Shown here: positions 1-64,000 of the stretch, in pieces | How positions within the stretch are numbered: position 1 is the first letter of the stretch | How the letters are laid out: every line of letters starts with the position of its first letter | Origin: Caballeronia telluris | GTDB taxonomy: Bacteria > Pseudomonadota > Gammaproteobacteria > Burkholderiales > Burkholderiaceae | Assembly (NCBI RefSeq): GCF_001544495.1 | Contig: NZ_FCNZ02000017.1 | Location: 62,001-126,000, forward strand | DNA length: 64,000 nt | Direction: 5' to 3' | The notes under the pieces: generated by a model | Told to the model about the DNA's origin: nothing | What the model saw: the letters and a program-made list of their open reading frames with translations, nothing else | The model's database searches: none | Program-made: the position numbers and the translations under genes

Positions 1-2
1 TC

Positions 3-56
3 GTCGCGATGAAGGACGCGCTGGAAGATCCGGCCCGCCTGCTGCTCGATCTGTAA
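3..56 (+). CDS. odhB: Dihydrolipoyl succinyltransferase (E2 of 2-oxoglutarate dehydrogenase), C-terminal end only
   Basis: The window opens inside a reading frame that ends with ALEDPARLLLDL and a TAA stop. That ending is typical of the catalytic domain of the E2 succinyltransferase of the 2-oxoglutarate dehydrogenase complex. Only the last 17 codons are present. The lpdA (E3) gene follows 72 bp downstream on the same strand, which is the usual odhA-odhB-lpdA order in Burkholderiaceae and supports the call. The identity rests on this short tail plus context. Confidence 0.75.
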   Translation, partial: VAMKDALEDPARLLLDL

Positions 57-128
57 AACACATTCAAGGACGCACGGCGCGCGGGATAGACTCGCGCGCG
101 CCGCGACGCCAACAAGAGAAGGAAAGTC

Positions 129-1559
129 ATGTCCAAGGAATTTGACGTCGTCGTGATCGGCGCCGGCCCCGGCGGCTATATCGCGGCGATTCGCGCGGCG
201 CAACTCGGCAAGTCGGTTGCGTGCATCGAAAAGTGGAAGAACCCGGCCGGCGCGCTGAAGCTCGGCGGCACGTGCCTCAACGTGGGCTGCATTCCGTCGA
301 AGGCGCTGCTCGCGTCGTCGGAGGAATTCGAGAACGCGACGAAGCATCTCGGCGATCACGGCATCAGCGTGTCGGACGTGAAGCTCGATGTTTCGAAGAT
401 GCTCGCCCGCAAGGAAGGCATCGTCGAGAAGATGACGAAGGGCATCGAGTTCCTGTTCCGCAAGAACAAGATCACTTGGCTCAAGGGCCACGGCAAGTTC
501 ACCGGCAAGACCGACGCCGGCGTGCAGATCGAAGTGTCGGGCGAAGGCGATACCGAAACCGTCACGGCGAAGAACGTGATCATCGCGACGGGTTCGAAGG
601 CGCGCCATCTGCCGAACATTCCGGTCGACAACCGAATCGTTGCCGACAACGAAGGCGCGCTCTCGTTCGAAGCCGTGCCGAAGAAGCTCGCCGTGATCGG
701 CGCGGGCGTGATCGGCCTGGAACTCGGCTCGGTGTGGCGGCGTCTCGGGTCGGACGTGACCGTGCTCGAAGCGCTGCCGGCGTTCCTCGGCGCCTGCGAC
801 GACGCGCTCGCGAAGGAAGCGGCGAAGCAGTTCAAGAAGCAGGGCCTCGACATTCACCTCGGCGTGAAGATCGGCGAAGTGAAGACGACGGACAACAGCG
901 TCTCGCTCGCCTACACCGATAAGGACGGCAACGCGCAGACGCTGGACGCGGACCGCCTGATCGTGTCGATCGGCCGCGTGCCGAATACCGACAACCTCGG
1001 TCTCGAAGCGATCGGCCTGAAGGCGGACGAGCGCGGCTTCATCCCCGTCGACGACCATTGCGCGACAAGCGTGCCGAACGTCTACGCGATCGGCGACGTC
1101 GTGCGCGGCCCGATGCTCGCGCACAAGGCGGAAGACGAGGGCGTGCTCGTGGCCGAGATCATCGACGGCCAGAAGCCGCACATCGACTACAACTGCATTC
1201 CTTGGGTGATCTACACCGAGCCGGAAATCGCGTGGGTGGGCAAGACGGAGCAGCAACTGAAGGCCGAAGGCCGCGAGATCAAGTCCGGCCAGTTCCCGAT
1301 GATGGCGAACGGCCGCGCGCTCGGCATCAACAAGGCGGAAGGTTTCGTCAAGATGATCGCTGATGCGAAGACGGACGAAATCCTCGGCGTGCATATCATC
1401 GCCGCGGACGCCTCGGACCTGATCGCCGAAGCCGTGGTGGCGATGGAGTTCAAGGCGGCGTCGGAAGACATCGGCCGCATTTGCCATCCGCATCCGTCGC
1501 TGTCGGAAGTGATGCGTGAAGCGGCACTCGCCGTCGACAAGCGCGCGCTCAACATGTAG
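129..1559 (+). CDS. lpdA: Dihydrolipoyl dehydrogenase (E3)
   Basis: This FAD-dependent flavoprotein reoxidises the dihydrolipoyl group of E2 and reduces NAD+ in the 2-oxoglutarate dehydrogenase complex. The 476 residues match the usual E3 length. An N-terminal FAD Rossmann motif (VIGAGPGGYIAA, about residues 9-20) is followed by the redox disulfide GGTCLNVGCIPSK (C49 and C54). A second dinucleotide motif (VIGAGVIGLELG) lies near residue 190, then the second FAD motif YAIGDVV, and the C-terminal HPHPSLSE segment supplies the catalytic His-Glu pair. AAGGAAAG lies just upstream of the ATG as a ribosome site. It follows odhB and is closed by a hairpin. Confidence 0.97.
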   Translation: MSKEFDVVVIGAGPGGYIAAIRAAQLGKSVACIEKWKNPAGALKLGGTCLNVGCIPSKALLASSEEFENATKHLGDHGISVSDVKLDVSKMLARKEGIVEKMTKGIEFLFRKNKITWLKGHGKFTGKTDAGVQIEVSGEGDTETVTAKNVIIATGSKARHLPNIPVDNRIVADNEGALSFEAVPKKLAVIGAGVIGLELGSVWRRLGSDVTVLEALPAFLGACDDALAKEAAKQFKKQGLDIHLGVKIGEVKTTDNSVSLAYTDKDGNAQTLDADRLIVSIGRVPNTDNLGLEAIGLKADERGFIPVDDHCATSVPNVYAIGDVVRGPMLAHKAEDEGVLVAEIIDGQKPHIDYNCIPWVIYTEPEIAWVGKTEQQLKAEGREIKSGQFPMMANGRALGINKAEGFVKMIADAKTDEILGVHIIAADASDLIAEAVVAMEFKAASEDIGRICHPHPSLSEVMREAALAVDKRALNM

Positions 1560-1585
1560 TTCCAGTCGTACCGGAGCGGCACCAC

Positions 1586-1623
1586 GACGAAGGCGGGCGG
1601 GAGGTTTCCCGCTCGCCTTCGTC
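1586..1623 (+). terminator. Long hairpin after lpdA
   Basis: Two 17-base arms (1586-1602 and 1607-1623) pair completely with one G-T wobble around a GGTT loop. No T-run follows, so it may act with Rho or as an mRNA 3' stabiliser. It separates lpdA from zapE. Confidence 0.6.
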
Positions 1624-1662
1624 ATATCCAAAGGCCGAATCGACGGCCACATGCGCGGCATC

Positions 1663-2760
1663 ATGAACGTCAACGAATACTACGAACACGAACTGCAGAC
1701 GCGGGGATACCAGTCGGACGAAGCGCAGCGGGCGGCGGTCGAGCGCCTGCAACGCTGCTACGACGAATGGGTCGCGTACAAGGCGCGCCGCTCGAACGCG
1801 CTCAAGAAGTTCCTCGTGCGTCCCGAGCTGCCGCGCGGCGTGTACATGTGGGGCGGCGTGGGACGCGGCAAGAGCTTCCTGATGGACAGCTTTTTCGCAG
1901 TCGTGCCCGTGACGCGCAAGACGCGGCTGCATTTTCACGAATTCATGCGCGAAGTGCATCGCGAACTGGAAGAGCTGAAGGGCCAGGCCGATCCGCTCGA
2001 CGAACTCGCGCGGCGGATCGCGAAGCGCTACCGGCTGATCTGTTTCGACGAATTCCACGTCTCCGACATCGCCGACGCGATGATCCTGTATCGCCTGCTC
2101 GACCGGCTCTTCGACAACGGCGTGCAGTTCGTGATGACGTCCAACTACGATCCCGACACGCTGTATCCCGACGGCCTGCATCGCGACCGCCTGCTGCCTG
2201 CCATCGAACTGATCAAGTCGAAGCTGGACGTGTTGAACGTCGATGCCGGCACCGACTACCGCAAGCGCACGCTGTCGCAGGTCACGGCGTATCACACGCC
2301 GCTTGGCGCCGCTGCCGACAAGGCGTTGCGCGCCGACTTCGCGAAACTCGCGGCGGTCCCGGACGAGAGCCCGATCCTGCACATCGAGAAGCGTGAGCTG
2401 AAGGCATTGCGCAAGGCGGACGGCGTCGTCTGGTTCGACTTCGCGACGCTTTGCGGCGGCCCGCGCTCGCAGAACGACTATCTGGAACTCGCGAGCCGTT
2501 TCCACGCGGTGATCCTGTCGGACGTGCCGCAGATGTCGCCGCGCATGGCGTCCGAGGCGCGCCGCTTCACGTGGCTCATCGACGTCTTCTACGACCACAA
2601 GGTGAAGCTCCTGATGTCGGCGGCGGTGCCGGCGGAGCAACTGTACGTCGAAGGTCCGATGGCGAACGAGTTCGCGCGCACGGTTTCGCGCATCGTCGAG
2701 ATGCAGAGCAAGGAATATCTGGAGACGCCGCGGCGCATCGTCGATACCTCGCTGACTTGA
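1663..2760 (+). CDS. zapE: Cell division protein ZapE (AFG1-like ATPase)
   Basis: ZapE is an AAA-type P-loop ATPase that associates with FtsZ at the constricting ring. The 365-residue protein has Walker A GGVGRGKSFLMD near residue 65 and Walker B LICFDEFHVSDIADAM near residue 125, followed by the family segment with MTSNYDPDTLYPDGLHRDRLLP. The frame is open further upstream, but the start at 1663 (MNVNEYYEHEL) fits the family length. An in-frame ATG at 1651 is possible. It follows lpdA, as in many Burkholderiaceae. Confidence 0.93.
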   Translation: MNVNEYYEHELQTRGYQSDEAQRAAVERLQRCYDEWVAYKARRSNALKKFLVRPELPRGVYMWGGVGRGKSFLMDSFFAVVPVTRKTRLHFHEFMREVHRELEELKGQADPLDELARRIAKRYRLICFDEFHVSDIADAMILYRLLDRLFDNGVQFVMTSNYDPDTLYPDGLHRDRLLPAIELIKSKLDVLNVDAGTDYRKRTLSQVTAYHTPLGAAADKALRADFAKLAAVPDESPILHIEKRELKALRKADGVVWFDFATLCGGPRSQNDYLELASRFHAVILSDVPQMSPRMASEARRFTWLIDVFYDHKVKLLMSAAVPAEQLYVEGPMANEFARTVSRIVEMQSKEYLETPRRIVDTSLT

Positions 2761-2897
2761 GAATGTGTATCAATAATGTCGGCTAGGCCAAATGGCTAAA
2801 GGCTTCGGCTTCATTTTCAAGATTAAGACATTTCTGATACCGACACTGAGGGGCGGCCGGTATCTTCCATGCACACTCAACGTGTATGGAGAAACGC

Positions 2898-3338
2898 ATG
2901 AAGCCCTATCGCGACATGACCGATGAAGAATGGCAGATGGTCGCACCGTTGCTTCCCGAGCTGCGGCCGCGCGCGGAGTTACGTGGGCGTCCGCTGGCGA
3001 ACACGCGGGCCGTTCTGAACGGCGTGCTGTGGGTGATGTACAGCGGCGCGTCGTGGTCCACGCTGCCGCGCAAGTATCCCTCGTATCAGACCTGCCATCG
3101 CCGCTTCAAGGCGTGGCACGATTCCGGCATCCTCGCTCGCGTGATGGTGCAATTGTTCGGTCCGGCAGGCGAGAGCCTGTATTCGCTGATGACGTCGCGC
3201 ATGCGCGTGCCCGGAAACCTCCCGGAGGCGATGGAAAGCGCGATGCCCGAGCACTCGATCCTGCACGATATGCCGCCGGCGAGCCCCGAGCTTCTGCCGC
3301 CGCGTTTCGCGCCCGGCGTGGTGCGGCGTGCGGCTTGA
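2898..3338 (+). CDS. Orphan IS5/DUF4096-type transposase N-terminal domain protein
   Basis: This 146-residue protein has a first ~95 residues (YRDMTDEEWQMVAPLLPE, NGVLWVMYSGASWSTLPRKYP, CHRRFKAWHDSGIL) that read as the DUF4096 helix-turn-helix domain found at the N terminus of IS5/IS1182-type transposases. The DDE catalytic domain is absent. A non-transposase tail rich in Pro and Met follows. TGGAGA sits 5 bp before the ATG at 2898, which makes this start better than the in-frame ATG at 2886. No terminal inverted repeats are visible and a clean terminator follows. It may be a domesticated DNA-binding protein. Its function is unknown. Confidence 0.7.
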   Translation: MKPYRDMTDEEWQMVAPLLPELRPRAELRGRPLANTRAVLNGVLWVMYSGASWSTLPRKYPSYQTCHRRFKAWHDSGILARVMVQLFGPAGESLYSLMTSRMRVPGNLPEAMESAMPEHSILHDMPPASPELLPPRFAPGVVRRAA

Positions 3339-3369
3339 GGTGTCGCGACGCTTTCGATAGCCTCGTCGC

Positions 3370-3409
3370 AAAAAACCGGCCAAAGACAAAAGTCTTTGGC
3401 CGGTTTTTT
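3370..3409. terminator. Bidirectional intrinsic terminator
   Basis: Arms 3370-3387 and 3392-3409 pair perfectly (A6-CCGGCCAAAGAC against its complement) around an AAAA loop, giving T-runs on both strands. It separates the converging genes 2898-3338 and 3439-3903. Confidence 0.9.
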
Positions 3410-3438
3410 TATGCGCCGTCCGATCCGTGATGCAAGGC

Positions 3439-3903
3439 CTACTGCTGCCGAATCCACGTCTGCGATCGCCCCAGGAGCGACACGCCGATGAACCCTCGCA
3501 CCACGAGCTTCTGCCCGCCTTCCTCGAGGTGCATCTTGCACTTGTAGAGCTTGCCGCTTTCGGGATCGAGGATCTGGCCGCCTTGCCATTCGTCGCCGTC
3601 CTGCTTCATGCCGGTGATGAACGTCATGCCCTTGATCAGCTGATCCTTGCGCGCATCCGTGCACGCGGTGCAGCGGCGCTCCGGTTTGTCGTTTTCGCCC
3701 AGACCTTTCACGATCTTGCCCGACAGCGTGCCGTTGCCGTCCTCGACGATCTCGACCACGGCCTTCGCCTGGCCGGTGTGATCGTCGATGGTTTGCCATA
3801 CGCCCACGGGCGAATTGTTTTGAGCTGCCGCGAGCGTCGCCGATGCGACGAGCGCGCAGGCCAGCACGCCGCGCGACAACGCGCCTGCCGTGAAACGGAT
3901 CAT
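3439..3903 (-). CDS. Periplasmic DUF2147 domain protein
   Basis: The 154-residue exported protein has a signal peptide of about 27 residues (hydrophobic GVLACALVASATLAAA, cleavage near AAA-QN). The mature part begins SPVGVWQTIDDHTGQAKAVVEI and contains the paired CTAC motif and the GMTFITGMKQDGDEWQGGQILDPESGKLY region, both characteristic of DUF2147. The family is a small beta-rich periplasmic fold of unknown function. The start has a strong AAGGAGG ribosome site. It is monocistronic, between a terminator and surE. Confidence 0.85.
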   Translation of the reverse strand: MIRFTAGALSRGVLACALVASATLAAAQNNSPVGVWQTIDDHTGQAKAVVEIVEDGNGTLSGKIVKGLGENDKPERRCTACTDARKDQLIKGMTFITGMKQDGDEWQGGQILDPESGKLYKCKMHLEEGGQKLVVRGFIGVSLLGRSQTWIRQQ

Positions 3904-4040
3904 GCTTCCTCCTTGGATTTGGAACGTGTCTCCGGCGCGCGGTGTCGTGGCTTGCGGTCGTTCGCGCGTCCCGGGCGGCCAGCATACGTCAATGCACCGG
4001 CATCGTTTTGGTGTGAATCCTCTAGCGACGCCGTGACCGG

Positions 4041-4826
4041 TCAGACGCCGCGCCCCAGAGCAGCGGCGAGCGCGGCGAACGTGCGCTCGTCGGTGCGATC
4101 GAAGTGCAGCGGCGTCACCGAGACGCGGCCCGACGCGACGACGGCCGTCTCGCTGTCCGGGGCGTTGGCGCGCGCGCCGCGCTGAAAACGCAGCCAGTGA
4201 TAGGGCAGGCCGCGCGGATCGGTCTCGGTCAGCACGTCGATCCCTTCGACGAGACCGACGCCTTGCCGCGTCGGCGTGAGCGGGCCGGCGGCCGCTGCAT
4301 CGCAGGAGGGGAAGTTGACGTTGAGGCAGGTCGGCGCGTCGTGGGAGATCGCGAGCAGTTCGCGGATCACGCCGGGCGCGAGCGCACGCGCGGTGTCCCA
4401 GCGGACGTTTTCGCGGTCGGTGAAGGTCTGGGAGAGCGCGATCGACGGCAAGCCGAGCAAAAGGCCCGTCATCGCGGCACCGACGGTGCCGGAGAACATC
4501 GTCTCGACGCCGAGGTTCGCGCCGCGGTTGATGCCGGAGAGCACGAGCGTCGGCGGCGCGTCCTTCATCAGATGGCGTGCGGCCATCACGACGCAGTCGC
4601 CGGGCGTACCTTGCACGCCGAAGCGGCGTTCGCCCTGCTGGCTTACGCGCAACGGCGAGTGCAGGCTGATCGAATGCGAGGTGCCGCTCTGGTCGTGTTC
4701 GGGCGCGATCACCCAGACTTCGTGCGCGAGTTCTGCCGCGACGGCTTCGAGGACGGCCAGGCCGGGCGCGTCGATGCCGTCGTCGTTGGTGAGCAGCACA
4801 CGTTGAACAATGGGTTCTGCGGACAT
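4041..4826 (-). CDS. surE: 5'-nucleotidase / nucleoside monophosphatase SurE
   Basis: SurE is a metal-dependent phosphatase acting on nucleoside 5'- and 3'-monophosphates. The 261-residue protein carries the N-terminal metal site LLTNDDGIDAPG (paired Asp), the APEHDQSGTSHSISLHSPLR segment, and VLSGINRGANLG with the conserved Asn, followed by YSGTVGAAM-like FSGTVGAAM. AAGGAG lies about 9 bp before the ATG. In other proteobacteria surE sits beside pcm and rpoS, but neither is seen here. Confidence 0.95.
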   Translation of the reverse strand: MSAEPIVQRVLLTNDDGIDAPGLAVLEAVAAELAHEVWVIAPEHDQSGTSHSISLHSPLRVSQQGERRFGVQGTPGDCVVMAARHLMKDAPPTLVLSGINRGANLGVETMFSGTVGAAMTGLLLGLPSIALSQTFTDRENVRWDTARALAPGVIRELLAISHDAPTCLNVNFPSCDAAAAGPLTPTRQGVGLVEGIDVLTETDPRGLPYHWLRFQRGARANAPDSETAVVASGRVSVTPLHFDRTDERTFAALAAALGRGV

Positions 4827-4906
4827 CGCGAATCTCTCCTTGTCGACTATGGCCGGTCGATTATTGCAGAGATCGCATCGGGGCGCGGCGCCCCGGTTTT
4901 GGGACG

Positions 4907-5146
4907 TTACTTCACGCCGAGACCGCGCAGGACCGCGTTGCCGTCGTCGGTCAGTTGCACTTTCACCGCTCCGGCGTCCTGCGCGACAGTCTCGACATAG
5001 CCGTATTCCTGCAGCGATGCAACATCGGGCGTGGCCGCGAGCGCGTCGATGGGCGCGTGCGCGAGCAGCAGCAGGGTGGCGATCTCATGATGGCTCAGAA
5101 GGCGCTTGATGGCTCTTACGGGAGCCGATTTTGGCCGGAGGTTCAT
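4907..5146 (-). CDS. Small conserved-looking protein of unknown function
   Basis: This is a 79-residue basic protein starting MNLRPKSAPVRAIKRLLSHHE. The middle (ATLLLLAHAPIDALAATPDVASLQEYGYVET) and the end (VQLTDDGNAVLRGLGVK) have the pattern of a short winged-helix unit: helix, recognition-like helix, then a beta hairpin. That is an impression from sequence only. AAGGAG lies 7 bp before the ATG at 5146, so I reject the longer frame starting at 5191. No signal peptide or membrane segment is visible. Confidence 0.6.
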   Translation of the reverse strand: MNLRPKSAPVRAIKRLLSHHEIATLLLLAHAPIDALAATPDVASLQEYGYVETVAQDAGAVKVQLTDDGNAVLRGLGVK

Positions 5147-5298
5147 AGGTGAACTCCTTGAATTTACATGGCAGAGGTGGCGGGCGGCCACGTTATTTGC
5201 GATGGAGTGCGGGCAATGTATCGGCCGATTCTTAGGCGAAACTTAAGATCGCCCCGGCATTTGTTTCGCCATGTGTCACGACAGGAAAGCGATCCGGA

Positions 5299-6243
5299 TC
5301 AGAACCGGTATGCCGGGTTGTGCGGGTCGAATGTCAGATCGTCGAAGGTTTTCCGCTGGATGGTCTGAAAGACGATGCTCTCGAAAATATTGCCGTCGTT
5401 GTCGAACGATTCGACGGAGCGGAAATAGGGCCGCCTGAGATCGAGTCCGAGAATTTCCTTTTTCGCGTAGAACTCCGGCTGCCCGGTCGGCGTGACATAG
5501 GTGAACGCGACGACCCGCGCGCCTTCGATCATCTTCACTTCGATCCGGCTTGCCCGCGTGACGCCCGCATCGGCGAACTTCTGTCCCTCGGCGAGGAACT
5601 GGCGCGTGATGTATTCGACGCCGAGATCGCGCACCGAATGATTCGACTGCGCGCGCGCGAGCGGGCCATTCAACGACGCCCACAGCGGCAAGACGCCGAG
5701 CAGCCCGCCGAGATGGCCGTAGACGTGGTCGGGGCGCTTCGAATCGTCGTAGATCAGTTCCTGGCCGGCGTGCGCGCCCTCCGGCAGCCATTTCGCGTAG
5801 ATGCGCAGCGGATCGCGCAGGAGGCGCACGAGCATGTGATCCGGTTTGTCGGGCCAGACGCCGCGAATGCGCTCGCGCCGCACGAGCGTGAACTCGTACG
5901 AGGGGTAGCCGTTCGGCCCCTGCTTCAGGTAGCGCGGAAGCGTGAGCGGATCGAGCGATTCGAAGAGTGAGACGAGCTCGGCGTCCTGCATCTGCGCGAG
6001 CATGCCGCTTCGCGCGGCCCGCGAGAGCCAGCGGACCTGCTGATCGAGGGTGAGCTTGCCGGCTTCGGACGCGGGCTCGGCAGGCGGCGAGGGCGCGTGT
6101 GCGCCCGCTTCGGGACTGGCCGCCGCCGTCGCCGCGGAGGTCGGCAGCACGGCGTCCGGCGTCTGGGCAAGAGCCTCCGGAAGACATGAGCACGCAAGGA
6201 ACAGGGCAATCGCCAGCGACGATCGGTGTCGCGCGTGCGTCAT
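5299..6243 (-). CDS. Exported DUF1571 family protein
   Basis: A 314-residue protein with a signal peptide (SLAIALFLACSCLPEALA, cleavage near residue 26), then an Ala/Pro-rich linker to about residue 60. The domain that follows carries the DUF1571 hallmarks FTLVRRERIRGVWPDK, HMLVRLLRDPLRIYAKWL, RARVVAFTYVTP-like segments, and a C-terminal FRSVESFDNDGNIFES. The family resembles LolA-like outer-membrane lipoprotein carriers in strand pattern, but no function is established. GGAG lies 8 bp before the start. It sits 17 bp downstream of the acyl-CoA ligase and may share its transcript. Confidence 0.8.
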   Translation of the reverse strand: MTHARHRSSLAIALFLACSCLPEALAQTPDAVLPTSAATAAASPEAGAHAPSPPAEPASEAGKLTLDQQVRWLSRAARSGMLAQMQDAELVSLFESLDPLTLPRYLKQGPNGYPSYEFTLVRRERIRGVWPDKPDHMLVRLLRDPLRIYAKWLPEGAHAGQELIYDDSKRPDHVYGHLGGLLGVLPLWASLNGPLARAQSNHSVRDLGVEYITRQFLAEGQKFADAGVTRASRIEVKMIEGARVVAFTYVTPTGQPEFYAKKEILGLDLRRPYFRSVESFDNDGNIFESIVFQTIQRKTFDDLTFDPHNPAYRF

Positions 6244-6260
6244 GAGGTGTTCTCCGTGGC

Positions 6261-8009
6261 TTAGTCCTTCGCTTTGGAAAGCTCGGCGTCGCGCAATTCA
6301 CGACGAAGTATCTTGCCGATGGTCGTCTGCGGCAGCGAGTCGCGGAATTCGACGGCGACCGGCACCTTGTAGCGAGTCAACTGTAAACGGGCGAACGCGA
6401 TCACTTCTTCCGCAGTGAGCGACTTGTCGCGCGGCACGACGAAGACTTTCACGCGCTCGCCCGCGGCCGCGTCGGGAATGCCGATCGCCGCGACCGTGCG
6501 CACTTTCGGATGCATCGCGAGCACGTCCTCGATCTCGTTCGGATAAACGTTGAAACCCGACACGATCATCATGTCCTTCTTGCGGTCGATCAGCCGGATG
6601 AAACCCTGCGCGTCCATCACGGCGATGTCGCCGGTCGCGAGCCAGCCTTTCGCGTCGATCACTTGCGCCGTCTCCTCCGGGCGGTTCCAGTAGCCTTTCA
6701 TCACTTGCGGGCCCTTGACGCACAGTTCGCCCGGTTCGTCGGTGCCGGCCCAGGTGCCGTCGTCGCGGCGCATGCGCACGAGCGTCGAAGGCGCGGGCAC
6801 GCCGACCGTACCATCGAACTCGCGCTGATGGGTCAGATCGATCGGCGTCATCGAGACGATCGGCGAGCATTCCGTGAGCCCGTAGCCTTCGATGATCGGC
6901 TGCCCGGTCAGTTCACGGAAACGCTCCGCGACGGCCTTTTGCGTCGCCATGCCGCCCGCCATCGCGAGCTTGAGCTTCGAGAAGTCGCGGCGGCGGAATT
7001 CTTCGTTTTCAAGGAGCGCGTTGTAGAGCGTGTTGAGCGCCGTCATGCTCGTGAAGGTCTCGTGGCGCAGCACGCGCATCATGCGTTTGATGTCGCGGGG
7101 ATTCGCGATCAGGATATTGCGCCCGCCGATGCCCATGAAAACGAGCGCGTTCACCGTCAGCGAGTAGATGTGATAGAGCGGCAACGGCGTGAGCACGGTT
7201 TCGCCTTCGCCTTTCAGTGGCTCTTCGGCCCACGCCTTGGCCTGCAGCAGATTCGCGATGATGTTGCGATGCGTGAGCATCGCGCCTTTCGCGACGCCCG
7301 TCGTGCCGCCCGTGTACTGCAGGAACGCGATGTCGCCATGCCCGACGCGCACCGGCTCCAGCTTGCGCTTCCTGCCTAAAGCCAGCGCCGCGCGCAGGCC
7401 GACCGCGTGCGGGATGCGGTATGGCGGCACGATCTTCTGGACGTGGCGCAGGACGAAGTTCAGCGCGTGGCCTTTGAGGTTGAGGCCGTCGGCGAGCAGA
7501 TCGCCGAGCGCGGTGACGATGACGTTCGCGACGCGCGTGCCCGGCAGCGCGTCCTGTACGGTCTTCGCGAAGGTTTCGAACACGACGATGGTCCGCGCGC
7601 CGCTGTCTTTCAGTTGATGCGCGAGTTCGCGCATCGTGTAGAGCGGATTGACGTTGACGACGATCGCGCCCGCGAGCAGCGTGCCGAACAGCGTGACCGG
7701 ATACTGGAAGGTGTTCGGCATCATCAGCGCGACGCGGTCGCCGGGTGTGACACCGAGGCTTTGCAGATACGCGGCGAACGCGCGCGCCTTGATGCCGAGC
7801 GACTCGTAGGTGAGATTCGACCCGACGCTCGTGTACGCGACCCGCTCGCGATAGCGTTCGACGCATTCGTCGAAGAAATGCGCGAGCGAGCGATAGCGCG
7901 ACAGGTCCACTTCGTGCGGCACGCCCGGCGGGTACGACGCGTACCAGACGCCGTCGGTGTCGTGCGGGTCGGACCGATCCGGGCGGGGCGGTACGTCAAG
8001 CGGGTTCAT
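6261..8009 (-). CDS. fadD: Long-chain-fatty-acid-CoA ligase
   Basis: This enzyme activates fatty acids to acyl-CoA through an acyl-AMP intermediate. It has 582 residues. The AMP-binding motif YTGGTTGVAKGAMLTHRN lies near residue 230, the GYGLTECSP motif near 375, TGDIAVMDAQGFIRLIDRKKD near 465, and the C-terminal catalytic Lys lies in TTIGKILRREL. GGAG lies 7 bp before the ATG at 8009. It is the last enzyme gene of the minus-strand fad module and is separated from the thiolase by 81 bp. Confidence 0.92.
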   Translation of the reverse strand: MNPLDVPPRPDRSDPHDTDGVWYASYPPGVPHEVDLSRYRSLAHFFDECVERYRERVAYTSVGSNLTYESLGIKARAFAAYLQSLGVTPGDRVALMMPNTFQYPVTLFGTLLAGAIVVNVNPLYTMRELAHQLKDSGARTIVVFETFAKTVQDALPGTRVANVIVTALGDLLADGLNLKGHALNFVLRHVQKIVPPYRIPHAVGLRAALALGRKRKLEPVRVGHGDIAFLQYTGGTTGVAKGAMLTHRNIIANLLQAKAWAEEPLKGEGETVLTPLPLYHIYSLTVNALVFMGIGGRNILIANPRDIKRMMRVLRHETFTSMTALNTLYNALLENEEFRRRDFSKLKLAMAGGMATQKAVAERFRELTGQPIIEGYGLTECSPIVSMTPIDLTHQREFDGTVGVPAPSTLVRMRRDDGTWAGTDEPGELCVKGPQVMKGYWNRPEETAQVIDAKGWLATGDIAVMDAQGFIRLIDRKKDMMIVSGFNVYPNEIEDVLAMHPKVRTVAAIGIPDAAAGERVKVFVVPRDKSLTAEEVIAFARLQLTRYKVPVAVEFRDSLPQTTIGKILRRELRDAELSKAKD

Positions 8010-8090
8010 CTGCGGTCTCCATGGACGCCGCGTTATTGCTTCGAGCTGTAATGCGCGCGTAACGTTCCGCTCGTCCGCTTTCCGATTCTT

Positions 8091-9407
8091 TCAGCGCGCC
8101 CGCTCCAGAATCGCGACGACGCCTTGTCCGCCCGCCGCGCAAATCGAGATCAGGCCGCGCGGCGCTCGGCCGTCCGCGCGCGGCGGCGCCTTCGCGAGCA
8201 GCTTCGCCAGCATGCCGACGATCCGTCCACCCGTCGCGGCGAACGGATGGCCGGTCGCGAGCGAGCTGCCGTTCACGTTGAGCCGCGCGCGGTCGATCGA
8301 CCCGAGCGGCCCGGCGAGGCCCAGTTGCGTGCGGCAGTATTCGTCGTCTTCCCAGGCGGCGAGCGTGCAGAGCACCTGCGCCGCGAACGCCTCGTGGATC
8401 TCGTAGAAGTCGAAGTCGCCGAGGGCGAGCTGCGCGCGCGCGAGCATGCGCGGCACCGCGTAGGCGGGCGCCATCAGGAGGCCTTCCTTCTTGTCGATGT
8501 AGTCGACTGCGGCCGTCTCCGAAAAACTCAGGTACGCGAGCACGGGCAGGTCGCGCGCGGCTGCCCAGTCGACGGAGGCGAGCAGCACGGCGGACGCGCC
8601 GTCGGTGAGCGGCGTCGAGTTGCCCGCGGTCAGCGTGCCAGCGTCGCGGTCGAAGACGGGTTTGAGCGCCGTGAGCCGGTCGATGCCGATGTCCGGGCGC
8701 AGCGTGTTGTCGCGCGCGAGGCCCTTGTACGGCGTCATCAGGTCGTTGAGAAAGCCGCGCTCGTAGGCAGCCGCGAGCTTGCGATGACTCTCGAGCGCAA
8801 ACTCGTCCTGCGCTTCGCGCGAAATCTTCCAGCGTTTCGCCATCAGTTCGCAGTGCTCGCCCATCGAAAGGCCCGTGCGCGGCTCGGCATTACGCGGCAA
8901 CTGCGGCCTGAACAGCATGCCGGGCCGGAGTTTCGCGAGCGCGCTCGCGCGTTGTCCCGCCGAGCGGCTGCGGTTCGCTTCGAGCAGGACCTTGCGCATC
9001 CGCTCGTTCACGCCGATGGGCGCATCGGACGTCGTATCGGCGCCGCCCGCGATGCCCGCGTCGATCTGCCCGAGCGCGATCTTGTTCGCGACCAGGATGA
9101 CCGCTTCGAGCCCGGTGCCGCAGGCCTGCTGCACGTCGTAGGCCGGCGTTTCCTTTGCGAGCGTGGTCGACAGGAGCGATTCGCGGGTGAGGTTGAAATC
9201 GCGCGAATGCTTGATGACCGCGCCCGCCGCGACTTCGCCGAGACGCAGGCCGTGCAGGTCGTAGCGGTCGATGAGACCTTGCAGCGCGAAGGTCAACATG
9301 TCCTGGTTCGACGCCGTCGCGTAAGCCGTGTTCGAGCGCGCGAACGGAATGCGGTTGCTGCCGACGATCGCGACGCGGCGCACGGCGGGAAGGGCGGGCG
9401 CGCTCAT
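8091..9407 (-). CDS. Acetyl-CoA C-acyltransferase (thiolase, FadI-like)
   Basis: The thiolase cleaves or forms 3-ketoacyl-CoA. The 438-residue protein has the nucleophile Cys in DVQQACGTGLEAV, the GHPFAATGGR His and the C-terminal Cys in ISICAAGGQG, with YEIHEAFAAQ before them. Its start codon overlaps the stop of the upstream MaoC gene as ATGA, which implies translational coupling. In length and wording it is closer to FadI/AcAT-type thiolases than to the PhaA type. It belongs to the fadE-fabG-maoC-thiolase-fadD module. Confidence 0.9.
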   Translation of the reverse strand: MSAPALPAVRRVAIVGSNRIPFARSNTAYATASNQDMLTFALQGLIDRYDLHGLRLGEVAAGAVIKHSRDFNLTRESLLSTTLAKETPAYDVQQACGTGLEAVILVANKIALGQIDAGIAGGADTTSDAPIGVNERMRKVLLEANRSRSAGQRASALAKLRPGMLFRPQLPRNAEPRTGLSMGEHCELMAKRWKISREAQDEFALESHRKLAAAYERGFLNDLMTPYKGLARDNTLRPDIGIDRLTALKPVFDRDAGTLTAGNSTPLTDGASAVLLASVDWAAARDLPVLAYLSFSETAAVDYIDKKEGLLMAPAYAVPRMLARAQLALGDFDFYEIHEAFAAQVLCTLAAWEDDEYCRTQLGLAGPLGSIDRARLNVNGSSLATGHPFAATGGRIVGMLAKLLAKAPPRADGRAPRGLISICAAGGQGVVAILERAR

Positions 9408-10312
9408 GGCAGTTCCCATTCGAAGTGTCCACGCAGATGCGGCCGGGTGCCCGCGAGGTCGCGCACTTCGAAGTCGCGCTTCATGGCCGCCGGCGACGCG
9501 CTCCAGAGCGTGGTTTCGCCGGGCAGGAAGATCGGCAGCTTGAAGTCGCCGTGGGCGCTGGCCGCCGCCAGCGCCTTCGACGGATGCAGCGCCGCGAGCG
9601 TGCGCCCGAGCGTCCACATGCCGTGCGCGATCGCGCGCGGAAAGCCGAACGCCTTCGCCGTCAGCGCGTGCAGGTGGATCGGATTGAAGTCGCCGGACGC
9701 CTTCGCGTAGTCGCGCCCGAGCTGCGCCGGGAGCTGCCAGCGCGCCTCGCGTGTGAGCGGCGGCATCGCGGCCGGCGAGGGCTGCGCGCTCGTTTCGACC
9801 GAAGCCGCGCCCGAACCGTGCGCGCCGCGCTTCAGATAGACGCTGTCGCCGTCCCAGACGGCTTCGCCGCGTCGATAGATCCGCGTGTGCAGCGTGAACG
9901 CCTGTCCCTTCTCGTGCGCGACGACCGGCCCGCTTTCCACTTCGATACGCAGATTTTGTCCCGCCGACAGCGCCCGCCGCATCCGCACCGAATTCGCCAG
10001 ATGCACGATGCCGACGGCCGGCCAAGGAAACGCCGGATCGGTGAGCAGCATCAGATGCAGCGGAAACGCGAGCACGTGCGGAAACGAGAGCGGCACGCCG
10101 TGTTCCGGGATAAAGCCGCACACGCGCGCATAGCGGCCGATCTGCTCGGGATCGAGCGCGACGGCGGGCCGCACGAGCCTCATCGCCGGCACTTGCGCCG
10201 ACGCATGCGGGCGCTTGAAGAGACCGGGCAGCGCGCGTCCATAGAGTTTCGCGGGCGGCGGCAGCGTATCGACGACGACCGTGCGGGGGCGTGCGGCCGA
10301 AAGCGCATGCAT
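9404..10312 (-). CDS. MaoC-like enoyl-CoA hydratase / dehydratase
   Basis: This 302-residue protein has an N-terminal degenerate hot-dog region (LAFPLHLMLLTDPAFPW) and a C-terminal MaoC hydratase domain with the hydratase-2 motif YAKASGDFNPIHLHALTAKAFGFPRAIAHGMWT, where the Asp-Pro-His pattern is catalytic. MaoC hydratases usually hydrate trans-2-enoyl-CoA to the (R)-3-hydroxy product. A GGAG site lies inside the end of the upstream reductase gene. The start is 3 bp from that gene's stop and its own stop overlaps the thiolase start, so the three are coupled. It resembles mycobacterial HtdX. Confidence 0.87.
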   Translation of the reverse strand: MHALSAARPRTVVVDTLPPPAKLYGRALPGLFKRPHASAQVPAMRLVRPAVALDPEQIGRYARVCGFIPEHGVPLSFPHVLAFPLHLMLLTDPAFPWPAVGIVHLANSVRMRRALSAGQNLRIEVESGPVVAHEKGQAFTLHTRIYRRGEAVWDGDSVYLKRGAHGSGAASVETSAQPSPAAMPPLTREARWQLPAQLGRDYAKASGDFNPIHLHALTAKAFGFPRAIAHGMWTLGRTLAALHPSKALAAASAHGDFKLPIFLPGETTLWSASPAAMKRDFEVRDLAGTRPHLRGHFEWELP

Positions 10313-10314
10313 CG

Positions 10315-11748
10315 TTATGCTCCGATCAGGCTCTGGCCGCACACGCGCACCACCTGGCCGGTGATGCCCGCCGACGCCGGGCTCGCGAGCCATCCGACCG
10401 TCTCGGCGACGTCGACCGGCTGGCCGCCCTGGCTCATCGAATTCATGCGGCGTCCGGCCTCGCGGATCGCGAACGGCATCTTCGCGGTCATCTGCGTTTC
10501 GATGAAACCCGGCGCGACCGCGTTGATCGTGATGCCGCGCGAGCGCAATACGCCCGCCATGCTGTTCACGCGGCCGATCACGCCCGCTTTCGACGTCGCG
10601 TAGTTGGTTTGTCCGAGATTGCCCGCGATGCCGCTGATCGACGACACGCCGACGATCCTGCCGCCGTCGTGCAGCACGTTCTGCGCGAGGAGCGCGTCGT
10701 CGATGCGCTCCTGCGCCGAGAGATTGATGTCGATCACGCTGTCCCATGCGTCCTTCGTCATCTTCGCGATGGTCTTGTCGCGGGTGATCCCGGCGTTGTG
10801 CACGACGATGTCGATGCCGCCCGCCGCGAGGAGCGCCGCCGCGAGTTCCTCGGGCGCTTCGGGCGCGGCGATGTCGGCGACGAGGGCCGCGTGCGCGCCG
10901 CCCGAGGGCGACTGGTCCTCGATCGCAAGCATGGTCTGGTCGAGCGCGTCGCGGGCCTGCGCAACGTCGACGCCGGTCACCTGCGCGCCGAGCGCCGCCA
11001 GCACGCCCGCAATCGACGCGCCGATGCCGCGCGCCGCGCCCGTCACGAGCGCGCGCTTGCCTTCGAGCGGACGCGACCAGTCGGCGGGGCGCGCGACGCG
11101 CGCCGCTTCGATGCGGATCACCTGTCCGGACACATACGCCGAGCGCGGCGAGAGGAAAAAGCGCAACGCGCCCTCGATGTCGGCGCCGACCGCCACCTGC
11201 AGCAGATTCGCCGAGATGCCGCCGCGCGCTTCCTTGCCGAGCGAGCGCGTCATGCCTTCGAGCGCCCGCTGCGCGGTCCACGCGCGCGGAGTCGCGCACG
11301 TTTCGGGTGGTCGCCCGAGCACGACGATGCGGCCGCTTCTTGCCACCGAGCGCAGGGCGTCGTGAAAAAAGCCGTAGAGCGCGCCGAGTTCGCTGCTCTC
11401 GGCGATGCCCGTCGCATCGAAGATCAGCGCTTCTACGCGATCGCTCGCGACCGCATCGCGCCGATGCGGCTCGAAGCGGCCGCTCATCGCGCCGTGCCGG
11501 TTCGCGAGCGGCAGCCAGCCTTCGGCGCTGCCATGCGCGACGCTTGTCATGCCGATCGCCTGCAGCACGTCGATCAGCGCGTCGAAGAGCGCGGGCGACG
11601 GCCCCGCGCCGATCGCGACGATGCCCCCGAACTCCGGCCGCTCCGGCCGGTGACGGCGCAGCACTTCCGGCTTCGGCAAGCCGATGGAACGGGCGAAGCC
11701 CGCGCCGAACGAAGAATTCACGAACTCGAGATAGCGGTCTTTCATCAT
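10315..11748 (-). CDS. fabG: 3-oxoacyl-ACP/CoA reductase, FabG4-like two-domain SDR
   Basis: A 477-residue protein, roughly twice the length of ordinary FabG. Its C-terminal half is a short-chain dehydrogenase with the cofactor motif GAARGIGASIAG, NAG (VVHNAGITRDK) and the catalytic triad SSISGIAGNLGQTNYATSK. The N-terminal ~200 residues form a degenerate Rossmann-like domain, as in the high-molecular-weight FabG4 class. The ATG at 11748 (or 11745) lies just after the fadE stop. A TTG at 11757 would overlap fadE. It likely interconverts 3-ketoacyl and 3-hydroxyacyl thioesters. Confidence 0.88.
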   Translation of the reverse strand: MMKDRYLEFVNSSFGAGFARSIGLPKPEVLRRHRPERPEFGGIVAIGAGPSPALFDALIDVLQAIGMTSVAHGSAEGWLPLANRHGAMSGRFEPHRRDAVASDRVEALIFDATGIAESSELGALYGFFHDALRSVARSGRIVVLGRPPETCATPRAWTAQRALEGMTRSLGKEARGGISANLLQVAVGADIEGALRFFLSPRSAYVSGQVIRIEAARVARPADWSRPLEGKRALVTGAARGIGASIAGVLAALGAQVTGVDVAQARDALDQTMLAIEDQSPSGGAHAALVADIAAPEAPEELAAALLAAGGIDIVVHNAGITRDKTIAKMTKDAWDSVIDINLSAQERIDDALLAQNVLHDGGRIVGVSSISGIAGNLGQTNYATSKAGVIGRVNSMAGVLRSRGITINAVAPGFIETQMTAKMPFAIREAGRRMNSMSQGGQPVDVAETVGWLASPASAGITGQVVRVCGQSLIGA

Positions 11749-11749
11749 C

Positions 11750-14254
11750 TCAGGCAAGCACCTCTTCCGGTTCCCGCTCGAGCGCTTCCTTGCGCCTCAG
11801 CAATGCGTCGAGCATACCGAAATCGGCGGGGAAGTCATCGACCTTCACGAGTTCTGCGCCATAACGCGCGTAATCGACGAGCACCTGGCGCTGGCCGGCA
11901 TCGATCAGGCCGCGCGCTTCGGCCTCTGCCGCCCACGCGTCGATCTCGGGCAGGCTTTGCGGCATCGGCCGGAGCGCCCCCGCCTTCACCTCGGGACGGA
12001 GCTTGCGCTCGATGGCGTCGAAGCGCGGACTGAGCGCGAAGACGAGTTCGCCGTAGCCGAGCGGATCGAGGTCGGCGGGCGGCGCGTAGGAATCGGCGAT
12101 CAGGCGCTCACGCGCTTCGCCCGGGATCTGTATCAATTCGGCGATGCCGCTCGCGAGCGCGTCGCCCGGCGCGCGGTACGGCAGCCCGAACGGAAACACG
12201 AGCGCGCGCACGAGGCCCGCCGTCGCGCGATGCGGGAAGTTGTCGAGCACGCCTAAAAGCGCGACCTGCGCTTGCTGCAACGCGTCCTGGACGCCCCAGC
12301 GCACGAGCGGCAGATCGGCTTCGGGACGGCCGTCGTCCTGGAAACGCTTGAGCGTCGCCGAGATCAGGTAAAGCTGGGAGAGCACGTCGCCGAGGCGCGC
12401 CGACAGCCGCTCGCGGCGCTTCAGTTCGCCGCCGAGCACGAGCATCGACACGTCGGCGAGCAGCGCGAACGCGCTCGACAGGCGCGTCGCCGCGCGATAG
12501 TAGGGGACGAGGCGCGTGTCGGCCTGCACGGGCCTCGGGATCAGCGCGCTGCCGCCGAACGCGAACACGAGGCTGCGCATCGCATTCGACGCGACGAAGC
12601 TCGCGTGGCCGAAGAACGCGTCGTCGAAGTCGCGCACGGCCTTCGCGTGATCGGGCTCGCGGGTCGCGGCCATCTCCTTCAACACATACGGATGGCAGCG
12701 GATCGCGCCCTGTCCGAAGATGATGAGGCAGCGCGTCAGAATGTTCGCACCTTCGACGGTGATCGAAATTGGAATCTGCTGATAGGCGCGCGCGAGAAAG
12801 TTCGATGGTCCCATGCAGATGCCCTTGCCGGCGACCACGTCCATGCCGTCGTTGATGACCTTGCGGGCGCGCTCGGTGATGTGATACTTCGCGATCGCCG
12901 AAATCACGGAAGGCTTCTCGCCGAGATCGACCGCCTGCGCCGAGAGTTTTCGCGCCGCATCCATCACATAGAGATTGCCGCCCATGCGGCCCATCGCTTC
13001 CTGCACGCCCTCGAATTGCCCGATGGGCGTGCGGAACTGACGGCGCACGGCAGCGTAGGCGCCGGTGCCGCGCACGGCCAGCTTCGCCATCCCCACGTTC
13101 GACGACGGGAGCGAGATCGCGCGGCCCGCCGCAAGGCATTCCATCAGCATGCGCCAGCCGTTGCCGACCTGCGCGCGCCCGCCGATCACCCAGTCGATCG
13201 GGATGAAGACGTCGCGGCCCCAGTTCGGGCCGTTCTGGAACACGGCGTTGAGCGGCCAGTGGCGCCGGCCGATGTTCACGCCCGGATGGTTCGTCGGGAT
13301 CAGCGCGCAGGTGATGCCGGGTTCGTCGCCTTCGCCGAGCAGGCCGTCGGGATCGAGCGCGCGGAATGCGAGACCGAGCACGGTCGCGACCGGACCAAGC
13401 GTGATGTAGCGCTTGTCCCAGGTGAGCCTGAAGCCGAGCGTCTCGCGCCCTTCGTGGATGCCCCGGCAGACGACGCCGATGTCGGGAATCGCGGCGGCGT
13501 CCGAGCCGGCGTAGGGGCTCGTCAGCGCGAAGCAGGGAATGTCGTCGCCGCGGGCGAGGCGCGGGAGGTAGTGGTTCTTCTGCTCCTCGGTGCCGTAGTG
13601 CATGAGCAGTTCGGCGGGGCCGAGCGAATTCGGCACCATCACGGAGACGGCGGCGGCCGAGCAACGCGTCGCGAGCTTCATGATCACCTGCGAATGGGCG
13701 TAGGCGGAGAACTGCCGGCCGCCATACTGCTTCGGGATGATCATGCCGAGAAAGCCGTTCTCCTTGATGTAGCGCCAGGTCTCGGACGAGAGGTCCTGCC
13801 AGACGGCGGTGGTATCCCAGTCGCTTGCGAGATCGCAGAGGCGCGTGCATTCGTGGTCGATGAAGCTTTGTTCTTCCGCGGTGAGCGTCGCCGGGCCGTG
13901 CGCGAGCAGCGAATCCCAGTGCGGGCGGCCGGAAAAGAGTTCGGCGTCCCACCAGACCGTGCCGGCTTCGATGGCGTCGCGTTCGGTCGGCGACATCTCC
14001 GGCAGGATCTTGCGGAACACGCCCAGCACGCGCTGGCTGACGAGTGCGCGCCGCAGCGGCTTGATGGCGAGCACGAGCGCCGGAACCACGAAGAGCACGG
14101 CGAGCAGCGCGGTGACGACCGGACCGGTGATGCCCGCGAACCAGCCGAGCGCCACCCATACGATCATCCACGCGAGCCAGGCGATGGCGCTCGCCTGCCT
14201 GTACACGAGCGCGCCACTCACGACGATGAACGCAACCACGAAACCTGCTGCCAT
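11750..14254 (-). CDS. fadE: Acyl-CoA dehydrogenase FadE
   Basis: A flavoprotein that introduces the trans-2 double bond into acyl-CoA. Its 834 residues match the long FadE class rather than the ~380-residue dehydrogenases. The N terminus holds two hydrophobic segments (about residues 3-18 and 25-65) that would anchor it to the membrane. The acyl-CoA dehydrogenase core follows, with TSPYAGSDAAAIPD near residue 245 and a C-terminal FadE-specific domain. It is the first gene of the module and is followed within 2 bp by the fabG4-like gene. Confidence 0.93.
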   Translation of the reverse strand: MAAGFVVAFIVVSGALVYRQASAIAWLAWMIVWVALGWFAGITGPVVTALLAVLFVVPALVLAIKPLRRALVSQRVLGVFRKILPEMSPTERDAIEAGTVWWDAELFSGRPHWDSLLAHGPATLTAEEQSFIDHECTRLCDLASDWDTTAVWQDLSSETWRYIKENGFLGMIIPKQYGGRQFSAYAHSQVIMKLATRCSAAAVSVMVPNSLGPAELLMHYGTEEQKNHYLPRLARGDDIPCFALTSPYAGSDAAAIPDIGVVCRGIHEGRETLGFRLTWDKRYITLGPVATVLGLAFRALDPDGLLGEGDEPGITCALIPTNHPGVNIGRRHWPLNAVFQNGPNWGRDVFIPIDWVIGGRAQVGNGWRMLMECLAAGRAISLPSSNVGMAKLAVRGTGAYAAVRRQFRTPIGQFEGVQEAMGRMGGNLYVMDAARKLSAQAVDLGEKPSVISAIAKYHITERARKVINDGMDVVAGKGICMGPSNFLARAYQQIPISITVEGANILTRCLIIFGQGAIRCHPYVLKEMAATREPDHAKAVRDFDDAFFGHASFVASNAMRSLVFAFGGSALIPRPVQADTRLVPYYRAATRLSSAFALLADVSMLVLGGELKRRERLSARLGDVLSQLYLISATLKRFQDDGRPEADLPLVRWGVQDALQQAQVALLGVLDNFPHRATAGLVRALVFPFGLPYRAPGDALASGIAELIQIPGEARERLIADSYAPPADLDPLGYGELVFALSPRFDAIERKLRPEVKAGALRPMPQSLPEIDAWAAEAEARGLIDAGQRQVLVDYARYGAELVKVDDFPADFGMLDALLRRKEALEREPEEVLA

Positions 14255-14393
14255 GACGTTCCCCCTTGTGCGATGTCTTGTCGTTTCTACTACAGATTAG
14301 GCGGGCTGGAGCAGCAGGGGGCGTTCCCGAGGATGGCGGGACGGGCGAACCGAATCTTTCCTCTAGATCGTCCGGCGCTCGCCAGAATGCGAA

Positions 14394-14415
14394 AAAGGCG
14401 CCCGGAGGCGCCTTT
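14394..14415 (-). terminator. Intrinsic terminator of the MFS gene
   Basis: Perfect 9-bp stem (14394-14402 with 14407-14415) around CGGA. On the minus strand it runs into TTTTT, 30 bp after the MFS stop. It isolates the MFS gene from fadE. Confidence 0.85.
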
Positions 14416-14444
14416 CGGTCGTCGCGCACGGAACCGGCGGCAAA

Positions 14445-15665
14445 CTACGTCGCCGCCCCCACGCCCCGCGCCGACTGCGTCATGTCGACCCCACGACGCT
14501 CGCGGCTGAACAGGATGAGCACGGCGATCACCACCGCGACCGTCCCCGCGACGATCGCCATCGCCATCCCGTAATTATTGTCGTGGCTGACCGCGAGCGA
14601 CGCCTGCATCGTCGCGTTCACCGACGCGAGCAGATTCCCCAACTGATAGACGAGGCCGGGGAAGGTCGCGCGAATCTCGTCGGGCGAAATCTCGTTCAGG
14701 TGCACGGGAATCACGCCCCACGCGCCCTGAACGGAAATCTGCATCAGGAAGGCGCCCGCCGCGAGCGCGAGCGGCCCGCTCGAGAACGCCCACAGCGGCA
14801 GCACCGGCAAGGCGATCAGCGACGCGATGAAGATCGCCCGGCGCCGCCCGATCTTCTCCGACATCGCCCCGAAAAAGAGCCCGCCGACGATCGCGCCGAT
14901 GTTCAGCGTGATCGTGATCAAGGAGACCGTGTGCGGATCGAAATGATGTTGCTCGCGCAGGAACGTCGGATAGAGATCCTGCGTGCCGTGCGAGAAGAAG
15001 TTGAACGCGGTCATCAGCACGATCGCGTAGACGGAGAGCGCCCAGTTCTGCTTGAGCGTCTTGACGAGCCCGGGGCGCGGCTGCTTTTCCATCGCCTTGA
15101 ACGCGGGCGACTCGGGCACGTGCGCGCGCACGTAGAGCACGAGCAGCGCGGGCGCCACGCCGATGAAGAACATCCCGCGCCAGCCGACATACTGATACAG
15201 CACGCCGAAGACGATCGACGCGAGCAGATAGCCGCTCGGATAACCGGCCTGCAAAAGCCCCGAGACGAAACCGCGCGATTTGGGCGGCACGGTTTCCATC
15301 GTCAGCGCGGAGCCGACGCCCCATTCGCCGCCCATCGCGATGCCGAACAGCGACCGCAACACGAGCAGCGTCAGCAGGTTCGGCGACAACCCCGAGAGCA
15401 GTTCGAGCAGCGAATAGCACGCGATGTTGATCATCAGCGTCGGACGGCGGCCGAACTTGTCGGCGAGGCGCCCGAAGATCAGCGCGCCGATGGGGCGCAT
15501 CGCGAGCGTCAGCGTGATCGCGAAGGCCACCTCGGGGATTTTCGTATTGAATTCGGCCGCTATGTCCTTCAATACGAAAACCATCAGGAAAAAATCGAAG
15601 GCGTCGAGTGTCCAGCCGAGATAGGCGGCAATCGTTACGTTTCTCTGTTCTCGCGTCCAGCTCAT
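14445..15665 (-). CDS. MFS transporter, sialate/carboxylate (SHS/JEN-like) type
   Basis: A 406-residue inner-membrane carrier with 12 predicted transmembrane segments. The N terminus (LGWTLDAFDFFLMVFVLKDIA) and the MFS signatures GRLADKFGRRPTL between TM2 and TM3 and GAMSEKIGRRRAIF in the second half are clear. The AMGGEWGVGSALTMETVPPKSRG segment is typical of the metabolite:H+ symporter and lactate/sialate groups. The substrate is probably a monocarboxylate or sugar acid, but this cannot be settled from sequence. It lies upstream of fadE, with its own terminator. Confidence 0.8.
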   Translation of the reverse strand: MSWTREQRNVTIAAYLGWTLDAFDFFLMVFVLKDIAAEFNTKIPEVAFAITLTLAMRPIGALIFGRLADKFGRRPTLMINIACYSLLELLSGLSPNLLTLLVLRSLFGIAMGGEWGVGSALTMETVPPKSRGFVSGLLQAGYPSGYLLASIVFGVLYQYVGWRGMFFIGVAPALLVLYVRAHVPESPAFKAMEKQPRPGLVKTLKQNWALSVYAIVLMTAFNFFSHGTQDLYPTFLREQHHFDPHTVSLITITLNIGAIVGGLFFGAMSEKIGRRRAIFIASLIALPVLPLWAFSSGPLALAAGAFLMQISVQGAWGVIPVHLNEISPDEIRATFPGLVYQLGNLLASVNATMQASLAVSHDNNYGMAMAIVAGTVAVVIAVLILFSRERRGVDMTQSARGVGAAT

Positions 15666-16019
15666 CGCCGTGGTCTCCGGTTCGAATCGATTTGATGGGA
15701 AAGCGATGCGGCCGGCAGAAGCGAAACCGTGATCCGGCGGGGACCGGCCGCACAGGGCGCCCGAGCGAGGCGGGCACGGGCGAGTGTACGCCGGTGTTTA
15801 ATAAACTGCTCGCGGTCCCGATATTCGATTCGGTATTCGAAATGCGTAAATTCGATAATCAATACAATTGGCATTCGATTTCAATGCGCTTATGCGGCTC
15901 GATTAAACGCGATGAAAGAATTCGGCTCTCGTCAGACGGATCAGCCGGCGTTCCGTTTTGCGATTCGTCAAGGAACGCCGCCTTCGGAATGTCGATATTG
16001 GACGAGGACAGTCAAAAAC
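15666..16019. other. Non-coding region upstream of the MFS gene, AT-rich with ATTCGA repeats
   Basis: No gene is seen. The segment 15800-15915 is clearly richer in AT than its surroundings and holds four copies of ATTCGA(T) at 15823, 15835, 15850 and 15873. A 9-bp inverted repeat (CGGCGTTCC at 15946-15954, complement at 15972-15980) lies just before the FNR-type box. These may be operators for the divergent MFS gene or for the promoter to the right. Confidence 0.4.
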
Positions 16020-16060
16020 TTGATCTACATCAAGGTTGCTCGGGGCGGCGCGCATATCAT
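16020..16060 (+). promoter_or_regulatory. FNR/ANR box with class II promoter geometry
   Basis: TTGATCTACATCAA at 16020-16033 is a perfect FNR consensus (TTGAT-N4-ATCAA). A -10-like TATCAT lies at 16055-16060. A start site near 16067-16068 would put the box centre at about -41.5, which is the class II activation distance. It fires rightward. Confidence 0.8.
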
Positions 16061-16066
16061 GCGGCC

Positions 16067-16169
16067 AGATCAGATAAATCTAAGACGTTTCCTAGAGTTT
16101 CCTAGTGTCCGGGCGAATCTGCGTCCCGGTCGGCGCATGCGCACCGAGAGGCGTATGCGCATTTTTTTT
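16067..16169 (+). ncRNA. Candidate FNR-controlled small RNA (about 100 nt) or terminated leader
   Basis: Downstream of the FNR-type promoter, a hairpin with 10-bp arms (16133-16142 with 16151-16160, one G-T pair, 8-nt loop) is followed by A and eight T at 16162-16169, a textbook intrinsic terminator. It lies before any credible start codon. The predicted transcript of about 103 nt contains a tandem GTTTCCTAG (16087-16095 and 16097-16105), whose UUUCCU core is complementary to AGGAAA-type ribosome sites. A CCGGG/CCCGG stem lies at 16109-16129. This layout matches FNR-induced small RNAs such as FnrS. It could also be an attenuated leader of the chemoreceptor gene. The boundaries are predicted. 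Confidence 0.55.
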
Positions 16170-16231
16170 CACAGTGTTGAGTTTCCATTGGCGAGCGGAT
16201 GATCGCTGTCGCCATCAATGAGCATAATCAG

Positions 16232-17818
16232 ATGAATCATTTCATACACACGATCCGGTTCCGGATCATTCTTTCGTTCGGCATCTGTGGGGCGCTGATG
16301 CTGGTCATCGGCCTTTTCGGGATCGACGCCATTTCCAAACTGCGCGCCGACCTGTCGATCGCCTATTCGGGCAATCTGGTTCCGACGACCCAGCTTTCGA
16401 GAGTCCATATCAGCCAGTCTCAGATTCGCCGCCTGCTTTGGCAACTTCAGGCCACGCAGGATAAGGACATTCCCGAAAAGATCCGAAAGCTCGAAGGCAC
16501 GGTGAATGCAACGTGGGCGAGCTACTACCCGTCCGGCATTACGAGCGACGCCGAACGCGCAGTCGCCGACCGTATCCAGGTCCAACTCGGCAAATTCAAG
16601 CTGTTGGTCGATCAGCAATTGACGCTCGTCGAAAAAGGCGCCTATCAGGAAGCGACCGAATTTCAGCGGAATTCCGTCTTGCCCGCCGGTAACGCACTGG
16701 GCGATCTGCTCGACGAGGACATCGACCTGAACGTCCGCCAGAGCCGTGGATTTGTCGCGGACAGCACCAACACCTCGCGGCAGATGATCTGGATCACGGT
16801 GGCGCTGCTGTGCATGGGCGGGATGTTGATGCTCGGCACCTCGCTGTATCTGTTCGGCGCAATCTCGACGCCGCTGACGCGATCGGTCGGCGTGGCGAAG
16901 GAAATCGCCGACGGGCGTCTGGACGGCCGGATCGTGGTCGACACGCGCGGCGAGTTCGCGCCGCTCCTCGAAGCGATGCAGCGCATGAGCCGGCAACTGG
17001 CCGATACCGTACGTGGCATCCGGGTGTCGAGCGAATCGGTGACGACGGCCGCGCGCGAGATCGCCGCGGGCAATATGGACCTGTCCGCGCGCACGGAGGA
17101 ACAGGCTTCGTCGCTCGAGGAAACGGCCGCGAGCATGACCGAGATCGCGCAGACCGTGAAGCAGAATGCCGACAACGCACGCCAGGCCAATTCGCTCGCC
17201 ACTTCGGCAAGCGGCATGGCCGACGACAGCCATGTCGCGATGCAGGCGATGATGCGCTCGATCGGCAACATCAGCGAGAGTTCCGGGAAGATCGCCGACA
17301 TCACGACGATGATCGAAGGCATTTCGTTCCAGACCAACATTCTGGCGCTCAACGCGGCGGTCGAGGCCGCGCGCGCGGGCGAGCAGGGCCGCGGCTTCGC
17401 CGTGGTGGCGGGCGAAGTGCGGGCGCTGGCGCAACGCTCGTCCGCGGCGGCCAAGGAGATCAAGGACCTGATCGACGCGTCGACCGTGCTGGTCAACGAC
17501 GGCTCCCGACAGGCTGCGGAGGTGGGAACCCTGATGGGGCAGGTGATCCGTGCGATCAAGCAGGTCGCGGATATCGTGGGCGAAATCTCGTCCGCGTCGC
17601 ACGAGCAGAGCCAGGGCATCGATCAGGTGCATCAGGCGATCAGCCAGATCGATTCCGTGACGCAGCAGAACGCGGCACTGGTCGAGCAGGCGGCGGCCGC
17701 GGCGCAATCGCTCGAGGAGCAGGCCGTCAACATGACGGATGCCATCTCGACGTTCCATCTGCCGGTCGGCGATGGCGTCCTGCCCGCAGCGCGCCGGCCG
17801 CTCGCCCTCACATGCTGA
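16232..17818 (+). CDS. Methyl-accepting chemotaxis protein
   Basis: A chemoreceptor of 528 residues from this start; an in-frame ATG at 16199 would give 539. Neither start has a clear ribosome site. TM1 (FRIILSFGICGALMLVIGLFGI) is followed by a periplasmic four-helix-bundle-like domain of about 150 residues and TM2 (MIWITVALLCMGGMLMLG). Then come a HAMP domain and a signalling domain with the hairpin tip NILALNAAVEAARAGEQGRGFAVVAGEVRAL split across 17338-17440. No C-terminal CheR-binding pentapeptide is visible. The stop overlaps the start of the globin-EAL gene by 7 bp, so the two are probably translated together. Confidence 0.92.
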   Translation: MNHFIHTIRFRIILSFGICGALMLVIGLFGIDAISKLRADLSIAYSGNLVPTTQLSRVHISQSQIRRLLWQLQATQDKDIPEKIRKLEGTVNATWASYYPSGITSDAERAVADRIQVQLGKFKLLVDQQLTLVEKGAYQEATEFQRNSVLPAGNALGDLLDEDIDLNVRQSRGFVADSTNTSRQMIWITVALLCMGGMLMLGTSLYLFGAISTPLTRSVGVAKEIADGRLDGRIVVDTRGEFAPLLEAMQRMSRQLADTVRGIRVSSESVTTAAREIAAGNMDLSARTEEQASSLEETAASMTEIAQTVKQNADNARQANSLATSASGMADDSHVAMQAMMRSIGNISESSGKIADITTMIEGISFQTNILALNAAVEAARAGEQGRGFAVVAGEVRALAQRSSAAAKEIKDLIDASTVLVNDGSRQAAEVGTLMGQVIRAIKQVADIVGEISSASHEQSQGIDQVHQAISQIDSVTQQNAALVEQAAAAAQSLEEQAVNMTDAISTFHLPVGDGVLPAARRPLALTC

Positions 17819-19941
17819 AGTACGCTCGATACGCCGCAAACGACGCTCGGGCGGCCGAGGAAAACGCGCAGCTTTACTGCGACGCGAGCGCAGCCACGCT
17901 GTCGGCGCTGCACGACGCCCTGCAAACCCGCGTCGCCGCCATCGTCGAACGACTGCATGTCGAGCTCGCGCGCCTGCCGCGAGCCAAGCGCCTGCTCGAA
18001 GCGCTTACGGTCGACGAGTCGCGGCGCGTGAAGGAGCAGCAGATGCACCATCTGCTCGCGCTGGCAAACGTTCAACTGACGCAGGAAAACCATCGGGACA
18101 TCGCGCATCGGGCGGGGCGCATGCACGCGATCGCGGGGCTCGACCGCGAAGATCTGATCGACGCCTATGCGCTTCTCGCCGACGCGCTGCAACGCGAATT
18201 CGATACCGCGCTGCAGGGAGGAGCGCTCGACGCGCTCATGCGCCGTCTGACGCGCGATCTCGCGTTCCAGATGGAGGCGTACCGGTTCCTGCAGGATGCG
18301 CGCCACGACGTGATCGCCTCGATTGCGCGCGTGACGGCCGAAGTCCGCTGCTACACGGACCTGATCGAAGGCGTCGTCGGCATTCTGGGCGCACACGCCG
18401 AGATCGCGGGCTGCGCGGTCGGCCGTCCCGACGCGCGCGGGCTCTTCCAATTCGAAGCCGTATCCGATCGACGCATCGGCCAATACCTCAGGGATGCCGA
18501 CGCCTTGATCGACGTCGGCGCAGCCAGCGACGATGCAGACGGACAGCCGGACCGGCCGATTATCCACTCGTGGCGCCGCGGCGAGATCGATCGCGTGATC
18601 AACATGGCGACCGACGTCCGGATGACGCCGTTCAGCCCGTTTGCGCTGGCGGCGGGTCTGCGCTCGGCGGCGACCGTCCCGGTGCGGCGCGCGACCCGCG
18701 AGCCGAGGGCGATTCTCATCGTCTATGGCGTGCTTCCCGGCGGCTTCGCGGGCGCGGATCAGGCCGACTTTCTATCGCTCGTGCAGACGATGCTCGAACT
18801 CGTGGTGTGCAGGATCGAACAGCTCGACGGCAGCACGGCGGCGACGCCATATCCCGTGCGGCAGCGGCTGTCGGGCCTGATCCGCTCGGACGGTCTGCGG
18901 ATGCACTACCAGCCGCTGGTCGATCTCAGGACCGGACGGATCGGCGGGGTCGAGGCGCTCGCGCGACTCCAGGACGGCGACGCCACGCTCGCGCCGGGCC
19001 AGTTCCTGGCGAATCTGTCGCACGAAGATCTGTTCGGCCTCTTCACCGGCGGTCTGGATCAGGCGCTGCGGCAACGCAGCGAGTGGCTGCGCGACGGCCT
19101 CGACCTGGGCATCTCGGTCAACCTTCCGCCGGCCGCCTTCACGGACCGGCGCTATGTCGAGACGACCCGCGCGGCGCTGCAAAAATACGGCTGTGTGCCG
19201 AACAAGCTGACGCTCGAGGTTCTGGAGAGCGAAGAGCTGCCGCGCGGCATTCGCATTCTGGACGAAATCGCGAGGTTCAAGTCCCTGGGCGTCGAGTTGG
19301 CGCAGGACGACCTCGGCGTGGGCTACAGCAGCCTGAACCGGCTGCGCGAATTGCCGTTCGATTCGTTCAAGATCGATCGCAGCATCGTCAGGCTCGACGG
19401 TCAGGACAGCCTCGATGCCTTGCGTTTCATCTATCAGTTGACGCGCCTCGGCCATTCGCTCGGGATGTCGGTGACCGTGGAGGGCGTGGAAGAGGAGGAC
19501 CTGATCGAGGCGCTCGTGATCCTCGATGCGGATCGCGCGCAAGGCTATGCGATCGCGCGTCCGATGCCTGCCGAGGCCGTCGCGGGCTGGATACGCGGGC
19601 GGAAGTTGCCTGAGTCGAAGGCGCCGGGCGGAAGGCTGGGCAAGCTTGCGAGGCTCGTGATCTGGGAGGAGAGCGTGCAGCTCAATACGGTGGTCTCTCG
19701 CGAAGCGCGGGCGCTGCTTCACGCTGACAGCTGCGAGGCCGACCACAGCATGAAACAGGCATTGAGCGCGTCATGCCGGGATTGTGCGTATCCGATGTAC
19801 TGCATCGACGACGAAGCGATCCTGCTTGCGTCGCCGTGTGGGACGAAGGCTGGAAGCGAACTGGTCGAACTCGCGTTGGGCGCGGGAATGAAAAGCGAGG
19901 CGTATCTGGCTGCCCGCCGCGAGCTGATCGCGAAGATGTGA
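17812..19941 (+). CDS. Globin-coupled sensor with GAF-like region and EAL c-di-GMP phosphodiesterase
   Basis: A 709-residue cytoplasmic protein. Residues ~20-160 read as a globin-coupled sensor: LQTRVAAIVERLHVEL, then the GRMHAIAGLDREDLIDAY segment, where H105 would be the proximal haem ligand. Residues ~165-345 look GAF-like. The EAL domain (~355-600) keeps VEALARL (E381), SVNLPP, LTLEVLESEE, DDLGVGYSS (D499, D500), FKIDRS, TVEGVE and QGYAIARP, so it should hydrolyse c-di-GMP. There is no GGDEF domain. A ~100-residue C-terminal extension contains C641 and CRDCAYPMYC (C655, C658, C664). The gene overlaps the chemoreceptor stop (ATGCTGA), and an FNR-type promoter lies upstream of the pair. Likely role: oxygen- or NO-gated c-di-GMP breakdown. 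Confidence 0.82.
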   Translation: MLKYARYAANDARAAEENAQLYCDASAATLSALHDALQTRVAAIVERLHVELARLPRAKRLLEALTVDESRRVKEQQMHHLLALANVQLTQENHRDIAHRAGRMHAIAGLDREDLIDAYALLADALQREFDTALQGGALDALMRRLTRDLAFQMEAYRFLQDARHDVIASIARVTAEVRCYTDLIEGVVGILGAHAEIAGCAVGRPDARGLFQFEAVSDRRIGQYLRDADALIDVGAASDDADGQPDRPIIHSWRRGEIDRVINMATDVRMTPFSPFALAAGLRSAATVPVRRATREPRAILIVYGVLPGGFAGADQADFLSLVQTMLELVVCRIEQLDGSTAATPYPVRQRLSGLIRSDGLRMHYQPLVDLRTGRIGGVEALARLQDGDATLAPGQFLANLSHEDLFGLFTGGLDQALRQRSEWLRDGLDLGISVNLPPAAFTDRRYVETTRAALQKYGCVPNKLTLEVLESEELPRGIRILDEIARFKSLGVELAQDDLGVGYSSLNRLRELPFDSFKIDRSIVRLDGQDSLDALRFIYQLTRLGHSLGMSVTVEGVEEEDLIEALVILDADRAQGYAIARPMPAEAVAGWIRGRKLPESKAPGGRLGKLARLVIWEESVQLNTVVSREARALLHADSCEADHSMKQALSASCRDCAYPMYCIDDEAILLASPCGTKAGSELVELALGAGMKSEAYLAARRELIAKM

Positions 19942-19953
19942 ACCGGAAGCGAT

Positions 19954-20020
19954 CCCGGACTTCGGTCCGGGTTGAAAAGCGCCCGACAAAAACAAAAAAG
20001 CCCGCATTGGCGGGCTTTTT
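19954..20020. terminator. UUCG hairpin followed by bidirectional intrinsic terminator
   Basis: A 7-bp stem with a TTCG tetraloop (19954-19971) follows the EAL gene. A second hairpin, AAAAAGCCCGC (19995-20005), ATTG, GCGGGCTTTTT (20010-20020), gives T-runs on both strands. It ends the EAL transcript from the left and the tRNA transcript from the right. Confidence 0.85.
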
Positions 20021-20062
20021 GACGTACTGCGCGAACTACCGGACCTTCATCATTGCTGTGCT

Positions 20063-20149
20063 TGGTGCCCAGGAGAGGACTCGAACCTCCACGGTGTTGC
20101 CACCGCTAGGACCTGAACCTAGTGCGTCTACCAATTCCGCCACCTGGGC
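20063..20149 (-). tRNA. tRNA-Leu (anticodon CAG)
   Basis: Read on the minus strand it starts GCCCAGGTGGCGGAATTGG and ends in an encoded CCA (87 nt). The acceptor stem is GCCCAGG/CCTGGGC and the anticodon arm is CTAGG-TTCAGGT-CCTAG, giving anticodon CAG for CUG codons. It has a class II long variable arm and the T-loop GGTTCGAGTCC. It is the second gene of a tandem pair. Confidence 0.97.
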
Positions 20150-20274
20150 CAAGGGGTACAGCGAGTCCGCTATTCTAGCGGGTTGTGTCTCAATTCACGC
20201 CCATCACATCGATGCGCGTCACAAACGCGTCACAAACAAACGAGCCAACAGAAGGCTACTCTTCCGAAACCATC
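20150..20274. repeat. Spacer between the tRNA-Leu genes with an 11-bp tandem repeat
   Basis: CGCGTCACAAA occurs twice head to tail at 20215-20225 and 20226-20236. A TAGAAT-like -10 on the minus strand lies near 20172-20178, without a good -35, so the downstream tRNA probably relies on readthrough. Confidence 0.5.
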
Positions 20275-20361
20275 TGGTGCCCAAGAGAGGACTCGAACCT
20301 CCACGGTGTTGCCACCGCCAGGACCTGAACCTGGTGCGTCTACCAATTCCGCCACCTGGGC
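20275..20361 (-). tRNA. tRNA-Leu (anticodon CAG), second copy
   Basis: It is near-identical to the neighbouring copy over 87 nt, with encoded CCA. The anticodon arm is CCAGG-TTCAGGT-CCTGG. It differs in compensating pairs of the anticodon stem and has one G-T pair in the acceptor stem. It is the promoter-proximal gene of the pair. Confidence 0.97.
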
Positions 20362-20388
20362 AAGGGTGCGTGTGCAGCAAAGAACGCA

Positions 20389-20416
20389 ATTATATCGTGT
20401 CCAATCGGACTGTCAA
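20389..20416 (-). promoter_or_regulatory. Consensus sigma-70 promoter of the tRNA-Leu pair
   Basis: On the minus strand TTGACA (20411-20416) and TATAAT (20389-20394) are both perfect consensus, with a 16-bp spacer. The start would fall near 20382, about 20 nt before the first tRNA. Confidence 0.92.
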
Positions 20417-20520
20417 GCATTTTGAGACCGCGGGCCGCACGGTCCCGAACGACCGTTGCGCCGGGGCGGCGAGCCTTGCTGCGTGGCCTTGACCGCCTAC
20501 CATGATGGCCCGATGACGGG

Positions 20521-20529
20521 TGTTAGAAT
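20521..20529 (+). promoter_or_regulatory. Extended -10 promoter candidate for rnr
   Basis: TGTTAGAAT is an extended -10 (TGn-TAGAAT). It lies about 110 bp upstream of the TTG start of rnr, and the frame upstream is closed by a TAG here. No convincing -35 is seen. Confidence 0.5.
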
Positions 20530-20640
20530 GACTCGCAAACATGGCGCGCCGATATCAGTCAGTCAGACAGGGCCGCTCAGGCCCGGCCAGCCATCCCGCT
20601 GCCAGAACCAGTCCAACGAGAAGAAATCATCGATAAGCCC

Positions 20641-23109
20641 TTGAGCAAATATCCGTATCCGATCCCGAGCCGCGAAGAAATTCTCGGCGTGTTGCGCACG
20701 AGCGAAACGCCGCTCGCCGCGAACGACATCGCCGAAGCGCTGTCGATCAAGCGCCAGGAGCGCGAAGGATTTTTCAAGCGACTGGGCGCCATGGAGCGCG
20801 ACGGGCAAATCCGCCTCGACAAGCGCGGTCACTATCAGCTCACTCATCCGTCGAATTTCGTGGCGGGCCGCGTGCAGGGCCATCGCGACGGCTTCGGCTT
20901 CCTGATTCGCGACGACGGCCAGGACGATCTCTTCCTGCCCAACGGCGAAATGCAGAAGGTGATGCACAACGACCGCGTGCTCGCGCGCATCGTCGGCTAT
21001 GACCGGCGCGGGCGGCCGGAAGGGCACATCGTCGAAGTGACGGACCGCGCGAACAAACGCATCATCGGCCGGCTCATCAACGAGAACGGCGCGCTCATCC
21101 TCGTGCCGGAAGACAAGCGCATCGGCCACGACATCCTCATCACGCAAAACGCGAAGAAGGCGAAAGTCGGGCAGGTGGTGTCGGTGGAACTCACCGATTT
21201 CCCGAGCCGCCATTCGCAGCCGATTGGCCGCGTGGTCGAAGTGATCGGCGATATCGACGATCCGGGCATGGAGATCGAAATCGCGGTGCGCAAGTACGGC
21301 GTGCCGCACGAATTCAGCGATGCCGCGCTCGCCATCGCCGCGAAGCTGCCCGACGAAGTGCGTCCCGCGGACATCCGCCATCGCGTGGATCTGCGCGACG
21401 TGCCGCTCGTGACGATCGACGGCGAAGACGCCCGCGACTTCGACGACGCCGTCTATTGCGAACCGATGGCCGTCGGCCGCGGCTCGGGTTATCGCCTGCT
21501 GGTGGCGATCGCGGACGTCTCGCATTACGTGCGCCCGAACGAGGCGCTCGACGTCGATGCGCTCGACCGCAGCACGTCGGTGTATTTCCCGCGCCGCGTG
21601 ATCCCGATGCTGCCGGAGAAGCTCTCGAACGGGTTGTGTTCGTTGAATCCGCAGGTGGACCGCTGCGTGCTCGTCTGCGACATGGTCATCACCGCGCGCG
21701 GCGAGATCAAGGCGTACCAGTTCTATCCGGCCGTGATGCACTCGGCGGCGCGTCTCACGTACACCGAAGTCGCGGCCGTGCTGACCAACACGAAGGGACC
21801 GGAAGCGGCCCGTCGCGCCGATCTGCTGCCGCACCTGCAGAATCTCTACGGCGTCTACAAGTCGCTGCACGCTGCGCGCCAGAAGCGCGGCGCAATCGAC
21901 TTCGACACGACCGAGACGTATATCGTCGTCAATGCGCAGGGCAAGATCGAGCAGATTGTGCCGCGTCATCGCAACGACGCGCATCGGCTGATCGAGGAAT
22001 GCATGCTCGCGGCGAACGTCTGCGCCGCCGATTTCCTGAAGCGCAACAAGCATCCGGGGCTCTATCGCGTGCACGCGGGCCCGACGCCGGAAAAGCTCGA
22101 AAACCTGCGCGCGTTCCTGCGCGGCGTCGGTCTCACGCTCACGGGCGGCGAGAAACCGCACGCAAGCGATTACGCCGCGCTGATGGCGCAGATCCGCGAC
22201 CGGCCCGACGCGCAAATGCTCCAGTCGATGGTGCTGCGCTCGATGCAGCAGGCCGTCTACAGTCCGGACAACATCGGTCACTTCGGTCTCGCTTACGAGG
22301 CGTACGCGCACTTCACGAGCCCGATTCGCCGCTATCCCGATCTGCTCACGCACCGCGCGATCTACGCGATCCTGCAGGGCAAGAAGTACCAGCCGTCGAT
22401 CGGCCACGAGATTTCGCTCAGCACGGGCCTCACGAAAGCCGCGCGCGAAATGCACAAAGCCGATGACGACTCGCGCGGCCGCTCGCGCAACAACGTCGCA
22501 ATCTGGGAAGAACTGGGCCTGCATTGCTCGTCGAACGAGCGGCGCGCCGACGAAGCCTCGCGCGACGTCGAAGCGTGGCTCAAGTGCTATTTCATGCGCG
22601 ACAAGCTCGGCGAGGAATACGGCGGGATGGTGAACGGCGTAACGTCGTTCGGCATCTTCGTGCAGCTCGATTCGCTCTTTATCGAAGGGCTCGTGCATGT
22701 GACCGAACTCGGCTCGGACTACTTCCAGTACGACGAGATCAAGAACGAACTGCGCGGCGAGCGCACCGGCATCCGCTACCGGATGTCGGATCGCGTGCGC
22801 GTGCAGGTGAGCCGCGTCGATCTGGACTCGCGCAAGATCGACTTCCGGCTCGTGCGCGACACGCCGGTGAAGCCGCCCTCGGGACGCATCGCACCGGGCG
22901 CACCCGAGCACGCGGCAAGCGCTGCGTTGGCCGGACCGCGCGTGCGGCCGTTCTCCGGCGACGACGAGACGCCCAGCACGCGGCGGCGCGGCGGCAGCAA
23001 GCGCGGCTCGGCTGCGCTCGCGGCGACCAAGGACGCAGGCGCGGCGCGCAAGCACGGCGCGGCGCCGAAGCCTGCGTCACCGGGCCGGGCGGCGCGCAAG
23101 AAGCGCTGA
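20641..23109 (+). CDS. rnr: Ribonuclease R
   Basis: This 3'-5' processive exoribonuclease degrades structured RNA. It has 822 residues. An N-terminal winged helix (RTSETPLAANDIAEALSIKRQEREGFFKRL) is followed by cold-shock domains (FVAGRVQGHRDGFGFLIRDDG), the RNB catalytic domain with the acidic motif TIDGEDARDFDDAVY, and YAHFTSPIRRYPDLLTHR. A C-terminal S1 domain (GGMVNGVTSFGIFVQLDS) comes before an Arg/Lys/Ala-rich tail of ~80 residues. The start is TTG at 20641: no earlier ATG exists before an in-frame stop, and MSKYPYPIPSREE is a plausible N terminus. The ribosome site is weak. Confidence 0.95.
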   Translation: MSKYPYPIPSREEILGVLRTSETPLAANDIAEALSIKRQEREGFFKRLGAMERDGQIRLDKRGHYQLTHPSNFVAGRVQGHRDGFGFLIRDDGQDDLFLPNGEMQKVMHNDRVLARIVGYDRRGRPEGHIVEVTDRANKRIIGRLINENGALILVPEDKRIGHDILITQNAKKAKVGQVVSVELTDFPSRHSQPIGRVVEVIGDIDDPGMEIEIAVRKYGVPHEFSDAALAIAAKLPDEVRPADIRHRVDLRDVPLVTIDGEDARDFDDAVYCEPMAVGRGSGYRLLVAIADVSHYVRPNEALDVDALDRSTSVYFPRRVIPMLPEKLSNGLCSLNPQVDRCVLVCDMVITARGEIKAYQFYPAVMHSAARLTYTEVAAVLTNTKGPEAARRADLLPHLQNLYGVYKSLHAARQKRGAIDFDTTETYIVVNAQGKIEQIVPRHRNDAHRLIEECMLAANVCAADFLKRNKHPGLYRVHAGPTPEKLENLRAFLRGVGLTLTGGEKPHASDYAALMAQIRDRPDAQMLQSMVLRSMQQAVYSPDNIGHFGLAYEAYAHFTSPIRRYPDLLTHRAIYAILQGKKYQPSIGHEISLSTGLTKAAREMHKADDDSRGRSRNNVAIWEELGLHCSSNERRADEASRDVEAWLKCYFMRDKLGEEYGGMVNGVTSFGIFVQLDSLFIEGLVHVTELGSDYFQYDEIKNELRGERTGIRYRMSDRVRVQVSRVDLDSRKIDFRLVRDTPVKPPSGRIAPGAPEHAASAALAGPRVRPFSGDDETPSTRRRGGSKRGSAALAATKDAGAARKHGAAPKPASPGRAARKKR

Positions 23110-23152
23110 CGCGCCGATACGTTTCCGGCCTCGCGCGTCATCAACGATACGG

Positions 23153-23194
23153 CGCGGCCCGATGTGCGAACAGCGCGTCGGGCCGCGTTTTGAT
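23153..23194 (+). terminator. Hairpin terminator after rnr
   Basis: CGCGGCCCGA (23153-23162) pairs perfectly with 23178-23187 around a 15-nt loop and is followed by TTTTGATTTTTTA. It separates rnr from rlmB. Confidence 0.75.
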
Positions 23195-23220
23195 TTTTTA
23201 TTCAAAGGTTTGGGTGAGTC

Positions 23221-23964
23221 ATGTCACGTCTCAAGGTTCTCTACGGTTTTCACGCGGTCACCGCGCGCCTTCGGGCAGATGCATCGACGATCGAGGAAGT
23301 GTTGTACGACCCCTCGCGCAAGGATCGCCGCATGACGGACTTCCTGCGCACCGCGAAGGAAGCCGGCGTGCGTCTGATCGCCGCCGATGAATCGCGTCTG
23401 TGGGGCCTCGCGGGCAACGTCGGGCATCAGGGTGTCGTCGCGCGCGCGAACGACATGCCGCTCGCGCAGAATCTCGCCGAGTTGCTCGACGGCGTCTCGG
23501 GCACGCCGCTTCTGCTCGTGCTCGACGGCGTCACCGATCCGCACAACCTCGGCGCGTGCCTGCGCGTCGCCGATGCGGCGGGCGCACATGCGGTGATTGC
23601 GCCGCGCGACCGCTCGGCGGGCCTGAACGCGACGGCGGCGAAAGTCGCGAGCGGCGCCGCCGAGACCGTGCCGTACATCACCGTGACGAACCTGGCGCGG
23701 GCGCTGCGCGAACTGAAGGACGCGGGCGTGTGGGTGGTCGGCACGGCGGGCGAAGCGAGCGCGAGCCTCTACGACACGAAGCTCGACGGTCCGATCGCGA
23801 TCGTGGTCGGCGCGGAAGGCGAGGGCATGCGCCGCCTCACGCGCGAAACCTGCGACGAGATCATGAACATTCCGATGGCGGGGACGGTCGAGAGTCTGAA
23901 TGTGTCGGTGGCGAGCGGCGTGTGTCTGTTCGAAGCGGTGCGGCAGCGGTCGGTGAAGAAATAA
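23221..23964 (+). CDS. rlmB: 23S rRNA (guanosine-2251-2'-O)-methyltransferase RlmB
   Basis: A SPOUT methyltransferase that modifies G2251 in the peptidyl-transferase P-loop of 23S rRNA. The 247-residue protein has an N-terminal substrate-binding domain beginning [14 protein letters not shown], then the three SpoU motifs: [27 protein letters not shown] and [15 protein letters not shown], which form the knotted SAM site. It follows rnr, as in many proteobacteria. Confidence 0.96.
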
Positions 23965-23971
23965 CGCATCG

Positions 23972-24799
23972 ATGACGTTCCGTTTCGCCGCCGCCGCGCT
24001 CCTTTGCGCGTTCCTTTGTGCCTGCACCGTGACCCGAATCGACCGCGGCAGCTACATCGCCGACACGAGCCATCACGCGACGAGCGCCGACTCCCGCGTG
24101 CGCTTTCTCGTCATGCACTACACGGAGATCGGCGAGGCGGGATCGATCGAAGTCCTGACCGGCCCGGACGTCAGCGTGCATTACGTCGTGCCGGACGCGC
24201 CGGCGGCCGAAAAGGGCGAGCCCGTGATCTACCAGCTCGTGCCCGAGGAAAAGCGCGCGTGGCACGCGGGCGTCAGCGAATGGCAGGGCACGACGGAACT
24301 GAACGCGGCGTCGATCGGCATCGAGAACGTGAACCTTGGTCCGCTCGATACGCCCGAAGGCCGCACCTGGCAGCCTTATCCGGGCGCGCAGGTCGACGCG
24401 CTCGTGCGACTGTCGAAAGACATCGTCACGCGCTATCGCATTCCGCCGACGCGGGTCGTCGGCCATAGCGACATCGCGCCGCAACGCAAGATCGATCCCG
24501 GCCCGCTCTTTCCGTGGCGCACGCTGTACGAGGCGGGCGTCGGCGCGTGGCCGGACGAGGCCGACGTCGCGCGCCATCTCGCCGGTCGCGATCCCAAGGC
24601 GCCGACGGACGTCAAGGCGCTGCAGGACAAGCTGCATCGCTACGGCTACGCGGTAGCGACCGACGGCCTCCTCGACGACAAGACGCGTCACGTCATCAGC
24701 GCATTCCAGATGCATTTCCGCCCGCGCGACTACGCCGGCGACGCGGACGCCGAAAGCGACGCCATCGCCGCCGCGCTGCTCGACAAATACTTCCGCTAA
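23972..24799 (+). CDS. Lipoprotein N-acetylmuramoyl-L-alanine amidase (AmiD/AmpD-like)
   Basis: A 275-residue peptidoglycan amidase. The signal peptide ends in the lipobox LCAC (C18 lipidated). The amidase-2 domain has the zinc ligand H49 in FLVMHYTEIG, the DVSVHYVV segment, SIGIENVN and the second ligand site VVGHSDIAPQRKIDPGPLFPW. A C-terminal peptidoglycan-binding repeat (VKALQDKLHRYGYAVATDGLLDD region) completes the AmiD layout. It would sit in the outer membrane and trim muropeptides. The start lies 7 bp after the rlmB stop. Confidence 0.9.
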   Translation: MTFRFAAAALLCAFLCACTVTRIDRGSYIADTSHHATSADSRVRFLVMHYTEIGEAGSIEVLTGPDVSVHYVVPDAPAAEKGEPVIYQLVPEEKRAWHAGVSEWQGTTELNAASIGIENVNLGPLDTPEGRTWQPYPGAQVDALVRLSKDIVTRYRIPPTRVVGHSDIAPQRKIDPGPLFPWRTLYEAGVGAWPDEADVARHLAGRDPKAPTDVKALQDKLHRYGYAVATDGLLDDKTRHVISAFQMHFRPRDYAGDADAESDAIAAALLDKYFR

Positions 24800-24808
24800 A
24801 GCCACGCC

Positions 24809-25201
24809 ATGTCCGACTATTTTCTGCCGCTGCGCGCGGTACACATGACCTTCGCGGCACTGAGCATCGCGAGTTTTTTCGTGCGCTGGCTCTGGATGCT
24901 GCTCGACTCGCCGCTCCTTCACAAGCGCGTCACCAAAATCGCCCCGCATGTCGTCGATACCGCGTTGCTGCTGAGCGCAATCGCGCTCGTCGCGATCATC
25001 GGGTTCGGTGCGAACGCGGCCTGGCTCTCGGCGAAAATCGCGGGGCTCGTCGTCTATATCGTGCTCGGGACGCTCGCGCTCAAGCGCGGCCGCACGAAGG
25101 CCGTGCGCGCGTTCACCGGCGTGCTTGCGCTCGCCACTTTCGCCTTCATCGCGTCGGTCGCGCGCTCGCACGATCCGCTCGGTTTCCTGCGCATGCTTTG
25201 A
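24809..25201 (+). CDS. SirB2 family membrane protein
   Basis: A 130-residue inner-membrane protein with four hydrophobic helices (near residues 10-30, 48-65, 70-90 and 105-120). The N-terminal motif YFLPLRAVHMTFAALSIASFFVRWLWML and the LHKRVTKIAPHVVDTALLLSA segment are characteristic of SirB2. The family's role is unclear; the name derives from a Salmonella invasion-regulation locus. It follows the amidase by 9 bp, probably in the same transcript. Confidence 0.9.
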   Translation: MSDYFLPLRAVHMTFAALSIASFFVRWLWMLLDSPLLHKRVTKIAPHVVDTALLLSAIALVAIIGFGANAAWLSAKIAGLVVYIVLGTLALKRGRTKAVRAFTGVLALATFAFIASVARSHDPLGFLRML

Positions 25202-25263
25202 GCGGCGTCGCACCACGGCTCGTCCGTTAAAATCACGCTTTCCCCTCTCGCAGTCCCACTTCC

Positions 25264-25971
25264 ATGACTCAAGACGAACTCAAGCAACTGGTCGGCCAGG
25301 CCGCGGCCGACTACGTGAACGCGAACGTGCCCGAAGGGGCGGTGATCGGCGTCGGCACCGGCTCGACGGCAAATTGTTTCATCGATGCAATCGCGAAGTC
25401 GAAGGCGCGCTATCGCGGCGCGGTGTCGAGCTCGCTCGCGACCACGGCGCGGCTCGAATCGCACGGCTTCAAGGTGTTCGACCTGAACGAGATCGAGTCG
25501 CTGCCGGTATACGTCGACGGCGCCGACGAGATCGACGAAAGCGGCGCGATGATCAAGGGCGGCGGCGGGGCGCTCACGCGCGAGAAGATCGTGGCGTCGG
25601 TGTCGGATGTGTTCGTGTGCATTGCGGATGCAACGAAGCGCGTGCCGGTGATGGGCAAGTTCCCGCTGCCGATCGAAGTCGTGCCGATGGCGCGTACCGC
25701 GATCGGCCGGCGCGTGGCCGCGCTCGGTGCGGTGCCGGTCGTGCGCGTGCAGCAAGACGGCGCGCCTTTCATCACCGACAACGGCAACGAGATCATCGAC
25801 GTGAAGGGCCTCCAGATTACCGATCCCCGCGCGCTCGAAGCGCAGATCAACGCGTGGCCGGGCGTGGTGACGGTGGGCCTCTTCGCCGCGCGCGGCGCCA
25901 ACGTGTGCCTGCTCGGCACGGAAACGGGCGTCGAGCGGATCGACTACGTGCAACATCCGCAACATCCGTGA
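25264..25971 (+). CDS. rpiA: Ribose-5-phosphate isomerase A
   Basis: It interconverts ribose-5-phosphate and ribulose-5-phosphate in the pentose phosphate pathway. The 235-residue protein has [15 protein letters not shown] (phosphate loop), [24 protein letters not shown] with the catalytic Asp pair, and [16 protein letters not shown] with the catalytic Lys/Glu, all in family order. Length and motifs are complete. Confidence 0.97.
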
Positions 25972-26163
25972 GCCGTTGAGTTAAGCGGACACTGCGGTAA
26001 CGCAGCGGTTCTTCGCCGTTGAGCGCGTCACTTTTGTCCACCGAACGTGCGCTGGCGCTCCCCGGCGGCGCGCGCGCCGCGCCAAAAAATCTCGAAAAAA
26101 CAGCGGGTTGAGGTAGCATTGCAGGACACCTCTCACGCGCAAACGCTTGTTCCCCAGCCAACG

Positions 26164-27354
26164 ATGAATGACAGCAAAGAAGCCATTGCACGCGATGTCG
26201 AGGCGATCAGCCGCATCAGCGCCGTGCCTTCGATGCTGCGCGTCATCTGCAAGAACACGGGCCTCGGTTTCGCCGCCGTCGCGCGCGTGACCGACGGCAC
26301 CTGGACCGCCTGCGCGGTGCAGGACGACATCCAGTTCGGGCTGAAGCCCGGCGGCCAGCTCGACGTCAACACCACGCTGTGCATCGAGGCCCGCGCGGCG
26401 CGCCTGCCGATCGTGATCGATCACGCGAGCACGGACCCCGTCTACAACACGCACCACACGCCGCGCATCTACAACATCGAAAGCTATATCTCGGTGCCGA
26501 TCGTGCTGCCGAACGGCGAGTATTTCGGCAACCTGTGCGCCATCGATCCGCGTCCGCGCGTCGTCTCCGACCCGCGCACGGTCACGATGTTCACGCTCTT
26601 CGCCGAGCTGATCGCGCTGCAGCTGGACAGCGAAGGGCGCCATCGCGCGGCGGAATCGGCGCTCTTCGACGAACGCGCGACCGCAGAGCTGCGCGAGCAG
26701 TTCATCGCGGTGCTGGGCCACGATCTGCGCAATCCGCTCGCCGCCGTGTCCGCGAGTGCGGAACTGCTCGTGCGCAAGAGCCGCGAGCCGGAATCGGTTT
26801 CCATTGGCCGTCGCCTGCAGGCGACCGCGCGCCGCATGTCGCACCTGATCGACGACGTGCTCGATTTCGCGCGCGGCCGGCTGGGCGCGGGCATCGCCGT
26901 GACGCTTCGACCCGAGGACGATCTACGCACGGCGCTTTGCGACGTCGTGTCCGAGCTGCGGGACGCCAATCCGGGCCGCACGGTGCGCGAGGACATTTCG
27001 ATCGCGCAGCGCGTGTTCTGCGACCGCGGCCGCGTGCAGCAACTGCTGTCGAATCTGCTCGGCAACGCGCTCACGCATGGCGCGCACGACGAACCGGTCG
27101 TGGTCGAGGCGGCGCTCGACGGGGATTGCGTCGTGCTGTCGGTGACGAACGGCGGCACGCCGATCCCCTCCGACGACCTGTCGAAGGTTTTCGAACCCTA
27201 CTGGCGTCCCGCGACGAGCAGGCCGGGCGGCGGCCTCGGACTCGGGCTCTACATCTGCGCGCGCATCGTCGAGGCGCATGGCGGCGTGCTGGACGTCACG
27301 TCGTCGGCGGAAGAGGGCACGCGTTTCGTCGCGCGACTGCGCATCTGCGGCTGA
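26164..27354 (+). CDS. GAF-domain sensor histidine kinase
   Basis: A soluble kinase of 396 residues with no membrane segment. An N-terminal GAF domain (~20-165; LGFAAVARVTDGTWTACAV, YISVPIVLPNGEYFGNLCAID) is followed by an HisKA helix pair with the phospho-acceptor His in FIAVLGHDLRNPLAAVSAS. The HATPase domain has the N box LLSNLLGNALTHGA and the G box GGGLGLGLYICARIVEAHGG. No response regulator is adjacent, so it is an orphan here. The ATG at 26164 is preferred over an upstream in-frame start because the GAF family begins close to it. Confidence 0.87.
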   Translation: MNDSKEAIARDVEAISRISAVPSMLRVICKNTGLGFAAVARVTDGTWTACAVQDDIQFGLKPGGQLDVNTTLCIEARAARLPIVIDHASTDPVYNTHHTPRIYNIESYISVPIVLPNGEYFGNLCAIDPRPRVVSDPRTVTMFTLFAELIALQLDSEGRHRAAESALFDERATAELREQFIAVLGHDLRNPLAAVSASAELLVRKSREPESVSIGRRLQATARRMSHLIDDVLDFARGRLGAGIAVTLRPEDDLRTALCDVVSELRDANPGRTVREDISIAQRVFCDRGRVQQLLSNLLGNALTHGAHDEPVVVEAALDGDCVVLSVTNGGTPIPSDDLSKVFEPYWRPATSRPGGGLGLGLYICARIVEAHGGVLDVTSSAEEGTRFVARLRICG

Positions 27355-27550
27355 GGGTTCGTCGTCCGGTCTTCGTGCGCGACGCGCGCCGCTTCATGCG
27401 GACAGGGTCCGGTACTGTTCTTGCTGCAACGCAAAGGCAATTTGGGGCGACGCCTACGGAGGCGCGCGGCTTCGCGGCGCTACGCTGCGAACCGTGCCCG
27501 AACCGGGCTCGAAACCGACGTACAACCGCCAATCCTGAATTCCCCATTCG

Positions 27551-27799
27551 ATGCACGCCGATCTCCGCTACGCGCTCGACACGGCCTACGAGCGGCTGAA
27601 ACTCCTGGAGCCTTCACCGGCCGACTTCGCGAGCAGCTATGCGCTGTGCCTCGGCATGATCATGGGCGGGCGCACTTGCGGCGGGATGTCGAAGGACGAA
27701 GCGGCGGCGGAGCGCGCGCATCTGTCGATGCTCGCGGCGCTCTATGAAATCCGCCTGCTCGCGCGGAGCGACTCAGCGAGGCAGGACCGGCGCGCATAA
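27551..27799 (+). CDS. Small protein of unknown function
   Basis: An 82-residue protein beginning MHADLRYALDTAYERLKLLEP, probably all helical, with a Met/Gly-rich centre (ALCLGMIMGGRTCGGMSKDE). It has no signal peptide or known motif. Codon use matches its neighbours and an intrinsic terminator follows at once, which supports it as a real gene. The ribosome site is weak. Whether it belongs with the upstream kinase, 196 bp away, is unclear. Confidence 0.6.
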   Translation: MHADLRYALDTAYERLKLLEPSPADFASSYALCLGMIMGGRTCGGMSKDEAAAERAHLSMLAALYEIRLLARSDSARQDRRA

Positions 27800-27807
27800 T
27801 GCCAATG

Positions 27808-27844
27808 AGAAAGGCCCGGCAGCACACGCTGCCGGGCCTTTTCT
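27808..27844 (+). terminator. Intrinsic terminator
   Basis: A perfect 13-bp stem (27808-27820 with 27827-27839) around CACACG is followed by T-rich sequence. Confidence 0.9.
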
Positions 27845-27893
27845 TTTCTGAGGGCTTGTCCGCTTGCCACGCTCGGCGGACTCGCCGGTCTCC

Positions 27894-29312
27894 TCAATAA
27901 GCGTTGCGACTGACGAATCCCTTGAACATCGTGATCGCGACGATCTTGATGTCGAACCAGAACGACCAGTTTTGAATATAGAAGAGGTCGAACTTCACGC
28001 GGCTCTCCATCTTCTCGACCTTGGTCGTCGCACCGCGATAGCCGTTCACCTGCGCCCAGCCGGTGATGCCCGGCTTGATCCGGTAGCGGAACATGTAGCC
28101 GTAGACGAGATCCTTGTAGAGGTCGTCGTGTTCGATCGCATGCGGGCGTGGACCCACCACCGACATCTGTCCGAACAGCACGTTCAGGAACTGCGGCAGT
28201 TCGTCGAGGCTCGTGCGCCGCAGGAATGCGCCGATCTTCGTCACGCGCGGATCGTGGCGCTTGGCCTGCGTCACATGGCCCGCCTGCTCCTTATGCAGCG
28301 CCATCGAGCGGAACTTGTAGATGCGAAACGGCCGTCCGTCCGCGCCCTTGCGAAATTGCGTGAACAGCACCGGGCCCTTCGAGGTCGCCTTGATCGCGAT
28401 CGCGATGCAGATCAGGAGCGGCGCGAGCGCGGTGAGCGCCGCGGCGGCGAAGCAGCGGTCGAACAGCAGCTTCGGCCACATTTGCAGCGTGCCGACCGGC
28501 GATGTCGTCAGGTTGATGGTGGGCAGGCCCGCGACGTCGGTCATCGAATGATTGAAGAGCGACATGCTGCGCGTGTCCGGAATGAGGCGCAGGTTCACGA
28601 AGTCATGGCGCATCGCGTGAACGAAGCGGTAGATCGTGTGCTCTTCCGAGAGCGGCAAGGCGAGCCAGATTTCGTTGATGCCTTCGGCACGCACCTTCGC
28701 GACGAACTCGTCGAAGTCGTTGAGCACCGGCAGGCGGCCCGCACGCGTGTTGCCCGCGCCGCCGGCACGGCTGATCCCGCTTGCGTGCAGCGCTTCGTTG
28801 CCGCTCGTGTCGAGCAGGCACACGGGCGTGAAGCCCTGGCCCGGCGTGCGGTTCAGATGGGCGAGCAACGTGCGCGCGAAGCCCTGCGCGCCGACGATCG
28901 CCACCGTGCGCTGGTTCAGCCCGCGGCTTCGCATCACGCGCAGGCCGAGATACACGACGCACTTCGACGCGATGATCATCGCCCCCGCGATGATCGTCGA
29001 ATAGGCGAACCAGAGGCGCGATACCGCGTCCATCCGGTGCAGCGTGAAGGCGACGAGCAGGCTCGTCGCGGCGACCGCCATCCACGCCAGCGCGACGCGT
29101 GCGAGCATGCCGGGCAACGCCTTGCCGCGCCACGTCTCGTAGACGCCGAAGCTCGGAAAGAGCAAGAGCGCGAGCACGCTATTGAACGCGATCAGGAGCT
29201 TCTCGACGTCGCTGAAATCGCTCGACGACGAGAAGCGCATCGAATGGGCGATTAGTCCGCCCGCGACGATCAGCGCGACGTCGAGACACCGCGCAGTCCG
29301 GTTGAACATCAT
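27894..29312 (-). CDS. Undecaprenyl-phosphate glucose phosphotransferase (WcaJ-like)
   Basis: This enzyme starts polysaccharide assembly by moving a sugar-1-phosphate to undecaprenyl phosphate in the inner membrane. Of the 472 residues, the N-terminal ~125 hold four to five transmembrane segments. A CoA-binding-like Rossmann domain ([18 protein letters not shown]) follows. The C-terminal sugar transferase domain has a re-entrant hydrophobic helix, the [11 protein letters not shown] motif, [28 protein letters not shown] and the end [25 protein letters not shown] lies 7 bp before the ATG at 29312. It follows the Crp/Fnr regulator by 41 bp on the same strand. Confidence 0.93.
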
Positions 29313-29353
29313 GGTCTTGCTCCCCGCTTGCCACTCATGGCACGCCCTTGTTG

Positions 29354-30097
29354 TCAGGCGCTCGTGGTCGAGGGTTCGGTCGCACGCAAGCGCGGCAGCA
29401 GGCGGTCGAATTCGCGCTTCACGAGGCCGTAGCATTCGCATGCACGCGCTTCGAGTCCTTCGCGATCGACGACCTTGATGCAGCCGCGGCTGTGATGAAT
29501 GAGGCCCGCATCGTGCAGCTTGCCGGCCGCTTCGGTCACGCCTTCGCGGCGCACGCCCAGCATGTCCGCGATCAGTTGCTGCGTGACCTGAAGTTCGTTC
29601 GACGCCGTGCGGTCGATCTCGATCAGGAGCCAGCGGCAAAGCTGCTTGTTGAGCGAGTGATGCCGGTTGCAGGCCGCCGTCTGTGCGACTTGCGTGAGCA
29701 GCGCCTGCATGTAGAGCAGCATCAGGCGGCGCAGGAAGTCGGAGCGGCCGAACTGTTCGCGCAGTGCCTGCGCGCTCATCCGGTATGCGAAGCCGGGGCA
29801 TTGCACCTGCACGCGCGTCGGCATCGTTTCGCCGCCCGTGAGTACCGGCACGCCCGTCATGCCTTCGCGGCCGACTGCGGCGATCTCGACGGAGCCGCCG
29901 TCTTCCATCGTATGCAGGAGCGAGATGATCGCGGTGGTGGGGAAATAAACGTGATGAATGCGCTGGCCCGAATCACACAGCAGCTGTTCGGTGCGAAGTT
30001 GAACGAGTTCGAGGTGCGGTGTTAGTGCTTGCCATTCGTGCGCCGGAAGCGCGCCCAGCAAATGGTTTCCATGCAGGTCGGACTGAAGGGTCAGCAT
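29354..30097 (-). CDS. Crp/Fnr family transcriptional regulator
   Basis: A 247-residue regulator with an N-terminal cyclic-nucleotide-binding-like beta barrel (LRTEQLLCDSGQRIHHVYFPTTAIISLLHTMEDG) and a C-terminal winged helix (LQVTQQLIADMLGVRREGVTEAAGKLHDAGLIHHSRG). The Fnr-type N-terminal cysteine cluster is missing, so it is not a classical oxygen sensor. The ATG at 30097 has a GAGAG-type site; a GTG at 30115 is the alternative. The wcaJ-like gene lies 41 bp downstream in the same direction, so it probably controls polysaccharide synthesis, perhaps in response to a second messenger. Confidence 0.88.
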   Translation of the reverse strand: MLTLQSDLHGNHLLGALPAHEWQALTPHLELVQLRTEQLLCDSGQRIHHVYFPTTAIISLLHTMEDGGSVEIAAVGREGMTGVPVLTGGETMPTRVQVQCPGFAYRMSAQALREQFGRSDFLRRLMLLYMQALLTQVAQTAACNRHHSLNKQLCRWLLIEIDRTASNELQVTQQLIADMLGVRREGVTEAAGKLHDAGLIHHSRGCIKVVDREGLEARACECYGLVKREFDRLLPRLRATEPSTTSA

Positions 30098-30115
30098 GAT
30101 TTTTTCTCTCGTCAC

Positions 30116-30977
30116 TTCGCGCAGTGCGCTTCACTATTTTTTTACTGGCGCAAATCGTTCGAGAAGTCGGTGCGACTGCTTCTCAAACTTTTCATCGCCA
30201 GCCCCGTAGCCACGCGGCCGTCGCTTGATGTGTTGTTCTGTGCGCCGTGCCGGGTTGCATCACTCATTTAGCGAGGACCGTGCCAGTCGGGGCAACGTCA
30301 ATGCCACCATGGGGCCGTTTAGAAAAGACCCTCTGTGACGCAGCGCAGCGAAGCGTTTTTGTTTCAGTCTTGAACATCGCTGGTCTTAGGAATCGTCGCT
30401 TGCTGCGCTTCATTTTTGTCTGTCAATGTCCGCAAGGCGGGCTTTTCAGCTTTTGTCCCACCGCCCGACAAGCCTCTCGCCTTGGTCACCCTCCTTATCG
30501 CCCCCTCCATTTGTAGGGAGTTTGAAAAATGATTCATCCGTGTTCCATCCGCTCCGTGGGCTATCGAACGCAGTCGCCTGGCGCGCAGCCCTGAATCGCC
30601 CGCTGCGCCTTGCAGGCCGGGCCGAAGGCCCGCCGGGCGGCGCATTGCGCCGGATCACGCGATTTGTCGGAAACGATTCGCCCGAGGGCACCGGTGCAGT
30701 GCGACGGGCGCTACAGCAGGAAGATGTCGTCATACACAAGCGCGCCGCCGAACCACGCGGACAGGGGATGAGCGGGCCAGCCGGCGTATTCGGGTCCGCT
30801 TTTCAGGGCGCCGGGCAACGTTTGCGCGCTGCACCCCGCGTGGGCGAGCCGCTTCGCTTGCGTGTGACGATACGGCGCGCGCGGAAATGTTTCACTTGCC
30901 GACGGTACGTACGACCGTGCGGAAGAAGCGCGCGATCTGGCTTTGCAGCATGGATGAATCGTCGGACGCCGAAGTAT
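30116..30977. other. Long non-coding region upstream of the Crp/Fnr gene
   Basis: About 860 bp without a credible gene. Reading frames here have poor codon use for this genome. It holds the sigma-54-like promoter at 30270-30285 and a GC-rich hairpin (GGGCC-GAA-GGCCC type, near 30617-30632). Otherwise I see nothing recognisable. Confidence 0.4.
30270..30285 (-). promoter_or_regulatory. Sigma-54 (-24/-12) promoter candidate
   Basis: On the minus strand TGGCACG-GTCC-TCGCT matches the consensus TGGCACG-N4-TTGCW at every defined position except one (C for T in TTGC). The GG and GC are correctly spaced. It points to the Crp/Fnr gene, about 170 bp downstream. Confidence 0.5.
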
Positions 30978-32012
30978 TTAGCAGACGATTGCCGCGAGCA
31001 CCGGAACCGTACGCTCGTACGCGCGTTCGAGCACGTCGAACGACGCTTCGCAGTGATCGCACCGCTGCCGTGAAAGCGCGCGCGCGAGCTTGCATTGCAG
31101 CACCATCGCTTCGCTCGCGATCTTCTGCGCGCTCAACCGCGCTTCGTGGGGAATGTCGAAGCCTTGCTTGCGCATCCAGCCGAGGTAATGCGCCAGGAAC
31201 TCGAAGTTCGATCCCAGTTGCCGCATCACGTTGGACGAATATTGCTGCGCGTAGGGCTCGCCGCGCTCGAGCATCGTTTCGACGTGACCCGGAAACGCCG
31301 CGCGCCAGCGGCCAACCGGATTGCCCTCGGGACGCCGCAGCAGATGCGCGCAAAGCGTATCGGCGCAAGCTTCGGCGAGCGCGGTGCCCGTGAGCGCTTC
31401 GCGTGCCTGCTTCACGAATTCCACATGCGGATAAAGCGCGTTTGCCGCGCCTTCGGCGTCCAGGCGATGCAGCAGGTGATCGTAGTCGTCGCCGGCGAGC
31501 ACGTAGTAGCCCGTGTTGTGGAAATAGCCGAGACGCCGTGCGTCGGGATCGATGGTATCGACGGCGATGGTCGTCTTCACGTGCGCGCGGTGATACGCGA
31601 TCGAGCGCGTATCGGGCAAATGAAATGCGTCCACTTCGATGAGCACGGTGTTCGCGCGGCGCGTCTGCGTAAGCACGCGTTCTTCGAGCGAATCGAAGAT
31701 CGACAACTCTTGCACTTGCAAGCCGAACAGCTTGTCGATGTCGTCGAGCGGCACGCGCGGCAGCGTGAACTGATCGTCCTCGAAGTCCTGCGTGACGGTG
31801 AAGGCGAGCGCGGCACGCGGCTCGAAGGCGTAACCGTGGAGCAGCTCGATCCAGAGATCGACGTGAGAGTCGGTGTCGTGCCAGATGCGCTCGCCGCGAT
31901 GCAGCGCATGCGTTTGATGGCGACGCGCGCGCACCTTCAGCGAATCGAGACTGACGACGCGCGCGCGGTCCGGACCGGAGCCGGATGCATCGGTGAGATG
32001 GAACGCGCTCAT
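30978..32012 (-). CDS. DUF1839 family protein
   Basis: A 344-residue cytoplasmic protein. HALHRGERIWHDTDSHVDLWIELLHGYAFEPRAALAF, FEDDQFTLPRVPLDDIDKLFGLQVQELSIFDSLE, VLIEVDAFHLPDTRSIAYH (split here for brevity) and RLGYFHNTGYYVL are the hallmarks of DUF1839. In other bacteria this family occurs beside amino-acid:carrier-protein ligases and small carrier proteins; neither is seen here. GAGG lies 7 bp before the ATG at 32012, which also overlaps the stop of a 31-codon ORF as ATGA. The molecular function is unknown. Confidence 0.8.
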   Translation of the reverse strand: MSAFHLTDASGSGPDRARVVSLDSLKVRARRHQTHALHRGERIWHDTDSHVDLWIELLHGYAFEPRAALAFTVTQDFEDDQFTLPRVPLDDIDKLFGLQVQELSIFDSLEERVLTQTRRANTVLIEVDAFHLPDTRSIAYHRAHVKTTIAVDTIDPDARRLGYFHNTGYYVLAGDDYDHLLHRLDAEGAANALYPHVEFVKQAREALTGTALAEACADTLCAHLLRRPEGNPVGRWRAAFPGHVETMLERGEPYAQQYSSNVMRQLGSNFEFLAHYLGWMRKQGFDIPHEARLSAQKIASEAMVLQCKLARALSRQRCDHCEASFDVLERAYERTVPVLAAIVC

Positions 32013-32104
32013 GCCGTAACCTCGAGGCGAACCGTCATAGGTTCGATGCAGTGGTGCGCGACGTTCGCGTACACGACGCTGCCTGCATCGGTGGCGGTAT
32101 TCAT
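32009..32104 (-). CDS. 31-residue leader ORF coupled to the DUF1839 gene
   Basis: An ATG at 32104 opens a 31-codon frame beginning MNTATDAGSVVYANVAHH and ending EPMTVRLEVTA, with its TGA overlapping the ATG of the DUF1839 gene. GGGA lies 9 bp upstream as a possible ribosome site, and the DUF1839 ribosome site is inside its last codons. This arrangement is typical of translational coupling. It has one Cys and a paired His and no hydrophobic segment. I do not recognise it. It could be a regulatory leader peptide or a small partner protein. Confidence 0.5.
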   Translation of the reverse strand: MNTATDAGSVVYANVAHHCIEPMTVRLEVTA

Positions 32105-32263
32105 GTGGATTTTCCCATGTCGGTGAGGGTCGCGCGAGCGGCAGGACGCAATCGCCGATGCACGTTCGAATGCGTGGCAGGCAAGTGCTTATGTCATACG
32201 TGAACGATGTGCGAAGCCGCGCTGTCCGATCACAAAGCCCGCATGCATGAGATGCCTGCCGCG

Positions 32264-32288
32264 ATGACGTCGTTCCCCGCGACGTCAT
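32264..32288. repeat. Inverted repeat in the divergent DUF1839/GNAT intergenic region
   Basis: ATGACGTCG (32264-32272) and CGACGTCAT (32280-32288) are perfect inverted arms around 7 nt. The repeat sits between the divergent leader ORF and the acetyltransferase gene. No T-run follows, so it is more likely a protein-binding site than a terminator. Confidence 0.45.
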
Positions 32289-32422
32289 GTGTGGCTGGCC
32301 TTATTTAACGAATCCGCATGCCGGAGCGTCGGTGCGATGGCGCACTGATTAACGCCTCCCCGGGACGTAACGTGTGAACGTCGCAACGTCGGCTTGAAGC
32401 CGTCTGCCTGGAGACCCAATTG

Positions 32423-32956
32423 ATGAACTGGAAAACACTGGACTTCGAACAACTCACCGCTCGCGAGCTGTATCTCATCTTGCGCGCGCGCAGTGCCGTG
32501 TTCGTCGTCGAACAGTCACACGTGCATCTCGATGCCGATGGCCGCGACGAAACCGCCGTGCATGTGTTCGCCACCGAAGACATGATGCGGCCGATGCCCG
32601 TGCTCGCGTATGCGCGCATTCACGAAGGCGATGTCGAGGATCCCGAAGTGGTGGTCGACAAGATCCTGACGAGTCCGCTTCGGCGCGGCGACGGGACGGC
32701 GGAAGTGCTCATCGAACGCGTGCTCGCGGTAGCAGCGGAGCGCTGGCCGGGCCGTCGTGTGCGGGTCGCCGCGCCCGTGAGCCTGCGCGAATTCTACGAA
32801 GCCTTCGGCTTTCGCAAGACGGAAGGTCCGTTCCTCGAGCACGGCATGCCGTTCATTGGACTGACGAGAAAAAGCCGCCAGTCGCGCGATACCGCGGGCG
32901 CGGCGAAACCACTGGCGGTGCGCGCGGGTACGTTCGATACCTTCGAGCTGCTCTGA
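32423..32956 (+). CDS. GNAT acetyltransferase, ElaA-like
   Basis: A 177-residue protein whose first ~150 residues match the ElaA group: MNWKTLDFEQLTARELYLILRARSAVFVVEQ, then YARIHEGDVEDPEVVVDKILTSPLRRGDG (an acetyl-CoA-binding segment) and FYEAFGFRKTEGPFLEHGMPFIGL at the C-terminal fold. GGAG lies 9 bp before the ATG. The substrate is unknown. Its place between DUF1839 and a glycosyltransferase hints at modification of a surface component, but ElaA-type proteins also occur alone. Confidence 0.85.
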   Translation: MNWKTLDFEQLTARELYLILRARSAVFVVEQSHVHLDADGRDETAVHVFATEDMMRPMPVLAYARIHEGDVEDPEVVVDKILTSPLRRGDGTAEVLIERVLAVAAERWPGRRVRVAAPVSLREFYEAFGFRKTEGPFLEHGMPFIGLTRKSRQSRDTAGAAKPLAVRAGTFDTFELL

Positions 32957-33077
32957 GCACCGTCGCCGCAACATCACAAGGCAGCACTCACCGGAGCCCA
33001 AGGCGAGCCGCGACGCGATCCGAGCCACGATTCACCCCTACGATCCACGCCGATCCCCGTCCCTCGAACCGGACCTC

Positions 33078-34223
33078 ATGAAAATCGTCCACCTCGCCAA
33101 CCATGCGCAAACGATCGGCAATGGCACCGTCAACATGATGGTGGACCTTGCCTGCGTGCAGGCACGCACGGGCCATGACGTGGTGGTGGCGTCGTCGGGC
33201 GGAGGCTTCGAGCCGCTCCTGCGGCGCCACGGCATCAATCACGTGCTGCTGCAACAGTCGCGACAACCGTGGCGTGTGCCGTCGATGGTCGCGGGCTTCA
33301 ATCGTCTCATTGATCGCTTCGATCCCGACATCGTTCACGCGCACATGATGACGGGCGCGCTCGTCTCGCGCTTCGCGGGCATGCGGCGGCGCTTCGCGCT
33401 CGTCACGACCGTGCATCACGAATTCCAGAAGAGCCCGTCGATCGTGCGCTGCGGCGACCGCATGGTCGCGGTGAGCGAGGCCGTCGCGAAATCGCTCGTC
33501 GAGCACGGCATGCTGCCCGAACGGCTTTCCGTCGTGAGAAACGGCGCCGTCGATGCGCCGCGCCTCATCTGCCGTCCGACCGCGCGGCCGGTGCGTCTCA
33601 AGCACCCCAACGTGCTTTCGGTCGCGGGCATGTTCAGAAGAAAAGGTATCGCGGACCTGCTGCACGCGTTCGCCCAGGTGCGCTCGGAGGCGCGCGATGC
33701 GCCCGAGTTCATGAAGGAGCCGCACCTGTACCTGGTCGGCGACGGTCCCGATCGCCTGTCGATGGAAGAGCTCGCCGCGGGACTCGGCATCGCGGATTCG
33801 GTCCACTTCGCCGGCTTCGTGGCGGACCCGCGCCCGTATCTCGCTCAGACCGACGTCTTCGCGCTCGCGTCGCACGCCGATCCGTGTCCGCTCGCGATCA
33901 TCGAAGCGCGCGAGGCGGGCTGCGCGATCGTCGGCACGCGCGCGGGCGGCATTCCGGAACTGCTCGAAGGCGGCGCGGCGGGCGTGCTCGTCGATGCGGG
34001 CGAGCCGCAGCAGCTTGCCGCCAAGTTGCGCTGGCTCCTGATGGACACGCACGCGCGGGCGCAACTCGGCGCGCGCGCGAAGTGCAATCTCGACGGCCTG
34101 TCGGTCGAGCGCGTCGCCCGCGAGTACATGGCGATCTACCAGCGCACGCTCGCCGAGCGCGCGGCAATGGACGAGCGACGCGCGGCGCAGGGCGCGCGTC
34201 GCGCTCCGGACGGTGCGATATGA
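33078..34223 (+). CDS. Glycosyltransferase family 4
   Basis: A 381-residue GT-B fold enzyme. The N-terminal half begins MKIVHLANHAQTIGNGTVNMMVDLACVQ, then DIVHAHMMTGALVSRF. The C-terminal half has the nucleotide-sugar region LSVAGMFRRKGIADLLHAFA, YLVGDGPDR and the retaining EX7E-like segment HADPCPLAIIEAREAGCAIVGTRAGGIPELL. It probably adds a hexose to a lipid-linked oligosaccharide in the cytoplasm. An intrinsic terminator follows 74 bp later. It lies 121 bp from the GNAT gene on the same strand. Confidence 0.9.
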   Translation: MKIVHLANHAQTIGNGTVNMMVDLACVQARTGHDVVVASSGGGFEPLLRRHGINHVLLQQSRQPWRVPSMVAGFNRLIDRFDPDIVHAHMMTGALVSRFAGMRRRFALVTTVHHEFQKSPSIVRCGDRMVAVSEAVAKSLVEHGMLPERLSVVRNGAVDAPRLICRPTARPVRLKHPNVLSVAGMFRRKGIADLLHAFAQVRSEARDAPEFMKEPHLYLVGDGPDRLSMEELAAGLGIADSVHFAGFVADPRPYLAQTDVFALASHADPCPLAIIEAREAGCAIVGTRAGGIPELLEGGAAGVLVDAGEPQQLAAKLRWLLMDTHARAQLGARAKCNLDGLSVERVAREYMAIYQRTLAERAAMDERRAAQGARRAPDGAI

Positions 34224-34296
34224 GCCGACATCCCGCGCTTGAGCGTGCGCCATCGTCGCTGTCCGGACCCAGGCGACGACGCGGCATCGAATCATG

Positions 34297-34322
34297 CGGC
34301 GATCCTGACGGATCGCCGTTTT
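34297..34322 (+). terminator. Intrinsic terminator after the GT4 gene
   Basis: CGGCGATCC (34297-34305), TGAC, GGATCGCCG (34310-34318), TTTT: a perfect 9-bp stem. Confidence 0.85.
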
Positions 34323-34925
34323 GCATTCAGGCGGCTCGAAATCGTTTGCGCGGCATTGCCCGCACCGTCCGCGGGCGCACGTGAGCAGACAATACGTCGC
34401 TCTGCAAGCCAAAGCGTTCGCGTGCGCACAGAAGGACCACGGGATGCTTGGTCAAATGAACGCCAGACCGATTCGATTTCCGAAACGATTCGAGGGTCCT
34501 CGCGCCAAGCGGAACATCACGCGCCGCCTTTCTTCAGTTTCACTGACGAAAGGCGGCGCGTGTGCGGATGATCGCCGCGATTCATCCGACGAAGCGCGCG
34601 CGACAAAGGAGGCTGTTGAAGCCGATGAAGCCGACGATTCCGAGCGTCGCTTCCAATGTGAGCGGGCAGAGAGCGGGAGGGAAGGTCGCGGTGGGTACAC
34701 AAAGAGCGCGGGGCGATATGTGCGGACGACCGCTATCGAGGACGAATCGAGAGGGAATACCCTGTCAGGACTTTCCCAACTGGATTTCGACTGAGCGAAG
34801 ACGCAACGTATCAAGCACGGCAAATGCCCTTTGGGGGCCCTTGCCGAGCTTTTCGCAGCTTGGGAAGCGCGAAGGCGATGCGCGAGAGGCATACGGCTAC
34901 GGTCATGCGCAAGGGGAGAAGCGTG
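34323..34925. other. Non-coding region before the FadR-type regulator
   Basis: About 600 bp with no gene I can support. Short frames exist on both strands but do not match the codon use of the neighbours. The one strong structure is the long palindrome at 34518-34562. Confidence 0.4.
34518..34562. repeat. Near-perfect 20-bp palindrome
   Basis: Arms CACGCGCCGCCTTTC (34518-34532) and its exact complement (34548-34562) enclose a further 5-bp stem (TCAGT 34534-34538 with ACTGA 34542-34546) and a 3-nt loop. One mismatch interrupts the 21 positions. No T-run lies on either side. It could be a REP-like mobile palindrome or the core of a structured RNA. Confidence 0.6.
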
Positions 34926-35663
34926 ATGGATGAGAACAAAGAGCGGTCGCTGGTGGCGAAGGTGATGGACGGGCTCGTCTCCGGCATCGTCGAGCAGAAA
35001 TATGGCGCGATACTGCCGCCACAGGACATTTTGTCCAAGGAATTCGACGTCAGCCGCACCGTGATGCGCGAGGCGCTCAGCATGCTGCTCGCCCGCCATA
35101 TGCTCGACGTGAGACCGAAGACCGGCACGCGCATCCGCCCGATGAGCGACTGGCGGCTGATCGACGAGGACGTGGTGAGCTGGCGCTTTCGTGCCAAGCC
35201 GGATCAGATGTTTCTCCGCGATGTAATCGAATTCCGCATGCTGATCGAGCCGCGCGCGGCCGCGCTCGCTGCCGTGCGCGCGACGCCGGAGGAGGTCGCC
35301 GGCATCCGCGATGCGTTCGACGCGCTCGAACGCCTGCAGGTCGGCGAACCGGAATACCAGACCGCCGACGAGGCGCTGCACACGCGCATCGTCGGGGCGA
35401 GCGGCAACCAGTTCTTCCGCCAGATGACCGCGATCGTGCGCGGCGCGCTGGTGACGGTCAATCCGATCGTGGACGGCATCGAGTCGGTGCGGGAAGCGAC
35501 GCTCGCGGCGCAGCGCAGCGTGGTCGAGGCGATTGAGGCGAAGGACGCCCAGGGCGCCGAGCGCGCGACGCGCGAGCTGATCGACATGGCGGCCGAGGAA
35601 GTGGGGCGTGCGTTCTCGCTCGAACGAAGCGGTGCGAATCCGCCGATCGGGGCGTCGGCCTGA
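34926..35663 (+). CDS. FadR-type GntR family regulator (FCD domain)
   Basis: A 245-residue regulator. The winged helix (~10-80) contains ILPPQDILSKEFDVSRTVMREALSMLLARHMLDVRPKTGTRIRP. The C-terminal all-helical FCD ligand domain has EFRMLIEPRAAALAA and the metal-binding Asp/His pattern around DEALHTRIVGASGN. GGGGAG lies 7 bp before the ATG at 34926, so the longer frame is rejected. FCD regulators usually answer to sugar acids or carboxylates. The following oxidoreductase is a possible target. Confidence 0.9.
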   Translation: MDENKERSLVAKVMDGLVSGIVEQKYGAILPPQDILSKEFDVSRTVMREALSMLLARHMLDVRPKTGTRIRPMSDWRLIDEDVVSWRFRAKPDQMFLRDVIEFRMLIEPRAAALAAVRATPEEVAGIRDAFDALERLQVGEPEYQTADEALHTRIVGASGNQFFRQMTAIVRGALVTVNPIVDGIESVREATLAAQRSVVEAIEAKDAQGAERATRELIDMAAEEVGRAFSLERSGANPPIGASA

Positions 35664-35696
35664 GACGCGTTCGAGCGTCGGGCGGTGCTGTGAATG

Positions 35697-35719
35697 AACC
35701 GGGGCTTGCCCCGGTTTTT
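35697..35719 (+). terminator. Intrinsic terminator
   Basis: AACCGGGG (35697-35704) pairs with CCCCGGTT around CTTG and runs into TTTTT. Confidence 0.88.
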
Positions 35720-35802
35720 CGTTTGGGCGCGCGTCGCTCGGGCAGCGCGTGTGCTTCAGGCACAATGCCACCGACCAGGCCAAACGGAGCACCGGAATAC
35801 AG

Positions 35803-36780
35803 ATGACCAACGACACCACGATCCGCTGGGGCATCGTCGGCGCGGGACGGATCGCGCGGCGGTTCGCCGAAGGACTTGCGCACGTGCCGGGCGCCGAACT
35901 CGCCTGCGTCGCGTCGCGGCGCATCGAGTCCGCCCGGGCGCTCGCGGCGCCGTTCAATGCGCGCGCCGTCGAATTCGACGCGATGCTCGGCGAGATCGAC
36001 GCGCTTTATATCGCGACGCATCAGGACAGCCATCCCGATTACGCGCTGCGTGCCTTCGCTGCGGGCAAGCCGGTGCTGTGCGAGAAGCCGGCGGCCGTCA
36101 ACGCGCGCTGCCTGCAACAGATGATCGACGCCGCGCGCGCCGCTAAACGGCTCTTCATGGAAGCCATGAAGCCGCCGTTCTATCCGCTCTACACGCAGTT
36201 GCGCGCGCATCTGGCGGCCGACCCCATCGGCGAGATCGGGCTCGTGCGCGCCGGTTGCTCGATCGCGAACGTGCCCTCGACGCATCCTTCGTTTTCGAAG
36301 GAAACCGGTGGCGGCGCGCTGCTCGACATCGGCATCTACGAGGCGTTTCTCGCCGTCGACTGGCTCGGCGAAGCGCTCGACGTGCAGACGATCGGGCGCA
36401 TCGGCGAAAGCGGCGTCGATACCTTCGCGAGCCTGAACGTGCGCCACGAGCGCGGCATTTCGCAGCTTTTCTGCGGGCTCGACCTGCAGGGCCGCGGCGA
36501 TGCGTTGATCGCGGGCACCGGCGGCACCGTGACGATCCACGAGAACTGGTGGAATCCCGCCCGCGCAACCGTCACCTATCTGGACGGCCGCAAGGTCGAA
36601 CTCGATGCGCCGTTCAAAGGCGGCGGCCTCAACTACGAGACCGCGCACTTCTGCGAACTGCTGCGCGCGGGCGCGATCGAAAGCCCGCTGATGCCGCACG
36701 CCACCTCGATGCGCATGATCGCCATCACCGATGCCGCGCGCCGCGACCTCGGCCTGCGTTTCCCTTTCGAGACGGACTGA
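35803..36780 (+). CDS. Gfo/Idh/MocA family oxidoreductase
   Basis: An NAD(P)-dependent sugar or polyol dehydrogenase-like protein of 325 residues. The N-terminal Rossmann fold has WGIVGAGRIARRFAEGL, and the signature EKPAAVN follows near residue 95. The C-terminal domain has GGGALLDIGIYEAFLAVDWLG, where the Asp and the Tyr/His-type position follow the family pattern. The substrate is unknown. The ATG at 35803 is supported by the Rossmann motif starting 8 residues later; the ribosome site is weak. Confidence 0.9.
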   Translation: MTNDTTIRWGIVGAGRIARRFAEGLAHVPGAELACVASRRIESARALAAPFNARAVEFDAMLGEIDALYIATHQDSHPDYALRAFAAGKPVLCEKPAAVNARCLQQMIDAARAAKRLFMEAMKPPFYPLYTQLRAHLAADPIGEIGLVRAGCSIANVPSTHPSFSKETGGGALLDIGIYEAFLAVDWLGEALDVQTIGRIGESGVDTFASLNVRHERGISQLFCGLDLQGRGDALIAGTGGTVTIHENWWNPARATVTYLDGRKVELDAPFKGGGLNYETAHFCELLRAGAIESPLMPHATSMRMIAITDAARRDLGLRFPFETD

Positions 36781-36926
36781 AGCGCGAAGGGTCATGCGGG
36801 ATAGCCCGCATCAAGTTTGCGTCGGGCTCGCCGTTAACTTCGCGTACCGGGGCCGCGTTCGCTTGCGAACGCTGGCTCATGTTCCCTTTCGTCCGCTCGC
36901 GAAGCCAACGCCGAATTCACGTCCCT

Positions 36927-37664
36927 ATGAAAATCCTGTCGAAACTCATGCTGCTCGCCTTGCCCGTCCTCGCCGCGTGCGGAGGCGGTTCGAGCGACCA
37001 GGTCTGCACGACCGACGCAAACCTCAACAAGAGCTGCGCCAAGAAAACCTCGCATGCGCTGCCCGAAGGCATCTGGGGCGGCGCGACCAACAACGGTCTT
37101 TCGGTCCAGACGCTCGTGCTCGAGAACGGCCAGTATTTCAGCGTCTACACGTCGAGCGGACTTTTCACGTGGCTCGTCGAGGGCATCATGACCGCCACCG
37201 ACGGCGCGTTCACCGATCCGGCGGCGGTCGTCTTCGCAAGCAGCGGCGCGGTGCAGGCGACGGCCGTCAACGGCACGTTCCTCGCGAAGACGTCGTTTTC
37301 CGCGACCACGCCGGGCACGCTGCAGTTCAACGGCAACTACAACACGGTGTACGACACGCCGCTCGCCGTCGCCGACGTGCTCGGCACCTGGCACAACACC
37401 GTGCCCGTGATGACGACCGTCAACTTCGCCGCCGACGGCTCGCTGACCGGCCAGCAAGGCGGCTGCACGTTCACCGGCAGCGTCAGGCCGCGTTCGACCG
37501 GCAAGCACGTCCTCGACGGCACGCTCACCTTCACCAGCGCGGCCTGCGCGATCGGCAACGGCGTGTCGCTGCCGATCGAGTCGACGGTGATCAACGGGCA
37601 ACTGACCTTCGTCGGCGTCACGCCGCAGCGCACGGGCGCGTTCTATCTCAGCGCGACGCGATAA
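36927..37664 (+). CDS. Lipoprotein of unknown function
   Basis: A 245-residue protein with a short signal peptide MKILSKLMLLALPVLAAC, where C18 is the lipidated residue (lipobox LAAC), followed by GGGSSDQ. The mature part is rich in Thr, Gly and Val with alternating strands (GIWGGATNNGLSVQTLVLENGQYFSV), consistent with a beta-barrel or beta-sandwich domain. Four Cys after the lipobox could form disulfides. No family is recognised. A bidirectional terminator follows. Confidence 0.75.
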   Translation: MKILSKLMLLALPVLAACGGGSSDQVCTTDANLNKSCAKKTSHALPEGIWGGATNNGLSVQTLVLENGQYFSVYTSSGLFTWLVEGIMTATDGAFTDPAAVVFASSGAVQATAVNGTFLAKTSFSATTPGTLQFNGNYNTVYDTPLAVADVLGTWHNTVPVMTTVNFAADGSLTGQQGGCTFTGSVRPRSTGKHVLDGTLTFTSAACAIGNGVSLPIESTVINGQLTFVGVTPQRTGAFYLSATR

Positions 37665-37681
37665 CGGCATCCGGATGCGAA

Positions 37682-37706
37682 AAAGCCGCCCGAGGCGGGC
37701 GGCTTT
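37682..37706. terminator. Bidirectional intrinsic terminator
   Basis: AAAGCCGCCC (37682-37691) pairs with 37697-37706 around GAGGC. T-runs occur on both strands, longer on the minus. It lies between converging genes. Confidence 0.85.
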
Positions 37707-37734
37707 GCGTGGGTCGCGATGAAGCGTTGCACGC

Positions 37735-38394
37735 TCAGTGCCTTCCCGGCAGCGCGAGACGCCGCTCGACGCGCCGCTGCACCAGTTCGAGCACGCTGCA
37801 CAGCACCCAGTAGACGAACGCCGCCGCGAGATAGAGCGGCAGCGGCTGATAGGTCGCCGCAATCACTTCCTGCGCGCTTCTCAACAGCTCCGTCACGGTG
37901 ATCACCGAGACGAGCGACGTGTCCTTGATGAGACTGATCAGGCTGTTCGACAGACTCGGCACCGCGATTCGCAGCGCCTGCGGCGCGATCACGTAGCGCA
38001 GCGTCTGCGTGCGCGACAGGCCGAGGCTGAAAGCCGCGAGCCACTGTCCGCGATGGATCCCGAGAATCGCGCCGCGCATGCTTTCCGACAGGTACGCCGC
38101 GACGTTCGCCGACAGCGCGATCACGCCCGCAGGCGTCGGTTCGAGCGAGATGCCGAGGCTCGGCAGCCCATAGTAGATGACGAAGATCTGCACGAGCAGC
38201 GGCGTGCCGCGCATCACGCTCACGTAGCAGCGCGCGGCCGCGGTGAACGCCCGGTTTTCGCTGATGCCCATCAGCGCCAGCACGACGGCCGCGATCAGGC
38301 CGAAGAACATCGAATAGACCGCGAACTTGATCGTCAGGAGCGCGCCTTGCGCGAGGACCGGTGCGGATTGGACGAGCAGGGAGGTCGTGGACAT
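37735..38394 (-). CDS. Polar amino-acid ABC transporter permease (cystine-type)
   Basis: A 219-residue inner-membrane permease with about five transmembrane helices. The HisM/GlnP-type motifs are YVSVMRGTPLLVQIFVIYYGLP and the EAA loop region SMRGAILGIHRGQWLAAFSLGLSRTQTLRYVIAPQALR. It is most like cystine or diaminopimelate importers, but specificity cannot be fixed. It follows the binding-protein gene by 119 bp on the same strand. No ATP-binding subunit is in the window next to it. Confidence 0.9.
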   Translation of the reverse strand: MSTTSLLVQSAPVLAQGALLTIKFAVYSMFFGLIAAVVLALMGISENRAFTAAARCYVSVMRGTPLLVQIFVIYYGLPSLGISLEPTPAGVIALSANVAAYLSESMRGAILGIHRGQWLAAFSLGLSRTQTLRYVIAPQALRIAVPSLSNSLISLIKDTSLVSVITVTELLRSAQEVIAATYQPLPLYLAAAFVYWVLCSVLELVQRRVERRLALPGRH

Positions 38395-38466
38395 GGACGT
38401 GGGACGTTAGCCGGCAATGGCGCGGTGCGAGAAAGCGCACATCATAAACCGGGCACGGAAAAGAGA

Positions 38467-38495
38467 AGGGCGGCACCGCTTGCCGGCGCCGCCCT
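38467..38495 (-). terminator. Hairpin between binding protein and permease genes
   Basis: AGGGCGGC (38467-38474) pairs with GCCGCCCT (38488-38495). On the minus strand it is followed by TTCTCTTTT. It is probably a partial terminator that lowers permease expression relative to the binding protein. Confidence 0.5.
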
Positions 38496-38513
38496 CGGGA
38501 TCTGCGGGACGCG

Positions 38514-39305
38514 TTACTTGGCGGGCTTGGTCACGTCGATGCCGAACCACTTTTGCGAGATCTTCGTGAACGTGCCATCCTGTTCGAGCTGGGTCATCGC
38601 ATCGTCGATGGCCTTCTGGAACTTCGGATTGCCCTTCTTGAACGGAATGCCCGACGGATTGCCCGCGCCGAGGTTCGCGCCCGTGCGCAGCGGCAACTGC
38701 GAGTTCTTCATCAGGTACGCGAGCATCAGGCGGTCGTTGAGCGCCGCGTCCAGCCGGCCGGCGGCGAGATCGCGCAGGTATTCGGGCGCGCCCGGATACG
38801 TCTTCACGTCGATGCCCGGCACCGCCTTCGCCATGTCCATGTAGTTCGTGCCGAGACCGACGCCGAGCTTCTTGCCTTTCAGTTCGTCGAGCGACTTGAA
38901 TTCACGCGTGTCGTCCTTGCGCTGGATCAGTTGCGCGTTCGAGTACGTGTACGCCGGCGAGAAATCGAGCGTCGCTTTGCGCGCGTCGGTGATGCCGACC
39001 TGGTTCACGATCACGTCGAACTTGCCCGCCTGCAGGCCCGCGATAATGCCGCTCCATTCCGTCGTGACGAATTCCGGCTTCACGCCGAGCTTCGCGGCGA
39101 CGGCCTTCGCGATGTCGACGTCGTAGCCGACGAGTTCACCCTGCGGCGACTTCGAATTGAACGGCGGGAACGTGCCTTCGAGCCCCACGCGCAGCGTGCC
39201 GCGCGCTTTGACGGTGTCGAGCAGGTCTTCGGCGTGCGCGACGGCCGAGAGCGACGCGCCGATCAGCCCGGCGACCAGCACTTTCTTGAGCAGAGACAGT
39301 TTCAT
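38514..39305 (-). CDS. Amino-acid ABC transporter substrate-binding protein (cystine-type)
   Basis: A 263-residue periplasmic protein. The signal peptide (LLKKVLVAGLIGASLSAVAHA) cleaves near residue 25. The type II solute-binding fold follows: VKARGTLRVGLEGTFPPFNSKSPQGELVGYDVDIAKAVAAKLG (written here as the family signature), FDVIVNQVGITDARKATLDFSPAY, and a C-terminal TKISQKWFG. The wording resembles FliY/TcyJ cystine-binding proteins. AGAGG precedes the ATG. Confidence 0.9.
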   Translation of the reverse strand: MKLSLLKKVLVAGLIGASLSAVAHAEDLLDTVKARGTLRVGLEGTFPPFNSKSPQGELVGYDVDIAKAVAAKLGVKPEFVTTEWSGIIAGLQAGKFDVIVNQVGITDARKATLDFSPAYTYSNAQLIQRKDDTREFKSLDELKGKKLGVGLGTNYMDMAKAVPGIDVKTYPGAPEYLRDLAAGRLDAALNDRLMLAYLMKNSQLPLRTGANLGAGNPSGIPFKKGNPKFQKAIDDAMTQLEQDGTFTKISQKWFGIDVTKPAK

Positions 39306-39404
39306 TGTTTTCGATACCTCTGGGTTGGAATCGGTAGGAATTCAAGTGGAGCGATGATAGGCAGAATGCAATCGTCCCTTAAATACCGTTTGTCTATTTC
39401 TATA

Positions 39405-40427
39405 TTACGCGAGCGCCTCGACGCAATCGGTCACGAGCGCGGGTCCCCGGTAGATGAGGCCGGTGTAGAGCTGCACGAGCGATGCGCCCGCCGCGAGCTT
39501 CGCGCGCGCGTCGGCGCCCGAGAAAATGCCGCCGACGCCGATGATCGGCACGTCCGTCCCGACTTCTGCGCGCAGCTTGCGGATCACCTCGTTCGACGCG
39601 TCGAAGACCGGCCGGCCCGACAGGCCGCCGGCTTCCTCGCCGTGCGGCATGCCGGTGACGGCGGTGCGCGAGAGCGTCGTGTTGGTCGCGATCACGCCGT
39701 CGATCCGGTGACGCAGGAGCGTGCCGGCGATCGCCTTGATCTGTTCGTCGTCGAGATCGGGCGCGATTTTCAGCGCGAGCGGCACGAGCTTGCCGTGCAT
39801 GTCGGCGAGACGCTGCTGCTTGTCCTTCAGCGCGCCGAGCAGCGAATCGAGTTCGTCCGCGCCTTGCAACTGGCGCAGGTTCTTCGTGTTCGGCGACGAG
39901 ATGTTGATCGTCACATAGCTCGCGAACGGATAGACGCGTTCGAGGCAGTAGAGATAGTCGTCGGCGGCGCGCTCGATCGGCGTGTCGGCGTTCTTGCCGA
40001 TATTCAGCCCGAGCGTGCCGCGATAGCGCGCCGCCTGCACGTTCGCGACGAATTGATCGACGCCGCCGTTGTTGAAGCCCATCCGGTTGATGAGCGCGTT
40101 CGCTTCCGGCAGCCGGAAGATGCGCGGGCGCGGGTTGCCTGGCTGCGCACGCGGCGTGACCGTTCCCACCTCGATGAAGCCGAAGCCGAGCGCGGCGAGC
40201 CCGTCGATGCACGCGCCGTCCTTGTCGAGACCCGCCGCGAGGCCGACCGGATTGCGGAACGTGAGACCCATCACGGTGCGCGGCGAGTCCGGCAACTGCT
40301 TCGCGAGCATGCCCGCGAGCCCGGTGCGCCCGGCGGCGCCGAGCATGCGCAGCGTCAGATGGTGGGCGTCTTCGGCGTCCATGCGAAAGAGCTGCGCGCG
40401 CGCGAGCGGATAGAGTGAACTGAACAC
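39405..40427 (-). CDS. pyrD: Dihydroorotate dehydrogenase (quinone), class 2
   Basis: This membrane-associated FMN enzyme oxidises dihydroorotate to orotate in pyrimidine synthesis. The 340-residue protein has the class 2 N-terminal helix ([24 protein letters not shown]), [13 protein letters not shown], the catalytic-base Ser in [17 protein letters not shown]-type segment, and the C-terminal phosphate loop [26 protein letters not shown]. It is the last gene of the nudix-aat-bpt-pyrD series, 106 bp after bpt. Confidence 0.97.
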
Positions 40428-40533
40428 GAGGAGGGAGCCGGCGACGGCGAAATTTGAAACCGGCTATTTTAGCCCCTTTGGGCGACGCGGCTGGCCGGAT
40501 GCGGAATCGTCCGATTGCGCGGGTCCGGGCGTC

Positions 40534-41364
40534 CTACCGCCCGCTGCGTTGCTCGCGCGGCATCTTTCCCGGCATCGGCGGGGTGCCGGCGGAATGCATC
40601 GTCGCGGGATCGAGCAGCGACCACTGGCCGTCGACGAGCCCTTCCAGCGGGCGGAAATTGGCCTTGTACGCCATCTTTTCGCTTTGGCGGATCCAGTAGC
40701 CGAGATAGACGTGCGGCAGGTCGAGGCTCCTCGCCTGTTCGATCTGCCAGAGGATGTTGTAGGTGCCGAAGCTGGTGCGCGCGAGTCCCGGCTCGAAGAA
40801 CGTGTACACCGACGAGAGCCCGTCGCCGAGGATGTCGATCATGCTGATCATGCGCAGTTCGCCGGGTTCGTCCGGATGGCCCGGATGCGCCGGCTCGCGG
40901 AACTCGACGAGCCGCGAATTGATCCGGCTTTGCAGCAGGAACTGCTCGTACTGGTCGCGGCTGTCGCGGTCCATGCCGCCGCCCGCGTGCCGCGCCGACT
41001 GATAGCGCATGTAGAGCGCGTAATGTTCTTCATCGTAGTGAAGCGGCGCGACGCTCGCGATCAGCTCGCCGTGCTGCTTCCAGACGCGCCGCTGCGTGCG
41101 GTTCGGCGCGAAGCGCTCGACCGGCACGCGCACCGGCACGCACGCGCGGCACCCGTCGCAATACGGACGATAGGTGAACACGCCCGAGCGCCGGAAGCCC
41201 GCCTTGACGAGTTCGGTATAGACGTCGGAGTTGATCAGATGGCTCGGCGTGGCGACTTGCGAGCGTGCGACATGCCCTTCCAGATAGCTGCAAGGATAGG
41301 GCGCCGTTGCATAGAATTGCAGCGCGGAAAGCGGTGAAAGCGGCAGCTCGTTGGGGTGAGTCAC
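40534..41364 (-). CDS. bpt: Aspartate/glutamate leucyltransferase
   Basis: It transfers Leu from Leu-tRNA to N-terminal Asp or Glu of proteins, making them ClpS/ClpAP substrates. The 276-residue protein has the ATE N-terminal cysteine region [21 protein letters not shown] and the C-terminal GNAT-like domain with [17 protein letters not shown] and [18 protein letters not shown]. It belongs to the bacterial Bpt group. Its neighbour aat is the other N-degron transferase, so both branches are encoded together. Confidence 0.94.
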
Positions 41365-41484
41365 GTTGGCGGCTCTCGGAAGCGTCTACTCTCGGTCACA
41401 AACACGTCGCGCGATGGCTCATCGCCGCGCGGCGGTCATCGAGTCATGCATCGTCGCACCGGGTGCGCTTGGCGTCCGGCAATC

Positions 41485-42216
41485 CTACCGCGCGAGCAAA
41501 TCGCGAAGGACGGATTTGTCGAAGTGCCAGGGGATCGGCGGCTTCTCGACCGCGCCTTGCAGGTGCGCCACGAAGCGCTTGCGCGGGATCTCCCGGCCGC
41601 CCAGCGACGCCAGATGCGACGTGTTCTGCTGACAGTCTATCATCTCAATTTCATGGCGGCGCAAGTGCGAAACGAGCGCCGCGAGCGCGATTTTCGAGGC
41701 ATCGCTCTTGTGCGCGAACATCGATTCGCCGAAGAACATCTTCCCGAACGACACGCCGTAAAGACCGCCGACCCGCTCGCCGTCGAACCACGTTTCGATG
41801 CTGTGGGCGTCGCCCGCGCGATGCAGCGTCGAATACGCCTCGACGATGTCGGCGGTGATCCACGTCCCGCGCTGGCCCTCGCGCGGCGTCTCGGCGCAGG
41901 CGCGCATGACGGCGGCGAAATCGTGGTCGACGCGCACTTCCCACTGCGGCTCGCGCAGCACGCGCTTTAACGTCTTCTTCAGCGAATCGGACAGCTTGAA
42001 CTCGCGCGGCACGAGGACCATGCGCGGATCGGGGCTCCACCAGAGCACCGGCTGGCCGTCGGAGTACCACGGGAAGATGCCGTGCCGATAGGCGTCGATG
42101 AGACGCGCGGGCAGGAGGTCGGCGCTCGCGGCGAGCAGGCCCGGCGCGCCGCTCGACGCGCCGAGCGCACGCTCGACCGGCGGAAACGGATCGTCGGAGG
42201 CGAGCCACGGGACCAT
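41485..42216 (-). CDS. aat: Leucyl/phenylalanyl-tRNA-protein transferase
   Basis: It adds Leu or Phe to N-terminal Arg or Lys, marking proteins for ClpS/ClpAP. The 243-residue protein has the family signature [27 protein letters not shown] near residue 45, then [32 protein letters not shown] and the C-terminal [15 protein letters not shown]. The ATG at 42216 lies 11 bp after the nudix stop. It is followed by bpt. Confidence 0.96.
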
Positions 42217-42227
42217 GTTCGGCTCCG

Positions 42228-42773
42228 TCAGCCGTCGCGCAGGGTGCGGAAGATGTCGCCGGTGTGCAGCGTATAGGTGCCGGCAGCGCGGTCGGCGAAG
42301 AAAAAGCGCAGCGTCTGGCCGACGGTCGGGAACGCGATCTCGTCCCAGGGGATCTCGCTTTCGGCGAAGAGCTGCACTTCCAGGCTTTCCTCGCCGGGAT
42401 CGAGATCGATGTCGAGCAGCCGCGCGAGATAGAACAGATGCACCTGATGCACGTGCGGCACGTTCAGCAGCGTGAAAAGACTCTGGATCTCGACGCGCGC
42501 GCCCGCTTCCTCCAGCGTTTCGCGCGCGGCGCCTTCGCTCGTGGTCTCGTCCATTTCCATGAAGCCCGCGGGCAGCGTCCAGTAGCCGTAGCGCGGTTCG
42601 ATCGCGCGGCGGCAGAGCAGCACCTTGTCGTCCCAGACCGGCACCGTGCCGACGACGTTGCGCGGATTCTGATAGTGGACGGTGTTGCAACTCCCGCACA
42701 CGAAGCGTTCGCGGTTGTCGCCGGGCGGAATGCTCAGGCTGACCTCGTGGCCGCAGACGGAACAGAATTTCAT
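42228..42773 (-). CDS. NUDIX hydrolase with zinc ribbon
   Basis: A 181-residue pyrophosphohydrolase. The N-terminal zinc ribbon uses C4, C7, C26 and C29 (FCSVCG and FVCGSCN). The Nudix box [22 protein letters not shown] is complete (Gly, the RE and the EE pair). The zinc-ribbon class includes NADH pyrophosphatase-like enzymes, but this short form lacks the NudC domain; the substrate is unknown. The ribosome site is not evident. It heads the operon with aat, bpt and pyrD. Confidence 0.92.
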
Positions 42774-42897
42774 GGAAAAAGGAGGAGGAAAGTGTGGTGG
42801 GAGTGTATCACCGCAGGGGCCTTCGCTTGGGCCCCGGCGCTTGTCGCTACAATGAACGGATCGATCATCACGCGCCGCGCGCCTCGCATCCGATTCC

Positions 42898-44169
42898 ATG
42901 TCCACACCCGCCTCACGTCCGCCGATGCTCGCTACCGCCGAAGCGCTCGGCATCCTGCTCGCCGCCGCCCGGCGGGTCGATGGCGTCGAGTCCATCGACA
43001 CCCTCGATGCGCTCGGTCGCGTCCTCGCCGCCGATGTCGTTTCGCCGCTCGACGTGCCGCCCATGCACACCAGTTCGATGGACGGCTACGCCGTGCGCAG
43101 CGCCGAACTGGCGCAGGCCTCGACAGCGCGGCCCGTGGCGCTGGCGGTCTCGCAGCGCGTGCCCGCCGGGCACGTCGCCGCGCCGCTCGCGACGGGCACG
43201 GCGGCGCGCGTCTTCACCGGCGCGACCGTGCCGCCCGGCGCCGACGCCATCGTCATGCAGGAAATGGCGAGCGTGTCCGACGACGGCCGCGTCGCCTTCG
43301 AAGCGGCCCCGGCGGCGGGCGAATGGATCACGCGGCAGGGCGCGGACATCAAAAAGGGTTCGGTGATCCTGCCCGCCGGCACGCGTCTCACGCCGCAGGC
43401 GCTCGGACTCGCGGCGTCGGTCGGCTGCGCGCGGCTCGACGTCGTGCGGCGCACGCGCGTCGCGGTGTTTTTCACCGGCGACGAACTCACGATGCCCGGC
43501 GAGCCGCTGAAGGACGGCGCAATCTACAACTCGAACCGCTTTACGTTGCGCGCGCTGCTTGCGAAACTCGATTGCGACGTGACCGACCTCGGCATCGTGC
43601 CTGACCGCCTCGACGCGACGCGCGACACGTTGCGCCAGGCCGCCCGCGAGCACGACCTGATCCTGACGTGCGGCGGCGTGTCCGTCGGCGAGGAGGATCA
43701 CGTGAAGCCGGCGGTCGAGGCGGAAGGACGCATCTCGATGTGGCAGATCGCGATGAAACCCGGCAAGCCGCTCGCGTTCGGCGCGGTGCGGCGGGGGAGC
43801 GAAAGGGAAGGCGAAGGCGGGGCCGAAGAGGCGTTCTTCATCGGCCTGCCGGGCAATCCGGTGTCGAGTTTCTGTACGTTCCTGCTGTTCGTGCGGCCGT
43901 TCATCCTGCGGCTCGCGGGCGTCGAGGCGGTCGCGCCGCGCGTCTACTCGATGCGCGCCGACTTCACGCAGAAAAAGGGCGATCGTCGCAACGAATTCCT
44001 GCGCGCGCGGGTGAACGACGCAAGCGGGCTCGACGTCTTCGAAAACCAGAGTTCGGCGGTGCTGACCTCGACGGTCTGGGGCGACGGCCTCATCGACAAT
44101 CCGCCGAATCATGCGATCAGCGCGGGCGAGATCGTGCGCTTCGTTCCGTTCTCGGAACTGATGCGCTGA
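42898..44169 (+). CDS. moeA: Molybdopterin molybdotransferase MoeA
   Basis: It inserts molybdate into adenylylated molybdopterin. The 423-residue protein has PPMHTSSMDGYAVR near residue 57, FTGATVPPGADAIVMQE, FFTGDELTMPGEPLKDGAIYNSNRF, the MoCF signature TCGGVSVGEEDHVKPA and FGLPGNPVSSF-like FIGLPGNPVSSFCTFLLF. It begins the moeA-moaD-moaE operon; the next start is 24 bp away. Confidence 0.96.
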   Translation: MSTPASRPPMLATAEALGILLAAARRVDGVESIDTLDALGRVLAADVVSPLDVPPMHTSSMDGYAVRSAELAQASTARPVALAVSQRVPAGHVAAPLATGTAARVFTGATVPPGADAIVMQEMASVSDDGRVAFEAAPAAGEWITRQGADIKKGSVILPAGTRLTPQALGLAASVGCARLDVVRRTRVAVFFTGDELTMPGEPLKDGAIYNSNRFTLRALLAKLDCDVTDLGIVPDRLDATRDTLRQAAREHDLILTCGGVSVGEEDHVKPAVEAEGRISMWQIAMKPGKPLAFGAVRRGSEREGEGGAEEAFFIGLPGNPVSSFCTFLLFVRPFILRLAGVEAVAPRVYSMRADFTQKKGDRRNEFLRARVNDASGLDVFENQSSAVLTSTVWGDGLIDNPPNHAISAGEIVRFVPFSELMR

Positions 44170-44192
44170 AAGGAACAAAGGCAAAGGCAAAC

Positions 44193-44450
44193 ATGAAAGT
44201 GGAACTGAGGTTTTTCGCGAGCGTGCGCGAAGCGCTCGGCGTCGCGAACGAGAGCGTCGAGGTGCCGGACGGCATCGTCAACGTCGGCGACGTGCGCGCC
44301 TGGCTGCGCGCGCGCGGCGGCGCGTGGGCGGAAACGCTCGCGGAAGGGCGCGCGCTGCGCATGGCCTGCAATCACGTGATGACCGACCCGGCGCAGCGCA
44401 TCACCGAAGGCTGCGAAGTCGCGTTCTTCCCGCCGGTCACGGGTGGCTGA
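44193..44450 (+). CDS. moaD: Molybdopterin synthase sulfur carrier subunit MoaD
   Basis: An 85-residue ubiquitin-fold protein beginning MKVELRFFASVREALG and ending VAFFPPVTGG. The C-terminal Gly-Gly is the site that becomes a thiocarboxylate and donates sulfur to precursor Z. It lies between moeA and moaE, 1 bp from the moaE ATG. Confidence 0.94.
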   Translation: MKVELRFFASVREALGVANESVEVPDGIVNVGDVRAWLRARGGAWAETLAEGRALRMACNHVMTDPAQRITEGCEVAFFPPVTGG

Positions 44451-44451
44451 G

Positions 44452-44931
44452 ATGAGCGTCGTTCGGGTGCAGGAAGCCGATTTCGACCTCAGCACGGAGG
44501 TCGCTGCGTTGCGTGCGCAGAATCCGAAGGTGGGCGCCGTGGCGTGCTTCGTCGGGACCGTGCGCGATCTGAACGAAGGCAGCGCGGTCGAAGCGATGGA
44601 GCTGGAGCATTACCCCGGCATGACCGAGAAGTCGCTCGAAGCGATCGCGCGACAGGCTCGCGAGCGCTGGCCGGGCTCCGACGTGCTGATCGTGCATCGT
44701 GTCGGCGTGCTCAAACCGCTCGACCAGATCGTGCTGGTGGCGACGACCGCGATGCATCGCGCCGAGGCGTTCGAATCGTGCGCGTTCGTGATGGATTACC
44801 TGAAGACGCAGGCGCCGTTCTGGAAGAAGGAGAAGACGGAAGCCGGCGAGCGTTGGGTCGATGCGCGCGAATCCGACGATTCCGCCCTGAAGCGCTGGAA
44901 CGTCGCGGCGGACGACGCGCACCAGGACTGA
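44452..44931 (+). CDS. moaE: Molybdopterin synthase catalytic subunit MoaE
   Basis: A 159-residue subunit that forms the MPT synthase heterotetramer with MoaD. It has GAVACFVGTVRDLNEG, LEHYPGMTEKSLEAIA, VHRVGVLKPLDQIVLVATTAMHR and the catalytic Lys region KTQAPFWKKEKTEAGERWVDA. The ATG at 44452 is preferred; a GTG at 44443 overlaps moaD. The globin gene converges 7 bp after the stop. Confidence 0.96.
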   Translation: MSVVRVQEADFDLSTEVAALRAQNPKVGAVACFVGTVRDLNEGSAVEAMELEHYPGMTEKSLEAIARQARERWPGSDVLIVHRVGVLKPLDQIVLVATTAMHRAEAFESCAFVMDYLKTQAPFWKKEKTEAGERWVDARESDDSALKRWNVAADDAHQD

Positions 44932-44938
44932 ACGCCGC

Positions 44939-45481
44939 TCAGTCTTCGCTCTTGCCGCGCCCGACGAAGGTCGCCGGGAACGGTTCGCCGTTGCCGCGCG
45001 CGGGCAGATCGGGCGCGGCGTCGCCGGTGCGCAGGCGCTTGAGCGCCGCGAGCAAGTCGACCTGCGCGTCCGGAATCCGGTAATCCCAGCCGAATTTGCT
45101 CAGTTGCAGACTCTGCGCGATGCGCAGCGCCGGCTCCATGAAGAGCACGGCCGCGGCCGGCTCGTAGCGCGATTCCACCGTATCCAGGAACAGCGACAGC
45201 CAGCGCGCGAAGTGCTGCGGCTCGATATCGCCGAGCGGCCGGTGCGCCTCCTGCACGTTCCCGCGATATTGCTTCGAGCCCAGCACGAGACTCGACCAGA
45301 AGGTCGTCATTTTCGCGAGGTGGTCGTCCCAGCGGCCGGTGAGTTCCCGCGAAAAGATCGGGCCGAGGAGCGGATCGTCGTCGACACGTCGGTAAAACGC
45401 TTCCACGAGCGCGCGGATATTGGTTTCGTCGGCTTGCGCGTGGCGCGGGGATGGATCGGCGGCGTCGTTTCGCTGGTTCAT
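44939..45481 (-). CDS. Group III truncated haemoglobin
   Basis: A 180-residue globin of the 2-on-2 group III type. It has VEAFYRRVDDDPLLGPIFSREL, WDDHLAKMTTFWSSLVLGSKQYRGN and HRPLGDIEPQHFARWLSLF, where the His in EPQHF is the likely proximal haem ligand. An extra C-terminal tail of ~55 residues (SLQLSKFGWDYRIPDAQ onward) goes beyond the usual length. It is divergent from an NsrR-like gene, which suggests a role in NO or peroxide chemistry. Confidence 0.88.
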   Translation of the reverse strand: MNQRNDAADPSPRHAQADETNIRALVEAFYRRVDDDPLLGPIFSRELTGRWDDHLAKMTTFWSSLVLGSKQYRGNVQEAHRPLGDIEPQHFARWLSLFLDTVESRYEPAAAVLFMEPALRIAQSLQLSKFGWDYRIPDAQVDLLAALKRLRTGDAAPDLPARGNGEPFPATFVGRGKSED

Positions 45482-45785
45482 GATCTTGACGGTGATTCGG
45501 GGAATTCGCGCGGGCAGGCACCGCGAGCCACGTCGCGCGGAGGGTGACGGCGGGGCGCGATCTGACGCACAATGTCGCCTGACCAATGGCGCTCGCGCGC
45601 GATCCGGTCGGCGGCAACGCATTCTAGCCGCCGATTGCCGCCGGCCCCGCCATTATCCCTCCTGCGCAAGGCGGCTTCCGGCGGATTTGCAGCTTCCCTT
45701 GCGCTTCGCCGGAGCGTTTTCTTACCGCTTGCGCCCGGTTTCCTCGTCGTTTTGCCTCATCGCGCCGTCGCGCGTGCATCGAACC
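45482..45785. promoter_or_regulatory. Divergent promoter region of the globin and NsrR-like genes
   Basis: 304 bp without a gene. Both start codons face outward. TGCAT-N6-ATGCG just before the regulator start (around 45773-45788) is a weak inverted pair resembling part of an NsrR half-site. No clear -35/-10 pair is seen. Confidence 0.35.
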
Positions 45786-46271
45786 ATGCGACTCACTGAT
45801 TACACCGATTACTCGTTGCGCGTCATGCTCTACCTCGCCGTGCGCACGGAAGGGCTCACGACGATCCAGGAAATCTCCGACGCTTACGGCATTTCCAAGA
45901 ATCATTTGATGAAGGTCGTCCAGCGGCTCGGCGAACTCGGCTGGATCGAGACCGTGCGCGGGCGCAATGGCGGACTCAGACTGAACGAACGTTCGGGCGC
46001 GCTGACGATCGGCGAAATCGTGCGCAAGACGGAGCACGATTTTGCGCTCGTCGGCTGTTTCTCCGACGACGATGCGCATCGCCATTGCGTGATTCAGGCG
46101 CATTGCCGGCTGAAGGGCGCCTTCGCCGCCGCTCGCGATGCGTTCCTCGCGGAGCTGGACCGGCACACGATCGGCGAACTGGCGCAACCGGCGAACGAAC
46201 TGGCCGGGCTCCTCGGCATCGTGCGGTTGATGCCGTCCGGCCGCAGCGCGCTGGCCTCGGCGCACGGTTAG
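45786..46271 (+). CDS. nsrR: Rrf2 family regulator, NsrR-like
   Basis: A 161-residue Rrf2 winged-helix regulator starting MRLTDYTDYSLRVMLYLA. It has the recognition segment GISKNHLMKVVQRLGELGWIETVRGRNGGLRL. Three cysteines (C91, C101, C107 in GCFSDDDAHRHC and HCRL) match the Fe-S ligand pattern of NsrR, the NO-sensing repressor, with a slightly longer first spacing. The neighbouring truncated haemoglobin is a reasonable target. Confidence 0.85.
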   Translation: MRLTDYTDYSLRVMLYLAVRTEGLTTIQEISDAYGISKNHLMKVVQRLGELGWIETVRGRNGGLRLNERSGALTIGEIVRKTEHDFALVGCFSDDDAHRHCVIQAHCRLKGAFAAARDAFLAELDRHTIGELAQPANELAGLLGIVRLMPSGRSALASAHG

Positions 46272-46327
46272 GCGCTGCCCGGTTTTGTCGAAAGTCGAGA
46301 AAAATGCGCGAGACACGCATTTAGACG

Positions 46328-46355
46328 CTTGAAAGCGCCGAAAATCGCCTCATTT
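46328..46355 (+). promoter_or_regulatory. Sigma-32 type heat-shock promoter of clpB
   Basis: CTTGAAA at 46328-46334, a 13-bp spacer and CCTCATTT at 46348-46355 match the sigma-32 pattern CTTGAAA / CCCCATnT with one change. It lies about 30 bp before the GGAGG ribosome site of clpB. Confidence 0.8.
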
Positions 46356-46385
46356 TGAACACATTCCGAATTGGAGGTCTCAATA

Positions 46386-48983
<2,598 letters not shown>

Positions 48984-49006
48984 ACGAAGCGGTCGGCAGT
49001 CTGGGA

Positions 49007-49035
49007 GGCGGTGGAGCGATCCACCGCCTTTTTTT
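49007..49035 (+). terminator. Intrinsic terminator of clpB
   Basis: GGCGGTGGA (49007-49015), GCGA, TCCACCGCC (49020-49028) then seven T. Confidence 0.93.
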
Positions 49036-49036
49036 C

Positions 49037-49208
49037 AATCCGTGTGAGCGAAAGGATTATTGCGCGTGACTGAAGCGGCTGGGGTTAATCCGTGCGATCG
49101 TAACGAATTCATGCAATATTCGAGGCTCATCAAAAAAACCCGCTGATCGAATGGATAAATTGCAAACCGTGTCGAACGGCTGCTATGATCCTTGCGATCA
49201 CACGGATT
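49037..49208. promoter_or_regulatory. Three HipB operator-like repeats and the hipBA promoter
   Basis: Three 22-bp sites of the form AATCC-N12-GGATT lie at 49037-49058, 49087-49108 (right arm decayed to CGAAT) and 49187-49208 (inverted, left arm GATCC). All share the core GTGYGAKCG. Their starts are exactly 50 and 100 bp apart. An extended promoter (TTGCAA at 49160-49165, 18 bp, TGC-TATGAT with the hexamer at 49184-49189) overlaps the third site, so binding there would block transcription. Confidence 0.75.
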
Positions 49209-49214
49209 CAATCC

Positions 49215-49529
49215 ATGAAAATTGATCTCATCGAATCGCATGACATCGGCGTCGCAGTGCGCGCCGCGCGCAAAGCCCAGCGTCTGCGTCAGGACGACGC
49301 CGCAGGCAGCATCGGCGTGAGCGAGAGCTTTCTCGGCAAAGTCGAAAAAGGCGCGGAAAGCGTGCACTGGGGCAAACTTTTTCAGGTGCTGGAAGGGCTG
49401 GGCGTGCGTGTGAGCGTCGATATTCCTGACGCCGCCGCCGAACTCTTCGCAGGCGAGGAGCAAAAGCGCTATGCCCGCGTCGAGCGCGCGGAAAAGCGCA
49501 AGGCGGCGCGGGAGCGAACGGATGGCTGA
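49215..49529 (+). CDS. hipB: HipB-like antitoxin / XRE repressor
   Basis: A 104-residue protein with a Cro/XRE helix-turn-helix: VRAARKAQRLRQDDAAGSIGVSESFLGKVEKGAESVHWGKLFQVLEGLG. The C-terminal tail is long, charged and basic (RYARVERAEKRKAARERTDG). It would neutralise HipA and repress the operon through the upstream repeats. The ATG at 49215 follows the third operator by 6 bp. Its stop overlaps the hipA start by 8 bp (ATGGCTGA). Confidence 0.88.
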   Translation: MKIDLIESHDIGVAVRAARKAQRLRQDDAAGSIGVSESFLGKVEKGAESVHWGKLFQVLEGLGVRVSVDIPDAAAELFAGEEQKRYARVERAEKRKAARERTDG

Positions 49530-50877
49530 ACAGCAGCAAGCCGAAGGCACGGCCGCGCGCACCGCCGGACGCCGCCTGATCGCGAGCATCAACGACGTCG
49601 TCGTCGGCACGCTCGTCGCCGACGACGACATCTGGTCCTTCACCTATCTCCCGGCATGGCGCGAGCGCGCGGACAACTACGCGCTGAGCCCGGCGCTGCC
49701 GCTCGCCGACGAAACCTGTCGCGACGGCAGCACGCGTCGCCCGGTCCAGTGGTACTTCGACAACCTGCTGCCCGAAGAGGGCCAGCGCACGCTGCTCGCC
49801 CGTGACGCCGCGATCCGCAACGAAGCCGACGCCTTCGCGCTGCTCGCGCATTACGGCGCGGAATCGGCGGGATCGGTCACGCTTTATCCGCCGGGCGCGC
49901 CGCCAGAGAGCGCGATCGCCGAACGCCGCCTCACCGACGACGCCTTGCAGGCGCGCATCGAAGCGTTGCCGCGCGTGCCGCTCACGCACGACGCGTTAAA
50001 GCGGATGTCGCTCGCGGGCGCGCAGCACAAACTCGCCGTCGTCCTGCGCGGCAACGAACTGTTCGAGCCGGCCGGTCAAACGCCGTCGACGCACATCCTC
50101 AAGCCGAACCATCAGGACACCGACGACTATCCGCATTCCGTCATCAACGAATGGTTCGTAATGAAGCTCGCGGCGAAGATGCGGCTCGACGTGCCGGCGG
50201 TGCATCGGCGCTATGTGCCGTCGCCGGTGTATCTCGTCGACCGTTTCGATCGCGAGAAGCGCGAGGGCGCCTGGCGCCGCCGCCATTCGATCGACGCCTG
50301 CCAGTTGCTCGATCTCGCGCGCACCTTCAAGTACGAGCAGGGCAGCGTCGCGCAACTTGCGGCGATCGCGGCGCGCTGCCGCAATCAGGCGTCCGCGCGC
50401 ACGCGGCTCTTTTCGTGGCTCGTGTTCAACGTGCTGGTCGGCAACTCGGACGCGCATCTGAAGAATCTGAGCTTTCTCGTCTCGCACGACGGTATCCAGC
50501 TCGCGCCGTTCTACGACCTGTTGAGCGTCGCCGCGTACGGCACGCCGTCTTATCAAAAGAGCGACTGGCCCGCGCGGGCGTCGTTCGCGTGGGACGTGCT
50601 CGACGCGCGCCACTACGTCGACTTCGACCGCGCGCTGATGCTGCGCGCCGCCGACGTGCTCGGCATCGCGCGCAAGACGGCCGAACGGCTGCTCGATGCG
50701 CTCGTCGACGGCATCGTGAAGGCGGCCGCGGACCTGTACGCGCAAGTCGAAGAGGAGAACGCCGTGCTGCTCGGCGGCAATCCAGCGCTCGCCGCGACGC
50801 TCGGCGGCGAATTGACGTGCCTGCGCGTGATCCGTCATACGATCATCGCGGACATGGTGAAGAAGCTCGCCAAATAG
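49522..50877 (+). CDS. hipA: HipA-type serine/threonine kinase toxin
   Basis: A 451-residue kinase. The HipA N-terminal domain (~15-125; SPALPLADE, WYFDNLLPEEGQR) is followed by the kinase domain. RMSLAGAQHKLAV (S163) corresponds to the regulatory Ser loop of HipA, HILKPN (K194 region) binds ATP, NSDAHLKNLSF supplies the catalytic Asp (D310), and FYDLLS the metal Asp (D332). All key residues are kept, so it should be active. HipA family kinases phosphorylate aminoacyl-tRNA synthetases and halt growth. It is coupled to hipB by overlap. Confidence 0.92.
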   Translation: MAEQQQAEGTAARTAGRRLIASINDVVVGTLVADDDIWSFTYLPAWRERADNYALSPALPLADETCRDGSTRRPVQWYFDNLLPEEGQRTLLARDAAIRNEADAFALLAHYGAESAGSVTLYPPGAPPESAIAERRLTDDALQARIEALPRVPLTHDALKRMSLAGAQHKLAVVLRGNELFEPAGQTPSTHILKPNHQDTDDYPHSVINEWFVMKLAAKMRLDVPAVHRRYVPSPVYLVDRFDREKREGAWRRRHSIDACQLLDLARTFKYEQGSVAQLAAIAARCRNQASARTRLFSWLVFNVLVGNSDAHLKNLSFLVSHDGIQLAPFYDLLSVAAYGTPSYQKSDWPARASFAWDVLDARHYVDFDRALMLRAADVLGIARKTAERLLDALVDGIVKAAADLYAQVEEENAVLLGGNPALAATLGGELTCLRVIRHTIIADMVKKLAK

Positions 50878-50937
50878 AAACGCCGCCGGCGCTTGTCGCG
50901 CGGGCGGCGTCGTGCAGGCATCGAAACGAACGCGTGC

Positions 50938-51384
50938 TCAGGCGTTCTTGTCGCCTTCGCTCTTGCCGAAGAGGCCCGCCAGGCCGCCGAGCGAACCCAG
51001 CACGCTGGTCAGGTCCAGCTTGCCTTCGGGGGGCACTTCGCCGTTGGGCGTCGCGCGATCGACGAGGTTCGGCAGCACGGCCGCCAGCATGCCCGACAAC
51101 TGATCGCCCGACACGCCGGCCTTCTGCGCCAGCGCGCCCACTTGCTCGTTGCCGAGCACGTTGGTCACGGTATCGGGGCTGATCGGCTTGTTCTCGCCGG
51201 TGCCGATCCACGAGGAGATGACGTCGCCCGCACCGTGTTCGTGAAAGCGCTGGATCAGGCCGGAGAGGCCGCCCGGCTGGTTGTTGATGAATTCCATTGC
51301 CACGGCGATCAGGGCGGAGGAACCGCCGCCGCCTTCAGGCGACGATTTGCCGAGGGAAGATGCGAGGGAATCGAGTAGGCTCAT
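50938..51384 (-). CDS. YidB family protein
   Basis: A 148-residue protein starting MSLLDSLASSLG, with LIAVAMEFINNQPGGLSGLIQRFHEHGAGDVISSWIGTGENKPI and VLGNEQVGALAQKAGVSGDQLSGMLAAVLPNLVDRATPNGEVP, which are typical of YidB/DUF937-related proteins. The fold is helical with a Gly-rich C terminus (VLGSLGGLAGLFGKSE). The function is unknown. A GC-rich hairpin (ACGCCGCC 50880-50887 with 50903-50910) lies between it and the converging hipA. Confidence 0.88.
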   Translation of the reverse strand: MSLLDSLASSLGKSSPEGGGGSSALIAVAMEFINNQPGGLSGLIQRFHEHGAGDVISSWIGTGENKPISPDTVTNVLGNEQVGALAQKAGVSGDQLSGMLAAVLPNLVDRATPNGEVPPEGKLDLTSVLGSLGGLAGLFGKSEGDKNA

Positions 51385-51641
51385 GGCTGTCTCATTACGA
51401 GGTGACGCGGGTTGGATGCCGCCGCGACGCCGCGTGCGGATCGCGCACGCGAGGTCGCAGCGGGAGGCGCCGTCCGCGCGCGGACGACGAAAATGATGCT
51501 GCTGCGCGGTCGCTGCTCGCCGATTGAACGATCCGGCTTCGCGAGCCGCGCACCTCGGTATCGAGTGCCGGCCCGCTGATTGGTTCGATTCGATTCGAAG
51601 CGCTTGCAGTTCGCTGTTGAGGGTCCGTCGATGCTGTCGCG

Positions 51642-52211
51642 TTACTGGCTCGCGGCTGCGGCGCTCGCGGCCTTGTCCTTTTTCTTCTTCGACTTGGACG
51701 GCTTTGCGTCGCTCGCACCCGAAGCGGCGTCGGCGGCGGCAGCCTTTTCCTTCTTCGATGCCTTGGTCGCCTTCGTGCCCGATGCGGCCGGCGCGTTTGC
51801 CGGCGCGGTCGCTGGCGTGGTCGCGGTCGTTGCGGCGGGCGAGGTCGCGGCGGTCGCCGCTGTCGACGATTTGACCGTCGAGTTCGACGCAGCCGCGCCC
51901 GTCGTGGACGAAGGACGCGTCGCGGTCTTGCCGGTCGGCGGCGCGGACGAACCGCCGACGGTCAGGCCCGCCGTCTCCAGGTTAGCGACGGACTTCGTGC
52001 CCAGTCCCTTGACGCGGGTGGCGAGGTCGTCGGCGTCCTTGTATGGACCGTTTTTCGTGCGTTCGTCGATGATCGCCTTCGACTTCACGGGCCCGAGGCC
52101 CTTGACGGACTCGAGCGCCGCCTGATCGGCGGTGTTCACATCGACGGCCGCGAACGCGGCGCCGATCGACAGCATGATTGCAACCCACAACATCAGAAGC
52201 TTTTTCAGCAT
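51642..52211 (-). CDS. ComEA-like helix-hairpin-helix protein with histone-like tail
   Basis: A 189-residue exported protein. A signal peptide (LMLWVAIMLSIGAAFA) precedes a ComEA-type helix-hairpin-helix pair: VDVNTADQAALESVKGLGPVKSKAIIDERTKNG and YKDADDLATRVKGLGTKSVANL, which binds DNA in natural transformation proteins. From about residue 85 the chain turns into a long Ala/Thr/Ser/Pro tract and then Lys/Ala repeats (KKEKAAAAD, SKSKKKKDKAAS), resembling histone H1-type tails. GGAG lies 8 bp before the ATG at 52211. Confidence 0.87.
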   Translation of the reverse strand: MLKKLLMLWVAIMLSIGAAFAAVDVNTADQAALESVKGLGPVKSKAIIDERTKNGPYKDADDLATRVKGLGTKSVANLETAGLTVGGSSAPPTGKTATRPSSTTGAAASNSTVKSSTAATAATSPAATTATTPATAPANAPAASGTKATKASKKEKAAAADAASGASDAKPSKSKKKKDKAASAAAASQ

Positions 52212-52441
52212 GACAGGCACTCCAGAAAGAGAGAGCTAGATTGAAAGTCGGGCGGGCGAAGTCGATCGGTGCCGTTAAGCATAGGATAAAAACCGTCCCG
52301 GACGATAACCGGCCGCATTCTGCCTGACCATCGGGCCGGCATCGCGCGGACGCACAATATTTAACGTTACCGACGCACGACGGGATGACGTGTCCACGAC
52401 GACGACACCAAAACTTCGTGCTCCCGATGTTCTTTGCGCCG

Positions 52442-54685
52442 TCATTGCGCCGGATTTGCCGGGGAACTGGCGGATCGTGACGGATCGCGCAACGGCTTTT
52501 TCGTCGCTTGCGGCGTTTTCGCGAATGCGCCGCGCACTTCGAAACCGACGTGGTCGACCACGGCGCCGTTGACGTCGACGAGTTCGAGCGTGTGCCGTCC
52601 GGGCCACGGCAGCCACGCGATGCGCGATGTCCGCGCGAGCCGGCGGCCGTCGAGTTGCCAGGCCGTCGCGTCGTGCGCGCCGCCCGCGCGCTCGAACCAG
52701 ACGCGCTGCGCGCTCGCGGGGATGTCGGGATCGAGTGCGAAGATGGTGCCGTCGGTGGGCGAGCCGATCTTCGGCGCACCGCGATTTGATGCCGGCGCTC
52801 CGGCTGTCGCGGAAAGCGCGATGGTCGTCATCTGCGTGCCGCGCACGAACCAGTCGTCGCGCGCCGGCTCGATGCCGTCCTGATACGCGATGCGCGTTTT
52901 CACGACGCCTTCGGGCGCAGCCGGTTCGCGGCTCGCCGTCCTTCGATGCAGGTAGTTGATTAGCGCGGCCCAGACGGGCGCGGCGCCCGTGACGCCGGAG
53001 ACGTCCCACATCGGCGCGCCGTCCGCGTTGCCGACCCATACGCCCACCGTGTAGCGCGACGAAAAACCGATCGCCCAGTTGTCGCGCATGTCCTTGCTGG
53101 TGCCGGTCTTCACGGCGCTGAAAAAGCGCGTCGCAAGCACGCTGTCGAAGCCGAATGTTCGCGTGCGCGCGTTGTTGTCGGCGAGGATGTTGGTGACGAT
53201 GAAGCTCGCTTGCGGGCTGAACACGCGCGTGCCCGGCGCCGGCGCCGCTTGGCTTGCGATGTCGCGCGTCGAGCCGGCGACGCCGCCGTTCGCGAGCGCG
53301 CGATACGCATTGGTGAGCGACCACAGCGACACGTCCGCGCTGCCGAGCGCGAGGCTGAAGCCGTAGTAGTCGCCGGCCTCCGTGAGCGGCAGGCCGAGCG
53401 CCACGAGCGTTTTCGCGAAACGATGCGGCGTGACCATCACGAGCGCGCGCACGGCCGGCACGTTCAGCGACGAGCCGAGCGCCGTGCGCACGCTCACCCA
53501 GCCCTTGAAGTCGTGATCGTAGTTCTGCGGAATGTAAAGACCGCCGCCGGTGGCGAGATCGAGCGGGGCGTCGTTGAGCAGCGTGGCCGCGGTCAGCCGC
53601 TTCTCGTCGATGGCTTGCGCGTAGAGAAACGGCTTGAGCGTCGAGCCGGCCTGCCGCGCGGCGAGCACCGCATCGACTTCCGGCGCGTTCGAGAAACCGC
53701 CCGCCGATCCGACCCACGCCAGCACGTCGCCGCTGCGGTTGTCGATGACGATCGCCGCGCCATCGTGGACATTGCGCGGCGCCGCACGCGCGTTCAGCTC
53801 GGTCAGCGTGCGCGACAGTGTGTCGCGTGCGAAGCGTTGCAGCCGTGCATCGAGCGTGGATGGCACGCGCGCGCCCGCCGCCGGATGCATTTCGCCCGCG
53901 ACGCGCCGCGCGAAATGCGGCGCGAGCGCGTCGTAGTCGGAAGACAGCGCGGGCGCGGAGGCGGTGCGCGTGAGCGTCAACTGCACGTAGCTTTCGACGT
54001 TCGCGCAGTCTTCGCGCGCGCGCATGTCGCGCAGGATCGCGCAGGCACGCGCCGCGACCTTCGCGTAAGGCGCGTTCGGCGCGCGCACGAGCGCGGCGGC
54101 GAGCGCCGCCTCGCGTTCGTTCAGCCCGGAAGGCGCCTTGCCGAACAAGGTCTGCGAAAGCGCCGACAAGCCGACGATCTCGCCGCGAAACGGCACGAGA
54201 TTTAGATACGCCTCGAGAATCTGATCCTTGCGCCACGCGTGATCGAGCCACAGCGCGCCGACCGTCTGCTCCGCCTTTTCGCCGACGGAGCGTCGCCCGG
54301 GCCGGCGGCCTTCGTCGTCGATGAGGGTGGTGAGCTGCATCGTGACCGTCGATGCGCCGCGCGTTTTCGTGTTCCACAGGTTCGCCCACGCGGCCGCCGC
54401 GGCACCGCGCCAGTCGACGCCGCCATGCTCGTAGAAGCGCTTGTCCTCCGACACGACGATCGCCTCGCGCAATGCCGGCGAGATGTCCGCGAGCGCGACC
54501 CAGTCGCCGCGCCGCGCCGATTTGTCGATGCGAACGCGCTGCAGCGGAACGCCTTCGCGGTCGAGCAGCACCCAGTCGGAACTGCGCCAGTTGGCGCGCA
54601 CTTCATCGAAGCTCGGATACGCGTGCGCGTTCATCGCGAACACGCACGCGATGCAGCCGATGACGAGGCGCGCGGCGCGTTTCAT
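52442..54685 (-). CDS. pbpC: Penicillin-binding protein 1C
   Basis: A 747-residue bifunctional class A PBP. A signal/anchor segment lies at residues 5-22. The glycosyltransferase domain has E80 in VVSEDKRFYEHGGVDWRG and ASTVTMQLTTL. The transpeptidase domain has SxxK at S348-K351 (GSTLKPF), SxN at S406-N408 and K526TGT. The C-terminal PBP1C domain (~660-740) is present. It starts 4 bp after the stop of the alpha-2-macroglobulin gene, the conserved yfhM-pbpC pair. Confidence 0.95.
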   Translation of the reverse strand: MKRAARLVIGCIACVFAMNAHAYPSFDEVRANWRSSDWVLLDREGVPLQRVRIDKSARRGDWVALADISPALREAIVVSEDKRFYEHGGVDWRGAAAAAWANLWNTKTRGASTVTMQLTTLIDDEGRRPGRRSVGEKAEQTVGALWLDHAWRKDQILEAYLNLVPFRGEIVGLSALSQTLFGKAPSGLNEREAALAAALVRAPNAPYAKVAARACAILRDMRAREDCANVESYVQLTLTRTASAPALSSDYDALAPHFARRVAGEMHPAAGARVPSTLDARLQRFARDTLSRTLTELNARAAPRNVHDGAAIVIDNRSGDVLAWVGSAGGFSNAPEVDAVLAARQAGSTLKPFLYAQAIDEKRLTAATLLNDAPLDLATGGGLYIPQNYDHDFKGWVSVRTALGSSLNVPAVRALVMVTPHRFAKTLVALGLPLTEAGDYYGFSLALGSADVSLWSLTNAYRALANGGVAGSTRDIASQAAPAPGTRVFSPQASFIVTNILADNNARTRTFGFDSVLATRFFSAVKTGTSKDMRDNWAIGFSSRYTVGVWVGNADGAPMWDVSGVTGAAPVWAALINYLHRRTASREPAAPEGVVKTRIAYQDGIEPARDDWFVRGTQMTTIALSATAGAPASNRGAPKIGSPTDGTIFALDPDIPASAQRVWFERAGGAHDATAWQLDGRRLARTSRIAWLPWPGRHTLELVDVNGAVVDHVGFEVRGAFAKTPQATKKPLRDPSRSASSPANPAQ

Positions 54686-54689
54686 CGCG

Positions 54690-57600
54690 TCACTTCGCCG
54701 CGACCGGCTTCACGACCATCGGCGCATTCGGCAGCGCGCCGAAGGACGAGGGCGCATAAAGCGCTTCGACGCGCGTCGGCGGCAAGCCGAACGTGCCGAC
54801 GCTGTTCAGCCGCACCGTGTATTCGACTTGCAGCTTGCCCTTCGGCAGATAGTCGTAATACGCGCGATAGCCGTCGAAGCCGCGCTCCACGAACGCGGGC
54901 CACGCGCCGTCGCGCTTTTCTCCTTCGGTCGCGGCGTCCGAATCGCGGCCGAGCCCCGAGCCGAGGATCGTCGCGCCGGCCGGAACCGGATCGTTGACGA
55001 CGACCCAGGTCATGTCGCTTTGCGCATCGATGTCGAGGCGCACGCGCACGATGTCGCCGCGCGTGAATGCGCCCTTGACCGCCGGATCGACCGGGGTGAC
55101 GGTCTTCGTGATGCGATAGCCCGCCGCGAACGGCGCCTTCAGCGCGACCGCCGCGAGACTTTCGATGGTCGCCCACGGCTTGCCGCTGCCTTCCTGCGCG
55201 AGCGTGAGCGCGCCGCTCGTCCACGGCAGCGTGGCGCTGGCGGCCGGCGGCGGCGCGGGCCATGTCACCGTTTTCTCATTCGAGCCGAGCTGGATCTTCG
55301 TCTGCCCGCTGACCGGCGTGCTCTCGAACACGCGCGAGAAGCGCCCGACGGCGAGCGTGCCCCAGAGATTCGCGGTCGTGGTTTGCCAGGCGCCGTTCTT
55401 CTGCATCGCGATGAGGCCGCCGACGAGACGCGGCATCTCGTCCTTCCAGCCGGGGGCGTCGGCGAAGAGGAGCGCGGTGCGCGCCGCGTTCGATTCGGTG
55501 CCGGTCATGAGCCAGTAGAGATCGTCGTCGCGTTCGGTCGAGAACGTGAGGCGCGTGCCCTGATAGGTGAGCCGCGCGCGCAGGATCTGCTCGACCTGCG
55601 CGCGCTTCTCGTCGCGACCGGCGATGCCTTCGACGCGCGACAGGATCGCGTAGTAGTCGAGCAGCGCGGAGGTCGGCCACTGATTTGGCGCGATCGTAAT
55701 CGAACTGAGCATGCGCGGTTGCGCCATTCCGTAGCGCGACAGCGCCTCGATGGCCGCGAGCTTGCGCAGATCGAGATCCTGGCGCGGCGCCCAGAAATCA
55801 CGCTGAAGCTTGCCTTCGACGAAATTGACGAGACCCGACGTGAGCTTGCCGCGAAGGTCGTCGGGCAGCGCAAAGCGGCGGTCGGCCTTCGCCGCTTCGT
55901 CCGACACGGCGAGCAAGTACGCCGACAGCGTCGGGCTGCCGGTCGGCCGCTCGTCGTCAGCGGGCGGGAAGTAGTTCGCGAGGCCGTCGCGGTCCAGATA
56001 CGACGGCATGCGCGCGATCACGGTTTGCCACTGCGCGGCATCCGCGAGACCGAGCGCGCGCGAGGTCTGCTGTTCGAGACAACTGTACGGATAGCGCTCG
56101 AACCAGCGACGCACCCCGGGCAGGCCGTCGGCGAGCTTCGGTTGCAGCGATACCGCGACGCCGCCGCGAATCGTGCCGTCGCTCGACGCGCTGGCGTCGG
56201 CGGGCGGCGCGACGGGCAGCGTGAGCGTGCCGTCGACTTGCGTGATGGTCGCCTGCTGGACCGTCACGGGAATCGCCGCCGTGACGCGCTGCGTCAGTTT
56301 CACCGCATCGCTCGCTTTCGCTCCGCCTTGCTCGACCGCGCTCACATTCCAGGCAAGCGCGGCCGACGACGCAGCGGCGCCGAGCACATCGGGCGCCGTC
56401 ACGTCCCACGCGACTTCCTGCGACGAATCCGGCGCGAGATCAATCGTGCGCGCGTCCAGCGTGAGCCCCGGAACGCGCGGCGTCACGACGACCTGCATCT
56501 TGCGCGCGGTCGTGTTGCGCAGCGTGAACTGCGCGGGGAACGCATCGCCGACGCGCACGAGCGGCGGCAGTCCCGAAATCAGTTGCAAGTCCTGCGTGCT
56601 GCGGATCGACGCGCTGCCGCTGCCAAATTGCCCCCCGCCGACCGTCGCGATCGCGACGATCCTAAAGCTCGTCAGCGCGTCGTTCAGCGGCACGTCGACC
56701 GACGCTTCGCCGTTCGCATCGAGCGTCACGCGCGGGTTCCACAACAGCAGCGTGTCGAAGAGTTCGCGCGTCGCACTGTGCCCGCCGCCGCCGCCCGCCG
56801 GCACCGCCTTGCGCCCGAAATGCCGGCGCCCGACGATCTCCATCTGCGCCGTCGCGGTCTCGACGCCGTACGCGCGCCGTTGCAGCATCGCGTCGAGCAC
56901 GTCCCAGCTTCGGTTCGGCATCAGTTCGAGCAACGCCTCGTCGACGGCGGCGAGCGCGATCTGCGTGCCCGCCGGCGCCGGTTTGCCGCCCGGCAGGGCC
57001 ACGCGCACCTTGACGTGCGCCTTCGAGCGCACCGCGTAGGACTTCGCATCGGGCGTCACCGTGACGGCGAGCCGGTGCGCCGCCGTGCCGACCTTGATCT
57101 CGGCGAGACCGTAGCGGAACGCGGGCTTGGAGAGATCGACGAGCGGCGTCGGCGCTTCGTACTGACGGCCTTCGTACCAGAAGGCGCGCGCCCATTCGAC
57201 CGGCGCCTTCCAGCCCCAGGTGAAGAACGAGTACCACGGCACTTCGTGAATCCGTCCGCGCAGCGCGAGCACCGACACATACACGTTCGGCCCCCACGAT
57301 TCCTGCACTTTGAGGTCGATGGTCGGGTCCTTGCCGTTCAGTTCGACGACCCGCGTCTCGACCACGCCCTCGCGTTCCACCGCGACGAGCGCGGTCGCGA
57401 AGCGAAACGGCATGCGTACCTGAAAGCGGGCGGTTTCGCCGGGCTCGTAGCTCGGCTTTTCGGGCAGCACGTCGATGCGGTCGGTGTTTTCGCCGCCGAA
57501 CCACAGTTCGTCCTCGCGCGTGACCCAGACCGACGTGGTCGCATTGGCCGCGCGGCCGTCGCCGTCCTTGACGACCGCGATCAGATCGACGTTGCCCGCG

Positions 57601-60600
57601 TCCTTGAGTTTCGCGTCGCAGGAGAAGAGCCCGTGGTCGTCGCTCTTGCCGCTGCAAAGCGTGCCGAGGTCCTTGGTTTCGGTGTGGTTGTCGTAGGCGT
57701 AGAAGCCGCCGACCATGCGCTTGCGCGAACTCGACATCAGCCGCGCGACGCCGCGAATCTCCAGCGCGACGCCCGCGCGCGGCTTGCCTTGCAGGTCGAG
57801 TGCGAGCGCCTGCACCGGCACCGCGTTGCCGACCGAGACCCACTGTCCCGCCTTGACGCCGACGGCGAGCGCAGCAGGCCAGAGCGTGGCGTCGCCGCGA
57901 ATCGTCTGGATTTCGCCGTTCGGGTCCGCGAAGGTCGCTTCCATCGCGAGCCGCTTCGGCGACTCGACGGCCGGCAGCGACTTCAGCGTGACCGTCCCCG
58001 CGCCGTTGCGATCGAGCGTGACCGGCAGCTTGTCGGCGACGAGTTTCGCCGTCGCGTTCTGTTCCTCGGCGCCTTCTTCATCGTCCGATGAGGCGCTTGC
58101 GCTCGCGCCGTCGTCGGCGGGCTTGCGGTAGGGCGCGAAGCTGAAGCCGTCGAACTGCGAGGCGAACGCCGGCGACGTGTCGCGCAGGAGCGCCGACACG
58201 CGCACCGGCAGGTTCGAAGCCGGCCCGCCCGATACGTACTCGATCTGCACCGCGACCGGCGCTTCCTTCGCCGCGACGAGCGCGCTCGTCTTCTGGTCGC
58301 GCACGCCGACCGAACCCTTGAACACGGGCAGCCGGAATTCCTCGACCCGAAAGCTGCCGCTATAGAACGACGCGCGCGCCGAGCCTTCTTCGTTGTCGTT
58401 GTCGTCGCCTTGGTTGCTCGTCGAGCCGTCGTCGAGCGACACGCTGTATTCGCCGAGCTTCGCCGCCGCCGGCACCGCGAACGAGGAGTCGGCGCTGTGA
58501 TCGGCGGACCACGCGAGCGGCATGCTGTACGTCTGCCCGCTGCCTTCGTGGCGGATCGTCACGCGCGTCGGATAGTGCTCGGGAAACGCGAAGCCCTTGA
58601 GCGTCTCGACGCGCATCAGGTGCTTCATCGACACCGTTTCGCCCGCGCGCACGAGCGTCCGGTCGAAGACGGTATGCGCGCGCGTCGTGCGTTCGAGGCC
58701 CATGTCGGTCGGCACGTTGAAGCGCCACGACTCGATGCCGCGATTCCAGTCGGAGCGCACGAACGCCATGTCGGGGCCGGTCGCGGGATCGTCCACGCGC
58801 GCGGACACGAAAAAGCCGTCGTAGCTGAAGCTGTCTTCGTCGCAGCGGCGCAAGGGCGAGAGCGGCTTGCTGATCGTGACGAGCCCGTTCGCGTCGGTTT
58901 TGCCGAGCGCGAGCTGTTCGCCGTTGCAGTCGGTCACGCGCACTTGCGCGTTGGGCACGGGCTTGGCGCTGTCGAGCGCCGTCACCCACACGACGCTGTT
59001 TTCGCGGCCCTGCTTGAAATGCACGCCGAGATTCGTGACGAGCACCGAGGTGCGCACGTACATCGGCTGGGTTTTGCCGAGGAGCGACCCGCCGAGCGCC
59101 GGCGACGCCAGCTCGACGACATAGAAGCCCGGCTTCGCGAGCGGAATGCCGACCACTTCGAACGGCCGAAGCGCCTTCGGATCGGCGGCGGGCACGGTGA
59201 GCGCCTCGACGCCCGGTTGCCGGTTCAAAAGCGACAGCGAACGCACGTCGATCTGCGGATCTTTCGCGTGGGCGTTGTTGCTGTTGTCGGGAGCGGGCGT
59301 GTAGACGGGCGCGGCGCCATTGCCGAGCGCCTGCGGCATCAGTTCCCGGATCTCGGAGCGCGCCATCGACGTGCCGTCGAAACGGTCGACGATGCGCATC
59401 CAGCGGCGGATTTCATCGTCCGCGTCGACTTTCAGCTTCGTCACGCGCGAGGTGCCGGCGTTTAGTCCCTGCACGTGCAGGTCGGCCTCGACGTGACGCA
59501 GCGTGACGGGCAGCATCGCCGGCATGTTCGGCTCGGCGAAGCGCTCGATGATGCCGAACGTCGACGACGAAAACTTCGCGAGCGGCGGCATCGGCGCGGT
59601 GGACGTTTTCAACGGGAAGAGATCGGCGTTCGCAAGTTTGCGGCCGCTCGTGTCCTTCAGGTTCGCGGGCAAGTCGATCGACAGTTGCGCGCGTTCGGGC
59701 AAGGGCGCCGCGAACTCAATGCTGCCGACTTCTTCGCTCTTGTCGTTCGCATCGAAGCGGGGCGCGGCGTTGCCGCCCGGGCCGTGCAGGATGATCTTCT
59801 GCGCGTCGGCGCGGGCGATCGGCGCCGAAAAGCGCAGCTGCAACGGGCGCAAAGGCGTGCATGGCGCCTTCGCGTTCTCGCGCTCGCACGAAAAGCTTGC
59901 GGTGAAGGGATCGCGCACGGTGAAGTCGAAACGCTTTTCGACGTCGTTCGCGATGCCGCTCGGGCCCGCGACACCGGCGCCGTAGACGAGTTGCATCTTG
60001 GTCGCGGACGGCAGCGTCTGCTGACAGGCGAGCGTGAGCACGCGATCGCTTTCCTTGTCGAGCCGGAAATGCTTGAGGAGGGCGGTGCGCGTGTTCGCGT
60101 CGAGCGTCTTGACGGGGATGCGGTTGCCGAGCGCATTCGATTCGCACCAGACGTTCGCGAGCACGGAGGCTTCCGTCGCCGGGCCGTTGAGTCGCAGCAC
60201 GAAGGCCTGGTCTTCCTCGATTTCGCCGCCGCCCGGCATCACGCGCATGACGAACGGGCCGCCGGTTTCGAACGCGAAACTGCGCTTGCCCGTGACCGCG
60301 TTGCCCGCGTCCGACTTCAGGCCGTCGTTGAAATCGACCGCGCAGCGCATGCCCGGCGGCAGGTCGCGCTCGAAATCGTAGGCCCAGGTTTTCGCGTCGA
60401 TCCAGCGCGCCGTGCCGCCGACGCTCGCGCCGCTGCATGCGACTTTCGCGGGCGCGGCCGCGCCGGGACTGCCGAAGGCGATCATCGCTTCGTCGAACTT
60501 GACGACGACCTGCCGCACCTGCGCGACCTTGCCTTGCGGCGATACGCTCACGGCGCGGGCGGCATCGGCGCGAGGCATGGCGGTACCGAATACGGCGGCC

Positions 60601-60656
60601 GTCAGCAGGGCCGTCGCGGCCAGAATCCATTGTTTTTTTGTTGTGACGCGGCTCAT
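54690..60656 (-). CDS. Bacterial alpha-2-macroglobulin (YfhM/MagD-like)
   Basis: A 1988-residue periplasmic protease trap. A Sec signal peptide (ILAATALLTAAVFGTA, cleavage near ADA-AR) is followed by MG domains, the A2M domain near 1290 (LFDTLLLWNPRVTLDANGEASVDVPLNDALTSFRIVA pattern) and the thioester site CLEQ (C1526) in PYSCLEQQTSRALG. The thioester domain and a C-terminal receptor-like domain complete it. Unlike E. coli YfhM, no lipobox Cys is visible at the N terminus. With PBP1C it probably guards the wall during repair after damage by foreign proteases. Confidence 0.93.
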   Translation of the reverse strand: MSRVTTKKQWILAATALLTAAVFGTAMPRADAARAVSVSPQGKVAQVRQVVVKFDEAMIAFGSPGAAAPAKVACSGASVGGTARWIDAKTWAYDFERDLPPGMRCAVDFNDGLKSDAGNAVTGKRSFAFETGGPFVMRVMPGGGEIEEDQAFVLRLNGPATEASVLANVWCESNALGNRIPVKTLDANTRTALLKHFRLDKESDRVLTLACQQTLPSATKMQLVYGAGVAGPSGIANDVEKRFDFTVRDPFTASFSCERENAKAPCTPLRPLQLRFSAPIARADAQKIILHGPGGNAAPRFDANDKSEEVGSIEFAAPLPERAQLSIDLPANLKDTSGRKLANADLFPLKTSTAPMPPLAKFSSSTFGIIERFAEPNMPAMLPVTLRHVEADLHVQGLNAGTSRVTKLKVDADDEIRRWMRIVDRFDGTSMARSEIRELMPQALGNGAAPVYTPAPDNSNNAHAKDPQIDVRSLSLLNRQPGVEALTVPAADPKALRPFEVVGIPLAKPGFYVVELASPALGGSLLGKTQPMYVRTSVLVTNLGVHFKQGRENSVVWVTALDSAKPVPNAQVRVTDCNGEQLALGKTDANGLVTISKPLSPLRRCDEDSFSYDGFFVSARVDDPATGPDMAFVRSDWNRGIESWRFNVPTDMGLERTTRAHTVFDRTLVRAGETVSMKHLMRVETLKGFAFPEHYPTRVTIRHEGSGQTYSMPLAWSADHSADSSFAVPAAAKLGEYSVSLDDGSTSNQGDDNDNEEGSARASFYSGSFRVEEFRLPVFKGSVGVRDQKTSALVAAKEAPVAVQIEYVSGGPASNLPVRVSALLRDTSPAFASQFDGFSFAPYRKPADDGASASASSDDEEGAEEQNATAKLVADKLPVTLDRNGAGTVTLKSLPAVESPKRLAMEATFADPNGEIQTIRGDATLWPAALAVGVKAGQWVSVGNAVPVQALALDLQGKPRAGVALEIRGVARLMSSSRKRMVGGFYAYDNHTETKDLGTLCSGKSDDHGLFSCDAKLKDAGNVDLIAVVKDGDGRAANATTSVWVTREDELWFGGENTDRIDVLPEKPSYEPGETARFQVRMPFRFATALVAVEREGVVETRVVELNGKDPTIDLKVQESWGPNVYVSVLALRGRIHEVPWYSFFTWGWKAPVEWARAFWYEGRQYEAPTPLVDLSKPAFRYGLAEIKVGTAAHRLAVTVTPDAKSYAVRSKAHVKVRVALPGGKPAPAGTQIALAAVDEALLELMPNRSWDVLDAMLQRRAYGVETATAQMEIVGRRHFGRKAVPAGGGGGHSATRELFDTLLLWNPRVTLDANGEASVDVPLNDALTSFRIVAIATVGGGQFGSGSASIRSTQDLQLISGLPPLVRVGDAFPAQFTLRNTTARKMQVVVTPRVPGLTLDARTIDLAPDSSQEVAWDVTAPDVLGAAASSAALAWNVSAVEQGGAKASDAVKLTQRVTAAIPVTVQQATITQVDGTLTLPVAPPADASASSDGTIRGGVAVSLQPKLADGLPGVRRWFERYPYSCLEQQTSRALGLADAAQWQTVIARMPSYLDRDGLANYFPPADDERPTGSPTLSAYLLAVSDEAAKADRRFALPDDLRGKLTSGLVNFVEGKLQRDFWAPRQDLDLRKLAAIEALSRYGMAQPRMLSSITIAPNQWPTSALLDYYAILSRVEGIAGRDEKRAQVEQILRARLTYQGTRLTFSTERDDDLYWLMTGTESNAARTALLFADAPGWKDEMPRLVGGLIAMQKNGAWQTTTANLWGTLAVGRFSRVFESTPVSGQTKIQLGSNEKTVTWPAPPPAASATLPWTSGALTLAQEGSGKPWATIESLAAVALKAPFAAGYRITKTVTPVDPAVKGAFTRGDIVRVRLDIDAQSDMTWVVVNDPVPAGATILGSGLGRDSDAATEGEKRDGAWPAFVERGFDGYRAYYDYLPKGKLQVEYTVRLNSVGTFGLPPTRVEALYAPSSFGALPNAPMVVKPVAAK

Positions 60657-60773
60657 TCGCGCTCGCTCCGGGTTCGGCAGACGCCGCAGATTCTACCGGA
60701 GCCCTACACGCATCTTTCAGTTTCAGTGCATGAAAAGCGATGTTGAACGCAGAAGTTTGCGTTTGGTGACAAT

Positions 60774-62171
60774 TCAGCTGCGGACGTCGGAAGACTTCGT
60801 CGCGACGGACACATGCCGCGTGCTGACACGGCGCCAGTAGAGAAAGAGCCCGACGCCCGCGACGCCCAGACTCAGCGTGTTCGCCACCCAGAAGCCGCGC
60901 GCGCCCTGCAGCCACTGCGGCACCATGCCGCCGGCATCGAAGCCGAGCAGATAGCCGCCGCCCAGGCCGATGCCCCAGAGCGCGAGCGCGTAGATGACGG
61001 TCGGCACGAGCGTCACCTTGTAGGCGCGCAGGATGAACGCGGTCGAAATCTGCAGCGCATCGAAGAGGTGATAGAAGACGACGATCATCACCAGCGGCAT
61101 CGCCGCCGCGATGACCGCTTCGTTCGGCGTATAAGCCGAGATGATCTCCAGCCGCAGCGCCAGCACGAGCGCGCCGTACAGGCACGCGATCCCGCTCGCG
61201 AGCGCGATGCCGTGCCGCGAAATCGACGCGGCCGCGTCGAAGCGTCCTGCGCCGAGCGCCTGCGAGACGAGCGTCGACGAAGCGATGCCGATCGACAGCG
61301 GCGTCATGTAGAGCACCGCGCCGAGGTTGCCGGCGATCTGGTGGCCGGCGAGCGACGTCGTGCCGAAGCGCGAGATGAAGAGCGCCATGAACGTGTAGGA
61401 CGTCACTTCGATCAGATAGGAGAGCCCCATCGGAATGCCGAGCTTCAGCAGCGCGGCCTGACGTTTCCACACCGGCCAGCAGAAGCGCGAAAAGATGCCG
61501 AACGGGCGGAAGAACTCGAATTTCACGAGCACCGTCATGCCGACCGCGGCAAGCAGCCAGTTGATCAGCGTGCTGGCAAGCGCGCAGCCTGGGCCGCCGA
61601 GCGCCGGCACACCGACCCCGCCGAAGATGAACCAGGTATTGAGCGGAAACTTGACGATGAGCGCGCCCACTTGCAGGAACATCACGAGGCGCGGCTTGCC
61701 GACCGCGTTCGTGAGCGAACTGTAGACGCGAAACACGAGGCTCGCGGGCAGCCCGAACGATACGATCCGCAGATACTGCACCGTGCGCTCGTGCAGCGCG
61801 GGCGGGGCGTCGGCGAGACCGAGGAGCGGCTCGGGAAAGTAGAGCAGCACGAAGCCGATGACGGCAAGCAGCGCCGCGAGCCAGAGCGCCTGCCGCACTT
61901 CCTCGCCGATCTCTTTCTCGCGCGCCGCCCCGAACAGTTGCCCGGCGATCGGCTGGAGCGCGACCAGAATGCCCGTCAGACCGATATAGATCGAAATGTA
62001 GACCGACGACCCGAGCCCGAGCGCGGCGAGATCGGTGGCGGAAAAGCGGCCGACCATCGCCGTGTCGATCACGCCGAACGCGATGATCGCCAACTGGCCG
62101 ATCAGTACCGGCCACGCGAGCGAGGCGATTTTGCGCACATCCGCGAGCATGTCGTGAAACGCCGGACGCAT
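60774..62171 (-). CDS. MATE family efflux transporter (NorM-like)
   Basis: A 465-residue inner-membrane exporter with 12 predicted helices. MATE features are WPVLIGQLAIIAFGVIDTAMVGRFSATDLAALGLG near the N terminus, YSSLTNAVGKPRLVMFLQV, the second-half repeat GIPMGLSYLIEVTSYTFMALFISRFG and SLAGHQIAGNLGAVLYMTPLSIGIASSTLVSQALGAG. It would expel cationic drugs by Na+ or H+ antiport. The ATG at 62171 lies 4 bp after the stop of the upstream membrane glycosyltransferase. Confidence 0.93.
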   Translation of the reverse strand: MRPAFHDMLADVRKIASLAWPVLIGQLAIIAFGVIDTAMVGRFSATDLAALGLGSSVYISIYIGLTGILVALQPIAGQLFGAAREKEIGEEVRQALWLAALLAVIGFVLLYFPEPLLGLADAPPALHERTVQYLRIVSFGLPASLVFRVYSSLTNAVGKPRLVMFLQVGALIVKFPLNTWFIFGGVGVPALGGPGCALASTLINWLLAAVGMTVLVKFEFFRPFGIFSRFCWPVWKRQAALLKLGIPMGLSYLIEVTSYTFMALFISRFGTTSLAGHQIAGNLGAVLYMTPLSIGIASSTLVSQALGAGRFDAAASISRHGIALASGIACLYGALVLALRLEIISAYTPNEAVIAAAMPLVMIVVFYHLFDALQISTAFILRAYKVTLVPTVIYALALWGIGLGGGYLLGFDAGGMVPQWLQGARGFWVANTLSLGVAGVGLFLYWRRVSTRHVSVATKSSDVRS

Positions 62172-62175
62172 CGGC

Positions 62176-63933
62176 TTACGGGCGCCGCAGCGTCTTCGGG
62201 CGCTCGCGCTTGACGGGCGGAACCGGCCGTTCGATGCGCACATACAGGCGGAAGCGTTCGTCGCGGTCGGCGACGCGCCGGCCTTCCCAGACGAGCTTCC
62301 ACACGAACGCCGACATCGACGACGGCTCGCCGAAATCTGCGCGGTCCTGTCGCAGGATCACGTCGCAGTCTTCGTCGAAGGAGAAGCGCATGCCGCCGAA
62401 ATAGGCAAAGGTCGCGATCTGCGCGTCGCCGAGACGCACGGGCGAGATGCAGCTGTAATCGGGCGGCAGGTGGTCGGCGATCTGTTCCGCGACGTCGCGA
62501 TAGGTCCGGCTGTAGTTCACGACCGGCAGCCACAATGTCATCAGGAGCACCCACATGAGCGTCGTGCCCGCGCTCGACAGCACGACGCTGCGCCACAGCA
62601 CTTTCGGATGGCGCGCGAGCCGCCAGCGGGCGAGCAGAACCCAGCAGAGCGTCACGGCCACCGCGCACACGAACGACAGGATCTTGAACTCGGGATGAAA
62701 CCCGGGCGCGAGCCGCGCGAGATTGCGCGCGAGCGGCGGCGGAAAGCCGAAGATGCCGGCCGTCCAGACGAGCCACACGAACGTGCCGAGGATCGTGAAG
62801 CTCAGCATCGCGAACCAGTCGATCGCGTTGATCGCGCCGCGCTTCAACGTCGGCAGGGCGAAGGTCGCGAGCACCGAAAGCGGCGGCAACAGCAGCATGA
62901 AGAGACGATTCGTCTCGTGGCTTTGCAGCACGACGAGCACGAGCAGCGGCCCGATCACCGAGAGCGGCACCGCCACGTGCGGCGAGCGGCGCTGTCCGCC
63001 CCAGCTGACGAAGGTCCAGATCGCGAGCGGCCACGCGGGCCACGTGAAGAGCGGCAGGTTCTTCATCGCGTAGCCGAGCACTTCGGACGGCGGCCCGGTG
63101 AACGTGTGGAAGCTGCTGCGCCACCACTGGCGCAGCCACCATTCACCGTCTTCGGGATAGAAGTGCAGCGTCGGCAGCACCCACGCGGCGATCAGCGCGA
63201 TCGCGAGCGGCAGCCCCATGATGACGAGCGGCAGGGCCCGCACCGGCCGCACGACGATCGTCATCGCGAGCGTGCAGACCAGGAGCGCGAACACGAGCAC
63301 CGGGCTGCTCGACAAACCGACCACGCCGATCGCCGCGCCCCAGATGAGCGCGCCCTGCACTGGCTTGTCGATGCTGCGCACGAGGCCGTAGACGAGCATC
63401 GCGCTTCCGGCGAACTGCGCGAGCAGCGGCGAGGCTTCGTGACCGCGCTCGGCGAGCCCGAAGCACGCGAGCAGGATGAGCAGCGCGCCGTCGGCGAGCG
63501 TGCGGCCGTAGTCGCGCGGCTCCGGCTCGCCGCCGAATGCGTACTTGAACGGCTGGGCTTCATCGCGCCGGCCGAGCAGATAGGCCGTGTACCAGACGAA
63601 AGCGCAGGCGAGACAGAAAAGGAGGCCCGTCGCGACGCGCGACGCGTTGCTCGCATCGACCCACGGACTCAGCACGCGGATGAAGAGGGCGCCGAGCCAG
63701 TACATCAGCGGGCCGTCGGCGGTGAGCGCCTTGCCGACGAGATTCGGCAGCAGCCAGTCCTTCGCGTCGCCGTTCGCCATCGTCCACATCACGCCGAAGC
63801 CCGCCGCGTCCTCGTTTTTCCACGGATCGCGGCCGAACAGCCCGAACGACGCATAGACGATGCAGATGGCGAGCAGAAGCCAGCGCGGCAGGGCGCTGGT
63901 GGCGGAAGCGGTCAGGCGGACGACAGAGCGCAT
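62176..63933 (-). CDS. GT39/ArnT-like membrane glycosyltransferase family protein
   Basis: A 585-residue polytopic protein with about 11-12 hydrophobic helices and a soluble C-terminal domain of ~120 residues. The first periplasmic loop (FGRDPWKNEDAAGFGVMWTMANGD) and LTADGPLMYWLGALFIRVLSPW resemble the GT-C family 39 and ArnT group, which use polyprenyl-phosphate sugars. The donor and acceptor are unknown. It is followed by the MATE gene by 4 bp. The family call is by pattern and is moderate. Confidence 0.7.
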   Translation of the reverse strand: MRSVVRLTASATSALPRWLLLAICIVYASFGLFGRDPWKNEDAAGFGVMWTMANGDAKDWLLPNLVGKALTADGPLMYWLGALFIRVLSPWVDASNASRVATGLLFCLACAFVWYTAYLLGRRDEAQPFKYAFGGEPEPRDYGRTLADGALLILLACFGLAERGHEASPLLAQFAGSAMLVYGLVRSIDKPVQGALIWGAAIGVVGLSSSPVLVFALLVCTLAMTIVVRPVRALPLVIMGLPLAIALIAAWVLPTLHFYPEDGEWWLRQWWRSSFHTFTGPPSEVLGYAMKNLPLFTWPAWPLAIWTFVSWGGQRRSPHVAVPLSVIGPLLVLVVLQSHETNRLFMLLLPPLSVLATFALPTLKRGAINAIDWFAMLSFTILGTFVWLVWTAGIFGFPPPLARNLARLAPGFHPEFKILSFVCAVAVTLCWVLLARWRLARHPKVLWRSVVLSSAGTTLMWVLLMTLWLPVVNYSRTYRDVAEQIADHLPPDYSCISPVRLGDAQIATFAYFGGMRFSFDEDCDVILRQDRADFGEPSSMSAFVWKLVWEGRRVADRDERFRLYVRIERPVPPVKRERPKTLRRP

Positions 63934-64000
63934 GCGAAAAGGAGCAGTGGATGGAAAAACAGCGACTTCAAGGCCGCGAGCGGCGCGGGTCGTTCAGCCG

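Follow-up and report, generated by a model that had tools for sequence, protein, structure and literature searches.

FnrS is a short RNA that ends in an intrinsic terminator and has a gene of its own. In leader attenuation a promoter and a structured leader are followed by an intrinsic terminator before the first gene of the operon. The chemoreceptor Aer carries a PAS domain. FnrS of Escherichia coli is induced anaerobically by FNR and is highly conserved in E. coli, according to passages of PMC10993149, where one of the references cited is to a Neisseria meningitidis RNA that is controlled by FNR and depends on Hfq; a passage of PMC8595263 also refers to the FnrS work. The aer gene of Pseudomonas aeruginosa is under ANR control, as stated in a passage of PMC13401364 that cites Hong et al. 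2004. In the genus Burkholderia, the sections consulted of a review of small RNAs in the Burkholderia cepacia complex (PMC10987360) mention low-oxygen conditions and name no FNR-driven RNA, and a study of B. thailandensis, judging by excerpts from it, included anaerobic samples (PMC4035088). The operon described below was not found in the titles and abstract openings of the papers listed on Caballeronia small RNAs or on FNR and chemoreceptor, EAL or globin genes in Burkholderia.

We have analyzed a window of 64,000 nucleotides from Caballeronia telluris (contig NZ_FCNZ02000017.1). The features of one locus within it are collected in Table 1. This locus is probably an FNR-activated class II promoter of an operon of a chemoreceptor gene and a protoglobin-EAL gene, with a terminator in the leader that acts as a fixed or regulated attenuator. 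As with the ANR-controlled aer described in the passage cited above, a chemoreceptor gene would be placed under an FNR-family anaerobic regulator, but the receptor here has a 4HB domain, a protoglobin-EAL partner gene and a terminator in its leader. The partner shares with DosP-type c-di-GMP phosphodiesterases (NCBIfam PRK11359) the EAL output and a predicted haem oxygen sensor; the sensor here is a protoglobin, however, and the match to PRK11359 covers only the EAL part (130.7 bits against a cut-off of 857). The locus would share with FnrS anaerobic induction by FNR and a short RNA ending in an intrinsic terminator, but here the promoter belongs to an operon, and no counterpart of the RNA part turned up in the relatives searched. 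The promoter, structured leader and terminator before the first gene are those of an attenuated leader.

Table 1. Features of the FNR-box locus in the window
Feature	Position	Strand	Basis
FNR box, perfect palindrome TTGATCTACATCAA	16020..16033	+	sequence reading; similar boxes 5' of homologues
-10 hexamer TATCAT, 21 nt 3' of box	16055..16060	+	sequence reading
Predicted terminated leader RNA, ~103 nt	16067..16169	+	inferred from promoter and terminator
Tandem GTTTCCTAG, 16087-16095 and 16097-16105	16087..16105	+	sequence reading
First leader hairpin	16106..16132	+	predicted fold
Intrinsic terminator: 10-bp stem and 8-nt loop (16133-16160), A, eight T	16133..16169	+	sequence reading, scoring
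Chemoreceptor (4HB_MCP_1, HAMP, MCPsignal)	16232..17818	+	domain search; start set by homologues
Protoglobin-EAL protein, predicted oxygen-sensing c-di-GMP phosphodiesterase	17812..19941	+	domain search

Promoter and leader in the window

The first-pass annotation of this DNA had described a perfect FNR palindrome followed by TATCAT, with the box centre about 41.5 bp from the transcription start, and both elements were read where it had placed them. The predicted start is 16067 or 16068, so that the box centre lies at about -40.5 or -41.5, in agreement with the spacing first proposed. The box near -41.5 and the -10 hexamer at a fitting distance are the arrangement of a class II FNR promoter, with the start as predicted. 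Base composition alone gives an expectation of ~0.005 perfect boxes per 64 kb. The whole genome (7.06 Mb) contains 3, against 0 of the reversed pattern; of the other two, one is inside a 379-codon stop-free frame and one is 311 bases from a contig end. The relaxed pattern TTGAYN4RTCAA is not enriched genome-wide (11 sites versus 10 for the control), and thus the box on its own is weak evidence. The site in the window is the only one of the 11, counted on both strands, with a stem-10 terminator within 300 nt; one other has a 6-bp hairpin match within that distance.

The genome also encodes an FNR homologue, which was found by a PF13545 search. It has cysteines at positions 14, 17, 23, 116 and 127, and thus the N-terminal cysteine cluster of an FNR-type regulator, and it scores 226.8 bits against NCBIfam PRK11161, just below the cut-off of 228. 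The window itself carries a Crp-family regulator gene (29354-30115, minus strand) that matches PF13545 and is, by eye, without the FNR cysteine cluster.

The hairpin followed by A and eight T that had been reported to end at 16169 was confirmed in full. In 250 Markov-shuffled versions of the leader its terminator score of +12.2 was never attained, and stems of at least 10 with a T tail occur at a mean of 0.1 per 64-kb strand in 20 controls. An intrinsic terminator is therefore present between the promoter and the first gene, as in an attenuator. The predicted RNA as a whole folds only moderately better than expected (-34.1 kcal/mol, z -1.89, with 9 of 200 shuffles as good). Both copies of the tandem repeat are present as claimed. 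In the predicted fold, however, the copies are not wholly free, because their CUAG ends pair together.

In other respects the leader departs from known attenuated leaders. No leader peptide with a ribosome site was seen by eye, and a search of 15500-16800 against Rfam gave no match at E up to 1, and so no Rfam riboswitch. The first repeat can pair with the 3' side of the terminator at intermediate transcript lengths and was considered as an antiterminator, but among 500 controls its pair count is equalled in 31% and its energy in 18%. Since this pairing is not above chance, regulated readthrough has no structural support from it. No second promoter was seen 3' of the terminator, and a flagellar sigma-28 promoter was rejected, the sole match, at 16177, having 4 mismatches in 12. 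The sequence ATCAGATAAATC (16069-16080), near the predicted RNA start, resembles ATCAGATGAATC (16227-16238), at the chemoreceptor start codon, in 11 of 12 positions.

The chemoreceptor gene had been placed about 30 bp beyond the terminator. This distance did not hold: homologues align from the methionine at 16232, which puts the start 62 bases after it. The chemoreceptor stop and the protoglobin-EAL start overlap in the window. Both genes are open and have their domains, and the EAL motifs and globin histidine region, viewed by eye, are presumably intact.

Recurrence of the promoter with chemoreceptor and EAL genes

Homologues were sought with the N-terminal part of the chemoreceptor as query. 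Hits were obtained in 6 of 58 genomes of the genus at 1e-10 (own genome included), in 58 of 398 genomes of a family sample at 1e-20, and, at 1e-30, in 34 of 144 genomes of the genus of Paraburkholderia hiiakae (G341) and in 6 of 60 of the genus of G326. The closest 11 homologues, with at least 178 bits and 40-44% identity over 206 residues, were taken for comparison. These are from C. pedi (L130), C. cordobensis (L131), P. hiiakae (L132), a third genus (L133) and seven loci, L134-L140, that share the genus of P. hiiakae and include one recorded as Burkholderia sp.

The 300 nt upstream of each start were scanned for the box, and chance was assessed with 2000 Markov shuffles of each region. A box with no more than two mismatches is found in 10 of the 11: it is perfect in L130 and L132, has one mismatch in L131, L133, L137 and L138, and has two in L134, L135, L139 and L140, while L136 has three. 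The chance of an equally good box ranges from 0.0005 to 0.55 per homologue, and the boxes with two or three mismatches (L134-L136, L139, L140) are individually not significant (0.09-0.55). A -10 hexamer (TAGCAT, TACGAT or TAGGAT) follows the box after 22-23 nt in all but L133; the test required A as the second and T as the sixth base of a hexamer lying 20-24 nt beyond the box, and 4-13% of positions in these regions would satisfy it. Within 300 nt, 6 of the 11 close homologues have a box with one mismatch or none, versus 1 of 20 weaker ones. Distant homologues are not wholly free of it: one-mismatch boxes precede L066 (500 nt scanned) as well as L040 and L041, described below. This recurrence of box and -10 spacing 5' of homologous chemoreceptor genes gives further support to the class II promoter that had been proposed.

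A same-strand EAL gene lies 3' of the chemoreceptor gene in 10 of the 11 loci, again with L133 as the exception. The similarity spans nearly the whole protoglobin-EAL protein in L130-L132 and only the EAL part in L134-L140. Chemoreceptor-EAL pairs, with or without globin similarity, thus recur behind FNR-like boxes (L130-L132, L134-L140), in Caballeronia and in Paraburkholderia. L134-L140 belong to a single group and L130 is close to L131, so that the recurrence amounts, with the window, to about four of five lineages. The promoter recurs together with the operon and so appears to be the operon's own. In L130-L132 the two genes are separated by ~0.46-0.48 kb, in contrast to the overlap in the window, and this gap makes co-transcription less certain in these three loci and to that extent weighs against our preferred reading.

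A weaker twelfth homologue (L141, in G483) was left out of these counts; it has a perfect box, but neither a -10 at the right distance nor an EAL gene. Near 1458 in L141 the perfect box, by eye, centres a longer inverted repeat, atatgccgtc...gacggcatat. Two distant chemoreceptor homologues, L040 (C. cordobensis) and L041 (C. pedi), lie near the L131 and L130 genes, respectively, on shared contigs, and have a one-mismatch box, TTGATTGCCGTCAA, ~230-250 nt upstream of the match. The P. hiiakae locus contains two related chemoreceptor genes back to back (287-1819 and 2201-3730, reverse complement), with the FNR-type promoter between them.

Conservation of the RNA part and a search for targets

A search of the 57 further genomes of the genus, with at most 13 candidates scored per genome, found no counterpart of the repeat-terminator part. 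The best other match there had an E-value of 0.0026 over ~40 nt, and the matches at 16028-16069 in L002 and L013 look by eye like coding sequence. Among 60 relatives nothing was found at E 0.001, and a DNA search of plasmids gave no convincing homologue. Nor did the family sample of 398 genomes, in which at most two candidates were scored per genome. Here short matches (17-40 nt, E up to 0.01) came from 17 other genomes, seven of them from genus g35. The nine weak matches inspected all lie inside frames of 212-663 codons free of stops, a hint at coding sequence, though not proof, in DNA as GC-rich as this. By eye, no leader of a homologue carries the GTTTCCTAG repeat. Within the few candidates scored per genome, the searches thus found no sign that relatives conserve the RNA, as would befit an FnrS-like RNA. 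The first-pass annotation had named a lack of conservation of box, repeat and terminator in relatives as evidence against it; as far as the searches reach, the repeat and terminator are not conserved, while the box is.

The leaders also vary in length, the distance from box to start codon being 212 nt in the window, 125-148 nt in L130-L133 and 221-222 nt in L134-L140. The last group, a single clade, has a weaker hairpin followed by T-rich TTCTTCTTC or a variant of it, with terminator scores of -38.7 to -4.8. It ends ~157-159 nt after the start of the box, compared to 140 nt in the window. In five of these leaders the score was reached by 2, 5, 7, 12 and 27 of 250 shuffles, and in the other two by 0 of 40. 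The leaders of L130-L132 have no terminator-like site above shuffles (23-25 of 40 as good), and that of L133 has a weak one, whose score was reached by 1 of 40. These scores hint, without proving it, that long-leader operons more widely carry a hairpin in the leader. For the seven long leaders together, the covariation term from RNAalifold is unfavourable (+1.74 kcal/mol), with two-sided changes in 2 of 46 pairs, and five single long leaders fold about like their shuffles (z -0.05 to -1.45).

The UUUCCU core of the repeats had been proposed to pair with ribosome sites. This proposal gained nothing from a genome-wide search with one 8-nt seed: TAGGAAAC occurs 2-10 nt before an ATG at 2 places, versus 3 for the reversed control. 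The two places precede genes that by eye resemble hisZ and a NodT-type efflux gene.

Readings of the locus

The headline of the first-pass annotation was a dedicated FnrS-type small RNA of 103 nt with tandem UUUCCU seeds, the operon being served by another promoter. Its layout is real, and the promoter, length, U8 tail and hairpin all fit such an RNA. An RNA gene of its own is nonetheless doubtful despite the terminator, as the promoter recurs with the operon and no other was seen beyond the terminator. The lack of a homologue in the 57 genomes and the 60 relatives, of a convincing one in the 398-genome sample and of an Rfam match, together with a start-codon seed search no better than its control, also speaks against this reading, which we consider improbable. 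A conserved, free-standing regulatory RNA is probably not what the locus encodes, although a short terminated RNA may nonetheless be made. The annotation had offered an attenuated leader of the chemoreceptor gene as its alternative, and with the promoter tied to the operon this is the better fit. An FNR box followed by a terminator thus need not mean a small-RNA gene.

It is also conceivable, if unlikely, that the operon shares its one FNR promoter with a trans-acting small RNA into which the terminated leader has evolved. A single promoter, a strong terminator and open genes behind it would be expected in that case, but the target search lent it no support (2 places, control 3) and the RNA part was not found elsewhere among the species searched. 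In a more elaborate form, one FNR promoter would yield both a trans-acting RNA, made at low oxygen from the terminated leader and bearing two tandem seeds, and, through controlled readthrough, the operon of chemoreceptor and globin-based phosphodiesterase. This is a long shot; if true, oxygen would set motility at the levels of transcription, RNA and second messenger. Least probable of all, in our estimate, is a terminator recently gained that damps or silences the operon and has no regulatory role. In C. pedi, C. cordobensis and P. hiiakae (one genome per species) the leader lacks such a terminator, as this would predict; set against it are the two open genes with their domains and the recurrence, in seven leaders from a different clade, of a weaker hairpin followed by a T-rich tract.

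We therefore return to the operon with a terminator in its leader. The elements in the window, the recurrence in relatives of the box, the -10 spacing and the chemoreceptor-EAL pair, and the FNR homologue can all be read in the genomes; FNR binding, the start site and co-transcription are inferred, as are the efficiency of termination, readthrough and its possible control. As oxygen falls, FNR would bind the box and transcription would begin at about 16067. The strong leader terminator would stop many transcripts at 16169, giving an RNA of ~100 nt, and a fraction would read through into the genes for the chemoreceptor and for a phosphodiesterase whose globin is predicted to sense oxygen. The terminator, as an attenuator that is either fixed or regulated, would keep output low or add a second condition; it may serve for fixed damping, for regulated attenuation or as the source of a useful short RNA. 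Cells short of oxygen would then adjust taxis and c-di-GMP jointly, and the predicted FNR-controlled operon would tie taxis to c-di-GMP turnover. The leader terminator makes it simple to test whether gating after initiation occurs in such operons.

The MFS and RNase R neighbours in the window were not found at E 1e-10 in 18 homologous loci (7.5-8.6 kb), five of them from genomes already represented among the rest. Just behind the operon in the window are two tandem tRNA-Leu(CAG) genes on the minus strand (20063-20149 and 20275-20361), a possible integration site.
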